The notes below the pieces were generated by a model. That model was not told where the DNA came from and made no database searches. It was given only the letters and a program-made list of their open reading frames with translations. From Candidatus Rokuibacteriota bacterium (GTDB lineage Bacteria; Methylomirabilota; Methylomirabilia; Rokubacteriales; CSP1-6), in contig QHSP01000016.1 of the NCBI GenBank assembly GCA_003220495.1, positions 1 through 64,000 of the forward strand: a stretch of DNA of 64,000 nt, read 5' to 3'. The translations under genes were made by a program, and so were the position numbers. Positions 1-64,000 of this stretch are shown piece by piece. Each line of letters starts with the position of its first letter. The first letter of the stretch is position 1.

Positions 1-60
1 ATCCTGCCGATCAACGGCCGCACCGGCCGGACGACCGAGGCGCACTTCGCGATCATCTAG
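1..60 (+). CDS. 3' end of an unidentified gene (partial)
   Basis: Frame 1 is open from the window edge to a TAG at 58-60 and encodes the last 19 residues of a protein ending THFAII-like (TTEAHFAII). The piece is too short to assign to a family. It converges on the threonine dehydratase gene, which ends 13 bases further on the other strand. Confidence 0.4.
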   Translation: MLPINGRTGRTTEAHFAII

Positions 61-72
61 GCGCCGTGCGCG

Positions 73-1029
73 TCAGGCCCGGCCGAAATCGACCGCGGTC
101 GAGTTGCCGCCGCTGACGACCACGCCGACCCGCTCGCCGGCGGCCGGCGTGTAGGCTCCGCTCAGAAGCGCCGCGAGCGCGGCGGCGCCGCCGGGCTCGG
201 CCACGATTCTCACCGTGCTCCACAGTGCAGCCTGCGCCCGGCGGATGGCGTCGTCGCTCACGAGCAGCACCCTGGCCACGTGGGCCCGCGCGATCGGGAA
301 CATCAGCTCTCCGACCTTGCGGGGCGCCAGTGAGTCGGCCGCAATGCCGCCCGCCGGTGCGTCGACGGGCCGGCCGGCCTTGAGCGCCTCCGTCAGAGTC
401 GGCGCCGATTCGGGCTCGACGCCGACGACCTTGACCACGCCGGCGAACCACGCCGCCACGCCGCCGAGCAGGCCGCCGCCACCGACCGACACCAGCACGG
501 TGTCGACGGTCGCCTGCTCCGCGAACTCCATGCCGAGCGTCCCCTGCCCGAGCAACGTCTCGAGTTGATCGTAGGCGTGCACCGGAAGCGCGGCCGTCCG
601 CTCGACCCACGCTTCGCTGGCGGCGAGCGCGTCCGCGTAGCGGTCGCCGACGATGGCGAGATCCGCCCCGTACGCGCGGATGCGCGCGACCTTCGCCGGC
701 GACGACACGGTCGGCACGAAGATCTTCGCCGGCACGCCGAGCCGCATCGCCGCGTACGCCACCGCGGCCCCGTGGTTGCCGCCCGACGCCGCGACCACCC
801 CCGTCGGCGGGATCTTGCGCAGCAGCAAGTTCGTGAACGCGCCGCGCGCCTTGAACGACCCGGAATGCTGCAACAGCTCGAGCTTCAGCGCGATCGCAAA
901 ATCGCCAAGCCCAAAATCCTTCCCGCTCACCTGAACCACGGGTGTAACCCGCACGTACGGCCGAATGACTTCCCGAACCGTCTCGATCTCCGCCCTGCCG
1001 ATCTCGCTAAGCCCCGAGCCACCAGCCAA
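73..1029 (-). CDS. Threonine dehydratase-like PLP enzyme (fold type II)
   Basis: A 318-residue PLP-dependent lyase of the threonine/serine dehydratase family. It deaminates L-threonine or L-serine to a 2-oxo acid in the cytosol. The PLP lysine lies in SGSFKARGA, the substrate loop is ASGGNHG, and the phosphate-binding loop is SVGGGGLLGG. The length matches the short catabolic form without a C-terminal ACT domain. I chose the TTG start at 1029 because a perfect GGAGG lies 6 bases upstream and the family N-terminus (LSEIGRAEIETVREVI) follows directly. The frame stays open far upstream (to about 2190), but that part is a shadow of the MetE-like gene. An ATG at 1128 is the alternative start. Serine racemase-like activity is also possible. 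Confidence 0.88.
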   Translation of the reverse strand: MAGGSGLSEIGRAEIETVREVIRPYVRVTPVVQVSGKDFGLGDFAIALKLELLQHSGSFKARGAFTNLLLRKIPPTGVVAASGGNHGAAVAYAAMRLGVPAKIFVPTVSSPAKVARIRAYGADLAIVGDRYADALAASEAWVERTAALPVHAYDQLETLLGQGTLGMEFAEQATVDTVLVSVGGGGLLGGVAAWFAGVVKVVGVEPESAPTLTEALKAGRPVDAPAGGIAADSLAPRKVGELMFPIARAHVARVLLVSDDAIRRAQAALWSTVRIVAEPGGAAALAALLSGAYTPAAGERVGVVVSGGNSTAVDFGRA

Positions 1030-1131
1030 CGCAAACCTCCGTGACAAGAAATTGCGGAACCGCGAGGGCGCGGCCGGGCCTTCCCGCCCAGCCGTGCCCC
1101 GCGCGCCGACGAGCAAGTATGTTGACATGGA

Positions 1132-1150
1132 CTTGGCCAGTTGGGCCAAG
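1132..1150. promoter_or_regulatory. Inverted repeat in divergent promoter region (candidate operator)
   Basis: A perfect inverted repeat, CTTGGCC-N5-GGCCAAG, lies in the roughly 200-base gap between the divergent threonine dehydratase and MetE-like genes. A TTGACA at 1122-1127 is immediately adjacent. The spacing would suit a dimeric repressor, but no regulator gene sits next to it. Confidence 0.35.
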
Positions 1151-1209
1151 CTCCGCGTCAGCCAGACGAGAAGCGCATCGCCCGCGTGAAGCGCGCGTTC
1201 CGTTCCGCG

Positions 1210-1218
1210 TGGTAGCAT
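1210..1218 (+). promoter_or_regulatory. Extended -10 box (TGGTAGCAT) for the MetE-like gene
   Basis: TG-N-TAGCAT ends 9 bases before the ATG at 1228, so the predicted transcript would start at or next to the start codon. No convincing -35 box is seen. This is one of several similarly placed boxes in the window. Confidence 0.4.
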
Positions 1219-1227
1219 CGCGTCGCC

Positions 1228-2376
1228 ATGACGGCGCCGCGCAGCACCGACGGATTCCTCACCACGCACACCGGGAGCCTTCCGCGCCCGCCGGACCTGA
1301 TCCGGATGATGTACGCGAAGGAGGAAGGCGTGCCGGTCGACGCGGCGGCCCTCGGCGCCCGCATCCGCGCGGCGGTCGCCGAGGCCGTGCAGAAGCAGGT
1401 GAAGGCGGGCGTGGCGATCGTGAACGACGGCGAGATGAGCAAGCCGAGCTACGCGACCTACGTCAAGGATCGGCTGAGCGGCTTCGGCGGCGCGAGCCAT
1501 CCGCTCACGTATCGCGACCTCGTGGACTTTCCCGAGATGGCCAAGCGCGTCTTCGGGGATCCCGGGCGGTCGCGTCGCCGGACGCCGGCCTGCGACGGGC
1601 CGATCGGCGTCCGTGACCCGCGCGCCGCGGCGATCGACGCCGAGAACCTGCGCGCCGCGTGCGACGCCGCGAAGGCCGAGCACGGGTTCATCTCGGCCGC
1701 GTCGCCGGGCGTGATCTCGCTGTTCTTCCACAACGACCACTACCCGAGCCACGAGGCGTACCTGTTCGCGATCGCCGAGGCGATGCGGCCCGAGTACGAG
1801 GCGGTGGCGCGGGCGGGCTTCATCCTCCAGCTCGACTGCCCGGATCTCGGGATGGGGCGGCACATCCAGTTCGCCGACCTGAGTCTCGACGAGTTCCGCA
1901 CGATGGCCCGGCTCCACATCGAGGCGATGAACCGGGCACTCGCGAACGTTCCGCCCGATCGCTCGCGCCTGCACGTGTGCTGGGGCAACTACGAGGGTCC
2001 GCATCACCACGACGTCGCGCTGGCCGACATCATCGACGTCGTCTTCGACGCCCGGCCCGCGGGTCTCTCGTTCGAGGCCGCCAATCCGCGGCACGCCCAC
2101 GAATGGCGCGTGTTCGAGCGCGTGAAGCTGCCGGCCGGCAAGGTGCTCATCCCGGGCGTCCTCGATTCGACGACCAACTTCATCGAGCACCCGGACCTGG
2201 TGGCCGAGCGGATCGGACGCTACGCGCGCCTGGTCGGGCGCGAGAACGTCATCGCGGGAACCGATTGCGGATTCGGGACCTGGGTGGGGCAGGCGGCCGT
2301 CGATCCGGACATCGCGTGGGCGAAGCTCGCCAGCATGGCCGAGGGGGCCCGGCGAGCCACCCGGGAGTTCTGGTAG
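1228..2376 (+). CDS. MetE-like cobalamin-independent methionine synthase C-terminal domain protein
   Basis: A 382-residue TIM-barrel protein resembling the catalytic C-terminal half of MetE (UROD/MetE superfamily). It opens with the family signature TTHTGSLPRP and has NDGEMSK early on, LQLDCPDLGMG in the middle, HVCWGNYEGPH, and GTDCGFGTW near the C-terminus. The His and Cys residues in these motifs match the zinc and homocysteine ligands of the family. Full MetE is about 750 residues, so this is the stand-alone single-domain form. Such proteins use various methyl donors or thiol substrates, and the true substrate here is unknown. No cobalamin or methionine genes lie alongside. Confidence 0.82.
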   Translation: MTAPRSTDGFLTTHTGSLPRPPDLIRMMYAKEEGVPVDAAALGARIRAAVAEAVQKQVKAGVAIVNDGEMSKPSYATYVKDRLSGFGGASHPLTYRDLVDFPEMAKRVFGDPGRSRRRTPACDGPIGVRDPRAAAIDAENLRAACDAAKAEHGFISAASPGVISLFFHNDHYPSHEAYLFAIAEAMRPEYEAVARAGFILQLDCPDLGMGRHIQFADLSLDEFRTMARLHIEAMNRALANVPPDRSRLHVCWGNYEGPHHHDVALADIIDVVFDARPAGLSFEAANPRHAHEWRVFERVKLPAGKVLIPGVLDSTTNFIEHPDLVAERIGRYARLVGRENVIAGTDCGFGTWVGQAAVDPDIAWAKLASMAEGARRATREFW

Positions 2377-2544
2377 TCAGGCGCGCCCGGCCTCGGTGCG
2401 GGTGGCGGCGTTGCCGGCGGCGGAGCGGCCGACCCGCGCGAGCTTGAGCTTCTTCTCCTGATCGCTCTTCTGGAAGCTCGCCCGCTCCAGACCGCGAAGC
2501 TTCGTTCGCATCCCAACGGCCTGCAGGAAGTTGGCGACGGCGAC
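2377..2544 (-). pseudogene. Relic of a family-5 ABC substrate-binding-protein gene
   Basis: Read on the minus strand, this stretch gives about 55 codons starting VANFLQAVGMRTKLRGLERASF and ending GNAATRTEAGRA, then TGA. It closely matches an internal segment of the intact binding protein at 9270-10835 (VVNYLQTVGIRTQLRPLERAAF ... GNAATRLDAF) and more weakly that at 55093-56643. There is no matching N-terminal two thirds, and the last roughly 100 residues are also absent. It is therefore the debris of a former paralogue lying directly against the stop of the MetE-like gene. Confidence 0.72.
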
Positions 2545-2591
2545 GCGACCGCGAGCGGCACGAGCCAGCGCACAGCAAGCTCCGAGCCTCG

Positions 2592-2623
2592 TGCTACCAT
2601 CGCGAAGTCGTCGAGCCGACGAC
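2592..2623 (+). promoter_or_regulatory. Extended -10 (TGCTACCAT) followed by a 7-bp leader hairpin
   Basis: TG-C-TACCAT at 2592-2600 would start transcription near 2608. A perfect hairpin, GTCGTCG-AGC-CGACGAC, occupies 2607-2623 at that point. The leader then runs to AAAAAAGGAGCTGAGC before the ATG at 2663. This probably drives the whole importer operon. No strong -35 box is visible. Confidence 0.4.
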
Positions 2624-2662
2624 CACAGTCACGATACTCCCGAACGAAAAAAGGAGCTGAGC

Positions 2663-4231
2663 ATGAGGCTCTGTCTCGGACTTATCGGGGCGCTTCTGTC
2701 ATTCGCCCTCATCGCGAGCCCGGCCGCCGCCCAGTCCAAGCCGGATCTCACGGTGGCGCTGTCGAGCTTCTCCACCGAAGTGCTCGACCCGGTCCTCGGC
2801 GGCCACGTCGTGAAGTATTACATGTCGCTCATCTTCGATTACCTCGTCGGCGTGACGCCCGACGGCCAGCTGTCGAAGGATTCCGGGCTCGCGACGCGCT
2901 GGGAGCCCTCGGCCGATCACAAGCGGTGGACGTTCTACCTGCGCAAGGGCGTCAAGTTCCACACCGGCGAGGAAGCGACGTCCGAGGACGTCAAGTGGAG
3001 CCTGCAGCGCGCGATCGGCAAGCGCTCGACCACGGGCTACGCTGGGCCGTTGCGCACGTTGATCGCCGACATCGAGACGCCGGCGCCAGACCGGGTCGTC
3101 ATCGTCACCAAAGAGCCGACTCTGATCATCCCGACCTACCTGTCGCGCTCGCTCTCGACCGAGGGGATGATCCTCCCGAAGAAATACATCGAGGCGACCG
3201 GCGACGACGCGTTCGCGCAGAAGCCCGTGGGCAGCGGGCCCTACAAGTTCGTCGAGCAGGTGACCGGCTCGCACATCAAGCTGGCCGCCGTCGACAGCCA
3301 CTGGCGCATCGGCGTCCCGCGCTTCAAGACCATCACCTTCAAGCTCGTGCCCGAGGAGACCACCCGGATCGCGCTCTTGCGCCGCGGCGAGGTCGACATC
3401 ACCGACGTGGGCCGCGAGCGGGTGAAGGAGCTCGAGCGCGAGTCGTTCCCCATTCACTTCCGCCGGGAAGAGGCCATCCTGACGACCTGGTGGGTGCTGC
3501 CGCGCGACGGTCAGCCGACCAGGGACAAGCGGGTGCGCGAGGCGCTCAACCTCGCCGTCGACCGCAGCGAGATCGCGCAGTCGATCTTCGCCGGCTACGC
3601 CGATCCGGCCCACGTCCCCCTGGGCCTCTCGTGGGCGTACCGCGACATCGGCTTCAAGGTGACGCCCGACATGCAGTACCCGTACGATCCGGCGCGCGCC
3701 AAGAAGCTCCTCGCCGAGGCGGGGTTCGCGAGCGGCTTCCCGCTCACGATGCACGCCTATCAGCTCCCCGGGCTGCCGGAGGGCAAGGCGTTCGCCGAGG
3801 CGATGGCCGGCTACTGGCAGAAGATCGGCGTCCAGCCGAAGCTGGTGCCCGTCGACTACCCGGCATTCCGCAAGAACTGGTTCGATCGCGCCACGCCGGG
3901 CGCGTTCGGCTACTACAACGTCGCCAACCGCGACTGGATCGGCACCTACGCGTTCCTCGAGAAGCAGGCGTACACGAAGTCGAGGGCGAGCGACACCGTG
4001 AACGATCCCGAGATCGACGCCATGATCGAGCAGGTCATGCGGCAGACCGACAAGGACAAGATCGGCGCCCTGCTGCGCAACGTCTACACGCGCCTCAGGA
4101 GCGAGCACTACGGCGTGCCGGTGGTCTACCTGCATTCACCGTATGCGGCGTCGAAGACGCTCGGCAAGTGGAATCCGGGCACGGTGATGTACGACTTCTT
4201 CCTTGACGAGCTCGCCTCGTCGAAGCGCTGA
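2663..4231 (+). CDS. ABC transporter substrate-binding protein, family 5 (peptide/nickel type)
   Basis: A 522-residue periplasmic binding protein that captures a peptide, opine or similar small solute for the importer encoded downstream. Residues 1-23 form a Sec signal peptide ending ASPAAAQ. Family-5 landmarks follow: DGQLSKDSGLATRWEPS, the FHTGEEATSEDVKWSLQRA region, and PVGSGPYKF. The ATG at 2663 is preceded by AAGGAG 7 bases upstream and starts the hydrophobic leader directly, so upstream in-frame codons are not used. It is the first gene of a six-gene importer operon. It belongs to a different subgroup from the two binding proteins at 9270 and 55093, which are close relatives of each other. 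Confidence 0.9.
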   Translation: MRLCLGLIGALLSFALIASPAAAQSKPDLTVALSSFSTEVLDPVLGGHVVKYYMSLIFDYLVGVTPDGQLSKDSGLATRWEPSADHKRWTFYLRKGVKFHTGEEATSEDVKWSLQRAIGKRSTTGYAGPLRTLIADIETPAPDRVVIVTKEPTLIIPTYLSRSLSTEGMILPKKYIEATGDDAFAQKPVGSGPYKFVEQVTGSHIKLAAVDSHWRIGVPRFKTITFKLVPEETTRIALLRRGEVDITDVGRERVKELERESFPIHFRREEAILTTWWVLPRDGQPTRDKRVREALNLAVDRSEIAQSIFAGYADPAHVPLGLSWAYRDIGFKVTPDMQYPYDPARAKKLLAEAGFASGFPLTMHAYQLPGLPEGKAFAEAMAGYWQKIGVQPKLVPVDYPAFRKNWFDRATPGAFGYYNVANRDWIGTYAFLEKQAYTKSRASDTVNDPEIDAMIEQVMRQTDKDKIGALLRNVYTRLRSEHYGVPVVYLHSPYAASKTLGKWNPGTVMYDFFLDELASSKR

Positions 4232-4237
4232 GCGGGC

Positions 4238-5158
4238 GTGGCGCGGTTCGTTCTCACGCGCCTCCTCCAGTCGCTGGCGGCCCTGGCCATTCTCTCGGTC
4301 GTCGTGTTCGTGCTGGCCCGGGCCACCGGCGATCCGCTCCACCTGATCCTTCCGATGTCCGCGAGCGAGGAGGACTTCGCCAACGCGCGGAAGTATCTCG
4401 GCCTCGACCGGCCGTACGTCGAGCAGTACCTGTCGTTCGTCGGGCGCGCGCTCACCGGCGATTTCGGGATGTCGCTGCGCGCGCGGCGCCCGGTCGGCGA
4501 GCTGATCGCGCAGCGGCTGCCCAACTCGCTTCGGCTCGCCGCGTTCGCGATGACCGTCAGTCTCCTCCTGGCTTTTCCGCTCGGCGTGCTGGCGGCGGTG
4601 TGGAAGGGGACCGGCATCGATCGCGCCGCGCAGGTGATCGCCGTGCTCGGCCAGTCGCTGCCGACCTTCTGGGTGGCCATCGTGCTGATCGAGCTCGTGG
4701 CCGGGCGGCTCCAGTGGCTGCCCGCCGGCGGCATCGGCGGGCTCGCGAGCTACGTGTTGCCCGGCTTCACCCTCGGCTGGTTCGTGGTGGCCGGGATGAT
4801 GCGCCTCCTGCGGTCGGGCATGCTCGAGGTGCTCGACTCCGAGTACGTGAAGCTCGCGCGCGTCAAGGGCGTGGTCGAGGCACGCGTGGTGTGGGTGCAT
4901 GCGCTGAAGAACGCGCTCATTCCGGTCGTCACCTTCGCTGGCATCTATTTCTCGATTCTGGTCACGACCGCGATCGTGGTCGAGACCGTGTTCGCCTGGC
5001 CGGGTCTCGGCCGGCTCGCCTACGAGGCCATCTCGTCGCGCGACTTCCCGGTGATCCAGGCGGTGGTGCTCACCACGGCCGCGATCGTCGCCGTCGTGAA
5101 CCTCTCGGTGGACTGCGTCTACGCGTTCATCGATCCGCGCATCCGCTATGTTCGATAA
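4238..5158 (+). CDS. ABC transporter permease, DppB/OppB type
   Basis: A 306-residue inner-membrane permease. The N-terminal membrane helix (VLTRLLQSLAALAILSVVVFVLAR) and GDFGMSLRARRPV are typical of DppB. The EAA loop that contacts the ATPase is seen as EYVKLARVKGVVEARVVWVHALKNALIPVV. The GTG start lies 6 bases after the stop of the binding-protein gene, which indicates co-transcription. It forms the channel together with the next gene product. Confidence 0.92.
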   Translation: MARFVLTRLLQSLAALAILSVVVFVLARATGDPLHLILPMSASEEDFANARKYLGLDRPYVEQYLSFVGRALTGDFGMSLRARRPVGELIAQRLPNSLRLAAFAMTVSLLLAFPLGVLAAVWKGTGIDRAAQVIAVLGQSLPTFWVAIVLIELVAGRLQWLPAGGIGGLASYVLPGFTLGWFVVAGMMRLLRSGMLEVLDSEYVKLARVKGVVEARVVWVHALKNALIPVVTFAGIYFSILVTTAIVVETVFAWPGLGRLAYEAISSRDFPVIQAVVLTTAAIVAVVNLSVDCVYAFIDPRIRYVR

Positions 5159-5178
5159 GTTTCACTCGGAGGATTTGC

Positions 5179-6081
5179 TTGCCCGCTGAGCCTGGTGGCG
5201 GAGTTGTTGCTGGTGCGATTGCAGCGGCGCCGGCGCGACGGCGGAGCAGCGCGCGCGGGCGGCGGCTGCCCAGGGTGCCGCTGGCGATCATCGGGGTCTT
5301 CGTCTTCGCGGCGCTGTTCGCCAACTTCCTGAGCCCCGCCGATCCCGAAGAACAGACGCTCCGGCAGCGCTTCACGCCGCCGGTGTGGGACGAGCGCGGC
5401 TCGTGGAAGCACGTCCTGGGCACCGATCGGCTCGGCCGCGATCTCCTGTCGCGGATCATCTGGGGCTCGAGAGTCTCGCTGACCGCCGGCGTCCTCACCG
5501 TGCTCCTGGCCAGCGCGGTCGGCGCCGGCGTGGGGCTGGTCGCCGGCTACTACGGCGGGCGCGTCGACACCGTGCTGATGCGGGTCACGGACGCCACGAT
5601 GTCGTTCCCGGTGATCCTTCTGGCACTGATCCTCGCGGTCACCGTCGGGCCGAGCTTCGTCAACGTCGTGATCGCGATCGCCGTCATCCTCTGGGCGCGC
5701 TACGCGCGCGTGATCCGCGGACAGGTGCTCACTTTGATGGGGCTCGACTTCATCACGCAGGCGCGAATCGCCGGCGCGTCGGCGGCGCGGATCATCCTCC
5801 GCCATCTCTTGCCGAACACACTGAACACGCTCGTGGTGCTGACCACGCTGCAGGTCGGCTACGTCATCATCGTGGAAGCGTCGCTGTCGTTCCTCGGCGC
5901 CGGCATCCCGCCGCCCACGCCGGCGTGGGGCTCGATGATCTCCGAGGGGCGCGACTTCGTCACGAGCGCCTGGTGGGTCTCGTTCTTCCCCGGGCTCGCC
6001 ATCCTCCTGGTCGTGCTCGCCTTCAACCTGCTCGGCGACTGGCTGCGCGACACGCTCGATCCGAAGCTTCGCCAGCTCTGA
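5179..6081 (+). CDS. ABC transporter permease, DppC/OppC type
   Basis: A 300-residue inner-membrane permease and partner of the preceding DppB-type protein. It shows the DppC hallmarks HVLGTDRLGRDLLSRIIWGSRVSL and the EAA loop QARIAGASAARIILRHLLPNT. The start is most likely the TTG at 5179, because a perfect GGAGG lies 6 bases upstream and no ATG or GTG offers a better site. This mirrors the TTG start proposed for the threonine dehydratase. The gap to the previous gene is 20 bases. Confidence 0.9.
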   Translation: MPAEPGGGVVAGAIAAAPARRRSSARGRRLPRVPLAIIGVFVFAALFANFLSPADPEEQTLRQRFTPPVWDERGSWKHVLGTDRLGRDLLSRIIWGSRVSLTAGVLTVLLASAVGAGVGLVAGYYGGRVDTVLMRVTDATMSFPVILLALILAVTVGPSFVNVVIAIAVILWARYARVIRGQVLTLMGLDFITQARIAGASAARIILRHLLPNTLNTLVVLTTLQVGYVIIVEASLSFLGAGIPPPTPAWGSMISEGRDFVTSAWWVSFFPGLAILLVVLAFNLLGDWLRDTLDPKLRQL

Positions 6082-6089
6082 GCGCGCGA

Positions 6090-7217
6090 ATGGAGTCAGG
6101 AGCGCGCGCGATCGTCGTCGTCGGCGGAGGCCTGATCGGGCTCAGCGCGGCGTTCCACGTGCGGCGCGCGGATCGTCGGACGCGCGTGACCGTGCTCGAG
6201 CGCGCGCAGGTCGGCGACGCCGCGTCGAGCGCCAGCGCGGCCGGGGTTCGGGTCATGGGCCGCGACCCGGCCGAGCGCGCGATGGCGCTCGAGAGTCTCG
6301 GTCGCTGGCCCGACCTCGACCGCGAGCTCGAGGCAAAGACCGGCTACCGCCGCAGCGGCGGTCTGCGGGTGGCGCTCGACGAGGCGGGCTGGGCCGAGGC
6401 GCGCGCGACGGTCGGGGCGCAGCGCGCCGACGGCGTCCCGGTGGAGCTGGTCGACGCGGCGGCCGCGCACCGCCTGGCGCCCGGCCTCTCGCCCGAGTGT
6501 CGCGGTGGCGTTCACTGTCCGATCGACGGACAGGCTGAGGCCGTCGCCACGGTCCGTGCGTGGGCGACGGCGGCTCGACGGCTCGGCGTACGCATCGAGG
6601 AAGGCCTGGGCGCCGAGGCGCTCGTCGTCGAGGGCGCGCGCGTGGTGGCCGTCGTCCGGAGCGACGGCGCGCGCCTGCCGTGCGATATCGCGCTCGTGGC
6701 CGGGGGCGCGTGGAGCGCGCCGCTGCTGGCGAAGGTCGGCGTCAAGCTTCCGCTTCGCGGTCGCGGGCTCCAGATGCTCCTGACCGATGCCGAGCCCGCG
6801 CGCCTGACGCCGGTCGTCGGCTGCTTCGGCCGCCCGCTCAGCCTCAAGCAGCTCGTCGACGGCGCCTATCTCATCGGCGGAGGCTGGCCCGCGCGCGTTC
6901 CGGACGAGGCGGTGAACCGCTGGGAGGTGCTGGACGACAGCGTCCGCGGAAGTCTCGAGGTCGCTCGCGCCGTCTATCCGCCGCTCGCCGCGCGCTCGGT
7001 CACGAGGAGCTGGGCGGGCATCGAAGCGTTCACGCCCGACGACCTCCCGGTGCTCGGTCCCGTGCTCGGCCTCGACGGTCTGCTGATCGCGGCCGGATTC
7101 TCGGGTCATGGGTTCGCGCTGGTCCCCACGGTCGGCGACGTGCTGGCGAGGCTGGCGCTCGGACTCGACCCGCACCTGCATCTCTGGCGCGGGCTCGGCG
7201 CCGCCCGGCTCCCATGA
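6090..7217 (+). CDS. FAD-dependent amine/amino-acid oxidase (DadA/sarcosine oxidase-like)
   Basis: A 375-residue DAO-family flavoprotein. The N-terminal Rossmann fold has the dinucleotide motif VVVGGGLIGLSAAFHV, and the C-terminus has the FAD-contacting segment GLDGLLIAAGFSGHGFALVPTVG. Such enzymes oxidise D-amino acids, glycine, sarcosine or other N-alkyl amino acids. It lies inside the importer operon, 8 bases after the dppC-like gene and overlapping the next ATPase gene by 4 bases (ATGA). It therefore probably acts on the imported compound. The exact substrate cannot be read from sequence. Confidence 0.88.
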   Translation: MESGARAIVVVGGGLIGLSAAFHVRRADRRTRVTVLERAQVGDAASSASAAGVRVMGRDPAERAMALESLGRWPDLDRELEAKTGYRRSGGLRVALDEAGWAEARATVGAQRADGVPVELVDAAAAHRLAPGLSPECRGGVHCPIDGQAEAVATVRAWATAARRLGVRIEEGLGAEALVVEGARVVAVVRSDGARLPCDIALVAGGAWSAPLLAKVGVKLPLRGRGLQMLLTDAEPARLTPVVGCFGRPLSLKQLVDGAYLIGGGWPARVPDEAVNRWEVLDDSVRGSLEVARAVYPPLAARSVTRSWAGIEAFTPDDLPVLGPVLGLDGLLIAAGFSGHGFALVPTVGDVLARLALGLDPHLHLWRGLGAARLP

Positions 7218-8188
7218 GCCCGCCGGTCATCGACGTCCGCGAGCTCAAGACGCACATCGTCACCCGCTGGGGCACGATCAAAGCGGTGGACGGCGTGTCC
7301 TTCACGGTCGCCGAGGGCGAGACGCTCGGTCTCGTCGGTGAGTCGGGCTCGGGCAAGAGCATGACGTGCCTCTCGATCCTGCGCCTCGTGCCGCGCCCGG
7401 CCGCGCGCATCGTCGGGGGCCAGGTGCTGCTCGACGGCGACGACCTCCTGACGCAGAGCGAGCGTCAGATGCAGCGGATCCGCGGCAAGCGCGTCGCGAT
7501 GATCCTGCAGGACCCGATGAGCAGCCTGAACCCGGTCTTCTCCATCGGAATGCAGGTCCGCGAGCCGCTCGTCAGCTATCACGGTCTCTCGGGCAAAGCG
7601 CTCGCGCGCCGCGCGGTCGAGCTGCTGGCCGCCGTCGGGATCTCGTCGCCCGCGGCCCGGCTCCGCGCCTATCCGCACCAGCTTTCGGGGGGGATGCGCC
7701 AGCGCGTCGTCGGCGCCATGGCCATCTCGGCGCCGCCGCGTCTGTTGATCGCGGACGAGCCGACGACCAGCCTCGACCTCACGATCCAGGCCCAGTATCT
7801 CCGGCTGCTCAAAGACCTCCAGGAGCGCCACCGGCTCGCGATGATCTTCGTCACGCACAACCTGGGCATCGTCGCGAAGATGTGCGATCGCGTCGCGGTG
7901 ATGTACGCGGGGCGCATCGTCGAAGCCGGACCGGTCGAGATGATCTTCGGCGCGCCACGGCACCCCTACACGCGGGCTCTCCTCGAGTCGGTGCCGCGCC
8001 TCGGCGCCCAGACCGAATGGCTCACCGCGATCGAAGGGCAGCCCCCCGATCTGGCCGCGCTGCCGCCGGGCTGCGCATTCGCCCCGCGCTGCGCTCACGC
8101 GATGGAGCGCTGCCGTGCCGAGGAGCCGTCCGAGTTCTCGCTCGGGGCCGGACACACGAGCCGGTGCTGGCTCGACCGGCCGGCATGA
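7214..8188 (+). CDS. ABC transporter ATP-binding protein, DppD/OppD type
   Basis: A 324-residue cytosolic ATPase of the oligopeptide-type importer. It has Walker A GESGSGKS, the signature LSGGMRQRV, Walker [13 protein letters not shown] and the switch histidine in FVTHNLGI. The C-terminal extension with [10 protein letters not shown] is the Opp/Dpp-specific domain that can carry an Fe-S cluster. Its ATG overlaps the stop of the oxidase gene, and its stop overlaps the start of the DppF-type gene, so expression is translationally coupled. Confidence 0.93.
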
Positions 8189-9162
8189 GCCCGGCGCTGC
8201 TCGAGGCCGAGGCGCTCACCAAGCACTTTCCGGTGCGCCGGGGCATCCTCGGGCGCCCGGCCGGGCTCGTGAGGGCCGTCGATTCCGTCTCGTTCACGAT
8301 CGACGCGGGCAAGACGCTCGGCCTCGTCGGCGAGTCGGGCTGCGGCAAGACGACGACCTCCCGGATGATCCTCAACGTCGAGGCGCCGACGAGCGGCGCG
8401 ATCCGCTTCGACGGGGCGCCGCTCTCCGGGCTGGACCGCGACGGGCGCCGCCGCTATCGGCGCGGCATGCAGGCCGTGTTCCAGGATCCGTACGCGTCGC
8501 TCGATCCCCGGATGCGAGTCGGGTCGATCGTCGGCGAGCCGCTGATCATCAACGAGCGGCCCTCCGCGTCCGCGCTGCGTCGCCGGGTGCTCGAGCTCCT
8601 CGACCTGGTCGGACTTCCCGAGCGCGCCGCCGAGCTCTTTCCCCACGAGTTCTCGGGCGGCCAGCGGCAGCGCATCGCGATCGCGCGAGCGCTCGCGCTC
8701 TCGCCGAAGCTCGTCGTGCTCGACGAGCCGGTCTCGGCGCTCGACGTGTCGATCCGCGCCCAGATCCTGAACCTCTTGCGCGACCTCCAGCGCCGGCTCG
8801 GCGTCGCCTACCTCTTCATCGCCCACGATCTGGCGGCGGTGGCGCACATGAGCCACACGATCGCCGTCATGTACCTGGGCAAGATCGTCGAGCTCGGCGC
8901 GGCCGCCGATGTGGCGCTGCACCCGAAGCATCCATACACGCAGGCGCTGTTCTCGGCGGCGCTCCCGCTCGAGCGGCAGCAGCGCCGCGAGGAGATCATC
9001 CTGAGCGGCGAGATTCCGAGCCCGCTCGATCCGCCGCCGGGCTGCCGCTTTCACACGCGCTGTCCCCAGGTGATGGAGCGATGCCGCCGAGACGAGCCGC
9101 CGCTGGCGCCGGAGAGCGGTCGCCTCGTCGCCTGCCACCTCTATCCGGCGCCGGCGCGGTAG
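8185..9162 (+). CDS. ABC transporter ATP-binding protein, DppF/OppF type
   Basis: A 325-residue second ATPase of the importer. Walker A is GESGCGKT, the signature is [15 protein letters not shown], Walker B is [12 protein letters not shown], and the switch histidine lies in [13 protein letters not shown]. The C-terminal [11 protein letters not shown] segment matches the Opp/Dpp extension. It is the last gene of the six-gene operon. The next binding-protein gene has its own promoter. Confidence 0.93.
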
Positions 9163-9201
9163 CGTCGTTCGGCCGGTCCGGCTCCGGCGGCGACGCCCGG
9201 A

Positions 9202-9229
9202 TTGACAACGCCGGTCGTCCGCGGATAAT
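9202..9229 (+). promoter_or_regulatory. Near-consensus sigma-70 promoter (TTGACA-16-GATAAT)
   Basis: The -35 box is a perfect TTGACA at 9202-9207. A 16-base spacer leads to GATAAT at 9224-9229, five of six matches. Transcription would start near 9236 and give a leader of about 34 bases, containing GAGGAGGATCCTC before the ATG at 9270. It is one of the two best promoters in the window and gives the second binding protein independent, probably strong expression. Confidence 0.75.
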
Positions 9230-9269
9230 CGGCGCCACTGTCGGGTTCCGTTCGTCGAGGAGGATCCTC

Positions 9270-10835
9270 ATGACCGAACGGGTGCCGCTCCGATCGCGTT
9301 CCCTCTTCGCCCTGGTCCTGGCCGTGCTGCTGCTCCTGGGGCTGATCGTCCCCACGAAGGCGCGTTCGGAGGCGCCGGCCGGACAGCTCACGTGGGCCGT
9401 GCACATCTCGCTCGCGCCCGGATGGTTCGACCCCGCTGAAACCACCGGGATCATCACCCCGTTCATGCTGCTCTACGCGCTCCACGATGCGCTCGTGAAG
9501 CCGATGCCGGGCAATCCGATGGCGCCGAGCCTGGCCGAGTCGTGGACGATGTCGCCGGACGGTCTCAGCTACGAGTTCGTCCTGCGGCGGGGCGTGAAAT
9601 TCCACAACGGCGATCCGGTGTCCGCCGAGGACGTGAAGTTTTCCATGGAGCGCTACCGGGGCGCGGCCTCGGGGCCCTACAAGACGCGGATGGCCTCGAT
9701 CGACGTGATCGATCCGCAGCGCGTCCGCTTCCGCTTCAAGCATCCGTGGCCCGACTTCATGACCTTCTACGGCACGATGGCCACGGGCGCGGGCTGGATC
9801 GTCCCCAAGAAGTACGTCGAGAAGGTCGGCGACGACGGGTTCAAGAAGGCGCCGGTCGGCGCGGGCCCATACAAGTTCGTCTCGTTCACGCCCGGGGTCG
9901 AGCTCGTGCTCGAGGCCCACGAGCACTACTGGCGCAAGACGCCGAACGTGAAGCGGCTCGTGTTCAAGTCGATTCCCGACGAGTCGACGCGCCTGGCCAT
10001 GCTCAAGCGTGGCGAGGCCGACATCGCCTACTCGATCCGGGGCGCCCTCGCCGAGGAGCTCAAGCGGACGCCGGGGCTCACGCTCAAGCCGAACTATCCG
10101 CCCGGCACCTTCTGGCTGGTCTTCCCGGAACAGTGGACAGATCCCAAATCGCCCTGGACCGACAAGCGCGTACGCCTCGCCGCGAGCTACGCCATCGATC
10201 GGCCCGCGATCAACCGCGCCGAGACCCTCGGCTTCTCACGGATCACCGGCAGCATGATCCCCCACACGTTCGAGTTCTACTGGCCGGCGCCCACTCCCGC
10301 CTACGATCCCAAGAAGGCGCGGCAGCTCCTGACCGAAGCCGGCTATCCCAACGGCTTCGACGCGGGCGAGTACTTCTGCGACGCGTCCTACGCGAATCTC
10401 GGCGAGGGCGTCGTGAATTACTTGCAAACCGTCGGCATCCGAACGCAGCTGCGTCCGCTGGAGCGCGCCGCGTTCATCCAGCAGAACAGCCAGAAGAAGC
10501 TGAAGAACATCGTCCAGACCGCGAGCGGCGCGTTCGGCAACGCCGCCACGCGGCTCGACGCCTTCGTGGCGGCGGGCGGTACCTTCACCTACGGCACGTA
10601 CGCCGACATCGAGGGGCTCATCGCCGAGCAGGCGAGCGAGATGGATCCGAAGAAGCGCGAGGTCGTCCTCCACCGGATCCAGCAGCTCATCCACGACAAG
10701 GCGATGATCGCGCCGATCTGGGAGCTCGCGTTCATCAACGGCCACGGACCGCGCGTGGCGGAGTCGGGCTTGACCCTGATCACGAGCCACGCGTACTCGG
10801 CGCCCTACGAAGACCTGAAGCTGACGACCAAGTAG
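9270..10835 (+). CDS. ABC transporter substrate-binding protein, family 5
   Basis: A 521-residue periplasmic binding protein. A signal peptide (about residues 1-32, with a long leucine/valine core after RSRSLFAL) precedes the mature domain. Family features include SLAESWTMSPDGLSYEF, FHNGDPVSAEDVKFSMERY and VGAGPYKF. It is a close paralogue of the protein at 55093-56643 (shared YALHDALVKPMPG and GTMATGAGW-type segments) and of the relic at 2377-2544. It lacks its own permeases and may feed the importer just upstream. The ATG has GAGGAGG about 7 bases upstream. Confidence 0.9.
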   Translation: MTERVPLRSRSLFALVLAVLLLLGLIVPTKARSEAPAGQLTWAVHISLAPGWFDPAETTGIITPFMLLYALHDALVKPMPGNPMAPSLAESWTMSPDGLSYEFVLRRGVKFHNGDPVSAEDVKFSMERYRGAASGPYKTRMASIDVIDPQRVRFRFKHPWPDFMTFYGTMATGAGWIVPKKYVEKVGDDGFKKAPVGAGPYKFVSFTPGVELVLEAHEHYWRKTPNVKRLVFKSIPDESTRLAMLKRGEADIAYSIRGALAEELKRTPGLTLKPNYPPGTFWLVFPEQWTDPKSPWTDKRVRLAASYAIDRPAINRAETLGFSRITGSMIPHTFEFYWPAPTPAYDPKKARQLLTEAGYPNGFDAGEYFCDASYANLGEGVVNYLQTVGIRTQLRPLERAAFIQQNSQKKLKNIVQTASGAFGNAATRLDAFVAAGGTFTYGTYADIEGLIAEQASEMDPKKREVVLHRIQQLIHDKAMIAPIWELAFINGHGPRVAESGLTLITSHAYSAPYEDLKLTTK

Positions 10836-10838
10836 CCA

Positions 10839-10963
10839 GCAGGCCGCGGAGAAGGGTCCAGATGCGAGGCGGCGGCTGAGGCCCGACTGAGGCGTATGCC
10901 GCATACGCCGCAGGGAGGGCCGAAGTCGCCAACGAAGCAGATGGGCCCTTATCCGCGGCCTGC
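10839..10963. repeat. 125-bp long-inverted-repeat element between convergent genes
   Basis: The outer arms at 10839-10859 and 10943-10963 are inverted copies agreeing at 19 of 21 positions. Inside them, GGCCC (10880-10884) pairs with GGGCC (10917-10921). At the centre GGCGTATGC-C-GCATACGCC (10891-10909) is a perfect 9-bp palindrome. The whole element folds into one long nested hairpin. It starts just after the stop of the binding-protein gene, and its right arm forms the last codons of the amidohydrolase gene. It could be a bidirectional terminator or a small non-autonomous mobile repeat. Confidence 0.65.
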
Positions 10964-12400
10964 CCACTCGGGGTAGGTCTGGGGCGAGAGCGTGTCCACG
11001 TCGCGGCCCGCCCAGTCGAAGCGGCTCATGCGCGGCCACATGCGCTCACCCCCGGCCTGAAGCGCCGCGAGGATGGCGTGCTCGTCGGCGGCGCGCACAC
11101 GGCCGCCGTCGACCACCAGCCGGCCATCGACCCACACGCGATCGACGTCCTCGGCCGTCGCGTTGTAGACGATGTTCTTCACCGGATCGCGTAGCGGCGT
11201 CATGCCCCACGAGGCGCCCTTCCACAGGACCATGTCCGCCTTCGCGCCGGGTGCCAGGCGCCCGAGATCGTCGCGGCCGAGCGCCCGGGCGCCGCCGAGG
11301 GTCGCGGCGTCGAAGACGTGCGCGGCGGTGGTCGCCTCGGTGTTGCGCTCGACGATCTTCGACACGACGGCCGCCCAGCGCATGGCCTCGATGACGGACT
11401 GCGGATTCGTATCGGTGCCGAGCGACATGTTGACGCCGGCACGACGGTAGCCGGCGAACGATTCCATCGCGATGCCGCGCCGGGCGAAGACCCAGACCGC
11501 GTGGGCGACGGAGCACCCGGCATCGGCCATGATGGGGACGTCGCCGGCGGGGTAGTTCGTCCAGGAGGAGCCGCCGATCACGATCGCGTGGCCGAGGATC
11601 GCATTCGGGCCCAGCACCCCGAGGTCGCGCAGCCACGCGACCGGCGTCTTGCCGTGGCGGCCCAGCATCTCGTTGAACTCGACGACGGACTGCGAGGTGT
11701 GGAGCTGCCAGGGGCGCTGGCGCTCGTCGGCGGCGCGCTTGGAGGCCTGCAAGAGATCGGGCGTGCACGTGTCGACCTGAGCCGGCGAGAAGAAGCAGCG
11801 CACGAGATCGCCGTGGGCGCCGTCGTGGCGTTTGTGGAGCTCGATGGCCCTGGCGAGACCCTGGCGTCCCTGCTCCTCGTCCCACTCCCACTCGACCCGC
11901 CGGCCGTCGCGCGTGAGCCAGCGTCCGGAGCGGAAGGCCAGGCCCACGTACACGCGCAGACCGTAGTCCGCCGCGCGCGCGGCGACGTACTCGCAGGCCC
12001 CCCCGATCTCCATCACCGTGGTCACGCCGCCGCGAAGCAGCTCCACCATCGAGAAGTCCACGCACGCGCGCGTCGCCTCCTCGTCCTGCGCCGAACCGCG
12101 GACCGGCAGGAGCTCGAAGAGCCCGGAGTAGAAGAACTGGGGATTGCCGCGGTCCTCGATGAACGAGCGGTCGAGCGGCGAGCCGCCGAGGTGCGCGTGA
12201 GTCGAGATCAGCCCTGGTGTCAGGATCGAGGCTCGGGCGTCGATCGTCTCGACGTCCGTCCCGACGGGTGCGGCGGCTCGCGGGCCGACCGAAACGATGC
12301 GGTCGCCGTCGACGATCACGGTTCCGTCCCGCAGCAGGCGGTGGCCCCCGCCGTCGAAGGCGATCACGTGACCGGCGTGGATGGCGGTGCGACGGGGCAT
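10949..12400 (-). CDS. Amidohydrolase (ATZ/TRZ or cytosine deaminase-like)
   Basis: A 483-residue metal-dependent hydrolase of the amidohydrolase superfamily. Metal ligands are seen as HAH in TPGLISTHAHLGG, the His of WQLHTSQ, the His of ILGHAIVI and the Asp of SLGTDTNP. These fit the mononuclear TrzN/AtzB/SsnA-like branch, which deaminates or dechlorinates N-heterocycles and related amidines. The C-terminal KADMVLWKG and VWVDGRLVVDGGRV strands form the usual flanking beta domain. The final codons and the TAA stop lie inside the right arm of the inverted-repeat element. The natural substrate is unknown. Confidence 0.85.
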   Translation of the reverse strand: MPRRTAIHAGHVIAFDGGGHRLLRDGTVIVDGDRIVSVGPRAAAPVGTDVETIDARASILTPGLISTHAHLGGSPLDRSFIEDRGNPQFFYSGLFELLPVRGSAQDEEATRACVDFSMVELLRGGVTTVMEIGGACEYVAARAADYGLRVYVGLAFRSGRWLTRDGRRVEWEWDEEQGRQGLARAIELHKRHDGAHGDLVRCFFSPAQVDTCTPDLLQASKRAADERQRPWQLHTSQSVVEFNEMLGRHGKTPVAWLRDLGVLGPNAILGHAIVIGGSSWTNYPAGDVPIMADAGCSVAHAVWVFARRGIAMESFAGYRRAGVNMSLGTDTNPQSVIEAMRWAAVVSKIVERNTEATTAAHVFDAATLGGARALGRDDLGRLAPGAKADMVLWKGASWGMTPLRDPVKNIVYNATAEDVDRVWVDGRLVVDGGRVRAADEHAILAALQAGGERMWPRMSRFDWAGRDVDTLSPQTYPEWAGRG

Positions 12401-12485
12401 GGGCGTCCCTCCTCAGGCGAGCGATCCTACCGCGGTTGGGCGCGCCTTGACAGGCCCGGCAGCGGCGTGGTCTTCTTCCGGCACC

Positions 12486-13394
12486 ATGCGCATCCCGGCG
12501 CTGGGACTCAAGCGCAAGCAGTGGGAACCCCTGGCCTTCGCGTCCCCCTCGATGGCCCTGATCGCCTTTGTCATCGTCTTTCCGCTCGCGTACTCCTTCT
12601 ATCTGTCGTTCCAGAACTTCGACCTCTCGGTCGGCCCCGAGTACGAGTTCGTCGGCGCGAAGAACTACACCGAGGCGCTCTTCAGGGACCAGCGCTTCAT
12701 GGGCTCGGTCTGGAACACCGCGCTGCTGATCGCCCCATCCTTGCTCCTCGAGCTCCTGCTGGGCCTCGGGATCGCGCTCCTGCTGAGCCGCGTGCTGCGC
12801 GGCCGGCCCATCATCACGGCGCTCCTGGTCATTCCGTCGATGGTCTCGCCGGTGATGGCCGCGATGGCGTGGCGGATGATGTACGGCGTCAAGTACGGGG
12901 CGATCAACAACCTCGGACGGCAGCTCGGGATCATCGACGTCTACTTCGACTGGTTCTCGTCGCCGCTCGTATCGATCATCGCGGTCGTGCTGGTGGAGGT
13001 CTGGCACAACACGCCGTTCATGATGCTGGTGCTGCTGGCCGGACTGCAGTCGATCCCGACCGAGCTCTACGAGGCCGCCAAGGCCGACGGCGCCAGCGCC
13101 TGGCAGCGCTTCTGGTCGATCACCTTGCCGCTGCTCAAGTTCACGATGGCCGTCGGCGTCATGATCCGGCTGATCGACCTGACCAAGCTGTTCGGGCTCA
13201 TCTTCGTGCTGACCTTCGGCGGGCCCGGCGGCGCCACCGAGACGGTCGCGTTCACGACGTACCTGATGGGCTTCAAGGACTTCCGCATGAGCTACGCCGC
13301 GGCGCTCTCCTACGTGATCGTCGGCGGCGTGCTGCTCCTGACCCTGGTCTTCATGTGGATCCAGCGGGTCCGGGAAACCCGGGTGGCGGCCTGA
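12486..13394 (+). CDS. ABC sugar-type transporter permease, MalF/UgpA-like
   Basis: A 302-residue inner-membrane permease of the carbohydrate-uptake type-1 family. About six membrane helices are visible, beginning with SMALIAFVIVFPLAYSFYLSF. The ATPase-contacting loop ELYEAAKADGASAWQRFWSITLP is canonical. I take the ATG at 12486, which begins MRIPALGLKRKQW directly before the first helix. Upstream in-frame codons overlap the divergent amidohydrolase start. The stop overlaps the next permease start by one base (TGATG). Confidence 0.9.
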   Translation: MRIPALGLKRKQWEPLAFASPSMALIAFVIVFPLAYSFYLSFQNFDLSVGPEYEFVGAKNYTEALFRDQRFMGSVWNTALLIAPSLLLELLLGLGIALLLSRVLRGRPIITALLVIPSMVSPVMAAMAWRMMYGVKYGAINNLGRQLGIIDVYFDWFSSPLVSIIAVVLVEVWHNTPFMMLVLLAGLQSIPTELYEAAKADGASAWQRFWSITLPLLKFTMAVGVMIRLIDLTKLFGLIFVLTFGGPGGATETVAFTTYLMGFKDFRMSYAAALSYVIVGGVLLLTLVFMWIQRVRETRVAA

Positions 13395-14275
13395 TGGCGA
13401 TCGCGATCGAGCGCAGCGCCGTCATGGCCCGGCGGGCCAAACGCCATCGCGTGTGGCAGCGCGTCGGCCACGTGATGACCTACGTCGGGCTCTTCGCGGC
13501 GCTCGTGTTCTTCCTGGGCCCGTTCTTCTGGATCGTGACCACCTCGCTCAAGGGCAACGAGGACTTCTTCGCGTTCCCGCCGGTCTGGATCCCGACGGAG
13601 CCGTCGCTCAAGCACTACGTCGCGCTGTTCACGCGGTCGAGCGGGGCCCGGTACTTCACGAACAGCCTGGTGCTCTCGACGATGAGCATGATCGCCGCAG
13701 TGGTCGTCAGCCTGCCGACGGCCTACTCGATCGCGCGCTGGCGCTTCGGAGGCGGGCTCCTGTCGATCTTCCTCCTCGTGCTCCGGATGCTCCCGGCCAT
13801 CGCGCTCATCATCCCGATCTACATCGTCTACAAGATGCTCGGGATCACCAACAACTACCTGGCGCTGGTCGTCATCTACACCGTGCTCTACATCCCGTTC
13901 GCGGTGTGGCTCCTGGTCGGCTTCCTCCGCGATTTCCCGGTGGAGATCGAGGAGGCGGCGATGATCGACGGCTGCTCGCGCCTGCGGGCGCTGGTGCAGG
14001 TCGTCGTGCCGATCATCGCGCCGGGCATGGCCGTCGTTGCGCTGTTCTCGTTCATCGCCACTTGGAACGAGTTTCTGTTCGCGATCGTGCTCACCGGTAT
14101 CGAGACCAAGACCATGATGGTCCTGGTCACGTCGTTCACGTCGGGCGGCACCGACATGTTCTACGGCGAGGCGTCGGCCTCGGTCGTGCTCGGCGTGCTG
14201 CCCGCGTTCGCCGTCGCCTTCATGCTCCAGCGCTATCTGGTCAAGGGCCTGGCGCTCGGCGGGACGAAAGGTTGA
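13394..14275 (+). CDS. ABC sugar-type transporter permease, MalG/UgpE-like
   Basis: A 293-residue inner-membrane permease pairing with the MalF-type protein. It has a membrane helix after a short basic N-terminus, the FFWIVTTSLKGNEDFFAFPPVWIP segment typical of MalG, and the EAA loop EIEEAAMIDGCSRLRALVQVVVPI. The start overlaps the preceding stop, so the two subunits are coupled. No matching ATP-binding subunit is present anywhere nearby. Confidence 0.92.
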   Translation: MAIAIERSAVMARRAKRHRVWQRVGHVMTYVGLFAALVFFLGPFFWIVTTSLKGNEDFFAFPPVWIPTEPSLKHYVALFTRSSGARYFTNSLVLSTMSMIAAVVVSLPTAYSIARWRFGGGLLSIFLLVLRMLPAIALIIPIYIVYKMLGITNNYLALVVIYTVLYIPFAVWLLVGFLRDFPVEIEEAAMIDGCSRLRALVQVVVPIIAPGMAVVALFSFIATWNEFLFAIVLTGIETKTMMVLVTSFTSGGTDMFYGEASASVVLGVLPAFAVAFMLQRYLVKGLALGGTKG

Positions 14276-14300
14276 GGCAACGAACACAAGGGGGATCCCC

Positions 14301-15767
14301 ATGAGACGGTTCTGGTCCGCGACCTCGGTCGCGCTCCTGCTCGGCGGCCTCGTCACGCTCGGCTGGCTCACCTGGCCTGACCGCGCGCCCGCCGCGCGGC
14401 CATACGAGGGACAGACGATCCGGGCGGTGGTCAACGCGGAGTTCGTGAAGTACTCGCTCACCCTGATCGAGCAGGACCTCTACGACAAGCTCGGCGTCAA
14501 GCTCGAGACCGAGGTCATTCCAGCCGACGCGTTCGTCGCCAAGACCTTGCTCGAGTTCAACAGCGGCGGCAGCCCCTGGGACCTCGTCATGTTCGGGCCC
14601 TCGAACATGCCCGACTACGGCCGGCACTTCGAGCCGCTCGAGCCGTGGATCGAGAAGCTGAAGCTCGATTTCGCGATGGACGACATCGTGCCGGTGTTCG
14701 CCAAGGTGATGCTGCGCTACCAGGGCAAGCTCGTGAGCATGCCGTACGACGGCGACATTCACATCATGTACTGGAACAAGCCGGCCTTCGAGCGTGCCGA
14801 GAACAAGGCCAAGTTCAAGGCCAAGTACAAGTATGATCTGCAGCCGCCGAAGACGTGGAAGCAATGGGACGACGCCGCCGAATTCTTCCACGGCTGGGGC
14901 TGGGACGGCAGCCAGGCGAAGCTCTTCGGCGCCGGCGCCTCCTACAAGCCGTCGGGCAGCGGCTACTCGTATCACTGGTGGCGCTCCCGGTTCTTCTCCT
15001 ACGGCGGCAACTACTTCGACGCGAACATGAAGCCGCTCATCAACACGCCGGCCGGCCTGCGCGCGCTCGAGGAGATGGTCAAGACGATGCCCTACTATCC
15101 GCCCGGCGTGCTCCTCTTCGAGTCGGAGGAGCCCAAGACCATGCTGGTCAAGGGCGAGGTGCCACTGCTCTATTCGTGGACGTCGACCGGCAAGCGCGTG
15201 GGCAACCCCGCCGAGTCGGTGATCGTCGGCAAGGCCGGCTTCGGCCTGGTGCCCGGCGCCGACATCGACGGCAAGATCGTCAATCGCCCGGCCATCACGC
15301 CGGGCCGCGGCATGGCCGTGTCGAAGTACTCGAAGAAGAAGGAAGTCACGATGAAGGTCCTGGAGTTCATCTCGAACCCGGATCAAAGCCTGAAGATCGT
15401 CATGGACGCGAAGACGATCATGGATCCCTGGCGGGTCAGCCATCTCCGCTCGGAAAAGTTCCGCAAGCTGTTCCCGGACGCCGACAAGTATCTCGACGCC
15501 ATCCAGCAGAGCTTCCCGTACCTCGTCCCCGATCCGGTCATTCCGGCCGCCGACGAGTACCAGCGCAAGCTCTCGTTCGAGATCACCGAGGCGCTCGCCA
15601 AGCGCAAGGCGCCCAAGGACGCGCTCGAGTCGGCCGTCAAGGAATGGGACAAGATCACCGAGCGGCGCGGGCCGGACAAGCAAAAGGCCGCGTGGGGCGA
15701 GAAGCTCGCGGAGATGAAGCAGCTCGGCATCGAGTATCACGCGGACTGGGCGGCCAAGGCCAAGTGA
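14301..15767 (+). CDS. ABC transporter substrate-binding protein, family 1 (carbohydrate type)
   Basis: A 488-residue extracytoplasmic binding protein. The N-terminus carries a signal-anchor-like helix (SVALLLGGLVTLGWLTW). The mature part resembles MalE/UgpB proteins, with GGSPWDLVMFGPSNMPDY, a MYWNKPAFERA segment, and GRGMAVSKYSKKKE. GGGGGAT-type Shine-Dalgarno bases precede the ATG. It follows the two permease genes, in the reverse of the common order where the binding protein comes first. The ligand is unknown. Confidence 0.87.
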   Translation: MRRFWSATSVALLLGGLVTLGWLTWPDRAPAARPYEGQTIRAVVNAEFVKYSLTLIEQDLYDKLGVKLETEVIPADAFVAKTLLEFNSGGSPWDLVMFGPSNMPDYGRHFEPLEPWIEKLKLDFAMDDIVPVFAKVMLRYQGKLVSMPYDGDIHIMYWNKPAFERAENKAKFKAKYKYDLQPPKTWKQWDDAAEFFHGWGWDGSQAKLFGAGASYKPSGSGYSYHWWRSRFFSYGGNYFDANMKPLINTPAGLRALEEMVKTMPYYPPGVLLFESEEPKTMLVKGEVPLLYSWTSTGKRVGNPAESVIVGKAGFGLVPGADIDGKIVNRPAITPGRGMAVSKYSKKKEVTMKVLEFISNPDQSLKIVMDAKTIMDPWRVSHLRSEKFRKLFPDADKYLDAIQQSFPYLVPDPVIPAADEYQRKLSFEITEALAKRKAPKDALESAVKEWDKITERRGPDKQKAAWGEKLAEMKQLGIEYHADWAAKAK

Positions 15768-16224
15768 GCGACGCCGGCTGCGTCTTCTGCAAGGTCGTCG
15801 CGGCGCTCGAGCGAGCCGACGCCTGCCCGGCCGGTGAAGCCGGGCAGGTGCTCAGGAAAGTGCGGGACCTGCCCGCGTCGATCGCGATCCTGGCGCCCGA
15901 TCAGTATTACAAGGGCTACACGATGGTCGTCTCGAAGACGCACGCCGTCGAGCTCTACGAGCTGCCCGAGCGCCAGAGCACCCAGTACTTCCAGGACATG
16001 CTCGCGGTCGCGAAGGCGATCGCGACCGCCTTCAGGCCGCGCAAGATGAACTACGAGGTGCTCGGCAACACCGTCGGACACCTGCACTGGCATCTCTTCC
16101 CGCGCTACGAGTGGGACCTGAACCCCAAGCGTCCGACCTGGGAGACGAACCATCCGCCGCGCCTGCCGAGCCCCGAAGAGTACGCGGACATCCTCGCGTC
16201 GATTCGCCGCCGCCTGCCTGAGTC

Positions 16225-16228
<4 letters not shown>
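15764..16228 (+). CDS. HIT-family hydrolase
   Basis: A 154-residue HIT (histidine triad) protein. The triad is intact as GHLHWHLFPRY, and an N-terminal CVFCKVV pair suggests zinc binding, as in other HIT enzymes. These proteins hydrolyse nucleotide phosphoramidates, dinucleoside polyphosphates or aminoacyl-adenylates. The GTG start overlaps the stop of the binding-protein gene (GTGA), and its own stop overlaps the following synthetase gene in the same way. The neighbour makes acyl-adenylates, so clearance of stray adenylates is a reasonable guess. Confidence 0.88.
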
Positions 16229-17769
<1,541 letters not shown>

Positions 17770-17881
17770 GAGCGGCGGCCGACGGCCGGTTGACATTCCG
17801 CGCCGGCCTGCGTCACTCTCACCGCCTGCTGTGTCATCGTTCGCTTGGGCCCAACGACGAGAGGTCGCGAAGGAGGGCAGC

Positions 17882-18808
17882 ATGGCTGACCGACTCGGAC
17901 TGGCCGTGATCCCCGGGGTAGGCTGGAGCGCCAACGAAGTGCAGACGATCGCCCGCGAGTCCGAGGAGGCGGGATTCGACGCAATCTTCGCCGCCGAGGT
18001 CAACAACGACGTCATGGCGACGGCTCAGCTCATGGGCGCCGCGACGCGACGGATCACCGTGGGGACGTGGATCGCGAACATCTATCTGCGGCACTCGTAC
18101 GCGTGTGCCCAGGGCGCGGCGCTGATCGCGGACGCGACGGGCGGGCGCTTCGTGCTGGGGCTCGGCGTCAGTCATCCGCCGGTCAACAAGGCGCTCGGGA
18201 TCGACATGCAGGATCCGCCGGCCGCGTTGCGCCGCTACGTCACGGCCGTCCGAGGTTGGCTGCGCGGGGAGGGCCCCGCGACGCATCTGCCTCAGCGTCC
18301 GGCGGCGAAGCCGGTGCCGGTGTACGTCGCGGCGGTCACCTCGCGCACCGTCGAGCTCGCCGGCGAGTTGGCCGACGGGATCATGCCGTTTCTGTGGTCG
18401 GCGGCGCGCGTCGCGAAGAGCAAAGCCTGGATCGACCGCGGCCGCGCCAAGGCCCCGGGGCTCGGCAAGGTCGACGTCACCATGGGCCTGCCGATTTTCA
18501 TCGGCGACGACCTGAAGGCGATGCGCGAGGTCGCCCGCCAGAATCTCGGCCTGTATACGACCTTTCCGTTTTTTCAGCGGCTGTTTCGCGCCAGTGGCTT
18601 CACGGCCGAGGCGGATCAGATGGAGAAGGGCGTCGGCGGAGCGTCGTTGAGCGATCGTTTGCTGGACGCGGTGTGCCTGTCAGGGGCGATATCGCGCTGT
18701 CGAGAACAGCTCGCCGCGTTTCGCGCCGCCGGAGTCGATCTCCCGATTCTCGTGCCGCCGATCGGCGTTGACGGCGCGCGCGCCGTGATCAAGGCCTTTC
18801 GCCGCTAG
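17882..18808 (+). CDS. LLM-class (luciferase-like) flavin/F420-dependent oxidoreductase
   Basis: A 308-residue TIM-barrel oxidoreductase of the bacterial luciferase superfamily. Characteristic segments are IARESEEAGFDAIFAAE, TRRITVGTWIANIYLRHSY, and GGRFVLGLGVSHPPVN near residues 85-105. Both FMN and F420 are used in this family and the sequence alone does not decide. AAGGAGG lies 6 bases before the ATG. The 112-base leader includes TTGACA at 17790, but no good -10 box follows it. The gene converges on the ABC-2 exporter genes. Confidence 0.85.
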   Translation: MADRLGLAVIPGVGWSANEVQTIARESEEAGFDAIFAAEVNNDVMATAQLMGAATRRITVGTWIANIYLRHSYACAQGAALIADATGGRFVLGLGVSHPPVNKALGIDMQDPPAALRRYVTAVRGWLRGEGPATHLPQRPAAKPVPVYVAAVTSRTVELAGELADGIMPFLWSAARVAKSKAWIDRGRAKAPGLGKVDVTMGLPIFIGDDLKAMREVARQNLGLYTTFPFFQRLFRASGFTAEADQMEKGVGGASLSDRLLDAVCLSGAISRCREQLAAFRAAGVDLPILVPPIGVDGARAVIKAFRR

Positions 18809-18828
18809 GGCGAGGAGCAGTCGGAGGC

Positions 18829-19608
18829 TCAGCCGAACTTGGCGCGCTCTTCTCGTCGATACGATCGGACTGCGAGCGTCAGGAACACCACCGTATAGCC
18901 CCCGAGCCACAGCAAGCTCACGCCGAGCGACTCCCGCCCGGCGCCGAGCGCGCTCCACGCGAGCTGGGCGTAGTGGTAGGTCGGCAGATAGGGCGCCATG
19001 GTCTGGATGAAAGCCGGCAGCTGATTGAGCGGCACGAAGAGCCCGGACGCGAACGACAGCGGCAAATAGATGAGGTTCGCGAGCGCGGGCGCCGCGTTGG
19101 GCCCCGACCAGTAGCCGATCGCGAAGCCCAGCGCGATGAACGGCAGCGAGCCGGCGAGGAGCCGCACGATGATCGTGGCCCACACGGCCGGCGTCTGATG
19201 GATCCCGCCGGCGACGATGCCGAAGGCGATCAGCAGCACCAGGGCCACGAGCGAGAACAGCAGGGCGGTCAGAACCTTGGCCAGCATGAACACGAGCGGC
19301 GGGAGCGGGCTCGCCCGCATCAGCCGGTCGATCTTCATCCCGCGCTCGTTGGCGACGCCGATTCCAAAGCCGTAGACCATCACGTTGCCGACCGCGTACG
19401 CGCCGAACGACGCGAGGAGATAGGCACCGATGCTCACGCCGTCCGCGCGCCGCACGTGCGCGACCGGCAGGCCAAAGAAGGTGAAGAATACGATCGGCAG
19501 GGCGAGATTCGTGACGCTGAAGGCGGGAACACGCCAGCGCATCAGGAGCTCGCTCCTGGTCTGGGCCAACAGCATGTTCAGCACGGGCGCCACGGCCGGA
19601 GTGGTCAT
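18829..19608 (-). CDS. ABC-2 type transporter permease
   Basis: A 259-residue membrane protein with about six helices (for example LALPIVFFTFFGLPVA and LFSLVALVLLIAFGIVAGG), matching the ABC-2 permease fold used for export of drugs, lipids or glycans. The FGIGVANERGMKIDRLMRASPLPP loop is typical of the family. Its ATG overlaps the stop of the ATPase gene (ATGA), so the two form one exporter. The cargo is unknown. Confidence 0.88.
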   Translation of the reverse strand: MTTPAVAPVLNMLLAQTRSELLMRWRVPAFSVTNLALPIVFFTFFGLPVAHVRRADGVSIGAYLLASFGAYAVGNVMVYGFGIGVANERGMKIDRLMRASPLPPLVFMLAKVLTALLFSLVALVLLIAFGIVAGGIHQTPAVWATIIVRLLAGSLPFIALGFAIGYWSGPNAAPALANLIYLPLSFASGLFVPLNQLPAFIQTMAPYLPTYHYAQLAWSALGAGRESLGVSLLWLGGYTVVFLTLAVRSYRREERAKFG

Positions 19609-20489
19609 GGGCGCCTCGTCAAGCCGAGAAACGCCTCCTCGAGATCGGCGCCGGTAACCTCGAGGTCGCGCACGACCACGCCGCGCTCGAACAGCGCGCG
19701 CAGGACCGCCTCGGGCTCGTTACTCAAGAGATGGACGCGATGGTCGGCGATCTCGAGATTCTGGACCGGCAGCCCATTGAAGGTCGACGCGCCGAGCGCC
19801 GTCTCGGGCCGGAAGTTGATGCGCTTGCTCGGGATCCGCGACTTGATCTCGCGCGGCGTCGCGTCGGCGATGACGACGCCGCGATCGATCACGACGATCC
19901 GATGCGCCAGCCGATCGGCTTCCTCCAGATAGTGCGTGGTGAGCACGATCGTCTTGCCGGCGGCGGAGAGCGATCGGATGCTCTCGAGGACTGCGCGACG
20001 CGTCTCCACGTCCATGCCGACGGTCGGCTCGTCGAGGAAGAGCGCCTCTGGATCGCCACACACGGCGAGGGCGAAGTAGAGGCGCTGGCGCTCGCCTCCG
20101 GAGAGCGTGCCGATTCGCGCGTCGGCCTTGGCGTCGAGCCCGGCCAGCGCGATCGCCCGGGCCGTCGGCAGCGGCGACGGGTAGTAAGCGCGGAAGACGT
20201 CGACGATCTCACTCACGGTGAGCACGCCCGTCGTCCCGGATTCTTGCAGCATCACCCCGCAACGGCTCCGCGCGCGCCGGTCGTTGGGATCGAGGCCGAA
20301 GAGCCTCGCCTGCCCCGCGGTCGGCCGTCGCAGACCGAGCATCAACGCGATCGACGTCGTCTTGCCGGCGCCGTTCGGCCCGAGTAGGGCCACCAGCTCG
20401 CCCGGGCCGATCGTGAGGTCGACGCCCTTCAGCGCCTCGACCTCCCCGAACCGCTTGCGCGCCCCCCGAAGCTCCACCACCGGCATCAT
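19605..20489 (-). CDS. ABC-2 type transporter ATP-binding protein
   Basis: A 294-residue ATPase powering the adjacent ABC-2 permease. Walker A is GPNGAGKTT, the signature LSGGERQRLYFALAV, Walker B ALFLDEPTVGMD, and the switch His lies in VLTTHYLEEADRLA. A C-terminal domain of about 80 residues follows, as in CcmA/NodI-like drug exporters. I start at MMPVVELRGARKRFG (ATG 20489), where family homology begins. The frame is open further upstream but the extra residues look non-coding and would cover the tandem repeat at 20495. Confidence 0.9.
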   Translation of the reverse strand: MMPVVELRGARKRFGEVEALKGVDLTIGPGELVALLGPNGAGKTTSIALMLGLRRPTAGQARLFGLDPNDRRARSRCGVMLQESGTTGVLTVSEIVDVFRAYYPSPLPTARAIALAGLDAKADARIGTLSGGERQRLYFALAVCGDPEALFLDEPTVGMDVETRRAVLESIRSLSAAGKTIVLTTHYLEEADRLAHRIVVIDRGVVIADATPREIKSRIPSKRINFRPETALGASTFNGLPVQNLEIADHRVHLLSNEPEAVLRALFERGVVVRDLEVTGADLEEAFLGLTRRP

Positions 20490-20494
20490 CGCGC

Positions 20495-20524
20495 CCCGAT
20501 TATCAACCACCCGATTATCAACCA
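20495..20524. repeat. Exact tandem 15-mer (CCCGATTATCAACCA x2) before the ABC-ATPase start
   Basis: Two identical 15-base copies stand head to tail at 20495-20509 and 20510-20524, in the region between the divergent ABC exporter and the AsmA-like gene. Read toward the ATPase gene each copy contains TTGATAAT, so the duplication repeats a possible -10 hexamer (GATAAT). The nearer copy sits about 8 bases before the ATG. It could be a duplicated operator or promoter. The rest of this 208-base gap holds an A/T run at 20627-20634 and nothing else I recognise. Confidence 0.5.
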
Positions 20525-20697
20525 GAAATGCGCCGTGCTCGAACGCGCATTTATCCGGCCTCTTCGACGCATCGAGGACTTCCCCAACGGGCGAGTCAGG
20601 GGAATCACTCACCGAGCCGACGCCACTTTTTTTGGCGTTCAGGGTAGTCACGAAGCCGGAACGGTGGGCATACTGAAATCAGCGAGGAGCACCAGGG

Positions 20698-23600
20698 ATG
20701 AAATCGCGCCGGTCGCTCATCGTGATCTCAGGCGTCCTGCTGTTACTGCTGGTCGGGGTCGCCGCGACACTCTATGCCCTCCCGACGCTCGCGCGGCGCG
20801 TCGCGGTCGCTCGACTCCACGCGATCACGAAGCGGCCGGTGACCATCGATCGAGTCGACGTCAAGCTGCTGAGCGGGCGGATCACGATCCACGGACTGCG
20901 CGTCGCGGAGCCTGACGGGGGCACGCCGTTCGCGGACTGCGAGCTGCTCGACGCTCGGCTGAACCTGCTTTCGCTCGCGCGGGGCCACATCTGGGTCCGA
21001 GAGCTGGTCTTGCGCAAGCCAACCCTTCGCATCGTACGACTCGAGAGGCGCTTCAACTTCTCCGACCTCTTCGAAGGCGCGGAGACGACCCAGAAGCGAC
21101 TCGACGTCACCGTCGATCGGTTTGCGCTGGTCGATGGGACGGTCGCGTTCGAGGACCGCGCGCTGCCCGAACGGCGAACGTGGACGTCCGACGACATCCA
21201 GATCGAGGCCCATAACGTATCGACCTTGCGCGACGATGGGACCGTCGTCGCCAGCTCGATCACGGCTGGAGCGCCGAACCTGGTCCAGATCGAGCAATTC
21301 CGGCTCTACCCGATTCACCTCAAGGCGACGGTGACGGTGAAGGGGCTGGACCTCGCGCTCGCTCGGCTCTATCTGCCTGCGGATGCTCCGGTCGTGCTCG
21401 ATCGAGGTCGAGCGAGCTCCATCCTGAACGTCACGTTCGATGCGCGTGACGAGGTCCGGGCCGACCTGAACGGCGAGCTCGAGGATCTGGTGCTGGTCAA
21501 GCCCGGCGAGCGCGAGCCGGTGACGCGGATCCCGAAGCTGACGACGCGGCTCACCGACCTCACGTTCCAGCACGATCAGGTTCGGGTCGGCCAGCTCGAG
21601 GTGAAAGGCTCCGCCAACGTGCGCGACCCGAGAGCTCAACAGGGCGCGCGGTATCAGATTTCGACAATTCGCGCCAGCATCGCTGATGTCACGTGGCCGA
21701 TCACGACGCCGGGGCGGCTCGACGTGTTGACGGCTATCCCCGGCGGCGGAACGCTCGCGGTCTCGGGGATGCTGCGCCCACCGCCGGCACCCAGTCAGCT
21801 CCAGCTGCGGCTCAGAGATGTGGACGTCGGGGCCTGGAATCGGTTCCTGCCGATTACGGCCAAACTCAGCGGCCGAGGCGAAGCCGATCTTCGGATCAAC
21901 GAGCCGCTCTCCGCCGGCGTACCCACTCGGGTGAATGGCTCGATTGCCGTGAATCGCCTCGGCGTCAGGGACGCGCGGGAGGAGCTCATCGGCGCTCGCC
22001 GCGTGGAGGCGACCGGGCTCGAGGTGCAGTGGCCGGCGCGCCTGGGCGTGAAGCGGGTCGTCGTGAGCGGGCCGCGCGCGATCGTCGAGCGGGGCAAGGA
22101 GGGCAACTTCCCCCTGGGGGCTCTGTGGGATCGCCCTCCCGCCGCGCCGACCTCGGTGCCGTCGAGCGACGCGAGCAGCTCCGCCGCGAAAGCGCCTCGC
22201 GTCGACGTCGAAGAGATCGCGGTGCGCAACGGCGTGCTCTCGTGGCGAGACGAGACGGTCAAGCCTCGTGCGGCACTGGACGTCTCGCAGGTGGATGCCA
22301 CGGTCACCGGCGGCGGATGGCCGCTTCGACCGGTCGGTGTGAGGCTCGCCGTGCGTCCTCCCGGCGGTGGCCAGGTCCAGGTCACGGGCCGCGTGGGGGT
22401 CGATCCGTTGAGCGCGGACCTCCGCGTGCACGCGCGAGAAGCCGAGCTCGCGCACTACCAGCCGTACGTGCCTACACGGGCGCAATTCAGCGGCCGAGCG
22501 GATCTCGATCTCGCGGTCGTCCTTCCCGTCTTGTCCGAGCCGCAGGCGACCGTGCGCGGCGACGCCGTGTTCTCGCGGATGGACGTGCGCGACGGCCAGC
22601 GTACGGTGATGAGAATCGGTCGAGCCTCTGTCGCGGCTCTCGACATCGACTGGCCACGCAGCGTCAAGGCGCGCGAGCTTGCCCTCCGGCGGCCCTGGAT
22701 TCTGCTCGAGCGTGACCAGTCGGGCGCGTTACCGTTGGGCGCCCTGCTTGCTCCTGAGCAGGCGGCGGCGGCACAGACGCCGGACTCCGCTCAGACCTCG
22801 ACGGCGCCCCGGCCGAGCGCCAACGGCAGTAGCCAGCCGACGATTCCCGTCGTACTGAGCCATCTCGTCATCGAGGAAGGCGGCGCGCGCGTCGTCGATA
22901 GCGGCTTGACGCCGCCATTCGCGGTGGACATCGCCGATCTCGCCTCGCGGATCGACGGTCTCTCGACGGCGCCCGGCGCCAGGGCTGCCCGCATCGACAT
23001 GAAGGCGCGGGTCGGCGACGGCCAGCTCAGCTTTGCCGGCACGATCGGTCCCGTCACCGGTCCGCTCCGACTCGATCTGCAAGGCGAGCTTCGAGAATTC
23101 GCCGTGCCGCGGACGAACCCCTATCTGCTGAACGGGGTGGCGTGGGAAGCGCGCAATGGTTCGCTGACCACGAACATCCAGTGCCGGATCGACGGCGACA
23201 ATCTCCAGGCCAAGGCCGATGTCCTCGTGAGCCGATTGCAGCTGGCCCGCGCCGGCGGCCACGACGAGGCGCAAGCGCGGATCGGCCTGCCGCTCGGCAT
23301 GATCGCCTCGCTCATGAAAGACCGCCACGGCGACATTCATCTTGCGCTTCCGGTCGGCGGCCGCGTCCGCGACCCGCGTTTCGACTTCAAGGAGCTGATC
23401 TGGAGCACGCTGCGCCACGTGGCGCTGAACGCGATCACGGCGCCGGTCAGCTTGATCGGTCGGGTCAAATCGACCGCCGACTCACGCATCGAGCGGATCG
23501 AGATCGATCCGATCCGATTCGAGCCGAGTACCTCGACTCCGACGCCGGAAGGGCAGGAACAGCTCACGCGGCTGGTGGCATTTCTCGACCAGATGCCCGA

Positions 23601-24063
23601 GACGCGGCTGACGGCCTCGGCGGTGGTGTCACGACGTGACCTCGCGGCGATGAAGCAACCGAACCTCGACGCGGCCATCAGCCGGGCTGCGCTCGAGGGG
23701 CGAATTTCTCCCGAGGCGGCCGCGGCGCGCCTGTTCCAGGAGCGCTTTCCCGGACAGCCGCTCCCCGAAACGCCCGACGCCATCCGGGCCGCGCTCCTGG
23801 AAGGCGAGACGCTGCCGGCGGACGCGGTCTCGACGCTCGCCGACAAGCGATTGGAGCTCGTGCGGACGACCATCAAAAAAGCGGGGATCGATCCCGCGCG
23901 ACTGCTCGAGGACAACCGTGCCGAAGTCGCTCAGGCGGACGAACCGCAAGTCCGGCTCGATCTCGCGGAATCCGAGAATCCGCGCAGCCCCGGACGGCGT
24001 GCTCCCGAGTTTCTCCGACGACTGACGAGCGACGCGAGCCTGGGCTCGAGATCTTCGCGATGA
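20698..24063 (+). CDS. AsmA/DUF748-like envelope protein with internal repeats
   Basis: A 1121-residue protein with one N-terminal membrane anchor (residues 6-28, VISGVLLLLLVGVAATLYAL) and a long beta-rich periplasmic body. The start VARLHAITKRPVTIDRVDVKLLSGRITIHGL is the AsmA/DUF748 signature. Two repeats about 207 residues apart are visible: residues near 375 (RFLPITAKLSGRGEADLRI) and near 582 (PYVPTRAQFSGRADLDLAV), each followed by an LGVRD/MDVRD strand and a PLGALW/PLGALL strand. Family members such as YhdP and AsmA are bridge-like proteins linked to lipid transport between membranes. A Ser/Pro/Ala linker lies near residues 480-500 and another near 690-715. It overlaps the BON lipoprotein gene by 4 bases. 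Confidence 0.85.
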   Translation: MKSRRSLIVISGVLLLLLVGVAATLYALPTLARRVAVARLHAITKRPVTIDRVDVKLLSGRITIHGLRVAEPDGGTPFADCELLDARLNLLSLARGHIWVRELVLRKPTLRIVRLERRFNFSDLFEGAETTQKRLDVTVDRFALVDGTVAFEDRALPERRTWTSDDIQIEAHNVSTLRDDGTVVASSITAGAPNLVQIEQFRLYPIHLKATVTVKGLDLALARLYLPADAPVVLDRGRASSILNVTFDARDEVRADLNGELEDLVLVKPGEREPVTRIPKLTTRLTDLTFQHDQVRVGQLEVKGSANVRDPRAQQGARYQISTIRASIADVTWPITTPGRLDVLTAIPGGGTLAVSGMLRPPPAPSQLQLRLRDVDVGAWNRFLPITAKLSGRGEADLRINEPLSAGVPTRVNGSIAVNRLGVRDAREELIGARRVEATGLEVQWPARLGVKRVVVSGPRAIVERGKEGNFPLGALWDRPPAAPTSVPSSDASSSAAKAPRVDVEEIAVRNGVLSWRDETVKPRAALDVSQVDATVTGGGWPLRPVGVRLAVRPPGGGQVQVTGRVGVDPLSADLRVHAREAELAHYQPYVPTRAQFSGRADLDLAVVLPVLSEPQATVRGDAVFSRMDVRDGQRTVMRIGRASVAALDIDWPRSVKARELALRRPWILLERDQSGALPLGALLAPEQAAAAQTPDSAQTSTAPRPSANGSSQPTIPVVLSHLVIEEGGARVVDSGLTPPFAVDIADLASRIDGLSTAPGARAARIDMKARVGDGQLSFAGTIGPVTGPLRLDLQGELREFAVPRTNPYLLNGVAWEARNGSLTTNIQCRIDGDNLQAKADVLVSRLQLARAGGHDEAQARIGLPLGMIASLMKDRHGDIHLALPVGGRVRDPRFDFKELIWSTLRHVALNAITAPVSLIGRVKSTADSRIERIEIDPIRFEPSTSTPTPEGQEQLTRLVAFLDQMPETRLTASAVVSRRDLAAMKQPNLDAAISRAALEGRISPEAAAARLFQERFPGQPLPETPDAIRAALLEGETLPADAVSTLADKRLELVRTTIKKAGIDPARLLEDNRAEVAQADEPQVRLDLAESENPRSPGRRAPEFLRRLTSDASLGSRSSR

Positions 24064-24371
24064 CCGTGAGCCATCGCGTGGTGTGGCGCCCGCTCCTCGT
24101 CATGATCGTCGCCGTCGTGATCGGCGGCGGATGCGCCACCGTCGATCCGTGGACGGATACCCGGATCGAGTCCGAGGTCAAGGCGCGCCTGGTCGACCAG
24201 CACGAAGCCAACCTGACCCGTCTCGGTGTGGTGAGCCGAGAGGCGACGGTCTATCTCAGCGGAGCGGTGGAGTCGGAGGATCAAAAGGCGAAGGCCGAGA
24301 CGGTCGCCAAGACCGTTCCCGGCGTCAAGCGCGTCGTCAGCACGCTCGAGGTCCGCTCGCGACCTGAGTAG
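24060..24371 (+). CDS. BON-domain lipoprotein
   Basis: A 103-residue secreted lipoprotein. The leader MIVAVVIGGGC gives a lipobox ending at Cys24 or so, and the remainder is one BON domain (RIESEVKARLVDQ ... ATVYLSGAVESEDQKAKAETVAKTVPGVKRVVSTLEV). BON domains bind phospholipids and peptidoglycan-linked partners. Its ATG overlaps the stop of the AsmA-like gene, which suggests that both work in the same envelope process. It resembles single-BON relatives of OsmY/DolP. Confidence 0.9.
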   Translation: MTVSHRVVWRPLLVMIVAVVIGGGCATVDPWTDTRIESEVKARLVDQHEANLTRLGVVSREATVYLSGAVESEDQKAKAETVAKTVPGVKRVVSTLEVRSRPE

Positions 24372-24418
24372 TTTCGCCCGGGGCTCCGATCCTGTATTCT
24401 CGCTGCAATCGGCGATGG

Positions 24419-24424
24419 TATAGT
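24419..24424 (+). promoter_or_regulatory. Putative -10 box (TATAGT) for ilvE
   Basis: TATAGT matches five of six consensus positions and lies in the only gap between the BON gene and ilvE. No convincing -35 box accompanies it. Transcription would start near 24431 and run through the hairpin repeat at 24425-24469. Confidence 0.35.
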
Positions 24425-24469
24425 CGCGCCTCGGCCGGCGGGGGAGCCCCGCGACGGCCTGCAGCGCGC
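24425..24469 (-). repeat. GC-rich hairpin repeat, copy 1 (inverted orientation)
   Basis: Read on the minus strand it contains GCAGGCCGTCGCGGGGC, then a short variable loop region, then GGCCGAGGCGCG. The same two blocks flank a different centre in the copy at 46705-46752. The centre can pair as CGGGG/CCCCG. It ends 22 bases before the ilvE start codon. Confidence 0.6.
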
Positions 24470-24491
24470 AGACCACAAAGGAGCCCGGCCC

Positions 24492-25415
24492 ATGAAAGAG
24501 CTCAACATCTGGATGAACGGCAAGCTCGTGCCCCAGGCGCAGGCCGTCCTGCCCGTGAACACGGCCGCCGTATTTTACGCGACCAACGTATTCGAAGGGC
24601 TCCGCGCCTACTGGAACGCCGCCGACGACGAGGTGTACTCCTTCCGTCTGCCCGAGCACTTCCAGCGCTTCCGGGAGTCGATGAAGATGATGCGCTTCAC
24701 GATTCCCTACAGCGACCTCGACCTCTACGAGGCCGTCCGCCAGGTGCTTTCCGGAAACGAGATCAAGGAAGACGTGCACATGCACATGTGCGCGTACGTC
24801 ACCGGCACCGGACTCAACGCCACGACGCCGACCGGGATCTACATCAACCCGCGGCGCCGGCCGCGCGTCGAGGAAGGCAGCGGGCTCAAGTGCTGCGTGA
24901 GCTCGTGGGCGCGCACGTCGGACAACGCGATCCCCATTCGCCTGAAGTGCGGCGCCAACTACCAGAACGGCCGACTGGCGACGTTGCAGGCGAACGCCGA
25001 CGGCTACGATCAGCCGATATTGTTGAACAAGGAAGGCCACGTCGCCGAGGGCACCGGGGCGACGTTCTTCATGGTCCGAAAGGGCCGGCTCGTCACGCCG
25101 CCGATCACCGCGGACATTCTCGAGAGCATCACGCGGACGACCTTGATGGACTCGATCTGCCCCGAGCTGCTCGGCATGGGGGTGGTCGAGCGCGAGATCG
25201 ATCGCACCGAGCTCTACGTGGCCGACGAGGCGTTCCTCTGCGGCAGCGGCTACGAGATCACGCCGATCCTCTCGATCGACCGGTTCCCGCTCGGCGACGG
25301 CAAGGTCGGCCCGATCACGGCTCGTCTCACCCGGGCCTACATGGACATCGTGCGCGGCGTCGACACGCGGTTCCCGGAGTGGCGGACGCCGACCTATCGC
25401 CCCGTGAGGGTCTAG
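24492..25415 (+). CDS. ilvE: Branched-chain amino acid aminotransferase
   Basis: A 307-residue fold-type IV PLP enzyme catalysing the last step of valine, leucine and isoleucine synthesis, and the first step of their breakdown, with 2-oxoglutarate/glutamate. FEGLRAYW, the PLP lysine in IRLKCGANYQNG, and the phosphate-binding region SITRTTLMDS are in the expected order, and length is typical. AAAGGAG precedes the ATG by 8 bases. The following acyl-CoA dehydrogenase and enoyl-CoA hydratase would fit branched-chain acyl-CoA oxidation, so a catabolic role is plausible. Confidence 0.93.
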   Translation: MKELNIWMNGKLVPQAQAVLPVNTAAVFYATNVFEGLRAYWNAADDEVYSFRLPEHFQRFRESMKMMRFTIPYSDLDLYEAVRQVLSGNEIKEDVHMHMCAYVTGTGLNATTPTGIYINPRRRPRVEEGSGLKCCVSSWARTSDNAIPIRLKCGANYQNGRLATLQANADGYDQPILLNKEGHVAEGTGATFFMVRKGRLVTPPITADILESITRTTLMDSICPELLGMGVVEREIDRTELYVADEAFLCGSGYEITPILSIDRFPLGDGKVGPITARLTRAYMDIVRGVDTRFPEWRTPTYRPVRV

Positions 25416-26581
25416 CAACGCCGCACTTTCCCGGGTTCCGACTGCCGGACGAGCTGCTCGCGCTGCGCGAGCAGATCCGACGGGTCGTGCGCGACGAGGT
25501 GATTCCCGTCGAGCAGCGCATCGACCCTGACGCGCCCGAGCTGCCCCAGGACGACTACCAGAAGATCGCGGCCAAGACGAAGGCCGCGGGGCTCTGGGCG
25601 CTCGGCGCCCCCGAGCAGTACGGGGGCGGCGGCCTCGACACGTTCTCGATGTGCGTGGCGCTCGAGGAGATGTCGCAGCACCGGATGGGGCTCTACAACC
25701 CTGGCTGCGGCGTCTTCGGGCGCTATCCGCCCCCGGCGATCTGGGCGGGCAGCAAGGAGCAGATCGCGAAGTACGCCGTGCCGACCATTCGCGAAGGCCT
25801 GAAGACGTTCTTCGCCATCACGGAGCCGTCCGGCGGCTCCGATCCGGCCGGCGCGATCCAGACCCGCGCCGAGAAGCGCGGCGATCGCTGGGTGCTGAAC
25901 GGGCGCAAGGTCTTCGCCTCGCGCGCCCACGACGCGCCGTGGGGCCTGGTGTGGGCGCGCACCGACAAGACCAAGGGCCGCGGCGGCATCTCGTGCTTCA
26001 TCCTCGAGCACGGCACGCCGGGCTTCACCGCGCGGCCCATCAAGGTCATCAGGACGTCGGCGATTCCGAACGACGTCACCCTGGAGGACTGCGAGGTCCC
26101 CGCCGAGAACCTCGTCGGCGCCGAGGGCCAGGGGCTCGACCTCGCCTTCGATCTGCTCGTGAAGAACCGATTCCCGTACTCGGCGTGCAACCTGGGCGTG
26201 GCCGTCGCCGCGCATCGCATGGCCATCGCGCACGCCAAGCAGCGCTCGACCTTCGGCGCGCCGCTCTCCCAGCGCCAGGCGATCCAGTGGATGCTCGCGG
26301 ACGCCGAGGTCGAGCTGCGCGCGTGCCGCTGGATCATCTGGGAGGGCGCGTGGAAAGCCGACCGCGGTGAGGACGCGCGGGTCGAGGCCTCGATCGCCAA
26401 GCTCTACTCGAGCGAGGTGCTCGGGCGCGTCGTCGACGCCGCGGTGCAGATCCACGGCGCCTACGGCGTCTCGAAAGAATTTCCGCTCGAGCGCTGGTAC
26501 CGTGAAGCGCGCGTGCGCCGCATCGGCGAGGGGCCGTCCGAGGTCCACCGCATGGTGATCGCGCGCTCGCTTTTCCGCTAG
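25379..26581 (+). CDS. Acyl-CoA dehydrogenase
   Basis: A roughly 400-residue FAD enzyme that introduces the alpha-beta double bond into an acyl-CoA. Seen are the FAD-contacting FFAITEPSGGSDPAGAIQTRA, the WVLNGRKVFASRAHDA strand, QRSTFGAPLSQRQAIQWMLAD, VQIHGAYGVSKEFPLERWYREARV, and the C-terminal IGEGPSEVHR with the glutamate of the catalytic-base region. No ATG is available. The best in-frame start is the GTG at 25379, inside the last 37 bases of ilvE, and family homology begins soon after (FRLPDELLALREQIRRVV). A CTG at 25442 is the alternative. Confidence 0.88.
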   Translation: MADADLSPREGLATPHFPGFRLPDELLALREQIRRVVRDEVIPVEQRIDPDAPELPQDDYQKIAAKTKAAGLWALGAPEQYGGGGLDTFSMCVALEEMSQHRMGLYNPGCGVFGRYPPPAIWAGSKEQIAKYAVPTIREGLKTFFAITEPSGGSDPAGAIQTRAEKRGDRWVLNGRKVFASRAHDAPWGLVWARTDKTKGRGGISCFILEHGTPGFTARPIKVIRTSAIPNDVTLEDCEVPAENLVGAEGQGLDLAFDLLVKNRFPYSACNLGVAVAAHRMAIAHAKQRSTFGAPLSQRQAIQWMLADAEVELRACRWIIWEGAWKADRGEDARVEASIAKLYSSEVLGRVVDAAVQIHGAYGVSKEFPLERWYREARVRRIGEGPSEVHRMVIARSLFR

Positions 26582-26597
26582 ACCCGAGGGGCACGCC

Positions 26598-27371
26598 ATG
26601 GCCGACGAGATCCTGTACGCGGTCGCCGACGGCGTCGCGACGATCACGCTGAACCGTCCCGAGCGGCGGAACGCGCTGAACACCGCCCTCATGGACGCTC
26701 TCGGCCGCCGCTTCGACGCGCTCGAGCGCGACCCGAGCGTCCGGGCCGTCGTGATCCGGGGCGCCGGCGCCGCGTTCTGCTCGGGCCGCGACCTCGAGGA
26801 GATGAGCCGGCGACAGGACGACGGGCTCGAGCCCGAGGCCGACGTGATCAGCCTGTTCCAGCAGATCGAAGTCTCACGGCACCCGACGATCGCGATGGTC
26901 CACGGCGCGGCCTATGCGGGCGGGTGCGAGCTCGCGCTCCACTGCGATTTCCGCGTCGCCGCCGATTCGGCGCGCTTCGCGATGCCGCTGGCCCGCATCG
27001 GGCTCGTGGTGCCCTTCGCCCTCGGCCAGAAGCTCGTCGAGATCATCGGCCCGGCCTTCACGCGACAGATTCTGTTGACCGGTCAGCCGGTCGACGCCCG
27101 GCGCGCCTACGAGATGGGGATGGTCCACACCGTCGTGCCGGCCGCGGAGCTGGAGAAGGCCACCGATGACCTGGCGCGGACGATTGCCGGGAATGCTCCC
27201 CTCTCGCTCGCGGGAATGAAGTCGACGATTCGCCGGGCGCTCTCGTTGCGCGAGCGTCTCGACCACAAGGACCTGGACGAGCTCGCGCGGCACGCCCGCG
27301 CCAGCGCCGACGCGCGAGAGGGCGTCCGGGCAATGCTCGAGCATCGCCCGCCTACCTTCCGCGGCCAGTAG
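26598..27371 (+). CDS. Enoyl-CoA hydratase/isomerase family protein
   Basis: A 257-residue crotonase-fold protein. It has the N-terminal TLNRPERRNALNTALMD, the oxyanion-hole segment GAAFCSGRDLEEMS, and the second loop HGAAYAGGCELALHCDFRVAA. It would hydrate the enoyl-CoA made by the acyl-CoA dehydrogenase encoded 16 bases upstream, forming a short beta-oxidation operon. GAGGGGCACGCC precedes the ATG. Confidence 0.92.
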   Translation: MADEILYAVADGVATITLNRPERRNALNTALMDALGRRFDALERDPSVRAVVIRGAGAAFCSGRDLEEMSRRQDDGLEPEADVISLFQQIEVSRHPTIAMVHGAAYAGGCELALHCDFRVAADSARFAMPLARIGLVVPFALGQKLVEIIGPAFTRQILLTGQPVDARRAYEMGMVHTVVPAAELEKATDDLARTIAGNAPLSLAGMKSTIRRALSLRERLDHKDLDELARHARASADAREGVRAMLEHRPPTFRGQ

Positions 27372-27387
27372 CGGGCTCAGCGCCCGC
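27371..27387. terminator. Short GC hairpin between convergent genes (bidirectional terminator-like)
   Basis: GCGGGC-TCAGC-GCCCGC forms a perfect 6-bp stem spanning the end of the enoyl-CoA hydratase gene and the end of the opposing metzincin-like gene. It has no T run, so it is a weak or factor-dependent terminator at best. Confidence 0.4.
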
Positions 27388-27958
27388 CGAAGCGGCGCGC
27401 GAGCGGGGAAGACCGCGCGGCCTGCACCTGGGTCTGCGTCAGCTCGGCCGCGGGATTGAGCGCGCCGGAGTACATGAGGTTCCGCATCCAGGCGGCGATC
27501 TGGCTCTCCTGGCCGGGTCCCGGTCGCCGACCGCTGTCGACGTGAGGCAGCGCGAGAAGGTGGCCGAGCTCGTGCGCCATCATGCGCGAGGTCGCGGCGA
27601 CATCCGAGCCGTAGGCGATCAGGCAGACCCGCGTCTGCTGCCGTGACTGGCCCCCGAGCTCCGGGCGCGACACGCGATCGACCAGGAGCGCGCGGACGCC
27701 GTTGCCGGCCTTGTACGTGGCGGCGAGGAAGTGATAGCCAGCCTCGTCGACAGTCTCGGCCGCGGCGCCCGCCGGCATCTCTTCCACGACCTGCTCGAGC
27801 GTCGCGCGGGAAAACTCGATGTTGGTGCGGGCTCGTAGAAGATCGCTCGCTTGCTGCAGGACCGAAGAGGCGTACGCTTCGGTCCAGCGTTGAGCCAGCG
27901 CGCGGCCCCCGCTCCGCAGCGTGACGATCGTGAGGTCGGCGGGGATGGTGATGGCCAT
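27377..27958 (-). CDS. Metzincin-like zinc metalloprotease, small, no signal peptide
   Basis: A 193-residue protein with a metzincin-type active site at residues 129-139: HELGHLLALPH, then VDSG. His129, His133 and His139 would bind zinc and Glu130 would be the base. The usual Gly of HExxHxxGxxH is Ala136. A Met-turn candidate (RNLMYSG, Met162) follows about 23 residues later, as expected. The N-terminus has no signal peptide or membrane helix, unusual for this mostly secreted group. It ends 5 bases from the opposing gene. It could be archaemetzincin- or matrixin-like, and the substrate is unknown. Confidence 0.72.
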   Translation of the reverse strand: MAITIPADLTIVTLRSGGRALAQRWTEAYASSVLQQASDLLRARTNIEFSRATLEQVVEEMPAGAAAETVDEAGYHFLAATYKAGNGVRALLVDRVSRPELGGQSRQQTRVCLIAYGSDVAATSRMMAHELGHLLALPHVDSGRRPGPGQESQIAAWMRNLMYSGALNPAAELTQTQVQAARSSPLARRFGGR

Positions 27959-27982
27959 CGGGCGACGCCAGCGGTTGCGGCG

Positions 27983-29044
<1,062 letters not shown>

Positions 29045-29091
29045 GGAGCGCAATGTACACGCGAAGCGGCGGCTCTTCAACGGCCACGCCA

Positions 29092-29100
29092 TGTTACCCT
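29092..29100 (+). promoter_or_regulatory. Extended -10 (TGTTACCCT) for the AceE-like gene
   Basis: TG-T-TACCCT ends 10 bases before the ATG at 29111, leaving almost no leader and no Shine-Dalgarno sequence. This arrangement suggests a leaderless mRNA. Confidence 0.4.
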
Positions 29101-29110
29101 TCGACCCGCG

Positions 29111-31399
29111 ATGGGCCGTTTCGAGCTCCTCGACCGGATCCAGAGGAAGGTGCTGTGGCTCGGCACCTACATGGTCCACCACGCGAACTCGCTGCGCCCC
29201 AACGCGGACGGCATCAAGGTCGGTGGTCACCAGGCCTCGTCGTCCTCGATCGTGAGCCTGCTGACCGCGCTCTATTTCGACGCGCTCCGGCCCGAGGACG
29301 TCGTCGCGGTGAAGGCCCACGCCTCCCCGGCCTTCTACGCGGTCCAGTACCTGCGCGGGCGGCTGACCGCCGCGGCGTTGCGCGAGCTGCGGACCTTCGG
29401 CGGGCTCCAGGCCTACCCGAGCCGTCGGAAGAACGCCGATGTGGTCGACCTCTCCACGGGCTCGATGGGGCTCGGCGCGGTGCAGGCGACGTTCGGGGCG
29501 CTGGCGTCGCGATACGTCGTCGATCACTTCGGGGGCGAGCGTCGCGGGCGGGTGATCGTCATCGTCGGCGACGCCGAGCTCGACGAGGGCAACGTGGCCG
29601 AGGCGCTGGCCGAGGAAGTCGTCGCCCGACTCTCCAACGTGCTCTGGATCGTCGACGTGAATCGTCAGTCGCTGGACCGAATCGTCCCCGACGGGCGCCT
29701 GCGGCAGATGCGGGCGATGTTCGAGGCCGGCGGGTGGCGCGTCAGCGAGCTCAGGTGGGGGCGAAAGCTCCAGGCCGTCTTCGACAAGCGCGGCGGCGAC
29801 CGGCTGCGCGAGCGCCTGCAGACCATGACGAACGCCGAGTACCAGCGGCTCCTGCGGCTCCCGTCCAGCGCGGTGCGCAAGGCGGTCGTCGCGACCGACG
29901 CGGGCGGAATCGACCGCACGCTCGACCGGCTGCTCTCCGACACGAGCGACGCGGCGCTCGCGGAGCTCGTCGCCGACGTGGGAGGCCACGACCTCCGACT
30001 GCTCGTCGAGGCGCTCGACTCGACTGGGCAGGTGAGCGACCGGCCCTCGGTCATCTTCGCCAACACGATCAAGGGGTGGGGGCTCCCGCTCGCCGGCGAT
30101 CCGCTCAACCACACGATGCTCCTCACGCAGGGCCAGATCGACGAGCTGCGCACGACGCTCGGCATCGGCGAGGGCCGCGAGTGGGACGGGTTCGCGCCCG
30201 ACAGCGAGGAAGCCGGGCTCGTGCGTCGGCTCCCTCCGCTCTTCACACCGCCGGCGCCGAGCGCGCCGCGCATCGAGATCCCCTCGGAGCTCGACGAGAG
30301 CTACCCCCCGGAGTGCTCGACCCAGGAAGCGTTCGGCCGGGTGCTCGGCACGCTGAGCCGGCTTCCGGGCGCGGACCGCATCGTCACGGTGTCGGCCGAC
30401 GTCGCGGTCACCACGCACCTCGCGGGGTGGATCAACCGCAAGGGCGTCTACTATCCCGAGGCCCGCCGCAATCCGTTCGCCGACGTGCCGCAGGCCGTCC
30501 AGTGGAAGGAGTCGCCCGCCGGCCAGCACGTCGAGCTCGGCATCGCGGAGCACAATCTGTTCCTGCTCCTGGGCGCCCTCGGCCTCTCGCGCGACATTCT
30601 CGGTGAGCCGCTGCTGCCGATCGGCACGCTCTACGATCCCTTCGTCACCCGCGGGCTCGACGCCCTCTACCACGCGCTCTATTCCGGCTCGCGTTTTGTC
30701 GTGGCGGCGACACCGTCGGGGGTGACGCTCTCGCCCGAAGGCGGGGCCCACCAGTCGGTGATCACGCCCGGGATCGGGGTCGCGCTTCCGGGGATCGTCT
30801 TCTGGGATCCGGCGTTCGCCCGCGAGGTCGAGTGGATCTTGCTCGATGCGCTGCGGGGTCTCGCTGACGGCCTGGGCGAGGCCACATACCTGAGGCTCTC
30901 GACCCGACCGCTCGACCAGTCGCTCGCGCTTCCGCCGAGCCCTGCATACCGCGCGGACGTTCTGCGGGGCGCCTATCGGCTGATCGATGCGCGCGTCGAG
31001 ACGGGCTGGGATCCCGATGCGAACGCCGTCAACATCTTCGCGGCGGGCGTGATGGTTCCGGAAGCGGTGGCGGCCGCGCGGGCGCTCCACGAGCGCGGCA
31101 TCCTGGCGAGCGTCTTCGCGGTCACGAGCCCTGACCGTCTCTACCGGGGTCTCCGGGACCCGCGTCCGTACCTCGAGGACCTCGTGAGCGCCGAGGAGGA
31201 GGACGTGCCGGTCGTGTCGGTGCTGGACGGCCACTCGCACGCGCTCGCGTTCATCGGGGCCGCGCTCGGCGTGCCGCAGCAGGCACTCGGCGTGGACGAC
31301 TTCGGCCAGTCGGGCGCGCGCGCCGACCTCTATCGTCACTACGGGATCGACGCCGTGGCGATCGCGCGGGCGGCGCAGGTGCTGCTCGGCGGGGTATAA
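29111..31399 (+). CDS. AceE-like thiamine-diphosphate 2-oxoacid dehydrogenase E1 / transketolase-family protein
   Basis: A 762-residue ThDP enzyme. The cofactor motif reads GDAELDEGN followed by NVLWIVDVNRQSLDR, which resembles the AceE form (GDGEMDE...N.Q.LD) more than transketolase. The GGWRVSELRWG and FANTIKGWGLPLAGDP segments also fit AceE. E. coli AceE is about 890 residues, so this is a shorter version. The AceE-like ordering of ThDP, pyrimidine-binding (HVELGIAEHNLFLLLGALGLS) and C-terminal domains is kept. No E2 or E3 gene is nearby, so the acceptor partner is unclear. It may instead be a stand-alone ketolase or decarboxylase. Confidence 0.78.
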   Translation: MGRFELLDRIQRKVLWLGTYMVHHANSLRPNADGIKVGGHQASSSSIVSLLTALYFDALRPEDVVAVKAHASPAFYAVQYLRGRLTAAALRELRTFGGLQAYPSRRKNADVVDLSTGSMGLGAVQATFGALASRYVVDHFGGERRGRVIVIVGDAELDEGNVAEALAEEVVARLSNVLWIVDVNRQSLDRIVPDGRLRQMRAMFEAGGWRVSELRWGRKLQAVFDKRGGDRLRERLQTMTNAEYQRLLRLPSSAVRKAVVATDAGGIDRTLDRLLSDTSDAALAELVADVGGHDLRLLVEALDSTGQVSDRPSVIFANTIKGWGLPLAGDPLNHTMLLTQGQIDELRTTLGIGEGREWDGFAPDSEEAGLVRRLPPLFTPPAPSAPRIEIPSELDESYPPECSTQEAFGRVLGTLSRLPGADRIVTVSADVAVTTHLAGWINRKGVYYPEARRNPFADVPQAVQWKESPAGQHVELGIAEHNLFLLLGALGLSRDILGEPLLPIGTLYDPFVTRGLDALYHALYSGSRFVVAATPSGVTLSPEGGAHQSVITPGIGVALPGIVFWDPAFAREVEWILLDALRGLADGLGEATYLRLSTRPLDQSLALPPSPAYRADVLRGAYRLIDARVETGWDPDANAVNIFAAGVMVPEAVAAARALHERGILASVFAVTSPDRLYRGLRDPRPYLEDLVSAEEEDVPVVSVLDGHSHALAFIGAALGVPQQALGVDDFGQSGARADLYRHYGIDAVAIARAAQVLLGGV

Positions 31400-31400
31400 T
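31395..31400 (+). promoter_or_regulatory. Perfect -10 box (TATAAT) before glcD
   Basis: A perfect TATAAT overlaps the stop codon of the AceE-like gene and ends 12 bases before the glcD ATG. No -35 match is seen at 16-18 bases. If used, the transcript leader would be only about 5 bases. Confidence 0.45.
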
Positions 31401-31412
31401 TCGCTCATTCCC

Positions 31413-32888
31413 ATGTCGCCCTTGACGGACACCAGAAAACGCGAGCTCCGGCGCGAGCTCGAGTCGATCGTCGGCCAGGCCGCCGTGCTCTCGGACCCCG
31501 ATGAGCTCATGGTGTACGAGTCCGACGGGCTCACCTTGTTCCGCGCGCTCGCTGACTTCGTCGTCTTCCCCACGTCGGCGCAGCACGTGTCGGCGGTCGT
31601 GAAGCTCGCCAATCGCGAGAACCTGCCGTTCGTCGCCCGCGGCGCGGGCACCGGCCTCTCGGGCGGCTGCCTGCCTACCGAAGGCGGCATCGTGATCTCG
31701 ATGATGCGGATGAATCGGGTGCTCGAGGTCGACTACGAGAACCAGATCGCCGTCGTCGAGCCCGGGCTCGTCAACCTGCACCTCTCGTGGAAGGTCGGCC
31801 CGCGCGGCTACTACTACGCGCCCGATCCCTCGAGCCAGCAGGCGTGCACGATCGGCGGCAACATCGCCAACAACTCCGGCGGCCCGCACACCTTGAAGTA
31901 CGGCGTCACCACCAATCACGTCCTCGGGCTCGAAGTGGTCATGCCCGACGGCGAGATCGTGTGGCTCGGCGGCAAGACGCGCGAGGCGTGCGGTTACGAC
32001 CTCGCCGGCGTCTTCGTCGGCTCCGAGGGCACGTTCGGGATCGCCACGCGGATCGTCGTCCGCATCCTCAAGAAGCCGCAGGCCGTCAAGACGGTGCTCG
32101 CGGTGTTCGACGCGATCGATCAGGCGTCGGCCGCCGTGTCGGCGATCATCGCGCGCGGGCTCGTGCCGGCGGCGATGGAGATGATCGACCGTCTGACGAT
32201 CCAGGCGGTCGAGGACGCGTTCAACTGCGGCTATCCGCGCGACGCCGACGCGGCGCTGCTCATCGAGCTGGACGGTCTCGCGGTCGGGATGGACACCCAG
32301 GCCGAGCACATCGTGGCCGCGTGCCGCGAGTCGGGCGCGCGCGAGGTCCGCACGGCGCGGAGCGAAGCCGAGCGGCAGCTCCTCTGGAAGGGACGCAAGT
32401 CGGCCTTCGGCGCGTACGGCCGCGTCTCGCCAGCCTACATGGTGATGGACGGCGTCATCCCGCGCACGAAGCTTCCGTACGTGCTCCGCCGCGTGAACGA
32501 GATCGTCGCCGCCGCGGGCCTTCGCGTCGGCAATGTGTTCCACGCCGGCGACGGCAACCTGCATCCCAACATCCTCTACGATCCGCGCAAGCCGGGTGAA
32601 GAAGCGCGCGTGGTGGCGGCCGGCGCCGAGATCATGAAGGTGTGCGCTCAAGTTGGTGGATCGATCTCCGGGGAGCACGGCATCGGCCTCGAAAAGGCCG
32701 ATTTCATGCCTTTCATTTTCTCCGCCGCAGATCTTGCTCTCATGCACCGGCTCAAGAGCGCCTTCAATGTTTCTGGACTGTGCAACCCGGGCAAGATCTT
32801 TCCTACCAAGAAGTCCTGCGTGGAGGTCGGGCCCGTCGCCTACCGGCCGCACGCGATCGAAGAAAAGGGCCTCGCCCAGCGCTTCTAG
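31413..32888 (+). CDS. glcD: Glycolate oxidase subunit GlcD (FAD-linked)
   Basis: A 491-residue FAD-binding PCMH-type flavoprotein that oxidises glycolate or D-lactate-type 2-hydroxy acids. The FAD loop is VARGAGTGLSGGCLPTEGG. CTIGGNIANNSGGPHTLKYGVT and the C-terminal HAGDGNLHPNILYDP and GEHGIGLEK motifs are canonical. It is followed by GlcE- and GlcF-like genes, giving a complete membrane-associated three-subunit dehydrogenase. Confidence 0.92.
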   Translation: MSPLTDTRKRELRRELESIVGQAAVLSDPDELMVYESDGLTLFRALADFVVFPTSAQHVSAVVKLANRENLPFVARGAGTGLSGGCLPTEGGIVISMMRMNRVLEVDYENQIAVVEPGLVNLHLSWKVGPRGYYYAPDPSSQQACTIGGNIANNSGGPHTLKYGVTTNHVLGLEVVMPDGEIVWLGGKTREACGYDLAGVFVGSEGTFGIATRIVVRILKKPQAVKTVLAVFDAIDQASAAVSAIIARGLVPAAMEMIDRLTIQAVEDAFNCGYPRDADAALLIELDGLAVGMDTQAEHIVAACRESGAREVRTARSEAERQLLWKGRKSAFGAYGRVSPAYMVMDGVIPRTKLPYVLRRVNEIVAAAGLRVGNVFHAGDGNLHPNILYDPRKPGEEARVVAAGAEIMKVCAQVGGSISGEHGIGLEKADFMPFIFSAADLALMHRLKSAFNVSGLCNPGKIFPTKKSCVEVGPVAYRPHAIEEKGLAQRF

Positions 32889-32908
32889 CGCGGGCCGGCG
32901 CAGCCCCC

Positions 32909-34240
32909 GTGCCGGACGCGCTGCTCGACAAGCTCCGCGCGGCCGTGGGCGCCGCGAATCTCCTGACTGGCGTCGAGCTCTCGCCGTACGTCGTCGAAGG
33001 CCGTACGCCGGAGGCCGCGGTGTTTCCCGGATCGATCGAGGAGGTCGCCGTCGTGATGGCGCTGGCCTCCCAGGTCGGGCGCTCGGTGACGCCGTGGGGA
33101 GGCGGCACCGCCGCAAGCGTCGGCATGCCCGCGCCGCGCGCCGGGCTCATCATGGGGCTGCGCCGGCTCGGCCGGCTCCTGGATCACGAGCCCGGCGATC
33201 TCACGGCGACGGTCGAGGCCGGAATGACGGTCGCGGCGCTCCAGACGGCGCTCGGGAGCCGCGGCCAGTGGCTGTCGCTCGATCCCGCCGACGCCGACCG
33301 CGCGACCATCGGCGGGGTGCTCGCGACGAACGCTTGCGGGCCGCGGCGCCATCTCTACGGCACGGCCCGCGATCTCCTGATCGGCGTGACGGTCGTGACC
33401 GCGGACGGCTCCATCGTGAAGGGCGGCGGCAAGGTCGTGAAGAACGTCGCGGGCTACGATCTGCCCAAGCTCTTCATCGGCTCGTACGGCACACTCGGCG
33501 TGATCGTCGAGGCGACGGTGAAGCTGCGGCCGCTGCCGGGGCAAGAAGAGCTCGTGTGCGTCCGGTTCGATCGTCTCAAGGACGCGGGCGCGGCCGTGAG
33601 AGCCATCGCGGCCAGCGACCTGCTCCCGAACGCGGTCGAGCTTCTCGACGGCGCCGCGGCCGCGGGCGCGGGATTGGCGGCCGGCTCGCCGACCCCGGGC
33701 GGCCTGCTGGTCGTCGGCTTCGACGGTGTCCGCGAGCAGGTCGACTGGCAGCGTGCCGAGCTCGCGCGCTTGACGGGACCGCTCGGAGGACGTGACGTGA
33801 GGCCGCTCGAGGTGGCCGCCTGGGCCCGGCTTACGCCCGCCGCGCGCGCGGCGTTTGGGGCGACGGCCGCGGTGATGGCCCTCGCGGTGTTGCCGAGTCA
33901 GGTCGCGGAGACGATGGAGCAGGGTGCGGGCATCGCCCGCGGGCGCGGCCTGCAGAGCGCCTGGGCGGCTCACGCGGGAGTCGGCGTCGTGCGCGGCGCG
34001 GTCGCGTCTGATCCGGCGCCGACGGATCCCGCAGCGCTCGCCGCGGTCCTCGCCGAGTGGCGCGAGATGGCCCGCGCCGGCGGAGGCCACGCGAATCTCG
34101 AATGGGCCCCGCTCGTGGTGAAGTCGCAGGTCCCGGTATGGGACGATCCCGGCGCCGCCGGGCGGATCATGGAGCGCATCAAGGCTCAGCTCGATCCGAG
34201 GAACATCCTGAACCCCGGCCGCTTCGTCGCCGGGATCTGA
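32909..34240 (+). CDS. glcE: Glycolate oxidase subunit GlcE (FAD-binding)
   Basis: A 443-residue second FAD-domain subunit. The FAD region reads VTPWGGGTAASVGMPAP, followed by ATIGGVLATNACGPRRHLYGTARD and a KVVKNVAGYDLPKLFIGSYGTLGVI segment typical of GlcE. The C-terminus ends LDPRNILNPGRF, also typical. The GTG at 32909 is the best start, 20 bases after glcD. Homology begins with LLDKLRAAVG a few residues later. Confidence 0.9.
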   Translation: MPDALLDKLRAAVGAANLLTGVELSPYVVEGRTPEAAVFPGSIEEVAVVMALASQVGRSVTPWGGGTAASVGMPAPRAGLIMGLRRLGRLLDHEPGDLTATVEAGMTVAALQTALGSRGQWLSLDPADADRATIGGVLATNACGPRRHLYGTARDLLIGVTVVTADGSIVKGGGKVVKNVAGYDLPKLFIGSYGTLGVIVEATVKLRPLPGQEELVCVRFDRLKDAGAAVRAIAASDLLPNAVELLDGAAAAGAGLAAGSPTPGGLLVVGFDGVREQVDWQRAELARLTGPLGGRDVRPLEVAAWARLTPAARAAFGATAAVMALAVLPSQVAETMEQGAGIARGRGLQSAWAAHAGVGVVRGAVASDPAPTDPAALAAVLAEWREMARAGGGHANLEWAPLVVKSQVPVWDDPGAAGRIMERIKAQLDPRNILNPGRFVAGI

Positions 34241-34276
34241 CGTCGCCGACGCGCGCGCAACGATGGAAGGCTAGAC

Positions 34277-35611
34277 ATGGACACGACGACTCACGCAGCG
34301 CCCCCGGCAGCGGCCGGGCCGCTCAGCCTGCACGGGCTATCGGTGGAGGGCGTCAACCAGTGCGTCCATTGCGGGCTCTGCCTCGCCTACTGCCCGACGT
34401 TCTCGGAGCTCGGGACCGAGATGGACTCGCCGCGCGGTCGCATCTTCATGATCAAGTCGCTCGCCGAAGGCCGGATGTCGCTCAGCGACTCGACGGTTCG
34501 TCATCTCTCGCTCTGCCTGGACTGCCGCGCGTGCGAGACCGTGTGTCCGGCCGGGGTGCCCTACGGGCGGCTCATCGAAGCGGCCAAGGCCGAGATCGAG
34601 CGCGACAGGCCGGGCGCGCTCGGCCGTCGGCTCTTCCGCTGGCTCAACTTCGGGCTCTTGCTGGGGCATCCGCGCCTGCTCGGGCTCGCCGCGTCCGGCG
34701 CGCGCTTCTATCAGGCGAGCGGGCTGCAGCGCCTCGTCAGGAAGTCCGGGCTCGTGCGGCTCCTGCCCGGGACCTTGCCGGCCTGGGAGGCGTTGCTGCC
34801 TCCGGTGCCGGCGAAGGCCGAACGAACGGCGCCGCCGCGCGTGACACCCGCCGAGGGCCCGCGCCGCGCGCGCGTCGCCCTGCTGACCGGATGCGTCCAG
34901 TCCGTCATCTTCGCCGCTCACAACCGCGCGACCGCCCGCGTGCTCGCGAAGAACGGCTGCGAGGTGATCGTTCCCGACGGGCAGGGATGCTGCGGTGCGC
35001 TGAACGCGCACGGTGGGGATCACGAGCGCGCGCTGGCGATGGCGCGAAAGACGATCGACGCATTCGAGTCGGCGCGCGCCGACGCGGTCGTCGTGAACAC
35101 GTCGGGCTGCGGCGCCCACATGAAGGCGTACGGCCACCTGCTCGCGGCCGATCGCGGGTACGCCGAGCGCGCCAAGCGGTTTGCCGCCTCCGTCCGCGAC
35201 CTCGCCGAGTTCCTCGCCCAGGAGCCGCTCCGCGGCTCGCTCTCGTCCGTGCCGCTCACGTGCACGTATCACGATCCCTGTCACGTGGCGCACGGCCAGA
35301 AGATCAAGAGCGAGCCCCGCACGCTGCTGGCGCAGATTCCAGGGCTCCGTGTCGTCGAGCTCGCCGAGTCGGACTGGTGTTGCGGGTCTGCCGGGATCTA
35401 CAACCTCACCGAGCCCGAGATGGCGACGCGACTCCTGCATCGCAAGGTGAGCCACGTGCTCGCGACGGGCGCCGAGGCGGTCGTGACCGCGAATCCGGGC
35501 TGCATTCTGCAGATCCAGGCGGGGCTTGGCGCGCACGGGTCGGCCGTTCGGGTCCTGCATCTGGTCGAGATCCTCGACCGGGCCTACGGCGGTCCGGGTG
35601 GCGCGCAATGA
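34277..35611 (+). CDS. glcF: Glycolate oxidase iron-sulfur subunit GlcF
   Basis: A 444-residue electron-transfer subunit. Two ferredoxin-type 4Fe-4S motifs lie near residues 32-90: CVHCGLCLAYCP and CLDCRACETVCPAG. Two CCG domains follow, with GCCGALNAHGG, CGAHMKAYG, the CTYHDPCHVAHGQ segment, and DWCCGSAGIYN. It passes electrons from the GlcDE flavins to quinone. A 36-base gap separates it from glcE and its stop overlaps the moaB-like start. Confidence 0.93.
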   Translation: MDTTTHAAPPAAAGPLSLHGLSVEGVNQCVHCGLCLAYCPTFSELGTEMDSPRGRIFMIKSLAEGRMSLSDSTVRHLSLCLDCRACETVCPAGVPYGRLIEAAKAEIERDRPGALGRRLFRWLNFGLLLGHPRLLGLAASGARFYQASGLQRLVRKSGLVRLLPGTLPAWEALLPPVPAKAERTAPPRVTPAEGPRRARVALLTGCVQSVIFAAHNRATARVLAKNGCEVIVPDGQGCCGALNAHGGDHERALAMARKTIDAFESARADAVVVNTSGCGAHMKAYGHLLAADRGYAERAKRFAASVRDLAEFLAQEPLRGSLSSVPLTCTYHDPCHVAHGQKIKSEPRTLLAQIPGLRVVELAESDWCCGSAGIYNLTEPEMATRLLHRKVSHVLATGAEAVVTANPGCILQIQAGLGAHGSAVRVLHLVEILDRAYGGPGGAQ

Positions 35612-36126
35612 GTCGACCCGACAGCACTCCGCTCGAGCACAAAGCCACCGCGCCGCGCGCGATCGGCTGCTGGGTATTGACGGTCTCCGACACGAAGACG
35701 CCGGACACGGATACGAGCGGCCAGCTCATCCGCAAGCTCCTGCTGGACGCGGGTCATCAGATCGTCGGGTCGTCGATCGTTCGCGACGAGCCGAAGGACG
35801 TCCAGCGCGTGATCCGCGAGGCGTGCACGAACGACGAGGTGCGGGCCGTGCTCGTGACCGGCGGCACCGGCATCACGTCGCGCGATTCGACCTACGAAGC
35901 CATCGAAGCCCTGCTCGACAAGCGGCTTCCCGGATTCGGCGAGCTGTTCCGGATGCTCTCCTATCAGGAGATCGGGGCCGCCGCGATGATGTCGCGCGCC
36001 CAGCTCGGCGTGCACGCTCGTCGCATCGTCGTCTCGTTGCCGGGCTCGCCGAACGCATGCCGGCTCGCGCTCGAGAAGCTCGTGATTCCGGAGCTTTCTC
36101 ACCTCATCCGCGAGGTCGGGCGGTAG
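35608..36126 (+). CDS. moaB: Molybdenum cofactor biosynthesis protein MoaB/MogA family
   Basis: A 172-residue MPT-binding fold protein that adenylylates molybdopterin before molybdenum insertion. The core VLVTGGTGITSRDSTYEA and VVSLPGSPNACRLALEKLVIPEL are diagnostic, and size matches MoaB. Its ATG overlaps the glcF stop (ATGA), an unexpected partnership because GlcDEF needs no molybdenum. MogA and MoaB cannot be separated by sequence reading alone. Confidence 0.88.
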   Translation: MSRPDSTPLEHKATAPRAIGCWVLTVSDTKTPDTDTSGQLIRKLLLDAGHQIVGSSIVRDEPKDVQRVIREACTNDEVRAVLVTGGTGITSRDSTYEAIEALLDKRLPGFGELFRMLSYQEIGAAAMMSRAQLGVHARRIVVSLPGSPNACRLALEKLVIPELSHLIREVGR

Positions 36127-36163
36127 TCCCGGGCCCGCTCGATCCGCCGATCTCTCGGCGGCG

Positions 36164-36169
36164 TATACT
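36164..36169 (+). promoter_or_regulatory. Putative -10 box (TATACT) for the HtrA gene
   Basis: TATACT matches five of six positions and is followed by CGAGGAGGATCTCG before the ATG at 36188, so the box lies 18 bases before the start codon. There is no clear -35 box. Confidence 0.4.
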
Positions 36170-36187
36170 GCTGCGAGGAGGATCTCG

Positions 36188-37351
36188 ATGTCCGCGTCAC
36201 CCGGCCGCGCCTTGTTCGTCCTGGTGTTTCTCGTCTCGTTCGCAAGTGCATGCTCGGGTCCGTCGACCGCGGCCGGGCCCAGACCCTGGCGAGAGAGCTC
36301 GGACACCGCGGTCGCGCCCGAGATCGTCCGGATCAATGATCTCCTCGCCGATCTCTCTGAGCGCCTGAAGCCCGGGCTCGTGTACATCCGCGTCCAGCGC
36401 GGGACGCCGCCCAGGGACGAACCCGCTCGCGACGAGCCGGGCGCGCCCCGCCGGAGCAGCGGCTCGGGCTTCCTCATCGACCCCAGCGGGCTGATCGTCA
36501 CCAACGCCCACGTGGTCGAGAGCGCGGGATCGATTCAGGTGCGTCTGGCCGACGAGCGGCGATTCCAGGCCACGGTCGTCGGTCGGGACAGCCGCGTCGA
36601 CCTGGCTCTCCTGAAGATCGACGGCGCCTCGCGTTTGACGGTGCTCCCGCTCGGCGACTCGAACAAGCTGCGCGTCGGCGAGCTCGTGCTGGCGCTCGGC
36701 AACCCGTTCGGGCTCGAGCAGTTCGTGTCGTTGGGGATCGTGAGCCGGAAGGGCCTTCCGGTGACGGTGGCTTCGCCTGGGGTCGAGTTCATCCAGACCG
36801 ACGCGGCGATTAACCCAGGCAATTCGGGTGGGCCGCTCGTGAACATGTCGGGCCAGGTCGTCGGCGTCAACAGCATGGCGGCGCAGAACGGCTCGATCGG
36901 CTTCGCGATCCCCTCGAATCTCGTCAAGATGCTGCTGCCGCAGCTGGCTTCGAAAGGCCGCGTGGATTGGGGATGGCTCGGCGTCGCGATCGCCGAGGTG
37001 ACCGAGGACGATGTCGGCCGGCTCAAGCTCCGCGAGCCCAAGGGGGTGCTGGTGCGCAGCGTGATGCCGGGCGAGCCCGCCGACAAGGGCGGTGTGCGGG
37101 CGGACGACGTGATTCTCGGCATCGACGGAACGCGCCTCGAGTCGCCGCGTGACCTGCAGCGAGTCGTCTCGTCCACGCCGGTCGGGAAGAAGGTCCGCGT
37201 CGTCCTACTGCGCGAGGGGCAGGAGACCGAGCTGGAAGTCACGATCGGCCTCTATCAGGAGCGCGAAGGTTCTCCCGGCGAGGGGCCGCGGCGCGGCCCG
37301 CGCCCGGCCGAGCCGCCGAAGGACGCTCCGCCGAAGGACGCTCCGAAGTAG
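36188..37351 (+). CDS. HtrA/DegP-type serine protease with one PDZ domain (lipoprotein)
   Basis: A 387-residue periplasmic quality-control protease. The leader ends SFASAC, a lipobox at Cys22, so the protein is probably membrane-tethered. The triad is complete: His108 in TNAHVV, Asp138 in SRVDLALLKI and Ser213 in NPGNSGGPL. One PDZ domain follows (about residues 260-355, with GVLVRSVMPGEPADKGGVRADDVILGIDG). The tail is Pro/Lys-rich (PPKDAPPKDAPK). Its stop abuts the stop of the opposing flavin-type gene with no gap. Compare the inactive relative at 42511. Confidence 0.93.
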   Translation: MSASPGRALFVLVFLVSFASACSGPSTAAGPRPWRESSDTAVAPEIVRINDLLADLSERLKPGLVYIRVQRGTPPRDEPARDEPGAPRRSSGSGFLIDPSGLIVTNAHVVESAGSIQVRLADERRFQATVVGRDSRVDLALLKIDGASRLTVLPLGDSNKLRVGELVLALGNPFGLEQFVSLGIVSRKGLPVTVASPGVEFIQTDAAINPGNSGGPLVNMSGQVVGVNSMAAQNGSIGFAIPSNLVKMLLPQLASKGRVDWGWLGVAIAEVTEDDVGRLKLREPKGVLVRSVMPGEPADKGGVRADDVILGIDGTRLESPRDLQRVVSSTPVGKKVRVVLLREGQETELEVTIGLYQEREGSPGEGPRRGPRPAEPPKDAPPKDAPK

Positions 37352-37852
37352 TCAGGCGCGGGCGCGAGGCTCCGCGAGGGCGGCCAGGGTGGCGCGCGCC
37401 CAGGGCTCGTCGAGCGTCGGGGCCGGCGCGTAGCGGACACCGCTCGTGATCCGCATGCCGCCTTCCCACTCCGCCGCGGCGTCCTCGAGCACTTCATCGA
37501 TCTCGAGGAGGAAGTAGCCCAGTCCGTACTCGCCGGCGCCGGCCACGGGCAGGGGGCCGTCGACGGTCCGCAGCTTCACGTAAACCGTCGTGTCCGCCTC
37601 GATCACCAGGAGCGTCGCCACAGCGCGCTCGGTCAGGTTGCGCGCGCTGCGGGTGCGGGCGCCGATCACGAGGCCGACCGTTCGCGTGTCGTAGGCCCGG
37701 ATCTCGAGGTACGAGAGGAGCATCGGGTGGGGCCGCCCGTCCGGGTCGACCGTGACGAACGGCAGCGCGGCTCCGAGCCGCCGGGCGACGTCCCGCTGGG
37801 AGAAGCGTTCGACGAGGGCTTGCGAGAGGGCTCGTCCGAGCGATCGCGTCAT
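37352..37852 (-). CDS. Pyridoxamine 5'-phosphate oxidase-like (split-barrel flavin-binding) protein
   Basis: A 166-residue protein that looks like the split-barrel FMN-binding fold: LGAALPFVTVDPDGRPHPMLLSYLEI, followed by VGLVIGARTRSARNLTERAVATLLVIEAD. Proteins of this type bind FMN, F420 or haem, and the cofactor cannot be told here. I use the ATG at 37852. An in-frame GTG at 37885 would add 11 residues. The stop touches the HtrA gene stop. Assignment rests on overall pattern rather than a strict motif. Confidence 0.6.
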   Translation of the reverse strand: MTRSLGRALSQALVERFSQRDVARRLGAALPFVTVDPDGRPHPMLLSYLEIRAYDTRTVGLVIGARTRSARNLTERAVATLLVIEADTTVYVKLRTVDGPLPVAGAGEYGLGYFLLEIDEVLEDAAAEWEGGMRITSGVRYAPAPTLDEPWARATLAALAEPRARA

Positions 37853-37991
37853 GGCTTCCGCCAGTGTCAAGAGACTGGCAAGCACTTGTCAATCTGCACG
37901 GGCCCCCTCCGTTCAAGTTCGTAATTCTTCGAGTTTCCGCGGTATGGTGTTCGCCTTGCAGCCGAGGTGACGGTGAGGAGAACGATCTCCG

Positions 37992-38552
37992 ATGGGCGCG
38001 AATCTCCTGCTCCTGCTGCTCACCAGCGCACTCCTCTCGACGGCGGCCTGCTCTGCGAGAGCGGAAAACCCGAGCTTGGCGCCTCTCTCGGCCGGCTTGG
38101 TTGCCGCCGCGCGGCCTCGGCCCGTGGCGCCGATGCGCGTTGCGCTGGCGCTCCCGATCGAGTCCGGCGAGGGCGCAGTCGCCAAGGACCAGCTGGGGGC
38201 CGACGAAGCCACGATGCCGGACATCGCCGGGCGGTGGACTGGGGTCTGGAGCGGGTTCGGCGTCATGTCCCGGCGCGTGAGCATGGCTCGAGCGGAGTTC
38301 AGCCAGGCGGGTCGGTGGGGGTGGGGCAAGATCGTGCTGTCGGACACCCTCGCCGCCGACGTTCCGGCGATCGTCACCTATCGCGGGGCGCTGGGCGTGC
38401 CGGTGATGTTCGACGTCTTCCCGACACGCATCGTCATGAAGCACGAGGCCGGCAGCGCCTACCTGTCCGCCGTATTCCGGGTCGACGGCGACCGGATGCT
38501 GGGCACATTGCGCGGCCACGACACGCTCATCCTGCTCTCTCGCGAACGATGA
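37992..38552 (+). CDS. Secreted lipoprotein of unknown function
   Basis: A 186-residue protein with a short leader (LLLLLLTSALLSTAAC) that reads as a lipobox near Cys20. The mature region has no family I recognise. It contains PDIAGRWTGVWSGFG, reminiscent of small beta-barrel or lipocalin-like secreted domains, then FSQAGRWGWGKIVLSD and GTLRGHDTLILL. A TATGGT box at 37943-37948 and GGTGAGGAG upstream could drive and translate it. Its stop overlaps a small open frame. Confidence 0.65.
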   Translation: MGANLLLLLLTSALLSTAACSARAENPSLAPLSAGLVAAARPRPVAPMRVALALPIESGEGAVAKDQLGADEATMPDIAGRWTGVWSGFGVMSRRVSMARAEFSQAGRWGWGKIVLSDTLAADVPAIVTYRGALGVPVMFDVFPTRIVMKHEAGSAYLSAVFRVDGDRMLGTLRGHDTLILLSRER

Positions 38553-38737
38553 GCCGGATGGGCCTCCGTCTCGTTCCCGATCGTGTCGTCGACGACGTCG
38601 AGGATGGGCCGCCGGACCCTGGACCGCCGGACGAACGAGGGGACCAGACCTCACGCCGGGCCGCGCCCGACGACGAAGAGCTCCGTGATCAACCGCCTGC
38701 TTTTGGAGCGACTCCCGCCGCCACGCCCTCGCGGTGA
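38549..38737 (+). CDS. Small acidic, proline-rich open frame (62 residues), doubtful
   Basis: An ATGA overlap with the preceding lipoprotein gene starts a 62-residue frame rich in Asp, Glu and Pro (VVDDVEDGPPDPGPPDERG ... PDDEELRDQPPAFG). It has no recognised domain and its end overlaps the opposing MoeB/ThiF gene by 49 bases. The start arrangement argues for translation; the composition could also be chance in GC-rich DNA. Confidence 0.3.
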   Translation: MSRMGLRLVPDRVVDDVEDGPPDPGPPDERGDQTSRRAAPDDEELRDQPPAFGATPAATPSR

Positions 38738-39915
38738 CCGTCGGGCGACACCGCGCAGGCGCCGCCGGCGCCGTTTCTGTGGATCGCCAGATCCGTGATC
38801 GTCGGCGCGGTACCGCAGAGCGGGCACTTGGGATCGCGGCGCAGCCTGACCTCGCGGAAGCGCATGCCGAGCGCGTCGTAAGTCAGGAGCCGGCCGATCA
38901 GCGGCTCGCCGATGCCGATCAGGAGCTTGACGGCCTCCGTCGCCTGGATCGTTCCAACCACTCCTGGGAGCACGCCCAGGACACCGGCCTCGCTTCAGGA
39001 GGGGACGAGGCCGGGCGGCGGCGGCGTCGGATAGAGGCACCGATAGCAGGGCCCCTGATTCGGCGCGAACACCGTCGCCATGCCCTCGAACTGGAAGATC
39101 GACCCGTGGACGTTGGTCTTGCCCGCCAGGAAGCAGGCGTCGTTCACCAGGTAGCGCGTCTCGAAGTTGTCCGAGCCGTCGACAATCAGGTCGTAGTCGC
39201 GGATGATCTCCATGACGTTGTCGACGGTGATGCGCATCGGCAGCGAGATCACGTTGACGTCGGGATTGAGGGCTTTGAGCGTTCGTGTGCCGGACTCGAC
39301 CTTCGGCTTCCCGATGTCGGCCGTCGTGTGAAGGATCTGCCGTTGAAGATTCGTGATGTCGACGGTGTCGCCGTCCATCAGCCCGAGCGTTCCCACTCCC
39401 GCCGCGGCCAGATAGAAGGCTGTCGGCGAGCCGAGACCTCCGGCGCCGATCAACAGAACCTTGGAGCGAAGGAGCTTCTTCTGACCCTTGTCCCCGACCT
39501 GAGGCAAGAGGAAGTGGCGACTGTAGCGCTGGATCTGGTCCTGGGTCATCGGGACTTCCCGGATCACCGGCATTCCCGATTGCACCCACTTCTGGTACCC
39601 GCCCTGAAGGTTGATGACGGTCGAATATCCCAGGTCCTTCAGTGCCTTGGCCGCGAGCATGGACCGGAGGCCGGTCTGGCAGTAGAGCACGACCGGCGTC
39701 GTCGGGTCGCTGACCGCGGACCCCACCCGGAACTCGAGGAATCCACGGCTGATGTTCGTCGCCGCCTCGAGATGACCGTCGCGGTACTCGTCGGGGTCGC
39801 GCACGTCAATGACGACGACCTTTTCGCCGGCGGCGAGACGTCGAGCGACCTCGGCCGGCCCCTCTTCGGGGACGACCTGCCGCGCCTCAGCGAGCATGTC
39901 CTTCAAGGTTTTCAT
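38689..39915 (-). CDS. Rhodanese-MoeB/ThiF fusion with in-frame TGA at the E1 cysteine: candidate selenoprotein
   Basis: A 408-residue protein if TGA (38995-38997) is read through. Residues 1-115 are a rhodanese domain with active-site Cys79 in CQTGLRS. Residues 120-370 are a MoeB/ThiF E1-like domain: the ATP loop GAGGLGS at 157-163, DGSDNFETRYLVND, and two zinc pairs, Cys290/Cys293 (CYRCLYP) and Cys364/Cys367 (CPLCG). Family members have Cys in LVPSCAEAGVLG; here codon 307 is TGA followed by SEAGVLG in the same frame. That cysteine is the conserved E1 cysteine. A hairpin fitting a bacterial SECIS follows. Such proteins adenylate a ThiS/MoaD-like carrier for sulfur transfer in thiamine, molybdopterin or cysteine-type synthesis. 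A nonsense mutation is the alternative, but no decay is seen downstream. The last 30 residues are unlike the family. Confidence 0.8.
38962..38997 (-). promoter_or_regulatory. Candidate bacterial SECIS element directly after TGA codon 307
   Basis: On the minus strand, 13 bases after the TGA comes TCCTGGG-CGTGCT-CCCAGGA, a perfect 7-bp stem with a 6-base loop (38962-38981). The loop starts 20 bases after the TGA and has G in its first two bases, both matching known bacterial SECIS rules. A lower GGCC/GGTT helix can extend the stem, using G-U pairs and an internal loop. Confidence 0.72.
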
Positions 39916-39928
39916 AGGCTCGATCTCA

Positions 39929-39934
39929 ATATTA
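39929..39934 (-). promoter_or_regulatory. Putative -10 (TAATAT) for the rhodanese-MoeB/ThiF gene
   Basis: On the minus strand GGTAATATTGAG places TAATAT 13 bases before the ATG at 39915. The leader would be about 7 bases. No -35 match is clear. Confidence 0.35.
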
Positions 39935-40002
39935 CCGCCATTCCCGGTCGGTTCAAGGGTGATGCGCCGTCCAGGACCTTCGTCCCGGCCCTACGGCGCT
40001 GC

Positions 40003-40008
40003 TATACT
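40003..40008 (+). promoter_or_regulatory. Putative -10 box (TATACT) for rfbA
   Basis: TATACT ends 11 bases before the rfbA ATG, with no Shine-Dalgarno sequence between. This is another case where the transcript would be nearly leaderless. Confidence 0.4.
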
Positions 40009-40019
40009 CACAGAATTCA

Positions 40020-40904
40020 ATGACGAATTCCATCAAGGGCATCATCCTCGCAGGAGGGTCGGGGACGCGACTCTACCCCTTGACCCATGCCGTAAGCAAG
40101 CAGCTCGTGCCGATCTACAACAAGCCGATGATCTATTACCCGCTATCCACCCTGATGCTCGCGGGGATCACGAAGGTTCTGGTCATCACGACTCCTCAGG
40201 ATCAAGAAGCCTTCCAGCGGCTGCTCGGCGACGGCGGGCATCTCGGGCTCAGGATCGAATACGCCGTCCAGCCCAAACCCGAGGGCCTGGCCCAGGCCTT
40301 CATCATCGGCCGGCGCTTCGTCGGCGCTGACCGGGTGGCCCTGGCGCTCGGCGACAACGTCTTCTACGGCCACGGACTGCCCGAGTACCTCAAGCGCGCT
40401 GCCGACCGCCCGACCGGGGCAACGGTGTTCGCCTACTGGGTACGCGATCCCCAGCGCTACGGCGTCGTCGAGTTCGCCGCCGACGGCCGCGCGGTCGGGC
40501 TGGAGGAAAAGCCGGTCAAGCCGCGCTCGTCGTACGCCGTGACCGGGCTCTACTTCTACGACAACCAGGTGGTGGAGATCGCAGAAGGCCTCAAGCCATC
40601 GGCGCGCGGCGAGCTCGAGATCACCGACGTCAACGCCGCCTATCTCCGGAGTGGACAGCTCCAGGTCGAGAAGCTCGGCCGCGGAATCGCCTGGCTCGAT
40701 ACCGGGACCCACGGGGCGCTCCTCGACGCGTCCAACTTCATCCACACGATCGAAGAGCGGCAGGGGCTGATGGTCGCGTGCGTCGAGGAGATCGCGTTCC
40801 GCATGGGCTACATCACGGAAGACGCCGTGCTTCGTATTGCCCGGCCCATGAAGGACAACTCGTACGGGCAGTATCTGTTGCGCCTGGTCGAATCCGAACC
40901 GTGA
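40020..40904 (+). CDS. rfbA: Glucose-1-phosphate thymidylyltransferase
   Basis: A 294-residue nucleotidyltransferase making dTDP-glucose from glucose 1-phosphate and dTTP, first step of dTDP-sugar synthesis. The nucleotide loop is [42 protein letters not shown] and [17 protein letters not shown] are also canonical, and [13 protein letters not shown] is present. Length is standard for RmlA. It heads a three-gene cluster with an RfbC-like protein and RfbB. Confidence 0.95.
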
Positions 40905-40917
40905 GATCGGAGCCGCC

Positions 40918-41454
40918 ATGGACTTCACGCCTGCCGCGAAGCGCGCCTTCCAGATCCAGTCGTACGGTCCCGCTCCTTCGATCGAAGGCGTCGAGATCGT
41001 CGAGCTCAAGCGGTTCTCCGACGACGGCGGGAGCATGACCGAGCTGGCGCGCCTGACCGGCGGCAATCCGCAGGCGTTCAAGGGATTCGAGGTGCGCCAG
41101 ATCAACTACAGCGAAGTCGAGCCTGGAGCGATCAAGGCGTTCCACCTCCACCAGCGCCAGACGGACATCTGGTACGTGCCGCCGTCGGACCGGATGCTCG
41201 TCGTCCTGCTCGACGTGCGGCACGGCTCGAAGACCGAGGGAACACGCATGCGTCTCACGCTCGGCGCGGGCGGCTCCCGCATGGTGCGGATCCCGCCCGG
41301 GGTCGCGCACGGCGTGCGGAATCTGTCCTCCGTGCCCGGTCGGATCATCTACTTCACCGACGTCCATTTCTCGCCCGAGCCCACGATGTGCGACGAGGGC
41401 CGGTTGCCGTGGGACTATGCCGGCGCCGAGATCTGGGACGTGACGCGAGGGTAG
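40918..41454 (+). CDS. dTDP-4-dehydrorhamnose 3,5-epimerase-like cupin protein
   Basis: A 178-residue cupin protein in the position of rfbC. The metal/substrate strands read IKAFHLHQRQTDIWYVPP and VRIPPGVAHGVRNLSS, broadly RmlC-like. The usual RmlC GLHYQ motif and the Y.P..E.GI.WND tail are replaced (FHLHQRQ and EGRLPWDYAG). It may act on a different dTDP-4-keto sugar or as a ketoisomerase. GATCGGAG precedes the ATG. Confidence 0.75.
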   Translation: MDFTPAAKRAFQIQSYGPAPSIEGVEIVELKRFSDDGGSMTELARLTGGNPQAFKGFEVRQINYSEVEPGAIKAFHLHQRQTDIWYVPPSDRMLVVLLDVRHGSKTEGTRMRLTLGAGGSRMVRIPPGVAHGVRNLSSVPGRIIYFTDVHFSPEPTMCDEGRLPWDYAGAEIWDVTRG

Positions 41455-41458
41455 GGCG

Positions 41459-42460
41459 GTGAAGCTGCTGGTCACCGGCGGAAGCGGCTTCATCGGCTCC
41501 AACTTCATCCGCCACGTCCTCACGACGCACCCGGACGACCGGATCGTCAACCTCGACAAGCTGACGTACGCGGGGAACCCCGCCAACCTGGCCGACCTCG
41601 AGCACGATCCGCGCTACGCGTTCGTCCAGGGAGATGTCTGCGACGGCAAGATCGTGCGCGACGCGTGCCGTGGGGTCGACGCCATCGTCAATTTTGCCGC
41701 CGAGTCGCACGTCGATCGCTCGCTGATGGAGCCCGACGCGTTTCTCAAGACGGACGTGTTCGGCGTCTTCACCCTGCTCGAGGCGGTGCGCGAGCTGAAG
41801 ATCCCCCGCTTCCTGCACATCAGCACCGACGAGGTGTACGGCTCGGTCGAGCGCGGCTCGTCGCGCGAGAGCGATCCGGTGCGGCCCTCCAACCCGTACT
41901 CGGCGTCCAAGGCTGGCGGCGATCTGCTCGCGCTGGCCTACTGGCACACCCACCGCGTTCCCGTCGTGATCACCCGCTCGTCCAACAACTTCGGGCCCCA
42001 TCAGTACCCCGAGAAGGTCATTCCGCTCTTCGTGACGAACGCCCTCGACGACAAGCCGCTGCCGCTCTACGGCGACGGCCGGAACGTACGGGACTGGCTC
42101 TACGTGCTGGACAACTGCGCGGCCATCGACCTGGTGCTCCGCAAGGGCGCCGATGGGGAGGTCTACAACATCGGCGGCGGCCACGAGGTCGAGAACGTCG
42201 TCCTCACCCGCCAGATCCTCCAGCTCACCGGCAAGCCCGAGAGCCTGATCCAGCCCGTGAAGGATCGCCCCGGTCACGATCGGCGCTACTCGGTCGACTC
42301 GAAGAAAATCCACCAGCTCGGCTGGACGCCCCGTCACCGGTTCGGCGAGGCCCTGCGGGCGACCGTGGAGTGGTATAAAGGCCACGAAGCGTGGTGGCGC
42401 CCGCTCAAGTCGGGGGAGTTCCGCGCGTACTACGCACGACAGTACGGCCCGCGTCTCTAG
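41459..42460 (+). CDS. rfbB: dTDP-glucose 4,6-dehydratase
   Basis: A 333-residue extended short-chain dehydrogenase. The NAD motif is VTGGSGFIGSNFIRHV, STDEVYGSVERG contains the Thr-Asp-Glu catalytic trio, and YSASKAGGD supplies the YxxxK pair. GDGRNVRDWLYVLDNC is also diagnostic. It forms dTDP-4-keto-6-deoxyglucose from the RfbA product. The GTG start follows the epimerase-like gene by 4 bases. No rfbD reductase gene completes the rhamnose pathway in this window. Confidence 0.95.
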   Translation: MKLLVTGGSGFIGSNFIRHVLTTHPDDRIVNLDKLTYAGNPANLADLEHDPRYAFVQGDVCDGKIVRDACRGVDAIVNFAAESHVDRSLMEPDAFLKTDVFGVFTLLEAVRELKIPRFLHISTDEVYGSVERGSSRESDPVRPSNPYSASKAGGDLLALAYWHTHRVPVVITRSSNNFGPHQYPEKVIPLFVTNALDDKPLPLYGDGRNVRDWLYVLDNCAAIDLVLRKGADGEVYNIGGGHEVENVVLTRQILQLTGKPESLIQPVKDRPGHDRRYSVDSKKIHQLGWTPRHRFGEALRATVEWYKGHEAWWRPLKSGEFRAYYARQYGPRL

Positions 42461-42485
42461 TGCGCGCCGCAGGCCGTCGCGGGGC
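42460..42485 (+). repeat. GC-rich hairpin repeat, copy 3 (half copy)
   Basis: It holds the exact 17-mer GCAGGCCGTCGCGGGGC (42469-42485) shared with copies at 24425 and 46705, preceded by the same GTGCGC block with a two-base insertion. The second arm is missing. It ends 25 bases before the next start codon. Confidence 0.55.
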
Positions 42486-42510
42486 GCATCTAAATTGGAG
42501 AGGTTTTTTG

Positions 42511-43524
42511 ATGAAGCGAGTCGTGACCTTGACCTTGGCGAGCCTTCTGCTGATGCCGGCCATCGTCCGGGGCGCGCCGACCTCGGCCCCGGATCGGCGA
42601 CTCAGCCCGGGTGACGTCTCCGCCCTGCCGTCGTTCGTCCAGCGCGTCGAGCCCGCGATCGTCGGCCTGCGCGTGCGCAACGCGGAGAGCGCCGCCTCGT
42701 CGGCGCGGCTGGGGAGCCGTCGCTTCGGCAGCGCCGTGATCTTCGACGCGCGCGGCTATGCGCTCACGGTGAGCTACCTGCTGCTGGACGCGATCGAGGT
42801 CGAGGCGCGCGGCCGTGACGGACGCGCCGTGCCGGCACAGGTGGTCGGCTTCGACCTCGACACCGGCCTCGGCGTCGTGAAGCTCGAGGGCGCCGGACCG
42901 TGGCCCGTCGCAACGCTCGGCGATTCGCGCGCGATCGCCACGGGCGCGCGGACCGGGACCGTCGGCGTCGACGAGGACAACGACCTGGTCCAGGTGACCG
43001 GCACCGTGAACGCCGTCAAGAGATTTTCGGCCTACTGGGAATACATGCTCGACCGGGCGATCATCGTGGCTCCGGCGAGCCCGCAGTGGGGCGGCAGCGC
43101 CGTCGTGAACGATCGTGGCGAGCTGATCGGGATCGCGTCGCTCCGACTCGGCGAGGCCCCGCACGTGAACCTCGCGATCCCCATCGAAAAGTTCGTGCCG
43201 GTGAAGGACGAGCTGATCGAGTCGGGCCGCATCGCGAGCCGCCCGCCGCGCCCGTGGCTCGGCCTCTATACCGTCTCGATGCCCGCCGGCCTCTTCGTCA
43301 GCGAGCTCTCGCCGGTCGGGCCGGCCTCCCGCGCCGGATTCCGGCAGGGCGACCGCATCCTGAAAATCAACGGCGTCGCAATCGCCTCCCAGGAGGAGTT
43401 CTACGAGCAGCTCTGGTCACGGCGCGCCGGCGATCTCATCGAGCTCAGCGTCCAGCGCGACAACCAGGTGCGGACCATCTCGGTGCCCTCGGTCGATCGA
43501 CATCGCCTCTTTCAGGTGCGATAG
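42511..43524 (+). CDS. HtrA-like PDZ protein with degenerate catalytic triad (pseudoprotease)
   Basis: A 337-residue secreted protein with a signal peptide (TLTLASLLLMPAIVRGA). The HtrA barrel is recognisable: FGSAVIFDARGYALTVSYLLLDA, VVGFDLDTGLGVVKL and SPQWGGSAVVNDRGELIGIAS. All three catalytic positions are changed: the His of TNxHVV is Tyr89, the Asp of TDLAVLK is Gly119, and the GNSGGP serine is lost at 192-196. A PDZ domain is intact (GLFVSELSPVGPASRAGFRQGDRILKINGV). It probably binds peptides without cleaving them. GGAGAGG precedes the ATG. Confidence 0.85.
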   Translation: MKRVVTLTLASLLLMPAIVRGAPTSAPDRRLSPGDVSALPSFVQRVEPAIVGLRVRNAESAASSARLGSRRFGSAVIFDARGYALTVSYLLLDAIEVEARGRDGRAVPAQVVGFDLDTGLGVVKLEGAGPWPVATLGDSRAIATGARTGTVGVDEDNDLVQVTGTVNAVKRFSAYWEYMLDRAIIVAPASPQWGGSAVVNDRGELIGIASLRLGEAPHVNLAIPIEKFVPVKDELIESGRIASRPPRPWLGLYTVSMPAGLFVSELSPVGPASRAGFRQGDRILKINGVAIASQEEFYEQLWSRRAGDLIELSVQRDNQVRTISVPSVDRHRLFQVR

Positions 43525-43575
43525 ACCCGGCTCGTCGCGGGCTCGGACCTGAGCGCCCCGACCGCGCGGGTGGGG

Positions 43576-43581
43576 TAGACT
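43576..43581 (+). promoter_or_regulatory. Putative -10 box (TAGACT) for the HD-domain gene
   Basis: TAGACT ends 7 bases before the ATG at 43589. With no room for a leader or Shine-Dalgarno sequence, the transcript would start at the start codon. Confidence 0.4.
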
Positions 43582-43588
43582 CTCTCCG

Positions 43589-44992
43589 ATGAAGGACGCC
43601 GAGGGACCCTATCAGGGGCGCGGCCTCATCGCCGACCCCATCCATCAATACATCCTCTATACGCGCCCGGGCGGTATCCCCGGCGAGGCGACCGAGCAGG
43701 ACCTGATCGACACCTCGTGGATGCAGCGGCTGCGCCGCGTGCCCCAGCTGCAATCGGCGCGCTGGGTGTATCCGGCGGCGGAGCATAGCCGCTTCCAGCA
43801 CTCGCTCGGCGCGATGCACCTGGCCGGGCGACTCGCCCAGCAGCTCTATCCGTCGCTCCGCTCGGTCTTCCCCGACGCGCCGTCGGCGGCCCTGATCGAA
43901 GGGCTCTTGCGTACCGCGGGACTGCTCCACGACATCGGCCACGGCCCGTTCGGCCACTTCTTCGACGACAACTTCCTGGTCGACTACGACCTGACCCACG
44001 AGCTGGTCGGGCAGCGCATCATCCGCGAAGAGCTCGCGGATCTGCTCCGCGGCCTCCGGCGGAGCCCGAGCGGCGCGTTCGACGCCGGCGAGGTCATCGA
44101 CCCGGAGTGGATCTGCTACCTGATGGGGAAGAGCTACACTCAGCCGCTGACGTCGCACCCGCGATGGCTGCCGCACCTGAAGCCGCTGCTCTCCGGTGTC
44201 TTCACTGCCGACAACATGGACTACGTGCTCCGCGATGCTTACATGTGCGGCGTCGCCATCGGGCCGATCGACATCGACCGCATCATCTATTACTCGTTCT
44301 TCTCGGAGAAGGGGCTCACGCTCGACCGCGCCGGCCTGCAGGCCTTCACGATGTTCCTGAACGCCCGCTTCTATCTGTACACGAACGTCTACTACCACCG
44401 CACGACGCGCGGGATCGACCTGCACCTCAAGGAGATCTTCCGCGACACCATGCGGATCGCCTTCCCGTATGACCTCCGCAAAGAGCTGCACCCGTATCTG
44501 CACCTGACCGAGTGGACCTTGCTCGAGGACGTCGGGCGCTGGCACGACGACCAGGATCCCGATCGGCGGCGACTCGGCGCCGAGTGGCGCTACATCCTCG
44601 ATCGGAAGCTCAAGTGGCGGATGTCCAGCGAAGAGGTGCTCGATCAGTTCGAGGCGCGCAAGGGCCAGGGGTTCCTCGACGTCGAGACCGTGAAGAAGCG
44701 GGTGCGCACGTTCCTGCCATCGGCGTTGCGCGACATCCCGTTCGAGATCGACATGGCGCTCCAGGACCCGCGACCGCTGAATCCGCTCAAGATGGGCGAC
44801 CGGCAGATCTACGTGTACGACTCCTCGAAGCGCGTCTCGGAGGAGCCGCTGACCGAGATCTTGAAGTACCTGCCGGGCAAGGTCGCGCAGTGTCGGATCT
44901 TCGCGATGTCGCACGAGCACGACCTCGAGCTGGCGAGGGCGCTCCGGCGTGCGCTGAGCGAGGAGCCGCCCTCCATTTCCACGAACGTCTGA
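43589..44992 (+). CDS. HD-domain phosphohydrolase (dNTPase/SAMHD1-like)
   Basis: A 467-residue HD-superfamily protein. The metal site is built from FQHSLGAMHLAG, LLHDIGHGPFGHFF and ADNMDYVLRDAYMCG, the order seen in bacterial dGTPases and SAMHD1-like triphosphohydrolases. It may hydrolyse dNTPs or other nucleotides. Its stop overlaps the next membrane-protein gene by one base. A role in nucleotide pool control or phage defence is only speculation. Confidence 0.88.
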   Translation: MKDAEGPYQGRGLIADPIHQYILYTRPGGIPGEATEQDLIDTSWMQRLRRVPQLQSARWVYPAAEHSRFQHSLGAMHLAGRLAQQLYPSLRSVFPDAPSAALIEGLLRTAGLLHDIGHGPFGHFFDDNFLVDYDLTHELVGQRIIREELADLLRGLRRSPSGAFDAGEVIDPEWICYLMGKSYTQPLTSHPRWLPHLKPLLSGVFTADNMDYVLRDAYMCGVAIGPIDIDRIIYYSFFSEKGLTLDRAGLQAFTMFLNARFYLYTNVYYHRTTRGIDLHLKEIFRDTMRIAFPYDLRKELHPYLHLTEWTLLEDVGRWHDDQDPDRRRLGAEWRYILDRKLKWRMSSEEVLDQFEARKGQGFLDVETVKKRVRTFLPSALRDIPFEIDMALQDPRPLNPLKMGDRQIYVYDSSKRVSEEPLTEILKYLPGKVAQCRIFAMSHEHDLELARALRRALSEEPPSISTNV

Positions 44993-45498
44993 TGACCGAC
45001 CGACTCTACTGGCCGAGCTGGTTTCTCGCGGCCCTCCTGACCGGGATCGTCGGCGGCTTCATGCTCGGCCACGCGCTCATCCTGGCCCAGTTCCTGAACT
45101 GGCTGCTCCTTTCGGGCGTGCCGGCGCTGAGCCAGGCGTATCCGGCTTTCCGCGGGTCGGCCGGCCGGTCGGGGCTCGACGCGTACTACGCGGTGGCCGG
45201 GCTGCAAGTGATCGGCACCAGCGCGTTCCTGCTCGTGTCGCTCGCGGCCCGGCGACATCGAACCGCGGCGGTCGTGGCCGGTGTCGCCGGCGCGCTCTGG
45301 ATCGCGATTCACTACGGATCGGGTTTCGGGGCGCTCGAGGGCCGCGTGCTCCGGACCGCGGGGCCGGTGTCCCAGGACGTGGCCGGACGGTTCGTCGGCT
45401 GGAACGTGCCGATTCATGTCTGTCACGCGGTGATCCTGGCCGTGGCGCTGGGCGCGCTGCTCTCGGTGCCCCTGGCGGCGCTGCGTCGGAGACGTTGA
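44992..45498 (+). CDS. Four-helix membrane protein, unknown function
   Basis: A 168-residue integral membrane protein with about four hydrophobic stretches (FLAALLTGIVGGFMLGHALILAQF, AYYAVAGLQVIGTSAFLLVSLAA, AAVVAGVAGALWIAIHYGSGF, IPIHVCHAVILAVALGALLSVPLAAL). The arrangement recalls DUF1772-like small membrane proteins, but no catalytic motif is seen. TGATG links it to the HD-domain gene. Confidence 0.7.
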   Translation: MTDRLYWPSWFLAALLTGIVGGFMLGHALILAQFLNWLLLSGVPALSQAYPAFRGSAGRSGLDAYYAVAGLQVIGTSAFLLVSLAARRHRTAAVVAGVAGALWIAIHYGSGFGALEGRVLRTAGPVSQDVAGRFVGWNVPIHVCHAVILAVALGALLSVPLAALRRRR

Positions 45499-45510
45499 GG
45501 AGAGCTCGAG

Positions 45511-46683
45511 ATGGAGAAGTTTCGAGGCGTCGACTACTACGCGATCGAGAGTCTCTTGTCCGAAGAAGAGCGGATGATCCGCGACGCGGTTCGCGACTGG
45601 GTCGAGTCCGAGTTTCTGCCGCTGATCACCGACCACCATCGCGCCGGGACGTTCCCCGTCGAGCTCATCCCGAAGCTCGGCGAGCTCGGCGTCTTCGGCG
45701 CGACGCTCAAGGGCTACGGCTGCGCGGGCCTCAGCAATGTCGCCTACGGCCTGATCATGCAGGAGCTCGAGCGCGGCGACTCCGGCTTGCGCTCGGCGGC
45801 GTCGGTGCAGAGCGGGCTCGTGATGTACCCGATCTATGCCTATGGCTCAGAGGCGCAGAAGGACACGTGGCTGCCCGCGATGGCCCGCGGCGAAAAGATC
45901 GGATGCTTCGGCCTCACCGAGCCCGACCACGGCTCCGACCCGGGCGGGATGAAGACGCGGGCGAAGCGCCAGGGCGAGAGCTACGTTCTGAACGGCACGA
46001 AGCTCTGGATCACCAACGGCTCGATCGCCGACGTGGCGGTGGTGTGGGCGAAGGAGGACGACGGCGAGATCTACGGCTATCTGGTCGAGCGCGGGACGCC
46101 GGGATTCGGGACGCTCGACATCCACGGCAAGTTCTCGATGCGCGCCTCGATCACGTCCGAGCTCTCGTTCCAGGACTGCCGCATTCCGCTCGCCAACAAG
46201 CTCCCGAACGTGAAGGGGCTGCGCGGCCCGCTCGGCTGCCTCAACCAGGCGCGCTACGGCATCGCGTGGGGCGCCGTCGGCGCCGCGATGGCGTGTTACG
46301 ACTGGGCCCTGCAGTACTCGCAGCAGCGAATCCAGTTCGGCAAGCCGATCGCGACATTCCAGCTCGTACAGCAGAAGCTCGTCTGGATGATCACCGAGAT
46401 CACCAAGGCCCAGCTCCTGTGCGTGCAGCTCGGCCGGCTGAAGGATGCGGGGCAGGTCCGCCCGCAGCAAGTCTCGATGGCCAAGATGAACAACGTACAG
46501 ATCGCGCTCGACGCGGCGCGGCTGGCGCGCGACATCCTGGGCGCCGCCGGAATCGTCGACGAGCACCCGGTGATCCGCCACATGATGAATCTGGAGACCG
46601 TCAACACGTACGAGGGCACGCACGACATCCACACCCTCATCATCGGCCGGGACATCACGGGCCTCGACGCGTTCGGGATTTGA
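45511..46683 (+). CDS. gcdH: Glutaryl-CoA dehydrogenase
   Basis: A 390-residue flavoprotein that oxidises and decarboxylates glutaryl-CoA to crotonyl-CoA in lysine and tryptophan breakdown. Markers are RSAASVQSGLVMYPI with the glutarate-binding arginine region, FGLTEPDHGSDPGGMKTRA, and the signature NTYEGTHDIHTLIIGRDITG containing the catalytic glutamate. Length and motifs match GcdH rather than general acyl-CoA dehydrogenases. GGAGAGCTCGAG precedes the ATG. Confidence 0.92.
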   Translation: MEKFRGVDYYAIESLLSEEERMIRDAVRDWVESEFLPLITDHHRAGTFPVELIPKLGELGVFGATLKGYGCAGLSNVAYGLIMQELERGDSGLRSAASVQSGLVMYPIYAYGSEAQKDTWLPAMARGEKIGCFGLTEPDHGSDPGGMKTRAKRQGESYVLNGTKLWITNGSIADVAVVWAKEDDGEIYGYLVERGTPGFGTLDIHGKFSMRASITSELSFQDCRIPLANKLPNVKGLRGPLGCLNQARYGIAWGAVGAAMACYDWALQYSQQRIQFGKPIATFQLVQQKLVWMITEITKAQLLCVQLGRLKDAGQVRPQQVSMAKMNNVQIALDAARLARDILGAAGIVDEHPVIRHMMNLETVNTYEGTHDIHTLIIGRDITGLDAFGI

Positions 46684-46704
46684 GCCTGGGCGCCGGACGG
46701 TATC

Positions 46705-46752
46705 GTGCGCTGCAGGCCGTCGCGGGGCTGGGGCCCCGACGGCCGAGGCGCG
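46705..46752 (+). repeat. GC-rich hairpin repeat, copy 2 (complete)
   Basis: Contains GCAGGCCGTCGCGGGGC and ends GGCCGAGGCGCG, the same outer blocks as copy 1. The centre folds as GGCCGT/ACGGCC with a 2-base bulge and CGGGGC/GCCCCG around a TGGG loop, a 12-bp stem in all. It stands between gcdH and the double-receiver gene and ends 25 bases before the latter's ATG. A terminator role for gcdH is possible, though no T run follows. Confidence 0.6.
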
Positions 46753-46777
46753 CCGGTAAGTCTAAGAGGGGGTTCTC

Positions 46778-47584
46778 ATGCGAGTGCTGATTGCGGACGA
46801 CGACGCGGATGTCCGAGAGGTGCTCGTGGAGTCCTTTCGGGACGCCGGCTTCGACGTCCTTGAGGCCGCGAACGGGCTCGAGGCCCTGCTCTGTGTCAAG
46901 CGTGACCGGCCCGATGCTGTCGTGCTCGACCTGATGATGCCGCGGCTCGGCGGCGTCGAGGCCCTCAAGCGGATTCACGCGTTCAATCCGGGCATCAGGG
47001 CGCTCGTGGTCACCGGGGCCATCGACTCCGAGCTCCATCGCCAGGCCACCCTCGCCGGCGCGGCCGGAGTCTTCGCGAAGCCGGTGTCGGCGGCCACTCT
47101 GGTCGCCGCGCTCACCGGCCCGGCGCCCCCGGCTGGCCCGAAGCCGGCGGAGCCCGCGCCGGCGCCTCCCGTCTCGAGCGGCGCGCCGACGGGTCGCGTA
47201 CTCGTCGTCGACGACAACCCGGAGGTGCGGGCGATGCTCGAGGATGTGCTGACGTCGCTCGGCTACACGACGCGCAGCGCGGCCGACGGGGCCACGGCGG
47301 TGCGCGCGGTGCTCACCGAGGCGCCCGACGTGGTGCTGCTCGACGTCTACATGCCCGGGCTCAGCGGGGTCGGCGCGCTGCCGACGATCGTCGCGCTCGC
47401 CCCGAACGCGAAGGTGATCATGATCAGCGGCGCGGCGAACGAGGACGTGCTGAAGCGATCGCTCGCCTTCGGCGCCCACGACTACGTGACGAAACCGTTC
47501 GAGATTTCCAGCTTATCGCGCGCGATCGAGACGGCGCTGGCGATGCGCCGTCTCGAGACCGGCCCGGACACGGCAGGCGGCTGA
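46778..47584 (+). CDS. Protein with two response-regulator receiver domains, no output domain
   Basis: A 268-residue protein built from two receiver (REC) domains joined by a Pro/Ala linker (about residues 113-141). Phosphoacceptor aspartates lie in AVVLDLMMPRLGG and DVVLLDVYMPGLSG, and the conserved lysines in VFAKPVS and YVTKPFE. Both domains look active. There is no DNA-binding or enzymatic domain and no kinase gene nearby. It may relay phosphoryl groups or scaffold a pathway. AGAGGGGG lies upstream of the ATG. Confidence 0.9.
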   Translation: MRVLIADDDADVREVLVESFRDAGFDVLEAANGLEALLCVKRDRPDAVVLDLMMPRLGGVEALKRIHAFNPGIRALVVTGAIDSELHRQATLAGAAGVFAKPVSAATLVAALTGPAPPAGPKPAEPAPAPPVSSGAPTGRVLVVDDNPEVRAMLEDVLTSLGYTTRSAADGATAVRAVLTEAPDVVLLDVYMPGLSGVGALPTIVALAPNAKVIMISGAANEDVLKRSLAFGAHDYVTKPFEISSLSRAIETALAMRRLETGPDTAGG

Positions 47585-47596
47585 GAAAGCCGCCTG
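47574..47596. terminator. 9-bp perfect hairpin between convergent genes (bidirectional terminator)
   Basis: CAGGCGGCT-GAGAA-AGCCGCCTG overlaps the stop of the double-receiver gene and precedes the end of the opposing deaminase gene. The stem is strong and symmetrical. No long T run is present, so termination would rely on the stem itself or on Rho. Confidence 0.55.
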
Positions 47597-47614
47597 GAGA
47601 TTCCGGGGGGTAGG

Positions 47615-48217
47615 TCAGCGCGCGCGCGGCGGGAGCCGAGCGTCGGGGTTGTAGACGATGCCGCCGGCGTCGCGATACGCGCGTAGCAGGGCGGCTGCTT
47701 CTTCGCGCCGAACGCCGCGCACCGTTTCCACGCCGCGCGCGGCGATGTAGGCGTACGACTCGGAGAAGACGGGACCTTCTTCGAAGCCCACCGCCATCGC
47801 GTCGTCGCGCTCGGCGCCGATGACCAGCCGGGTGACGCCGCTCCACAGCGTCGCGCCCAGGCACATCGCGCACGGCTCGCAGCTCGTCACCAGCTCGTGC
47901 GCCGGCCGGCCGGGCGAGCGGAGCGTGAACGACCCCACGCGCTGCTGCGCGAACATCAGCGCGACCATCTCGGCGTGCAGGACACAGTTCGAGGCCTCGA
48001 CGACGCGGTTGACGCCGGCCGCCACGACCTTCCCCGAGCCGATCTCGAACACCGCCGCGCCGAAGGGCCCGCCGGCTCCGCGCGCGACGTTCTCGCCCGC
48101 CAACCGGATGACGAGCGCCATCTTGTCCTGGTCGTCGCGGAAGGCGCGGCCGGCAACGGCCGCCTCGCCGACCCACGCCGGGACGTCGATGATGAGACGA
48201 GCGCGCTCGGCGGTCAC
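47615..48217 (-). CDS. Zinc-dependent nucleoside/guanine deaminase-like protein
   Basis: A 200-residue cytidine-deaminase-fold protein. The zinc site is HAE in NCVLHAEMVALMFAQ and PCxxC in TSCEPCAMCLGATLWSG, as in TadA and guanine deaminase. The C-terminal YAYIAARGVETVRGVRREEA region and the length suggest a free-base or nucleoside deaminase rather than the tRNA enzyme. It diverges from the MFS transporter gene. Confidence 0.88.
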   Translation of the reverse strand: MTAERARLIIDVPAWVGEAAVAGRAFRDDQDKMALVIRLAGENVARGAGGPFGAAVFEIGSGKVVAAGVNRVVEASNCVLHAEMVALMFAQQRVGSFTLRSPGRPAHELVTSCEPCAMCLGATLWSGVTRLVIGAERDDAMAVGFEEGPVFSESYAYIAARGVETVRGVRREEAAALLRAYRDAGGIVYNPDARLPPRAR

Positions 48218-48288
48218 GGTCGGCGGGAGGTGAGACCGAGCGCGCGGATCGTCAGTCGCTCGGACGATGCGAGCATCACCGAGTAGTG

Positions 48289-48294
48289 TAACAT
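48289..48294 (+). promoter_or_regulatory. Putative -10 box (TAACAT) for the MFS transporter gene
   Basis: TAACAT ends 9 bases before the ATG at 48304, with GGGAGG overlapping the space between. No -35 match is clear. Confidence 0.3.
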
Positions 48295-48303
48295 TGGGAG
48301 GCC

Positions 48304-49533
48304 ATGGCTGATTCCGAGCCGGCGGTCTATAGCGCGCCCGTCGCTCCGGGCCTCGTCGCGTCGGCCTCGCGGGGTATCCGACCCAACACGAAGCTGATCG
48401 CGCTCCTGTCGATCGGCCACTTCGTCGTCGATCTGAACCAGGGATGCCTTCCGGCCCTGCTGCCGTTCTTGAAATCGACCCATCAGCTGTCGTACGCGGC
48501 GGTGGCGACGATCGTGCTCGCGGCGAACGTGGCGTCGTCGATCGTGCAGCCGCTGTTCGGCTACTTCGCCGATCAGACGGCGCGGCGCTGGATCCTGCCC
48601 ACCTCGGTGCTCTTGACGGGCGGCGGATTCGCGCTGATGGGCCTGGCGCCCGGCTTCGCGGCGTTGCTGGCTCTCGTGGTCGCGATGGGCCTCGGTGTCG
48701 CCGCCTATCATCCGGAGGCCTACAAGACCGCCACGAGCGTGGCGGGCGAGCGAAAGGCGACCGCGCTCTCCTGGTTCTCGCTGGGCGGCAACGTGGGCAT
48801 CGCGCTCGGTCCGCCGGTGATCACCGCGCTCGTCACCGTCGTCGGCTTGACCGGAAGCCTCGGCCTCCTGGTCCCGACGCTCATCGCGACCCTGCTCTTG
48901 CTCGCGGTGCTGCCCGCGTTCTCGCAGAGCGCGGCTCCCCGGGCGGCCGCCGCCGCCGCGGCCCGCGGCGTCAACATGCCGAGCGCCATGGCCCTCCTGA
49001 TCCTGGTCGTTACGATTCGCTCGTGGACGACGCTCGGCTTCACGACGTTCGTGCCGTTCTACTACATCGACACGCTGGGCGCCGACCCGCGGCTCGTCGG
49101 GCCGCTGCTCTTCGTCTTCCTGGGCGCGGGCGCGGCGGGCACCGTCATCGCGGGGCCGCTCGCCGACCGCTGGGGACCGCGCGCCTTCATGCAATGGGTT
49201 CTTCTCGCCGCGCTGCCGTTCGGCGTGCTCTTCCTGCTGGCGCGCGGCGCTCTCGCGTTCGTCATGCTCGGAATCTTCGGCGCGCTCCTGACCTCGAGCT
49301 TCACCGTGTCCGTGGTGTTGGGACAGGCGTACCTGCCGCGCAACGCGGGCACGGCCTCGGGCCTGATCGTCGGCTTCGCGATCGGCGCCGGCGGGCTCGG
49401 CGTGACCGCGCTCGGCTGGGTCGCCGACCGCTACGGGTTGCCGGCCGCTCTCTGGATCAGCGCCCTGATGCCCTTGCTGGCGTTCGCGACGACGCGGCTC
49501 CTGCCCGCGCCCAGAGTCCACGAAGCCAGGTGA
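48304..49533 (+). CDS. MFS transporter, fosmidomycin-resistance (Fsr) family
   Basis: A 409-residue membrane transporter with about twelve helices. The N-terminal IGHFVVDLNQGCLPALLPFLKSTHQLSYA and the GLGVAAYHPEAYKTA loop are the Fsr-family signatures. It probably exports a drug or metabolite by proton antiport. The stop overlaps the trmI start (GTGA). Confidence 0.9.
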   Translation: MADSEPAVYSAPVAPGLVASASRGIRPNTKLIALLSIGHFVVDLNQGCLPALLPFLKSTHQLSYAAVATIVLAANVASSIVQPLFGYFADQTARRWILPTSVLLTGGGFALMGLAPGFAALLALVVAMGLGVAAYHPEAYKTATSVAGERKATALSWFSLGGNVGIALGPPVITALVTVVGLTGSLGLLVPTLIATLLLLAVLPAFSQSAAPRAAAAAAARGVNMPSAMALLILVVTIRSWTTLGFTTFVPFYYIDTLGADPRLVGPLLFVFLGAGAAGTVIAGPLADRWGPRAFMQWVLLAALPFGVLFLLARGALAFVMLGIFGALLTSSFTVSVVLGQAYLPRNAGTASGLIVGFAIGAGGLGVTALGWVADRYGLPAALWISALMPLLAFATTRLLPAPRVHEAR

Positions 49534-50378
49534 ACGACGGGCTTCCGTTCCAGGACGGCGAGCAGGTCTTGCTCACCGATCAGCGTGGCAAGCGGCACCT
49601 GATCTTTCTGCGCAAGTCGGAGACCTTCCACTCCGACCGCGGCTGGGTGCCGCACGACGCGATCATCGGCCAGCCCGAGGGCAGCTGGGTGCGAAGCTCG
49701 ATGGGGCTCCGCTACCTCGCCCTGCGTCCGACCCTCGCCGAGTACGTCCTGGAGATGCCGCGGGGCGCCCAGGTCATCTATCCCAAGGATCTGGCGATGA
49801 TCCTCTTCTGGGCCGATGTCTACCCGGGGTGCCGCGTGCTCGAGGCCGGCACCGGCTCGGGCGCCCTGACCCTGGCGCTCGTGCGCGCGGTCGGTCCCGA
49901 CGGGCGTGTCATCACCTACGAGCAGCGCGACGAGTTCGCGCGCCGCGCGCTGGCGAACATCCACATGCGGCTCGGTGAGGTCGCGAACTTGATGGTCCGG
50001 CTCCGGCCGGTCGAGGACGGCCTCCCGGAAGAGGAGCCGGTCGACCGGATCGTGTTCGATCTGCCCGAGCCCTGGAAGCTCACCACGCTCGTGGCGCGGG
50101 CGCTTCGCCCGGGCGGGATCTTCCTTTGCTACGTGCCGACGATCGTGCAGTCGCAGCAGATCGCCGAGGCGCTCCACCGCGAGCGGCACTGGGCGCTCGT
50201 CGAGACGTTCGAGACCCTGTACCGGCCGTGGAACATCGAGGGCCAGTCGGTGCGGCCGTTCCACCGCATGGTGGCGCACACCGGATTCATCACGGTCGCG
50301 CGCCGGGTCGTGCCGGAAGAGAGCGGCGCGCCCGCCGCCCGGCTCAGCCGTCAGCAACCCGACGACGGGGAGCGCTGA
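49530..50378 (+). CDS. trmI: tRNA (adenine-58-N1)-methyltransferase
   Basis: A 282-residue SAM-dependent methyltransferase producing m1A58 in the tRNA T-loop. The SAM motif is VLEAGTGSGALTLALVRAVG, followed by YEQRDEFARRALANI and the catalytic region VFDLPEPWKLTTLVARALRPGGIFLCYVPT. The N-terminal beta domain (LLTDQRGKRHLIFLRKSETFHSDRGWVPHDAIIGQPEG) is typical of TrmI. The GTG start overlaps the MFS gene stop. Confidence 0.93.
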   Translation: MNDGLPFQDGEQVLLTDQRGKRHLIFLRKSETFHSDRGWVPHDAIIGQPEGSWVRSSMGLRYLALRPTLAEYVLEMPRGAQVIYPKDLAMILFWADVYPGCRVLEAGTGSGALTLALVRAVGPDGRVITYEQRDEFARRALANIHMRLGEVANLMVRLRPVEDGLPEEEPVDRIVFDLPEPWKLTTLVARALRPGGIFLCYVPTIVQSQQIAEALHRERHWALVETFETLYRPWNIEGQSVRPFHRMVAHTGFITVARRVVPEESGAPAARLSRQQPDDGER

Positions 50379-52267
50379 TGATCGCGGTGATGCGGCGCTA
50401 CCGGAAGTCGCTGCAGATCGGCCTGCTGGTCGTCATCGCGGCGTTCGTCGCCTCGCTGTTCGTGTTCGGCGCGACCGGGTCGCGTTACGGCGACGGCGAG
50501 ACGCGCGATTCGGTGGCGACAGTCAACGGCGAGAAGATCCCGATCGAGCGCTTCCAGCGGCGCTATCAGTCGTACCTCGAGGCATACGCGCAGATCTACC
50601 GCGAGCGCTTCTCGGCGGAAATGGCGGAGCGCCTGGGCTTGCCGCAGCAAGTGGTCGGCGATCTCGTCCAGGAGGCGCTGATCGTCCAGCGGGCGAATGC
50701 CGAAGGGTTCTCGGTCAGCGACGAGGAGCTGAACGCGCGGATTCACGCGATCCCCGCGTTCCAGGAGAACGGCCGCTTCGTGCTCCAGCGGTACCAGGAC
50801 TACCTCAAGCGGAGCGGATCCGGGCTCGAGGCCGATTTCCGCCGCCAGATGACGCGCGCGAAGGTCGAAACCGCGATCCGGAACGGCGTCAAGGTGTCGG
50901 AGACCGAGCTCGAGCAGGCCTTCCGCCTGCGGCGCGAGGAAGTGCGCGCGGCGTGGGCCCTCGTCGAGCTGGCGCCGATCGTCGCCGGCGCCAACGCCAC
51001 CGACGCCGAGCTCGCCACCTATCTGGCCCAGCACCCCGACGAGTTCCGTCAGCCCGACCGCCGCCGCGTGCAGTACGTGACCTTGAGCGCGAAGGATTTT
51101 CCGTCGTCCCCGACCGATGCCCAGGTCGAGAAGTACTACACGGAACACGTCAGCGAGTTCGAGACCCCGCGCCAGGTCCGAGCCGCCCACGTCCTCGCGC
51201 GAGTCCCCGAGACCGGAGGCAGCGCGGGCGAGGACAAGGCACGCGCCAAGATCGTCGACGCCATCCGGCGCGCGAAGGCCGGCGCCGACTTCGGCAAGCT
51301 GGCGCAGGATCTCTCCGAGGACTCGGCGACCGCGCCGCGGGGCGGCGACCTGGGCCTCGTGGGCAAGGGTGAGATCGTGCCCGAGTTCGAGAGAGCGCTC
51401 TTCGCGTTGAAGAAGGGCGAGGTGTCGCCCGAGCCGGTCCGGACCCCGTTCGGCTTTCACGCGATCAAGGCGATCGAGATCCAGGAGGGCGGCCGCAAGC
51501 CCCTGAAGGAGGTCGCGCCGCAGATCCGGAGCCGACTGTCGGCCGAGGCGGGTGACCGCGAAGCCAAGGCGAAGGCCGACCAGCTCCGGCCGCCGCTCCA
51601 GGCCGCGCCCGACTTCATGGCCGAAGCGAGGAAGCTCGGCCTGCACCCGATCGAGACGACCATGGCCCGCGTGGACCGCACGGCCGGCCTCGCCGCTCCC
51701 GACCCTCTCGAGGAGGCCGCGTTCGCGCTCGCCGTCGGCGGCGTGTCGGCTCCCGTGTCGACGCCGGTCGGACTCGTCATCCTCAAGACCACCGCCGTCA
51801 TTCCCGCCGGCGTGCCGCCGCTCGCCGAGATCAGGGACAAGGTTGCCGCCGCGGTGAAGCGCCAGAAGGCGGAGACGGTCGCCCTCGAGCGCGCCAAGCA
51901 GATCGCCGCCGACGCGAAGGACGGCGATTTCGCCGCCGCCGCGAAAAAGGCGGGGGCGGTCACCGGCGAGACCGCGCGCTTCTCACGCGCGAAGCCGGCC
52001 GAGAAGTTGCCGGGCGACGCCATGCTGGTCGCCCTGCAGACGCCGGCCGGCCAGCCGAGCGAGCCGATCAAGGCGCAGCAGGGTTACTACGTGGTGAAGG
52101 TGCTCGAGCGTGTGCCGCCCGACATGGGCGGCCTCGCACCGGAGCGGGATAAGATCCAGAAGGAGGTCCTCGTGCAGAAGCAGAGCCTCGCGTGGGAGTC
52201 CTGGATCAACGGTGCGCGCGCGAACTCGAAGGTCGAGACCCACCTGCCCGCCCCCCGGCGCGGCTGA
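50378..52267 (+). CDS. PpiD/SurA-like peptidyl-prolyl isomerase with membrane anchor
   Basis: A 629-residue envelope foldase. A single N-terminal helix (IGLLVVIAAFVASLFVFGA, residues 13-31) anchors it, as in PpiD. A SurA-N type helical region spans about residues 40-240. A parvulin rotamase domain follows (RAAHVLARVPETGG ... FGKLAQDLSEDSATAPRGGDLGLVGKGEIVPEFERALFALKKGEVS, about residues 265-370). A further SurA-like region completes the protein. It assists folding of exported proteins. TGATG couples it to trmI. Confidence 0.9.
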   Translation: MIAVMRRYRKSLQIGLLVVIAAFVASLFVFGATGSRYGDGETRDSVATVNGEKIPIERFQRRYQSYLEAYAQIYRERFSAEMAERLGLPQQVVGDLVQEALIVQRANAEGFSVSDEELNARIHAIPAFQENGRFVLQRYQDYLKRSGSGLEADFRRQMTRAKVETAIRNGVKVSETELEQAFRLRREEVRAAWALVELAPIVAGANATDAELATYLAQHPDEFRQPDRRRVQYVTLSAKDFPSSPTDAQVEKYYTEHVSEFETPRQVRAAHVLARVPETGGSAGEDKARAKIVDAIRRAKAGADFGKLAQDLSEDSATAPRGGDLGLVGKGEIVPEFERALFALKKGEVSPEPVRTPFGFHAIKAIEIQEGGRKPLKEVAPQIRSRLSAEAGDREAKAKADQLRPPLQAAPDFMAEARKLGLHPIETTMARVDRTAGLAAPDPLEEAAFALAVGGVSAPVSTPVGLVILKTTAVIPAGVPPLAEIRDKVAAAVKRQKAETVALERAKQIAADAKDGDFAAAAKKAGAVTGETARFSRAKPAEKLPGDAMLVALQTPAGQPSEPIKAQQGYYVVKVLERVPPDMGGLAPERDKIQKEVLVQKQSLAWESWINGARANSKVETHLPAPRRG

Positions 52268-52275
52268 GCCGATCC

Positions 52276-52497
52276 GTGGCGAGCCTGACTCGAGCGAAGG
52301 TCGAGGTCACGGACAATCAGATCGAAGCCGCGCTGAAAACGCTCAAAAAGGTCATGATCAAAGGTGGTCTCTATCAAGAGATGAAGCGGCGCGTGTACTA
52401 CGAGAAACCCTCGGTCAAGCGCAAGCGCAAGCAAGCCCAGGCCCGCAAGAAGCGCCGGCGCGCGCTCAAGCGTTCGAGGGTCGATGACGAGGATTAG
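52276..52497 (+). CDS. rpsU: 30S ribosomal protein S21
   Basis: A 73-residue basic protein. The core IEAALKTLKKVMIKGGLYQEMKRRVYYEKPSVKRKRK is the S21 signature, and the arginine/lysine-rich tail is typical. I start at the GTG at 52276 (MASLTRAKVEVTDNQIE), 8 bases after the PpiD-like stop. Earlier in-frame codons overlap that gene. S21 near the bacterial growth genes greA and trmI is a common housekeeping setting. Confidence 0.93.
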   Translation: MASLTRAKVEVTDNQIEAALKTLKKVMIKGGLYQEMKRRVYYEKPSVKRKRKQAQARKKRRRALKRSRVDDED

Positions 52498-52535
52498 AAC
52501 CGGGCGGCGGGCGGCGGAGCCCGGCGGGGCCGTGT

Positions 52536-52541
52536 TAACGT
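52536..52541 (+). promoter_or_regulatory. Putative -10 box (TAACGT) for greA
   Basis: TG-T-TAACGT ends 8 bases before the greA ATG, again leaving no space for a leader. No clear -35 box. Confidence 0.35.
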
Positions 52542-52549
52542 AAAGGGCC

Positions 52550-53032
52550 ATGTCGATCCAGCGCACGCCGATGACGCGTCCGGGGTACGAGCGCCTGCGC
52601 GACGAGCTCGATCGCCTCAAGCGCGTCGACCGGCACGCCATCACCAGGGCGATCGCCGAGGCGCGGGCGCACGGCGACCTCTCCGAGAACGCGGAGTACC
52701 ACGCGGCGCGCGAGAAGCAGTCGTTCATCGAAGGCCGCATCGCGGAGCTCGAGGGGAAGGTCGGCGCCGCCGAGGTCATCGATCCGCCCACGTCGGGGGA
52801 CCGCGTCACCTTCGCCTCCACGGTCCTGCTCGAGGACGAGAACGGCAAGGAGATCCGCTACCAGATCGTGGGCTCGGACGAAACCGAGCCCGCGAAGGGG
52901 CGCATCTCGGTCATGTCGCCGCTGGCCCGCACGCTCATCGGCAAGAACGTCGGCGACCGGGTGACCGCCCAGCTTCCGGCCGGCAAGAAGACCTTCGACA
53001 TCGTCAAGGTGAATTTCCCCTGGTCGGACTGA
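52550..53032 (+). CDS. greA: Transcription elongation factor GreA
   Basis: A 160-residue factor that rescues backtracked RNA polymerase by stimulating transcript cleavage. The N-terminal coiled coil ends in the tip [29 protein letters not shown], with the catalytic acidic pair (ENAEY region). The C-terminal FKBP-like domain ends [15 protein letters not shown]. Length is standard. Confidence 0.95.
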
Positions 53033-53042
53033 GGCGAGCGCC

Positions 53043-53930
53043 ATGCCCACCGTGAACGTCGACGGCGTCAATATCTACTACGAGGAGTCGGGCCAGGGAC
53101 TGCCGCTGGTCTTCGTTCACGAGTTCGCCGGCGACCACCGCAGCTGGCATCTCCAGATGCGCTTCTTCTCACGTCGCTACCGCGCGATCGCGTTCAACGC
53201 GCGCGGCTATCCGCCCTCGGACGTTCCCGACGACGTCAAGGCATATTCGCAGGAGCGCGCGGCCGAGGACATCCGGGGCGTGCTCGACGGGCTGAAGATC
53301 GACAAGGCCCACGTCTGCGGCCTCTCGATGGGGGGCTACGCCACCCTGCACTTCGGGCTACGGCACCCGGCCCGCGCGCTCTCGCTGGTCGTCGCCGGCG
53401 CCGGCTATGGCAGCGTGGCGGGCGACCGCGAGAAATTCCACAAGGACACCGAGGTGGTCGCGCGCCGCTTCGAGAACGACGGGATGGCCAGGACCGCCGA
53501 GATGTACTCGAAGGGGCCGACCCGCGTCCAGTTCATGGACAAGGATCCGTACGGCTGGCGCGAGTTCCACGCTCAGCTCGCGGAAGGCTCGGCCAAAGGC
53601 CACGCCCTCACGCAGCGAGGCGTGCAGATGCGGCGGCCGTCGATCCTGGACCTCGGGCCCCAGCTCGAGAAGCTCGACGTGCCGACCTTGATCATGACCG
53701 GTGACGAGGACGATCCGTGCCTCGAGCCGGGCATCTTCATGAAGCGCAAGATCCCGACCGCGGGGCTCGTCGTCCTGCCGAAGTCGGGCCACACGATCAA
53801 CCTGGAAGAGCCCGAGGCGTTCAATCGCGCTGTGCTCGACTTCCTTACGGCGGTGGACGCCGGCAGATGGACGCGGCGCAATCCCGCCTCGCAGACGGGA
53901 TCGGCCGTCCTTCCCGCGGAGACACGCTGA
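53043..53930 (+). CDS. Alpha/beta hydrolase
   Basis: A 295-residue alpha/beta-hydrolase fold protein. The nucleophile elbow is GLSMGGYATLHFGLRHP, the acid lies in MTGDEDDPCLEPG, and the catalytic His is in PKSGHTINLEEPEAF. The oxyanion-region strand is FVHEFAGDHRSWHLQ. Esters, lactones or epoxides are possible substrates. Its stop is shared by overlap with the CoA-transferase start (TGATG), so it may cleave a product of that pathway. Confidence 0.9.
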   Translation: MPTVNVDGVNIYYEESGQGLPLVFVHEFAGDHRSWHLQMRFFSRRYRAIAFNARGYPPSDVPDDVKAYSQERAAEDIRGVLDGLKIDKAHVCGLSMGGYATLHFGLRHPARALSLVVAGAGYGSVAGDREKFHKDTEVVARRFENDGMARTAEMYSKGPTRVQFMDKDPYGWREFHAQLAEGSAKGHALTQRGVQMRRPSILDLGPQLEKLDVPTLIMTGDEDDPCLEPGIFMKRKIPTAGLVVLPKSGHTINLEEPEAFNRAVLDFLTAVDAGRWTRRNPASQTGSAVLPAETR

Positions 53931-55096
53931 TGCCACTACCACTCGAAGGCTATACGGTCCTGGACCTCACTCGTGCCCGCTCGGGCCCGACCGCGGTGCG
54001 CCAGCTCGCCGACATGGGCGCCAACGTCATCAAGATCGAGGCACGCGAGGAGATGGAGGGCGACTCCACCGCGCTCGGCTTCGACTTCCTGAACCTCCAC
54101 CGGAACAAACGCTCGATGACCATCGACCTCAAGCATCCGCGCGGGGTCGAGATCATCAAGAGGATCGCCGCGCGCGCCGACGTCGTCGTGGAGAATTTCC
54201 GGCCGGACGTCAAGAAGCGACTCGGCATCGACTACGAGGCCTTGTCGAAGGTGAACCCGCGGCTCGTCTACGGGTCGATCTCGGGCTTCGGCCAGTCCGG
54301 TCCCTATGCCGAGCGGCCGGGCTACGACCAGATCGCGCAAGGCATGGGCGGGCTCATGTCGATCACCGGGCTGCCGGGGCAGGGCCCCGTCCGAGTGGGT
54401 ATCCCGGTCGCCGATCTCACCTCGGGCCTTTTCCTGGCGCAGGGCATCCTGGTCGCGCTGCTCGAGCGCGAGAAGTCCGGGAAGGGTCAGTGGGTCCACA
54501 CCTCGCTCCTGCAGGCGATGGTCACCATGCTCGACTTCCAGGCGGCGCGCTGGCTCATCGACGGCGAGATCCCGCCGCAGGCCGGTAACGATCACCCGAC
54601 CGGGATCCCGACGGGCGTGTTCACGACGGCCGACGGCCACATCAACATCGCCGCGTCCGGCCAGACGATGTATCGGAGGCTCTGCACCGCGATCGGCGCG
54701 CCCGAGCTGATCGACGATCCGCGCTTCAAGAACCTGGCCGACCGCTCGAAGAACCGCAAGCAGATGAACGCGGAGCTCGATCGGATCCTCGCGAAGAAGC
54801 CGAGCGCCGAGTGGATCGAGGCGCTCAATCGCGCCGGCGTGCCGTCGGGACCGATCCTGAACGTGAAGGAAGTCTTCGAGAACGAGCAGATCAAGCACCT
54901 CGGGATGGCCCAGCCCGTGCGTCACCCCGAGCGCGGCGAGATGCTGGTGCAGGGGCTCCCGGCGACGCTCTCGCGCACGCCCGGCGCGATCCGCCGCGCC
55001 GCGCCCACGCACGGCGAGCACACGGACGAGATCCTGCGCGAGCTGGGCTACACCACCGAGGAGATCGCCACGCTCCGGAAGGACGCGGTCGTATGA
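53930..55096 (+). CDS. CoA-transferase, CaiB/BaiF (family III)
   Basis: A 388-residue family III CoA-transferase moving CoA between carboxylic acids. The N-terminal LEGYTVLDLTRARSGPTAVRQLADMGANVIKIE is canonical. The catalytic Asp lies in GIPVADLTSGLFLAQGIL at about residue 160. It overlaps both neighbours, the hydrolase upstream and the substrate-binding-protein gene downstream. An uptake system coupled to CoA activation is the likely theme. Its acid substrate is unknown. Confidence 0.93.
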   Translation: MPLPLEGYTVLDLTRARSGPTAVRQLADMGANVIKIEAREEMEGDSTALGFDFLNLHRNKRSMTIDLKHPRGVEIIKRIAARADVVVENFRPDVKKRLGIDYEALSKVNPRLVYGSISGFGQSGPYAERPGYDQIAQGMGGLMSITGLPGQGPVRVGIPVADLTSGLFLAQGILVALLEREKSGKGQWVHTSLLQAMVTMLDFQAARWLIDGEIPPQAGNDHPTGIPTGVFTTADGHINIAASGQTMYRRLCTAIGAPELIDDPRFKNLADRSKNRKQMNAELDRILAKKPSAEWIEALNRAGVPSGPILNVKEVFENEQIKHLGMAQPVRHPERGEMLVQGLPATLSRTPGAIRRAAPTHGEHTDEILRELGYTTEEIATLRKDAVV

Positions 55097-56643
55097 AGGG
55101 TCCTCGAGCGTTCGGCCTTCTCGTCGTCGCGGCCCTGGGCGCCGTCCTTGGAGGCGGCATTGTCGCCCAGGCCCAAACCCAGCAGGCGAAGCCGGAAGGC
55201 GAGATGCGCTGGGCCCTCTACGTGACCGTGCCCCCGGCCTGGCTCGATCCAGGCGAGGTGCAGGGCTTCATCACGCCGTTCTGGATCCAGTACGCGCTCC
55301 ACGACGCGCTGGTCAAGCCGATGCCCGGCAGCATCATGACGCCGAGCCTGGCCGAGTCGTGGACGCTCAGTCCCGACCAGAAGACCTACGAGTTCAAGCT
55401 GCGGCAGGGCCTCAAGTTCCACAACGGCGATCCGTTCACGGCCGAGGACGTGAAGTTTAGCTTCCTGCGCGCGAAGAGCGCGCGGATCCTCAAGGAGAAG
55501 GTGCGCGACGTCGAGATCGTCGATCCCTACCGCATCCGGTTTCATCTCCACGAGCCGTTCCCCGACTTCATGGCGTTCTACGGAACCCTGGCGACCGGGG
55601 CGGGCTGGGTCGTTCCCAAGAAGTATGTCGAGAAGGTCGGCGACGACGGGTTCAAGAAGCAGCCGGTCGGTCTCGGGCCGTACAAGTTCGTGAGCAGCAC
55701 GCCCGGAATCGAGATCGTCATGGACGCGAACGAGAGCTACTGGCGCAAGATGCCGTCGGTGAAGCGCCTGGTCTTCAAGAGCGTGCCGGAGGCGACCACG
55801 CGGGCGGCGATGCTGAAGAAGGGCGAAGTGGACGTCGCCTATCTGCTGGACGCGCCGACCGCCCTGGAGCTCAAGCGGGACCCGAATCTCAAGCTGGCGT
55901 TCTCGGGGGCGATCGGGATCCACTTCCTCGACTTCTTCGACCAGTGGGATCCCAAGTCGCCGTGGGCCGACAGGCGCGTCCGACTCGCGGCCGTCATGGC
56001 GGTCGATCTCCGGTCGTTGAACGAGGCGGAGAATCTGGGGGCCTCGCGGCTCACGGGAAGCGTCGTCCCCCGCAAGTTCGAGTTCGCGCTGTCGCTCGAG
56101 CCCTACCCCTACGATCCGGCGAAGGCGAAGAAGCTCCTGGCCGAGGCGGGCTATCCCAACGGCTTCGACGCCGGCGATCTCTATCCCTACCCGCCCTACT
56201 TCTCGATGGGCGAGGCGGTCGCGACGAATCTCACCGCCGTGGGCATCAAGACCCGGATGGTCACGATGGAGCGCGCGGCCTTCCAGAGCGCCTGGCTGAC
56301 GAAGAAGCTCAAGGGAATCTGCGTCTGCATCCATGCGACCTACGGCAACGCCGCGTCACGGATGGCGGAGTTCGTGCCGAGCGACGGCTCGTTCGCGCGC
56401 GGCGCCGATCCCGACATCGACGCGCTCTTCAAGCAGCAGGCGCGGGAGACGGACAGGAAGAAGCGCGAGGCGATGCTCGCCCAGATCCAGCAGTTGCTCC
56501 ACGAGCGCGTGCGCTTCGGCCCGATGTGGGAATACATCTGGCCCAGCGGGATCGGGCCGCGCGTGGGCGACGCGGCTCTCTTGAAGATCGATCCCTATCC
56601 CTGGTCGGCGCCGCTCGAGGACGTGACGCTCAAGAAGAAGTGA
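55093..56643 (+). CDS. ABC transporter substrate-binding protein, family 5
   Basis: A 516-residue binding protein with signal peptide (about residues 1-27, ending AQAQT). Core features are YALHDALVKPMPG, FHNGDPFTAEDVKFSFLRA, GLGPYKF and a C-terminal MERAAFQSAWLTKKLKG. It is a close paralogue of the protein at 9270-10835. The ATG overlaps the CoA-transferase stop (ATGA). No permease or ATPase genes accompany it. Confidence 0.92.
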   Translation: MKGPRAFGLLVVAALGAVLGGGIVAQAQTQQAKPEGEMRWALYVTVPPAWLDPGEVQGFITPFWIQYALHDALVKPMPGSIMTPSLAESWTLSPDQKTYEFKLRQGLKFHNGDPFTAEDVKFSFLRAKSARILKEKVRDVEIVDPYRIRFHLHEPFPDFMAFYGTLATGAGWVVPKKYVEKVGDDGFKKQPVGLGPYKFVSSTPGIEIVMDANESYWRKMPSVKRLVFKSVPEATTRAAMLKKGEVDVAYLLDAPTALELKRDPNLKLAFSGAIGIHFLDFFDQWDPKSPWADRRVRLAAVMAVDLRSLNEAENLGASRLTGSVVPRKFEFALSLEPYPYDPAKAKKLLAEAGYPNGFDAGDLYPYPPYFSMGEAVATNLTAVGIKTRMVTMERAAFQSAWLTKKLKGICVCIHATYGNAASRMAEFVPSDGSFARGADPDIDALFKQQARETDRKKREAMLAQIQQLLHERVRFGPMWEYIWPSGIGPRVGDAALLKIDPYPWSAPLEDVTLKKK

Positions 56644-56646
56644 CCG

Positions 56647-56661
56647 AGGCCGCTCCGGCCT
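56647..56661. terminator. 6-bp hairpin between convergent genes (bidirectional terminator-like)
   Basis: AGGCCG-CTC-CGGCCT lies between the binding-protein stop and the stop of the opposing DGQHR gene. An overlapping alternative fold, CGCTCC with GGAGCG, is also possible. No T run. Confidence 0.45.
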
Positions 56662-57790
56662 AGCGGAGCGCGTCGCGCAGCTCGCGCGTGAGGACCTCGA
56701 CGGTCCCGCGCGTGCCGCCGGCGAGCTTCAGCTTCCACTCGCCCTCGGTCTCGAAGCGCCGGTCGCGCAGCCGCTCGCCCCACGGCTTGATCGCCTCGCG
56801 GATCGCGTTCAGATCGAACGGATCGCGGCGCAGCTCGCGGGCTCGGGCCATCACGTCGGGCGCCGCCCGGATGAAGGCGCGGAGCGCGGCGCCGGTCTTG
56901 ATCGAGTACTTGCGCCCCGCCCAGGCGGACGGGAACGTGGTCGAGAGCGCCTTGATGTAGTTCAGGAAGAAGCGCTTGGCGCCGCCCCGGAGCTCCTGGA
57001 GCTTGCCGCCGCTCCCGACCTTCTCGACGGTCTCGAAGAAGTCGACGATCTCCTCGGCGAGTGGCGCCTGGCTGACGCGCCCGCGCCCGGTGCCGAGCAT
57101 CTTGATCTCGCCGTGGAGCGGCGAGGTGTCGTCCTCGTTGAGCGAGCGGATCACGTCGTGCGCGAGCGCCTGGTTCGCGTCCGGGTAGAGCTTGCGGCCG
57201 GCCAGGCTGATGATGTGCGACGGATTCAGCCGCGTGTGCTTGGCGTTGATCGTGACGAAGAGCTCGACGATCTGACGGGCGTCGAGCGAGTCGAAGAGCA
57301 CCGCCGGCACCTCGATCGTCATGTTTTCCCCGGCCTGCGACAGCGCGTGCAGGGCGAGCAGGCGATGCTGGCCGTCGAGCACTCTCAACACACCGTGCTC
57401 TTCCGGAATCTGGAGCAGGCCGAGGTCGTGCTGGCCGGCGACCGGGGTGAAGGTGAATCGTTTCTCCGAGGTGATGATGACGGCCCCCGGGATCGCGGGC
57501 AGGGTCGCCGCGTCTTTGCACTCTCTGTAGTACGCCACGAGCTCGTCGATCTTCCGGCGGATGACCGGCCGCTGGTACGCGGTCTCGCTCTCGCCGATCC
57601 GCTTCTCGAGACTGTCCCAGTTGACGCGGGACCGGTTCATCCGCGTCTTCTTGGCCGGCTCGTTGGCCGGACCACCGGTGTAGCCCAGGACCTCGAACTT
57701 CACTAACCGATCGATATCCTTGGCGGAAAGCCCGGCCTGGTAGAACTCGACCCCAAACTGCTTCACACGGCGCGTCGGGACGGTAATCAT
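56660..57790 (-). CDS. Orphan DGQHR-domain protein (DndB-like)
   Basis: A 376-residue protein with the motif DGQHR at residues 139-143 (RVLDGQHRLLALHAL), the mark of the DGQHR family that includes DndB, the regulator of DNA phosphorothioation clusters. Around it are EVPAVLFDSLDARQIVELFVTINAKHTRLN and a helical C-terminal half. Members occur in DNA-modification and defence islands. Here no DndACDE, helicase or methylase gene is present. The start is the ATG at 57790, very close to a TTGACA/TAGACT promoter. Function is unknown. Confidence 0.85.
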   Translation of the reverse strand: MITVPTRRVKQFGVEFYQAGLSAKDIDRLVKFEVLGYTGGPANEPAKKTRMNRSRVNWDSLEKRIGESETAYQRPVIRRKIDELVAYYRECKDAATLPAIPGAVIITSEKRFTFTPVAGQHDLGLLQIPEEHGVLRVLDGQHRLLALHALSQAGENMTIEVPAVLFDSLDARQIVELFVTINAKHTRLNPSHIISLAGRKLYPDANQALAHDVIRSLNEDDTSPLHGEIKMLGTGRGRVSQAPLAEEIVDFFETVEKVGSGGKLQELRGGAKRFFLNYIKALSTTFPSAWAGRKYSIKTGAALRAFIRAAPDVMARARELRRDPFDLNAIREAIKPWGERLRDRRFETEGEWKLKLAGGTRGTVEVLTRELRDALR

Positions 57791-57799
57791 GGGATTGGA

Positions 57800-57829
57800 A
57801 GTCTAACTGATGGGCCAAACCCCTGTCAA
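57800..57829 (-). promoter_or_regulatory. Promoter for the DGQHR gene (TTGACA-18-TAGACT)
   Basis: On the minus strand a perfect TTGACA (57824-57829) and TAGACT (57800-57805) are spaced by 18 bases. The -10 box ends 9 bases before the ATG, so the mRNA is probably leaderless. The -35 box sits inside the hairpin at 57817-57840. Confidence 0.5.
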
Positions 57830-57840
57830 TAGAGGGGTTT
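57817..57840. promoter_or_regulatory. Perfect 8-bp inverted repeat over the DGQHR promoter
   Basis: AAACCCCT and AGGGGTTT are separated by 8 bases and followed on the plus strand by TTTT. It looks like a terminator for plus-strand transcripts. Its place over the -35 box of a divergent promoter region suggests an operator instead. The 89-base gap contains nothing else I recognise besides the EamA -10 box. Confidence 0.5.
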
Positions 57841-57867
57841 TCGGACATACCGTCACCTGAAGTTCGG

Positions 57868-57873
57868 TAAGAT
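57868..57873 (+). promoter_or_regulatory. Putative -10 box (TAAGAT) for the EamA transporter gene
   Basis: TAAGAT ends 6 bases before the GTG at 57880, so transcription would begin on the start codon itself. Confidence 0.4.
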
Positions 57874-57879
57874 CGGGCC

Positions 57880-58743
57880 GTGAGCGGCCCGGCCCTCGTC
57901 CTCGTCGTGTGCGCCGCCGTTCTGCACGCGACCTGGAACGCGCTGGCCAAGCGAGCGGAGCACCAGTTCGCATTTCTCTGGTCGTCCGTTTCGCTGGCGA
58001 CGCTCCTCTTGCTCCCGATCGGCCTCCTGCGACTTCCCGCCGAGCCCGCTCCAGCCACGTGGCTGCCGTTCGTTGCCGCGAGCGTCGGTATTCACGCGCT
58101 TTATTTCTGGGCACTCGGGCGCTCGTACCGCTACGGCGACTTCTCCCGCGTCTATCCGATGGCGCGCGGGCTCGGCGTCGCCCTCGTCCCGCTCATCGCG
58201 CTGCCCGTGTTCGGGGAGCGGCTGTCGTCGCTCGGCTCGCTCGGGGTCGGGCTCGTCGTCCTCGGTATCGTCTGGCTCAGCAGGACAACGTCTGCGGCAC
58301 GCGGATCGACCGGTCCCGCGATCGGCGCGGGAACGGTGTGGGCCGTGGTGACGGGCCTGACGATCGCGAGCTACTCGCTCGTGGACAAGGCGGGTGTCGC
58401 GCGCCTGCACCCGATGCCCTACATCGCGCTCATGGGGCTCGGGCTCAGCGCCATCCTGAGCCCGGTCGTCCTCGCGGATCGTCACGCACTCGCTCACGAA
58501 TGGCGCCAGCGCTGGCGGACGATCCTGGTCGCCTCCGCGATGAACCTGACGAGCTACCTGCTCGTGCTCTTCGCCTTTCGCCTCTCGAAGGTCGGCTACG
58601 TGGTGGCGTCGCGCGAGCTCTCGATCCTGTTCTCCGCGTTCATCGGGAGCCTGTGGCTCGGAGAAGGACGCCTGGCCCCGCGGCTCACCGGGGCCTCGAT
58701 CGTGCTCGCCGGGGTGATCTGCGTGGCCTTCGCTCGGGATTGA
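57880..58743 (+). CDS. EamA/DMT-family transporter
   Basis: A 287-residue membrane protein of the drug/metabolite transporter superfamily. Ten hydrophobic segments form two EamA repeats; the first starts VLVVCAAVLHATWNALAKRAEHQFAFLWSSV, and the second near ERGTVWAVVTGLTIASYSLVDKA-like residues about 148-165. It likely exports amino acids or related metabolites. The GTG start has only the -10 box before it. Confidence 0.85.
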   Translation: MSGPALVLVVCAAVLHATWNALAKRAEHQFAFLWSSVSLATLLLLPIGLLRLPAEPAPATWLPFVAASVGIHALYFWALGRSYRYGDFSRVYPMARGLGVALVPLIALPVFGERLSSLGSLGVGLVVLGIVWLSRTTSAARGSTGPAIGAGTVWAVVTGLTIASYSLVDKAGVARLHPMPYIALMGLGLSAILSPVVLADRHALAHEWRQRWRTILVASAMNLTSYLLVLFAFRLSKVGYVVASRELSILFSAFIGSLWLGEGRLAPRLTGASIVLAGVICVAFARD

Positions 58744-58773
58744 CTCGGCGGGGCCTCGACGGCCACTCCGATG

Positions 58774-59982
58774 TTATTTCAGGCCGAAGGTCTCGACGGC
58801 GAGGCCCGCGATGTGGCGCCCGATTGCCAGCGAGGCCGTGGCGCCCGGGGACGGGGCGTTGAGCACGTGGATCGCGTCCGCCTCGGCGACGATGCGAAAG
58901 TCGTCGACGAGTGAGCCGTCGGGGCTCACGGCCTGGGCGCGTACCCCGGCGCCGCCGCGCGTGACGTCCTCGGGGCGCAGCGCGGGGACGAGCCGCTGCA
59001 GCGCCTGCACGAACGCGTTCTTGCTGAGCGAGCGGTACATCTCGTAGCTTCCGGTGCGCCAGTACTTCCGGGCCATCTGCCAGAATCCGCGATAGGCGAG
59101 CGTCCCCGCGAGCTCAGCTGGGCTCACCCTGCCGAAGCGATAACCCTCGCGCGCGAACGCCAGGACCGCGTTCGGGCCGGCCTCCACCTCGCCGTGTACG
59201 GTGCGCGTGAGGTGGACGCCCAGGAACGGGAACTCCGGGTCGGGGACCGGATAGATGAGCCCCCGCACGATGTCCTGGCGCTCCGGCCGGATCATGTAGT
59301 ACTCGCCGCGGAACGGGATGATGCGCACGTCGACCTTCGCGCCAGCCATGCGCGCCACCAGGTCCGAATAGAGCCCCGCGCAGTTCACGATCCGCGTCGC
59401 GCGCACGACGGCGCGCGGCGTGACGAGCTCGATCGCGCCGGCGCGGCGCCGGATCGACGTCACCCCGGCGCCGGTCTCGATCGCGACGCCGCGGGCGGTC
59501 AGCTCGCGCGTCATCGCCGCGCAGACCTCCTTGTAGTCGACGATCGCGGTCGACGGGGACCGGATCGCGCGGAGCGCGCTCGCGTGGGGCTCGATCTCGC
59601 GCAGCTGGGCCGGCTCGATCATCTCGACGGGCACGCCATTGGCGATCCCCCGCTCGTAGAGCATCTGCAGGCGCGGCAGCTCGGCCTGCTCGGTCGCGAC
59701 GATCACCTTGCCCACGTGATCGACGCGGATCCCGTGCTTCTGGCAAAAGTCGAGCATCAGCCCCTTGCCCTCGACGCAGAGCTTCGCCTTGTAGGAGCCC
59801 GGCTTGTAGTAGATGCCGGAGTGGATGACGCCCGAGTTGTTGCCGGTCTGGTGCGTGGCGAGCTTCGCTTCCTTCTCGAGGACCACGAGCCGCGCTCGCG
59901 GGATGCGCTCGCCGAGCCCGCGCGCGGTGGCGAGGCCGAGGATACCGCCGCCGATGATCGCGATGTCGTAGGAGTTGTCCAT
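58774..59982 (-). CDS. lhgO: L-2-hydroxyglutarate oxidase
   Basis: A 402-residue FAD enzyme oxidising L-2-hydroxyglutarate to 2-oxoglutarate, feeding electrons to the respiratory chain. The FAD motif is [17 protein letters not shown], followed by [27 protein letters not shown], a strong LhgO signature. The C-terminal [19 protein letters not shown] and [14 protein letters not shown] are also typical. The enzyme links to glutaryl/lysine catabolism, for which gcdH is present at 45511. Confidence 0.93.
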
Positions 59983-59991
59983 GGCGCATCA

Positions 59992-60020
59992 TTGATAGAA
60001 TCTGGCTCGACCGCTGTCAA
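59992..60020 (-). promoter_or_regulatory. Promoter for lhgO (TTGACA-17-TATCAA)
   Basis: On the minus strand a perfect TTGACA (60015-60020) and TATCAA (59992-59997) have the ideal 17-base spacing. The -10 box ends 9 bases before the ATG at 59982, again predicting an almost leaderless mRNA. A TAGAAT box on the plus strand (59996-60001) overlaps and could serve the MaoC gene. Confidence 0.55.
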
Positions 60021-60054
60021 GCGCGGAACCCCAACGACATCCGGAGGCCCGACC

Positions 60055-60507
60055 GTGGCGGGAAAGTACTTCGACGAGCTCGAGATCGGACAGACCTTCC
60101 GGCACCAGCCCGGACGTACGGTCACCGAGGCGGACAACGTGTGGTTCTCCTGCCTCACGATGAACCCCCAGTCGCTCCACGTCGACTTTCACGCGGCGGC
60201 GAAGGCCGAGTTCGGCAAACCGCTGGTGAACAGCCTCTTCACGCTCGGCGTCGCCGTCGGCCTCTCGGTCGGCGAGACCACGCTCGGCACGACCGTGGGG
60301 AATCTCGGATTCGAGAAGGTCGAGTTCCCGAAGCCCGTCTTCCACGGCGACACGATCTATTCCGAGACCGAGGTCGTGGACAAGCGCGAGTCGCGCTCGC
60401 GCCCGCAGTGGGGCATCGTGACGTTCGTGCACCGGGCGCTCAACCAGAACGGCGAGGTCGTGATGGTGGCGCGACGCAACGCGATGATGCGCAAGAAGGG
60501 AGCCTGA
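60055..60507 (+). CDS. MaoC-family hydratase (itaconyl-CoA hydratase-like)
   Basis: A 150-residue hot-dog-fold (R)-hydratase. The text [27 protein letters not shown] with the catalytic Asp/His region, and [28 protein letters not shown] and [23 protein letters not shown], resemble itaconyl-CoA hydratases of the Rv2499c type, as I recall them. It would add water to itaconyl- or mesaconyl-CoA. GGAGG lies 7 bases before the GTG. The CitE-like lyase gene follows after 2 bases. Confidence 0.87.
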
Positions 60508-60509
60508 CC

Positions 60510-61391
60510 GTGGCGCGCCGGCGCCGATCGCTTCACTTCGTACCGGGCGGCAACGACCGCATGCTCGCCAAGGCGCTGACCATCCCGGCCGACGGCCTGA
60601 TCCTCGACCTCGAGGACGCGGTCGCGCCGGATCGCAAGGCGGCGACCCGCGGAGTGGTTCGAGAGTGGCTTCGCCGCGATTTCGGCGGCCGCGAGCGATG
60701 GGTGCGGATGAATCCGATCTCCACCGGGCTCGGCCAGGCGGATCTCGAGGAGACGATCGCGGCGCGCCCCGACGGCTACGTGGTCCCGAAGCCCGGAAGC
60801 GCCGCCGACATCCGCGCGATCGTCAAGATCCTGGACCGGCTCGAGCAGCAGCACGGGATAGCGAACGGGGCCACGCGGCTGACCCTGATCGCGACGGAGA
60901 CACCGGAAGGGCTGCTGAACATCCGCGAGATCGCGGCGGCCACGCCGCGAACGGTCGCGATCTCCTGGGGCGTCGAGGATCTGGGCGCCGCGATGGGGCT
61001 CGGCCGAGTTCGCGACGGCGACGGTCGCTACCTGGACATTCCGCGCTACGCGCGCGTCATGTGCGCGGTGGTCGCCGCCGCCTGCGGAGTCGAGGCGATC
61101 GACACGGTCTTCACCGATATCGCGGACCTCGACGGCCTGCGGCGCGAGTGCGAGGACGGGGTCGCGATGGGCTTCACCGGCAAGATCTCGATCCATCCCA
61201 ACCAGATCCCGGTGATCAACGAGGCCTTCTCGCCGTCGAAGGAGGCGCTGGACGAAGCGCGCCAGCTCGTCGCGCTGTTCGAGGAGCACGCCAGGCGCGG
61301 CGTCTACGCATTCACGTTCAAGGGCCAGATGGTGGACGCCCCGCACCTCGCGCGCGCGCAGAAGCTCGTGGCCAGGGCGGGCGGAGAGTGA
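60510..61391 (+). CDS. HpcH/HpaI (CitE-like) CoA-ester lyase
   Basis: A 293-residue TIM-barrel CoA-ester lyase. Motifs are SLHFVPGGNDRMLAKALTIPADGLILDLEDAVAP with the metal-binding Glu/Asp, the RMNPISTGLG strand, PKPGSAADIRAI, and ISWGVEDLGAAMG. GFTGKISIHPNQIPVIN completes the site. It most likely cleaves citramalyl- or malyl-CoA. With the MaoC partner directly upstream it matches the hydratase-lyase pair of itaconate or leucine dissimilation. AAGAAGGGAG precedes the GTG. Confidence 0.9.
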   Translation: MARRRRSLHFVPGGNDRMLAKALTIPADGLILDLEDAVAPDRKAATRGVVREWLRRDFGGRERWVRMNPISTGLGQADLEETIAARPDGYVVPKPGSAADIRAIVKILDRLEQQHGIANGATRLTLIATETPEGLLNIREIAAATPRTVAISWGVEDLGAAMGLGRVRDGDGRYLDIPRYARVMCAVVAAACGVEAIDTVFTDIADLDGLRRECEDGVAMGFTGKISIHPNQIPVINEAFSPSKEALDEARQLVALFEEHARRGVYAFTFKGQMVDAPHLARAQKLVARAGGE

Positions 61392-61415
61392 GCTCGAGCT
61401 CGACGCGCTGAGAGG

Positions 61416-62432
61416 ATGCGGGCGCTCGTCCTTTCCGCCGCGGCACCGATCGAGAGCGCCCCATTGCGCCTCGAGGCTCGCGCCACGCCGGCGCCCGGCC
61501 CTCGCGAGATCCTGGTCCGCGTGAGCGCGTGCGGCGTGTGCCGCACCGACCTGCACATCGTCGAGGGCGAGCTGCCGTCCGCGCGGCCGTCCATCGTGCC
61601 CGGACACCAGGTCATCGGCCGGGTCGAGCGCACGGGATCGATCGCGCGGCGCTTTCAGCCCGGCGACCGCGTGGGGATCGCGTGGCTCCGCGGGACGTGC
61701 GGCGCCTGCGAGGCCTGCCGCGGCGGGCGGGAGAACCTCTGCGAGCGCGCCGAGTTCACCGGCTATCACGCCGACGGCGGATTCGCCGATTACGCGGTCG
61801 TGTCCGAGGCCTTCGCCTACGCGATCCCGCCCGTCTTCGGCGACGCGGAGGCGGCGCCGCTGCTCTGTGCCGGCATCATCGGCTACCGGGCGCTCAAGCT
61901 GAGCGAGGTGAAGGCCGGCGGACGGCTCGGGATCTACGGATTCGGGGCCTCGGCGCACGTGACGCTCCAGGTCGCGCGCGCCCGCGGCTGCGACGTCTTC
62001 GTGTGCACGCGCGAGGAGTCGCATCGAGCGCTCGCGCGCCGGCTGGGCGCAACCTGGGTCGGCGGCGTCGGCGACGCGATGCCGGCGAAAATGCACGGGG
62101 CGATTCTCTTCGCGCCGGCCGGCGAGCTCGTGCCCGTCGCGCTGCGGAATCTCGAGCGGGGCGGCACCCTGGCGCTGGCCGGCATCTACATGACCGCGGT
62201 GCCGCCGCTCGATTACGAACGCGATCTGTTCTACGAACGAAGCATCCGATCCGTCACCGCCAACACCCGGGTCGACGGTGAGGAGCTTCTTGCGGAAGCC
62301 GAGCGGATCCCGATCCGTCCGGCCACGACGACGTTCGCGCTCGAAGATGCCAACCGCGCGCTGGCCCTCCTCAAGCGTGGCGGCTTTGCCGGGGCTGGAG
62401 TTCTCTTGACCGGTGAGGGTTCTCGCGTATGA
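61416..62432 (+). CDS. Zinc-dependent alcohol dehydrogenase
   Basis: A 338-residue medium-chain dehydrogenase. The catalytic zinc ligands are in SACGVCRTDLHIVEG and VPGHQVIG. The structural zinc site CGACEACRGGRENLC is complete. The nucleotide loop reads GIYGFGASAHVTLQVA, with the NAD(P) motif GxGxxA in variant form. Primary alcohols or aldehydes are likely substrates. It lies 25 bases after the CitE-like gene. Confidence 0.9.
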   Translation: MRALVLSAAAPIESAPLRLEARATPAPGPREILVRVSACGVCRTDLHIVEGELPSARPSIVPGHQVIGRVERTGSIARRFQPGDRVGIAWLRGTCGACEACRGGRENLCERAEFTGYHADGGFADYAVVSEAFAYAIPPVFGDAEAAPLLCAGIIGYRALKLSEVKAGGRLGIYGFGASAHVTLQVARARGCDVFVCTREESHRALARRLGATWVGGVGDAMPAKMHGAILFAPAGELVPVALRNLERGGTLALAGIYMTAVPPLDYERDLFYERSIRSVTANTRVDGEELLAEAERIPIRPATTTFALEDANRALALLKRGGFAGAGVLLTGEGSRV

Positions 62433-62433
62433 T
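62406..62433 (+). promoter_or_regulatory. Strong promoter (TTGACC-16-TATGAT) for the class III aminotransferase gene
   Basis: TTGACC at 62406-62411 and TATGAT at 62428-62433 each match five of six consensus bases and are 16 bases apart. The -10 overlaps the stop of the alcohol dehydrogenase gene. Transcription would start near 62440, leaving a short leader with GACGGAGG before the ATG at 62463. Confidence 0.65.
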
Positions 62434-62462
62434 CACCGAACAGTTTTGACGGAGGCTCACCG

Positions 62463-63749
62463 ATGAGCGATCAAGAAGACCTTCTGCGCCGCGCCGATCG
62501 GGTCCTGCCCGGCGGTGTCTTGGGCAGTCACCGGAGCGGCCCCGGGCTCGAATTCGTCGTCAAGGAAGGCCGGGGCGCGTACCTGTGGGACATGAGCGGC
62601 CGCCGCTACCTCGACTACCTGCTCGGCTCCGGCCCGATGCTGCTCGGCCACGCGCATCCGGCCGTCGTCGAGGCGGTCGAGCGGCAGATGGCCCGCGGCA
62701 CCTCGTACTTCCTCCTGAACGAGCCCGCGATCGAGCTCGCCGAGGAGATCGTCAAGGCCGTCCCGTGCGCCGAGCAGGTGCGCTACACGTCGAGCGGCTC
62801 GGAGGCGACGTTCTTTGCGCTCCGCGTTGCGCGCGCGTTCCGCAAGCGCGACAAGATCATGAAGTTCGAGGGCGGCTTCCACGGCACGCACGACTACGCG
62901 CTGATGAGCGTCGTGCCCCGCTCGCCGAAAGCGTTCCCGGCGCCGATGATGGACTCCGCCGGCGTCCCGCACGCGATCGAGGCCGAGGTGCTGATCGCTC
63001 CCTACAACGACCTGGCCACCGCCGAGGCGCTGATCGCCACGCACCACGACGAGCTGGCCGCGGTGCTGATCGAGCCCTACCAGCGGACGATCGTGCCGGC
63101 GCCCGGCTTCCTGGCGGGGCTGCGCGCCGCGACGCGCCGCTACGGCGTGCCGCTGATCTTCGATGAGATCGTGACCGGCTTCCGCTTCGCGTACGGTGGC
63201 GCCCAGGAATACTACGGCGTCGTGCCCGACCTGGCGGCGTACGGCAAGGTCGTGGCCGGGGGCTTTCCGCTGGCGTGCATCGCCGGGCCGAAGGAGATCA
63301 TGCGCCACTTCGACGCGGCGCTCGAGGGCACCGCGGAGTACGTCTGGCAGGCCGGGACCTTCAACGGCAACGCCATCGCCTGCGCAGCCGGCCTCACGAC
63401 CCTGGCCGAGCTCCGGAAGCCGGGCATGTACCAGCGGCTCTTCAAGACCGGCACGCGCCTGCGCGAGGGGCTGGCCGCCGCCGCGCGCAAGCACGGCGTG
63501 CCGGCGCAGGTCAGCGGCGAGCCGCCGGTGTTCGACATCTTCTTCACCGACCGCGAGGTCGTCGACTATCGCGCGACGCTCACGGCCGATCGCGACCGGA
63601 TCAAGCGCTTCAACCAGGAGCTGGTTCGTCGCAAGGTCGTCAAGGCCGTGAACAAGATCTACGTGTCGCTCGCCCACACCGACAAGGACGTCGAGGGAAC
63701 GATCGAGATCTTCGACCAGGCGCTCGCGGTCATCGCCGCCGGCGCGTGA
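62463..63749 (+). CDS. Class III aminotransferase / glutamate-1-semialdehyde aminomutase-like
   Basis: A 428-residue PLP enzyme. The start RRADRVLPGGVLGSHRSGPG and LDYLLGSGPMLLGHAHPAVVEAV, then YTSSGSEATFFALRVARAFRKRDKIMKFEGGFHGTHD, are GSA-aminomutase-like. The PLP lysine is in YGKVVAGGFPL and the Asp in LIFDEIVTGFR. Because it stands beside an ABC binding protein, not haem genes, an omega-transaminase role is more likely than haem synthesis. Confidence 0.88.
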   Translation: MSDQEDLLRRADRVLPGGVLGSHRSGPGLEFVVKEGRGAYLWDMSGRRYLDYLLGSGPMLLGHAHPAVVEAVERQMARGTSYFLLNEPAIELAEEIVKAVPCAEQVRYTSSGSEATFFALRVARAFRKRDKIMKFEGGFHGTHDYALMSVVPRSPKAFPAPMMDSAGVPHAIEAEVLIAPYNDLATAEALIATHHDELAAVLIEPYQRTIVPAPGFLAGLRAATRRYGVPLIFDEIVTGFRFAYGGAQEYYGVVPDLAAYGKVVAGGFPLACIAGPKEIMRHFDAALEGTAEYVWQAGTFNGNAIACAAGLTTLAELRKPGMYQRLFKTGTRLREGLAAAARKHGVPAQVSGEPPVFDIFFTDREVVDYRATLTADRDRIKRFNQELVRRKVVKAVNKIYVSLAHTDKDVEGTIEIFDQALAVIAAGA

Positions 63750-63765
63750 GGTCGTGGAGGAGTTC

Positions 63766-64000
63766 ATGAATCTCAGCCGACGGCACCTGCTGAAGCTGGG
63801 CGGCGCCGCCCTGGCCGGCGCGTCGATGGCTCCGGTCGTCGCGCGCGCCCAGACGCCCAAACGCGGCGGCACCCTGGCGATCCGGACCTGGGATCCACCA
63901 CACTTCGACCCGTTCCAGACGATCTCCTACAAGACGCACATCGCGCTCAGCTTCACTCACAGCCGGCTGCTCCGGCACAAGGCGGGGCCGAGCGTTGTTC
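63766..64000 (+). CDS. ABC transporter substrate-binding protein, family 5 (partial, runs off window)
   Basis: The first 78 residues of a binding protein. The leader NLSRRHLLKLGGAALAGASMAPVVARA has the twin-arginine motif SRRHLLK, so it is probably Tat-exported, unlike the other family-5 binding proteins here. The mature start KRGGTLAIRTWDPPHFDPFQ is typical of family 5. GGAGGAGTTC precedes the ATG, 17 bases after the aminotransferase stop. Confidence 0.85.
   Translation, partial: MNLSRRHLLKLGGAALAGASMAPVVARAQTPKRGGTLAIRTWDPPHFDPFQTISYKTHIALSFTHSRLLRHKAGPSVV

Follow-up and report, generated by a model that had tools for sequence, protein, structure and literature searches.

We found that a 125-bp palindromic element in the DNA of a Rokuibacteriota bacterium is probably, with a chance of about three in four, an old copy of a non-autonomous palindromic MITE family that targets TA. 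The element lies at positions 10839-10963 of the window (the whole 64,000-nt stretch that was analysed, from the genome labelled G000), and its canonical orientation (GGTCCAGATGCGAGGCGG ... GCCAACGAAGCAGATGGGCC) is on the + strand. Below, G and L labels stand for our genomes and loci.

The preliminary description had reported a 125-bp nested palindrome between convergent genes, and this was confirmed by the arms, the fold and the gene calls. The left arm (10839-10865, + strand) and the right arm (10937-10963, + strand), both placed by arm pairing, are 27 nt each and 85% complementary, and 71 nt separate them. Between them lies the central palindrome, the apical stem (10887-10913, assigned to neither strand), which was defined by pairing, motif search and covariation; here the inner palindrome GGCGTATGC-C-GCATACGCC is contained in a 13-nt, 92% pair. 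The window strand was predicted to fold into a single near-perfect hairpin, with an RNA minimum free energy of -96.2 kcal/mol versus a shuffle mean of -53.1 (z -11.4), and none of 200 shuffles folded equally well. The opposite strand gave -79.2 (z -7.3), and folding with DNA parameters gave -50.6 (z -8.7). Two motif searches found one copy within the window. It scored 134.0 bits (E 1.1e-27) with the covariance model of the family, R1, for which it was itself one of the 43 sequences used in building. A search of the element with Rfam covariance models returned no family match, and a terminator scan at the window copy found none, the T run being interrupted (TTATC). No TA is found directly at either end of this copy, and its insertion site was read only through orthologues.

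To the left, a gene of a transporter component (SBP_bac_5) ends with a TAG stop codon (10833-10835, + strand) 3 nt before the element. It is convergent with an amidohydrolase gene (PF01979, Amidohydro_1; 10949-12400, - strand; ORF and domain match), the 3' end of which is element-derived. The last five codons of the amidohydrolase (10949-10963, - strand) are GCA GGC CGC GGA TAA, coding AGRG-stop with the TAA at 10949-10951, and are supplied by the right arm. That the right arm encodes the last residues of this protein had been claimed earlier, and it was borne out when alignments of orthologous loci were read by eye: the window protein ends with YPEWAGRG*, and those of relatives end without the added tail, as YPEWT* (G007), YPEWA* (G002), YPEWQ* (G023), YPDWSA* (G010) or YPSW* (G003). 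The element was absent beside the amidohydrolase gene in five relatives (G007, G002, G010, G023 and G015), among which G007 alone retains the SBP gene adjoining the amidohydrolase gene in the alignment. In G003 the element is present with TAG at the junction, directly after YPSW. The junction stop is missing in G000 and G006, where AGRG-stop is read from the arm; of the element itself, G006 has the right half alone, and it retains the AGRG tail. Among 98 genes abutting the right end of copies, 11, including the window amidohydrolase, stop 11 or 14 nt within the arm. The earlier idea that a MITE-like repeat supplied a new gene end fits these results, with the refinement that the junction stop was apparently lost after insertion, so that translation enters the arm. 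By parsimony across the orthologues, we infer that in the window lineage the junction stop would have been lost later than the insertion, four residues would then have been read from the arm, and translation would now stop at the TAA of the arm.

BLASTN showed that the element belongs to a dispersed family with copies in its own genome and in relatives, and is not single-copy, the case that the preliminary description had named against its reading. When the 125 bp was searched against its own genome, 10 matches were obtained at E<=1e-5, two of which were the window copy itself (either strand), leaving eight places elsewhere with full or partial copies. BLAST matches were found in 23 of 58 other genomes; 19 of the 21 class-level relatives in this set had no match. 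The R1 covariance model, built from the window copy and 42 copies of less than 90% mutual identity drawn from 102, matched 17 of 38 other genomes and left 12 of 13 class-level relatives without a match. Totals of model matches count both strands, so a single palindromic copy may score twice. Counted in this way, the own genome had 13 matches (8 distinct places among the matches listed), the relative G016 had 75 (62 distinct places among the matches listed), and four of the genomes searched had 34 to 85 each.

A scan of named genomes with a 3'-arm pattern found at least 118 stretches, and 78 of the 80 titled matches among those listed were of Rokubacteria/Rokuibacteriota, the other two being from Deltaproteobacteria and Gemmatimonadetes bins. 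The Gemmatimonadetes bin OFB_bin.31 (G062, L077) had 34 model matches on both strands, in 29 distinct places among the matches listed, and Deltaproteobacteria DP_36 (G061, L075) had 4, both strands counted. Either the family reaches into other phyla or these bins are mixed. Most copies (L058-L175) were obtained with an exact 3'-arm pattern, and conserved copies are thus over-represented. Plasmids and phages searched with the long form of the element gave no match, nor did viral contigs searched with one exact 3'-arm pattern. Copies also occurred in close head-to-tail tandems of two or three (L269, G025:C98 32921-33317; L071; L107; L123; L166). At L386 (G060:C2), which is orthologous to the copy at L272, a different short palindrome with a similar centre was seen by eye.

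The intact unit was recognized in G016, where it measures about 150 or about 210 bp from TIR to TIR, has ends starting GCAGGNTGCTGAAAAA and reads TA-GCAGGNTGCTGAAAAAC ... CAGCAGCCTGC-TA; the long form has about 60 additional loop bases. A 1701-base stretch containing a copy gave 122 matches across G016 and its congeners G059 and G060, and many of these, at 83-97% identity, covered nothing but the element (query about 742-893). The arms of the G016 type carry AAAAAGG...CCTTTTT, and TTTTT follows the inner stem. The outer left end was present in 34 of 162 copies and is lacking in most copies outside the G016 type; the remaining copies, including that in the window, begin at the inner GCAGG. G016-type units are short and dispersed, lack a transposase of their own and have terminal inverted repeats, which are the features of a TA-type MITE. 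A search of G016 for longer elements with these ends gave 49 matches, and the 30 loci read contained no longer unit, only the two forms of about 150 and 210 bp, one tandem and relics. Short forms of 46-71 bp were also observed (L012:1501-1546, L008, L009/L011 and the G006 orthologue of L002). Those of L012 and of the G006 orthologue are consistent with loss of the sequence between the two CAGATG repeats, one in each arm, and L008 and L009 retain more of the stem.

Insertion was then read from sister genomes, in which empty sites lie at a TA that is usually part of a TAG stop codon. A target-site duplication, which the preliminary description had proposed to look for, was present at the three empty sites readable on both sides (L062, L355 and L364), and it was of TA. 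L062 is empty in two sisters, reading ...CTCCAG-TA-GGGTCGCG with the gene end CTC CAG TAG GGTCGCG, and the filled site reads ...CTCCCC-TA-(element)-TA-GGGCCTCG. Over 33 bases, the filled right flank agrees with the empty site of one sister at 25 and with that of the other at 24, and 54 other TAG sites of the same loci, used as a control, reached at most 16. The gene further right sits elsewhere in both sister genomes, and the continuity is therefore short. At L355, read by eye, the empty site is GGCGCCC-TA-CGGAGGATACC and the filled site is GGCGCCC-CA-(element)-TA-GAGGATACC, the left TA having decayed to CA; L364, also read by eye, concurs with duplication of TA.

In a survey of empty sites in G060 (about 1.06 Mb, loci read by eye), the left end lay at a TA belonging to a TAG stop for L307, L340, L047 and another copy of L062. 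Other loci were unlike a simple TA insertion: at L328/L084, the comparison with G060 shows about 10 nt missing from between two stop codons, and at L345 and L130 G060 has TGA in place of the TAG at the filled site. The tetramer at the right junction of 216 de-duplicated copies was CTAG in 87, CTAC in 14 and CTAA in 9, and 96 had no TA at this junction. The L122 query gave no flank match among the matches listed and the range taken for L158 missed the element, so neither provided an informative empty site.

For the analysis of gene context, 264 HMM matches (nhmmer) were reduced to 149 distinct full-length copies of 112-128 bp, orthologues being counted separately. Of these, 133 were classifiable once 15 copies at locus edges and one within an ORF had been excluded. 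Genes were called with a simple purpose-made ORF scorer, not a published gene finder. A stop codon was found within 25 nt of an end in 111 of the 133 copies, and at both ends in 21. After de-duplication, TAG accounted for 67 of the 81 stops within 3 nt of the element (83%; 84% before de-duplication) versus 275 of 896 stops far away. Divergent gaps held 6 of the 133 copies; among the 376 copy-free gaps of 60 nt or more, 94 were divergent. Coding DNA contained few CTAGs (48 in the 1.06 Mb measured); of the 255 CTAGs in non-coding DNA, 97 were within 4 nt of a stop, duplicates being kept in both counts. Targeting of TA/CTAG accounts for part of the preference for stop codons (111/133), not for all of it.

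As a mechanism, a TA-specific DDE transposase of the IS630/Tc1-mariner type, acting in trans, would move the element. Insertion into the TA of TAG or TAA would recreate TAG before either end, because the first base of the element is G and the last is C. Stop codons would be harmless landing sites, since the terminal G restores TAG.

The covariation for which the preliminary description had suggested looking was found in the stems, and this contradicted a lack of structural conservation. In the alignment of 43 copies, 17 of 34 consensus pairs had changed on both sides with pairing kept. The window copy differs from its orthologue in G003 at 9 positions, six of which form three compensated pairs, and one pair is lost; three or more compensated pairs appeared in 9 of 200,000 random draws. 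We compared 23 orthologous pairs of copies, which were hand-picked (including L001/L030) and share members, so that they are not independent: four had no substitution, and 14 of the 19 varying pairs showed an excess of compensated changes (p <=0.0065). The five varying pairs without an excess were L003/L271, L034/L263, L084/L137, L109/L273 and L314/L321. At L003 (1482-1604), L264 and L266, the element is identical in three species (G000, G002 and G004) and its flanks are 82-92% identical; the gene end at these loci reads DVEIKL-stop, which we take to resemble that of a ribosomal protein.

At many orthologous sites the hairpin is kept after insertion by paired changes, which may come either from selection for a hairpin at the 3' end or from templated correction from arm to arm. 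The orthologue data favour change in place, and do not separate selection from templated correction. If arm-to-arm correction acted alone, it would have to leave untouched the fifteen consensus-unpaired columns that were at least 95% identical. Of 148 copies, 147 folded better as the canonical strand. G-U and A-C pairs occurred equally often outside three wobble columns (16 versus 17), and adjoining genes read either strand of the element; conservation is therefore not explained by a single transcript strand. L072, L135 and L148 have identical 95-nt cores with different, self-complementary stems. Since the stems change together despite identical cores, a plain DDE transposon does not explain them, and the concerted change of the terminal stem could come from rapid selection, from target-derived arms or from arm-templated copying. 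We also considered insertion into existing terminator hairpins as the source of the covarying stems. This was disfavoured, because none of the readable empty sites in the G060 survey was seen to hold a bare outer hairpin and because orthologous copies covary in place.

Several other explanations of the element were weighed against a TA-targeting MITE. A chance hairpin in ordinary intergenic sequence has next to no probability, being contradicted by the fold z score, the number of copies and the covarying stems. The strongest competitor, though still an unlikely one, is a functional RNA hairpin at 3' ends, such as a bidirectional terminator or mRNA stabiliser, whose spread would be secondary and whose placement at stops would reflect selection. 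It would account for stop codons abutting one or both ends, for the T run that comes after the GC-rich hairpin, whichever strand is read, in the G016 type, for compensatory change at orthologous loci, and for the identical copy in three species amid more divergent flanks. Against it, the T run of the window copy is broken and no terminator was scored there, the balance of G-U and A-C favours no transcript strand outside the three wobble columns, and near-identical copies within a genome together with empty sister sites need mobility. The element may also act as a bidirectional terminator or small RNA, which the preliminary description had offered as an alternative.

We give a still smaller probability, well below that of the RNA hairpin, to a REP-like element moved as a single-stranded hairpin by a Y1 transposase of the RAYT/IS200 type. 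The structured hairpin with near-invariant consensus-unpaired bases and the better folding of one strand are in line with such an element. Y1 genes (PF01797), however, were found in three of the nine genomes searched (G016, G026 and G053) and were absent from the copy-bearing G000, G002, G003, G029, G030 and G035, and no element ends were found in 12 loci around PF01797 genes. Duplication of TA is not known as a feature of Y1 transposition and also counts against it. With no linked Y1 gene in these nine genomes and 12 loci, the RAYT link was dropped. In G053, of the same class, PF01797 was matched ten times across nine contigs, and the loci read there contained no ends of the element.

The transposase search covered two families, DDE_3 and Y1, in nine genomes and 24 loci. 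PF13358 (DDE_3) was present in four of the nine genomes and absent from G000, G016, G029, G030 and G053. Twelve DDE_3 loci, each taken as the match with up to 1.5 kb on each side, contained no close match to the element ends; the sole near matches were one TIR-like sequence with 4 mismatches and one core-like sequence with 3 mismatches. The IS630 link found no support in these loci, and we classified the family as a TA-type MITE by its structure and target, not as IS630-derived. An integron attC site, marked by R boxes and a cassette array, was considered and provisionally set aside on the R-box motifs (RYYYAAC/GTTRRRY).

Returning to the MITE family, we tentatively propose a wider picture, which we hold to be clearly less probable than the assignment itself: a palindrome that seeks stop codons may supply or replace gene ends and be kept for long as a two-way 3'-end structure, its arms being rewritten in concert by strong RNA-level selection or arm-templated copying. 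Rokubacteria are an uncultured group of soil and groundwater, in which a mobile repeat family is now described. Such a family would show how a transposon can land safely on stops, give rise to new C-terminal tails and endure as the structured end of a gene, and its orthologous copies are natural replicates with which RNA-level selection could be separated from palindrome-correcting mutation.

REP palindromes are found 3' of genes. The Rokubacteria element is like REP/RAYT in this position, and differs in its length, in its TA duplication and in having no linked Y1 in the loci read. In the open-licence literature we found no paper describing a palindromic or miniature inverted-repeat family of Rokubacteria, and a term search of a 2024 review of prokaryotic MITEs (PMC10969869) returned none of 'stop codon', 'compensatory' and 'Rokubacteria'. 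According to the accessible part of another source, ERIC of enterobacteria (also IRU or RU-1) is about 127 bp, gives transcripts that fold into long stem-loops, is MITE-like with TA termini and target duplication, and has been found in gene fusions (PMC2229807). The Rokubacteria element resembles ERIC in size, folding and TA termini as described there. It differs in the abutment of the stop at the TAG junction and in its ends (GCAGGNTGCTGAAAAA), and it is not a member of ERIC, as the window copy had no BLAST match in 20,395 E. coli records.

The same part of that source describes RUP of S. pneumoniae as 107 bp, with 108 copies, TA target sites and stop codons in all frames, and as proposed to be moved by IS630-Spn1, whose ends the RUP ends resemble (PMC2229807). 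Unlike RUP, the Rokubacteria element had no IS630-type partner with matching ends in the nine genomes and 12 loci. NEMIS shares size, folding and TA termini with ERIC and RUP, and in the features given there it is similar to the Rokubacteria element as well (PMC2229807). QMITE1/2 of Coxiella burnetii are, in the accessible part of their description, MITEs lying over C-terminal gene ends with overlaps of 1-50 bp; in enhC, the C-terminal 33 residues come from a QMITE in one strain, and in another a stop precedes the element (PMC5896051). An element-supplied C-terminal tail is thus common to QMITE and the Rokubacteria family, which differ in the organism and in the boundary-exact stop of many Rokubacteria copies, the two being set apart by this partial description and not by sequence. 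We concluded that the family is undescribed within the open-licence literature searched, and that it is similar in kind to ERIC and RUP, with an unusually precise placement at stop codons.
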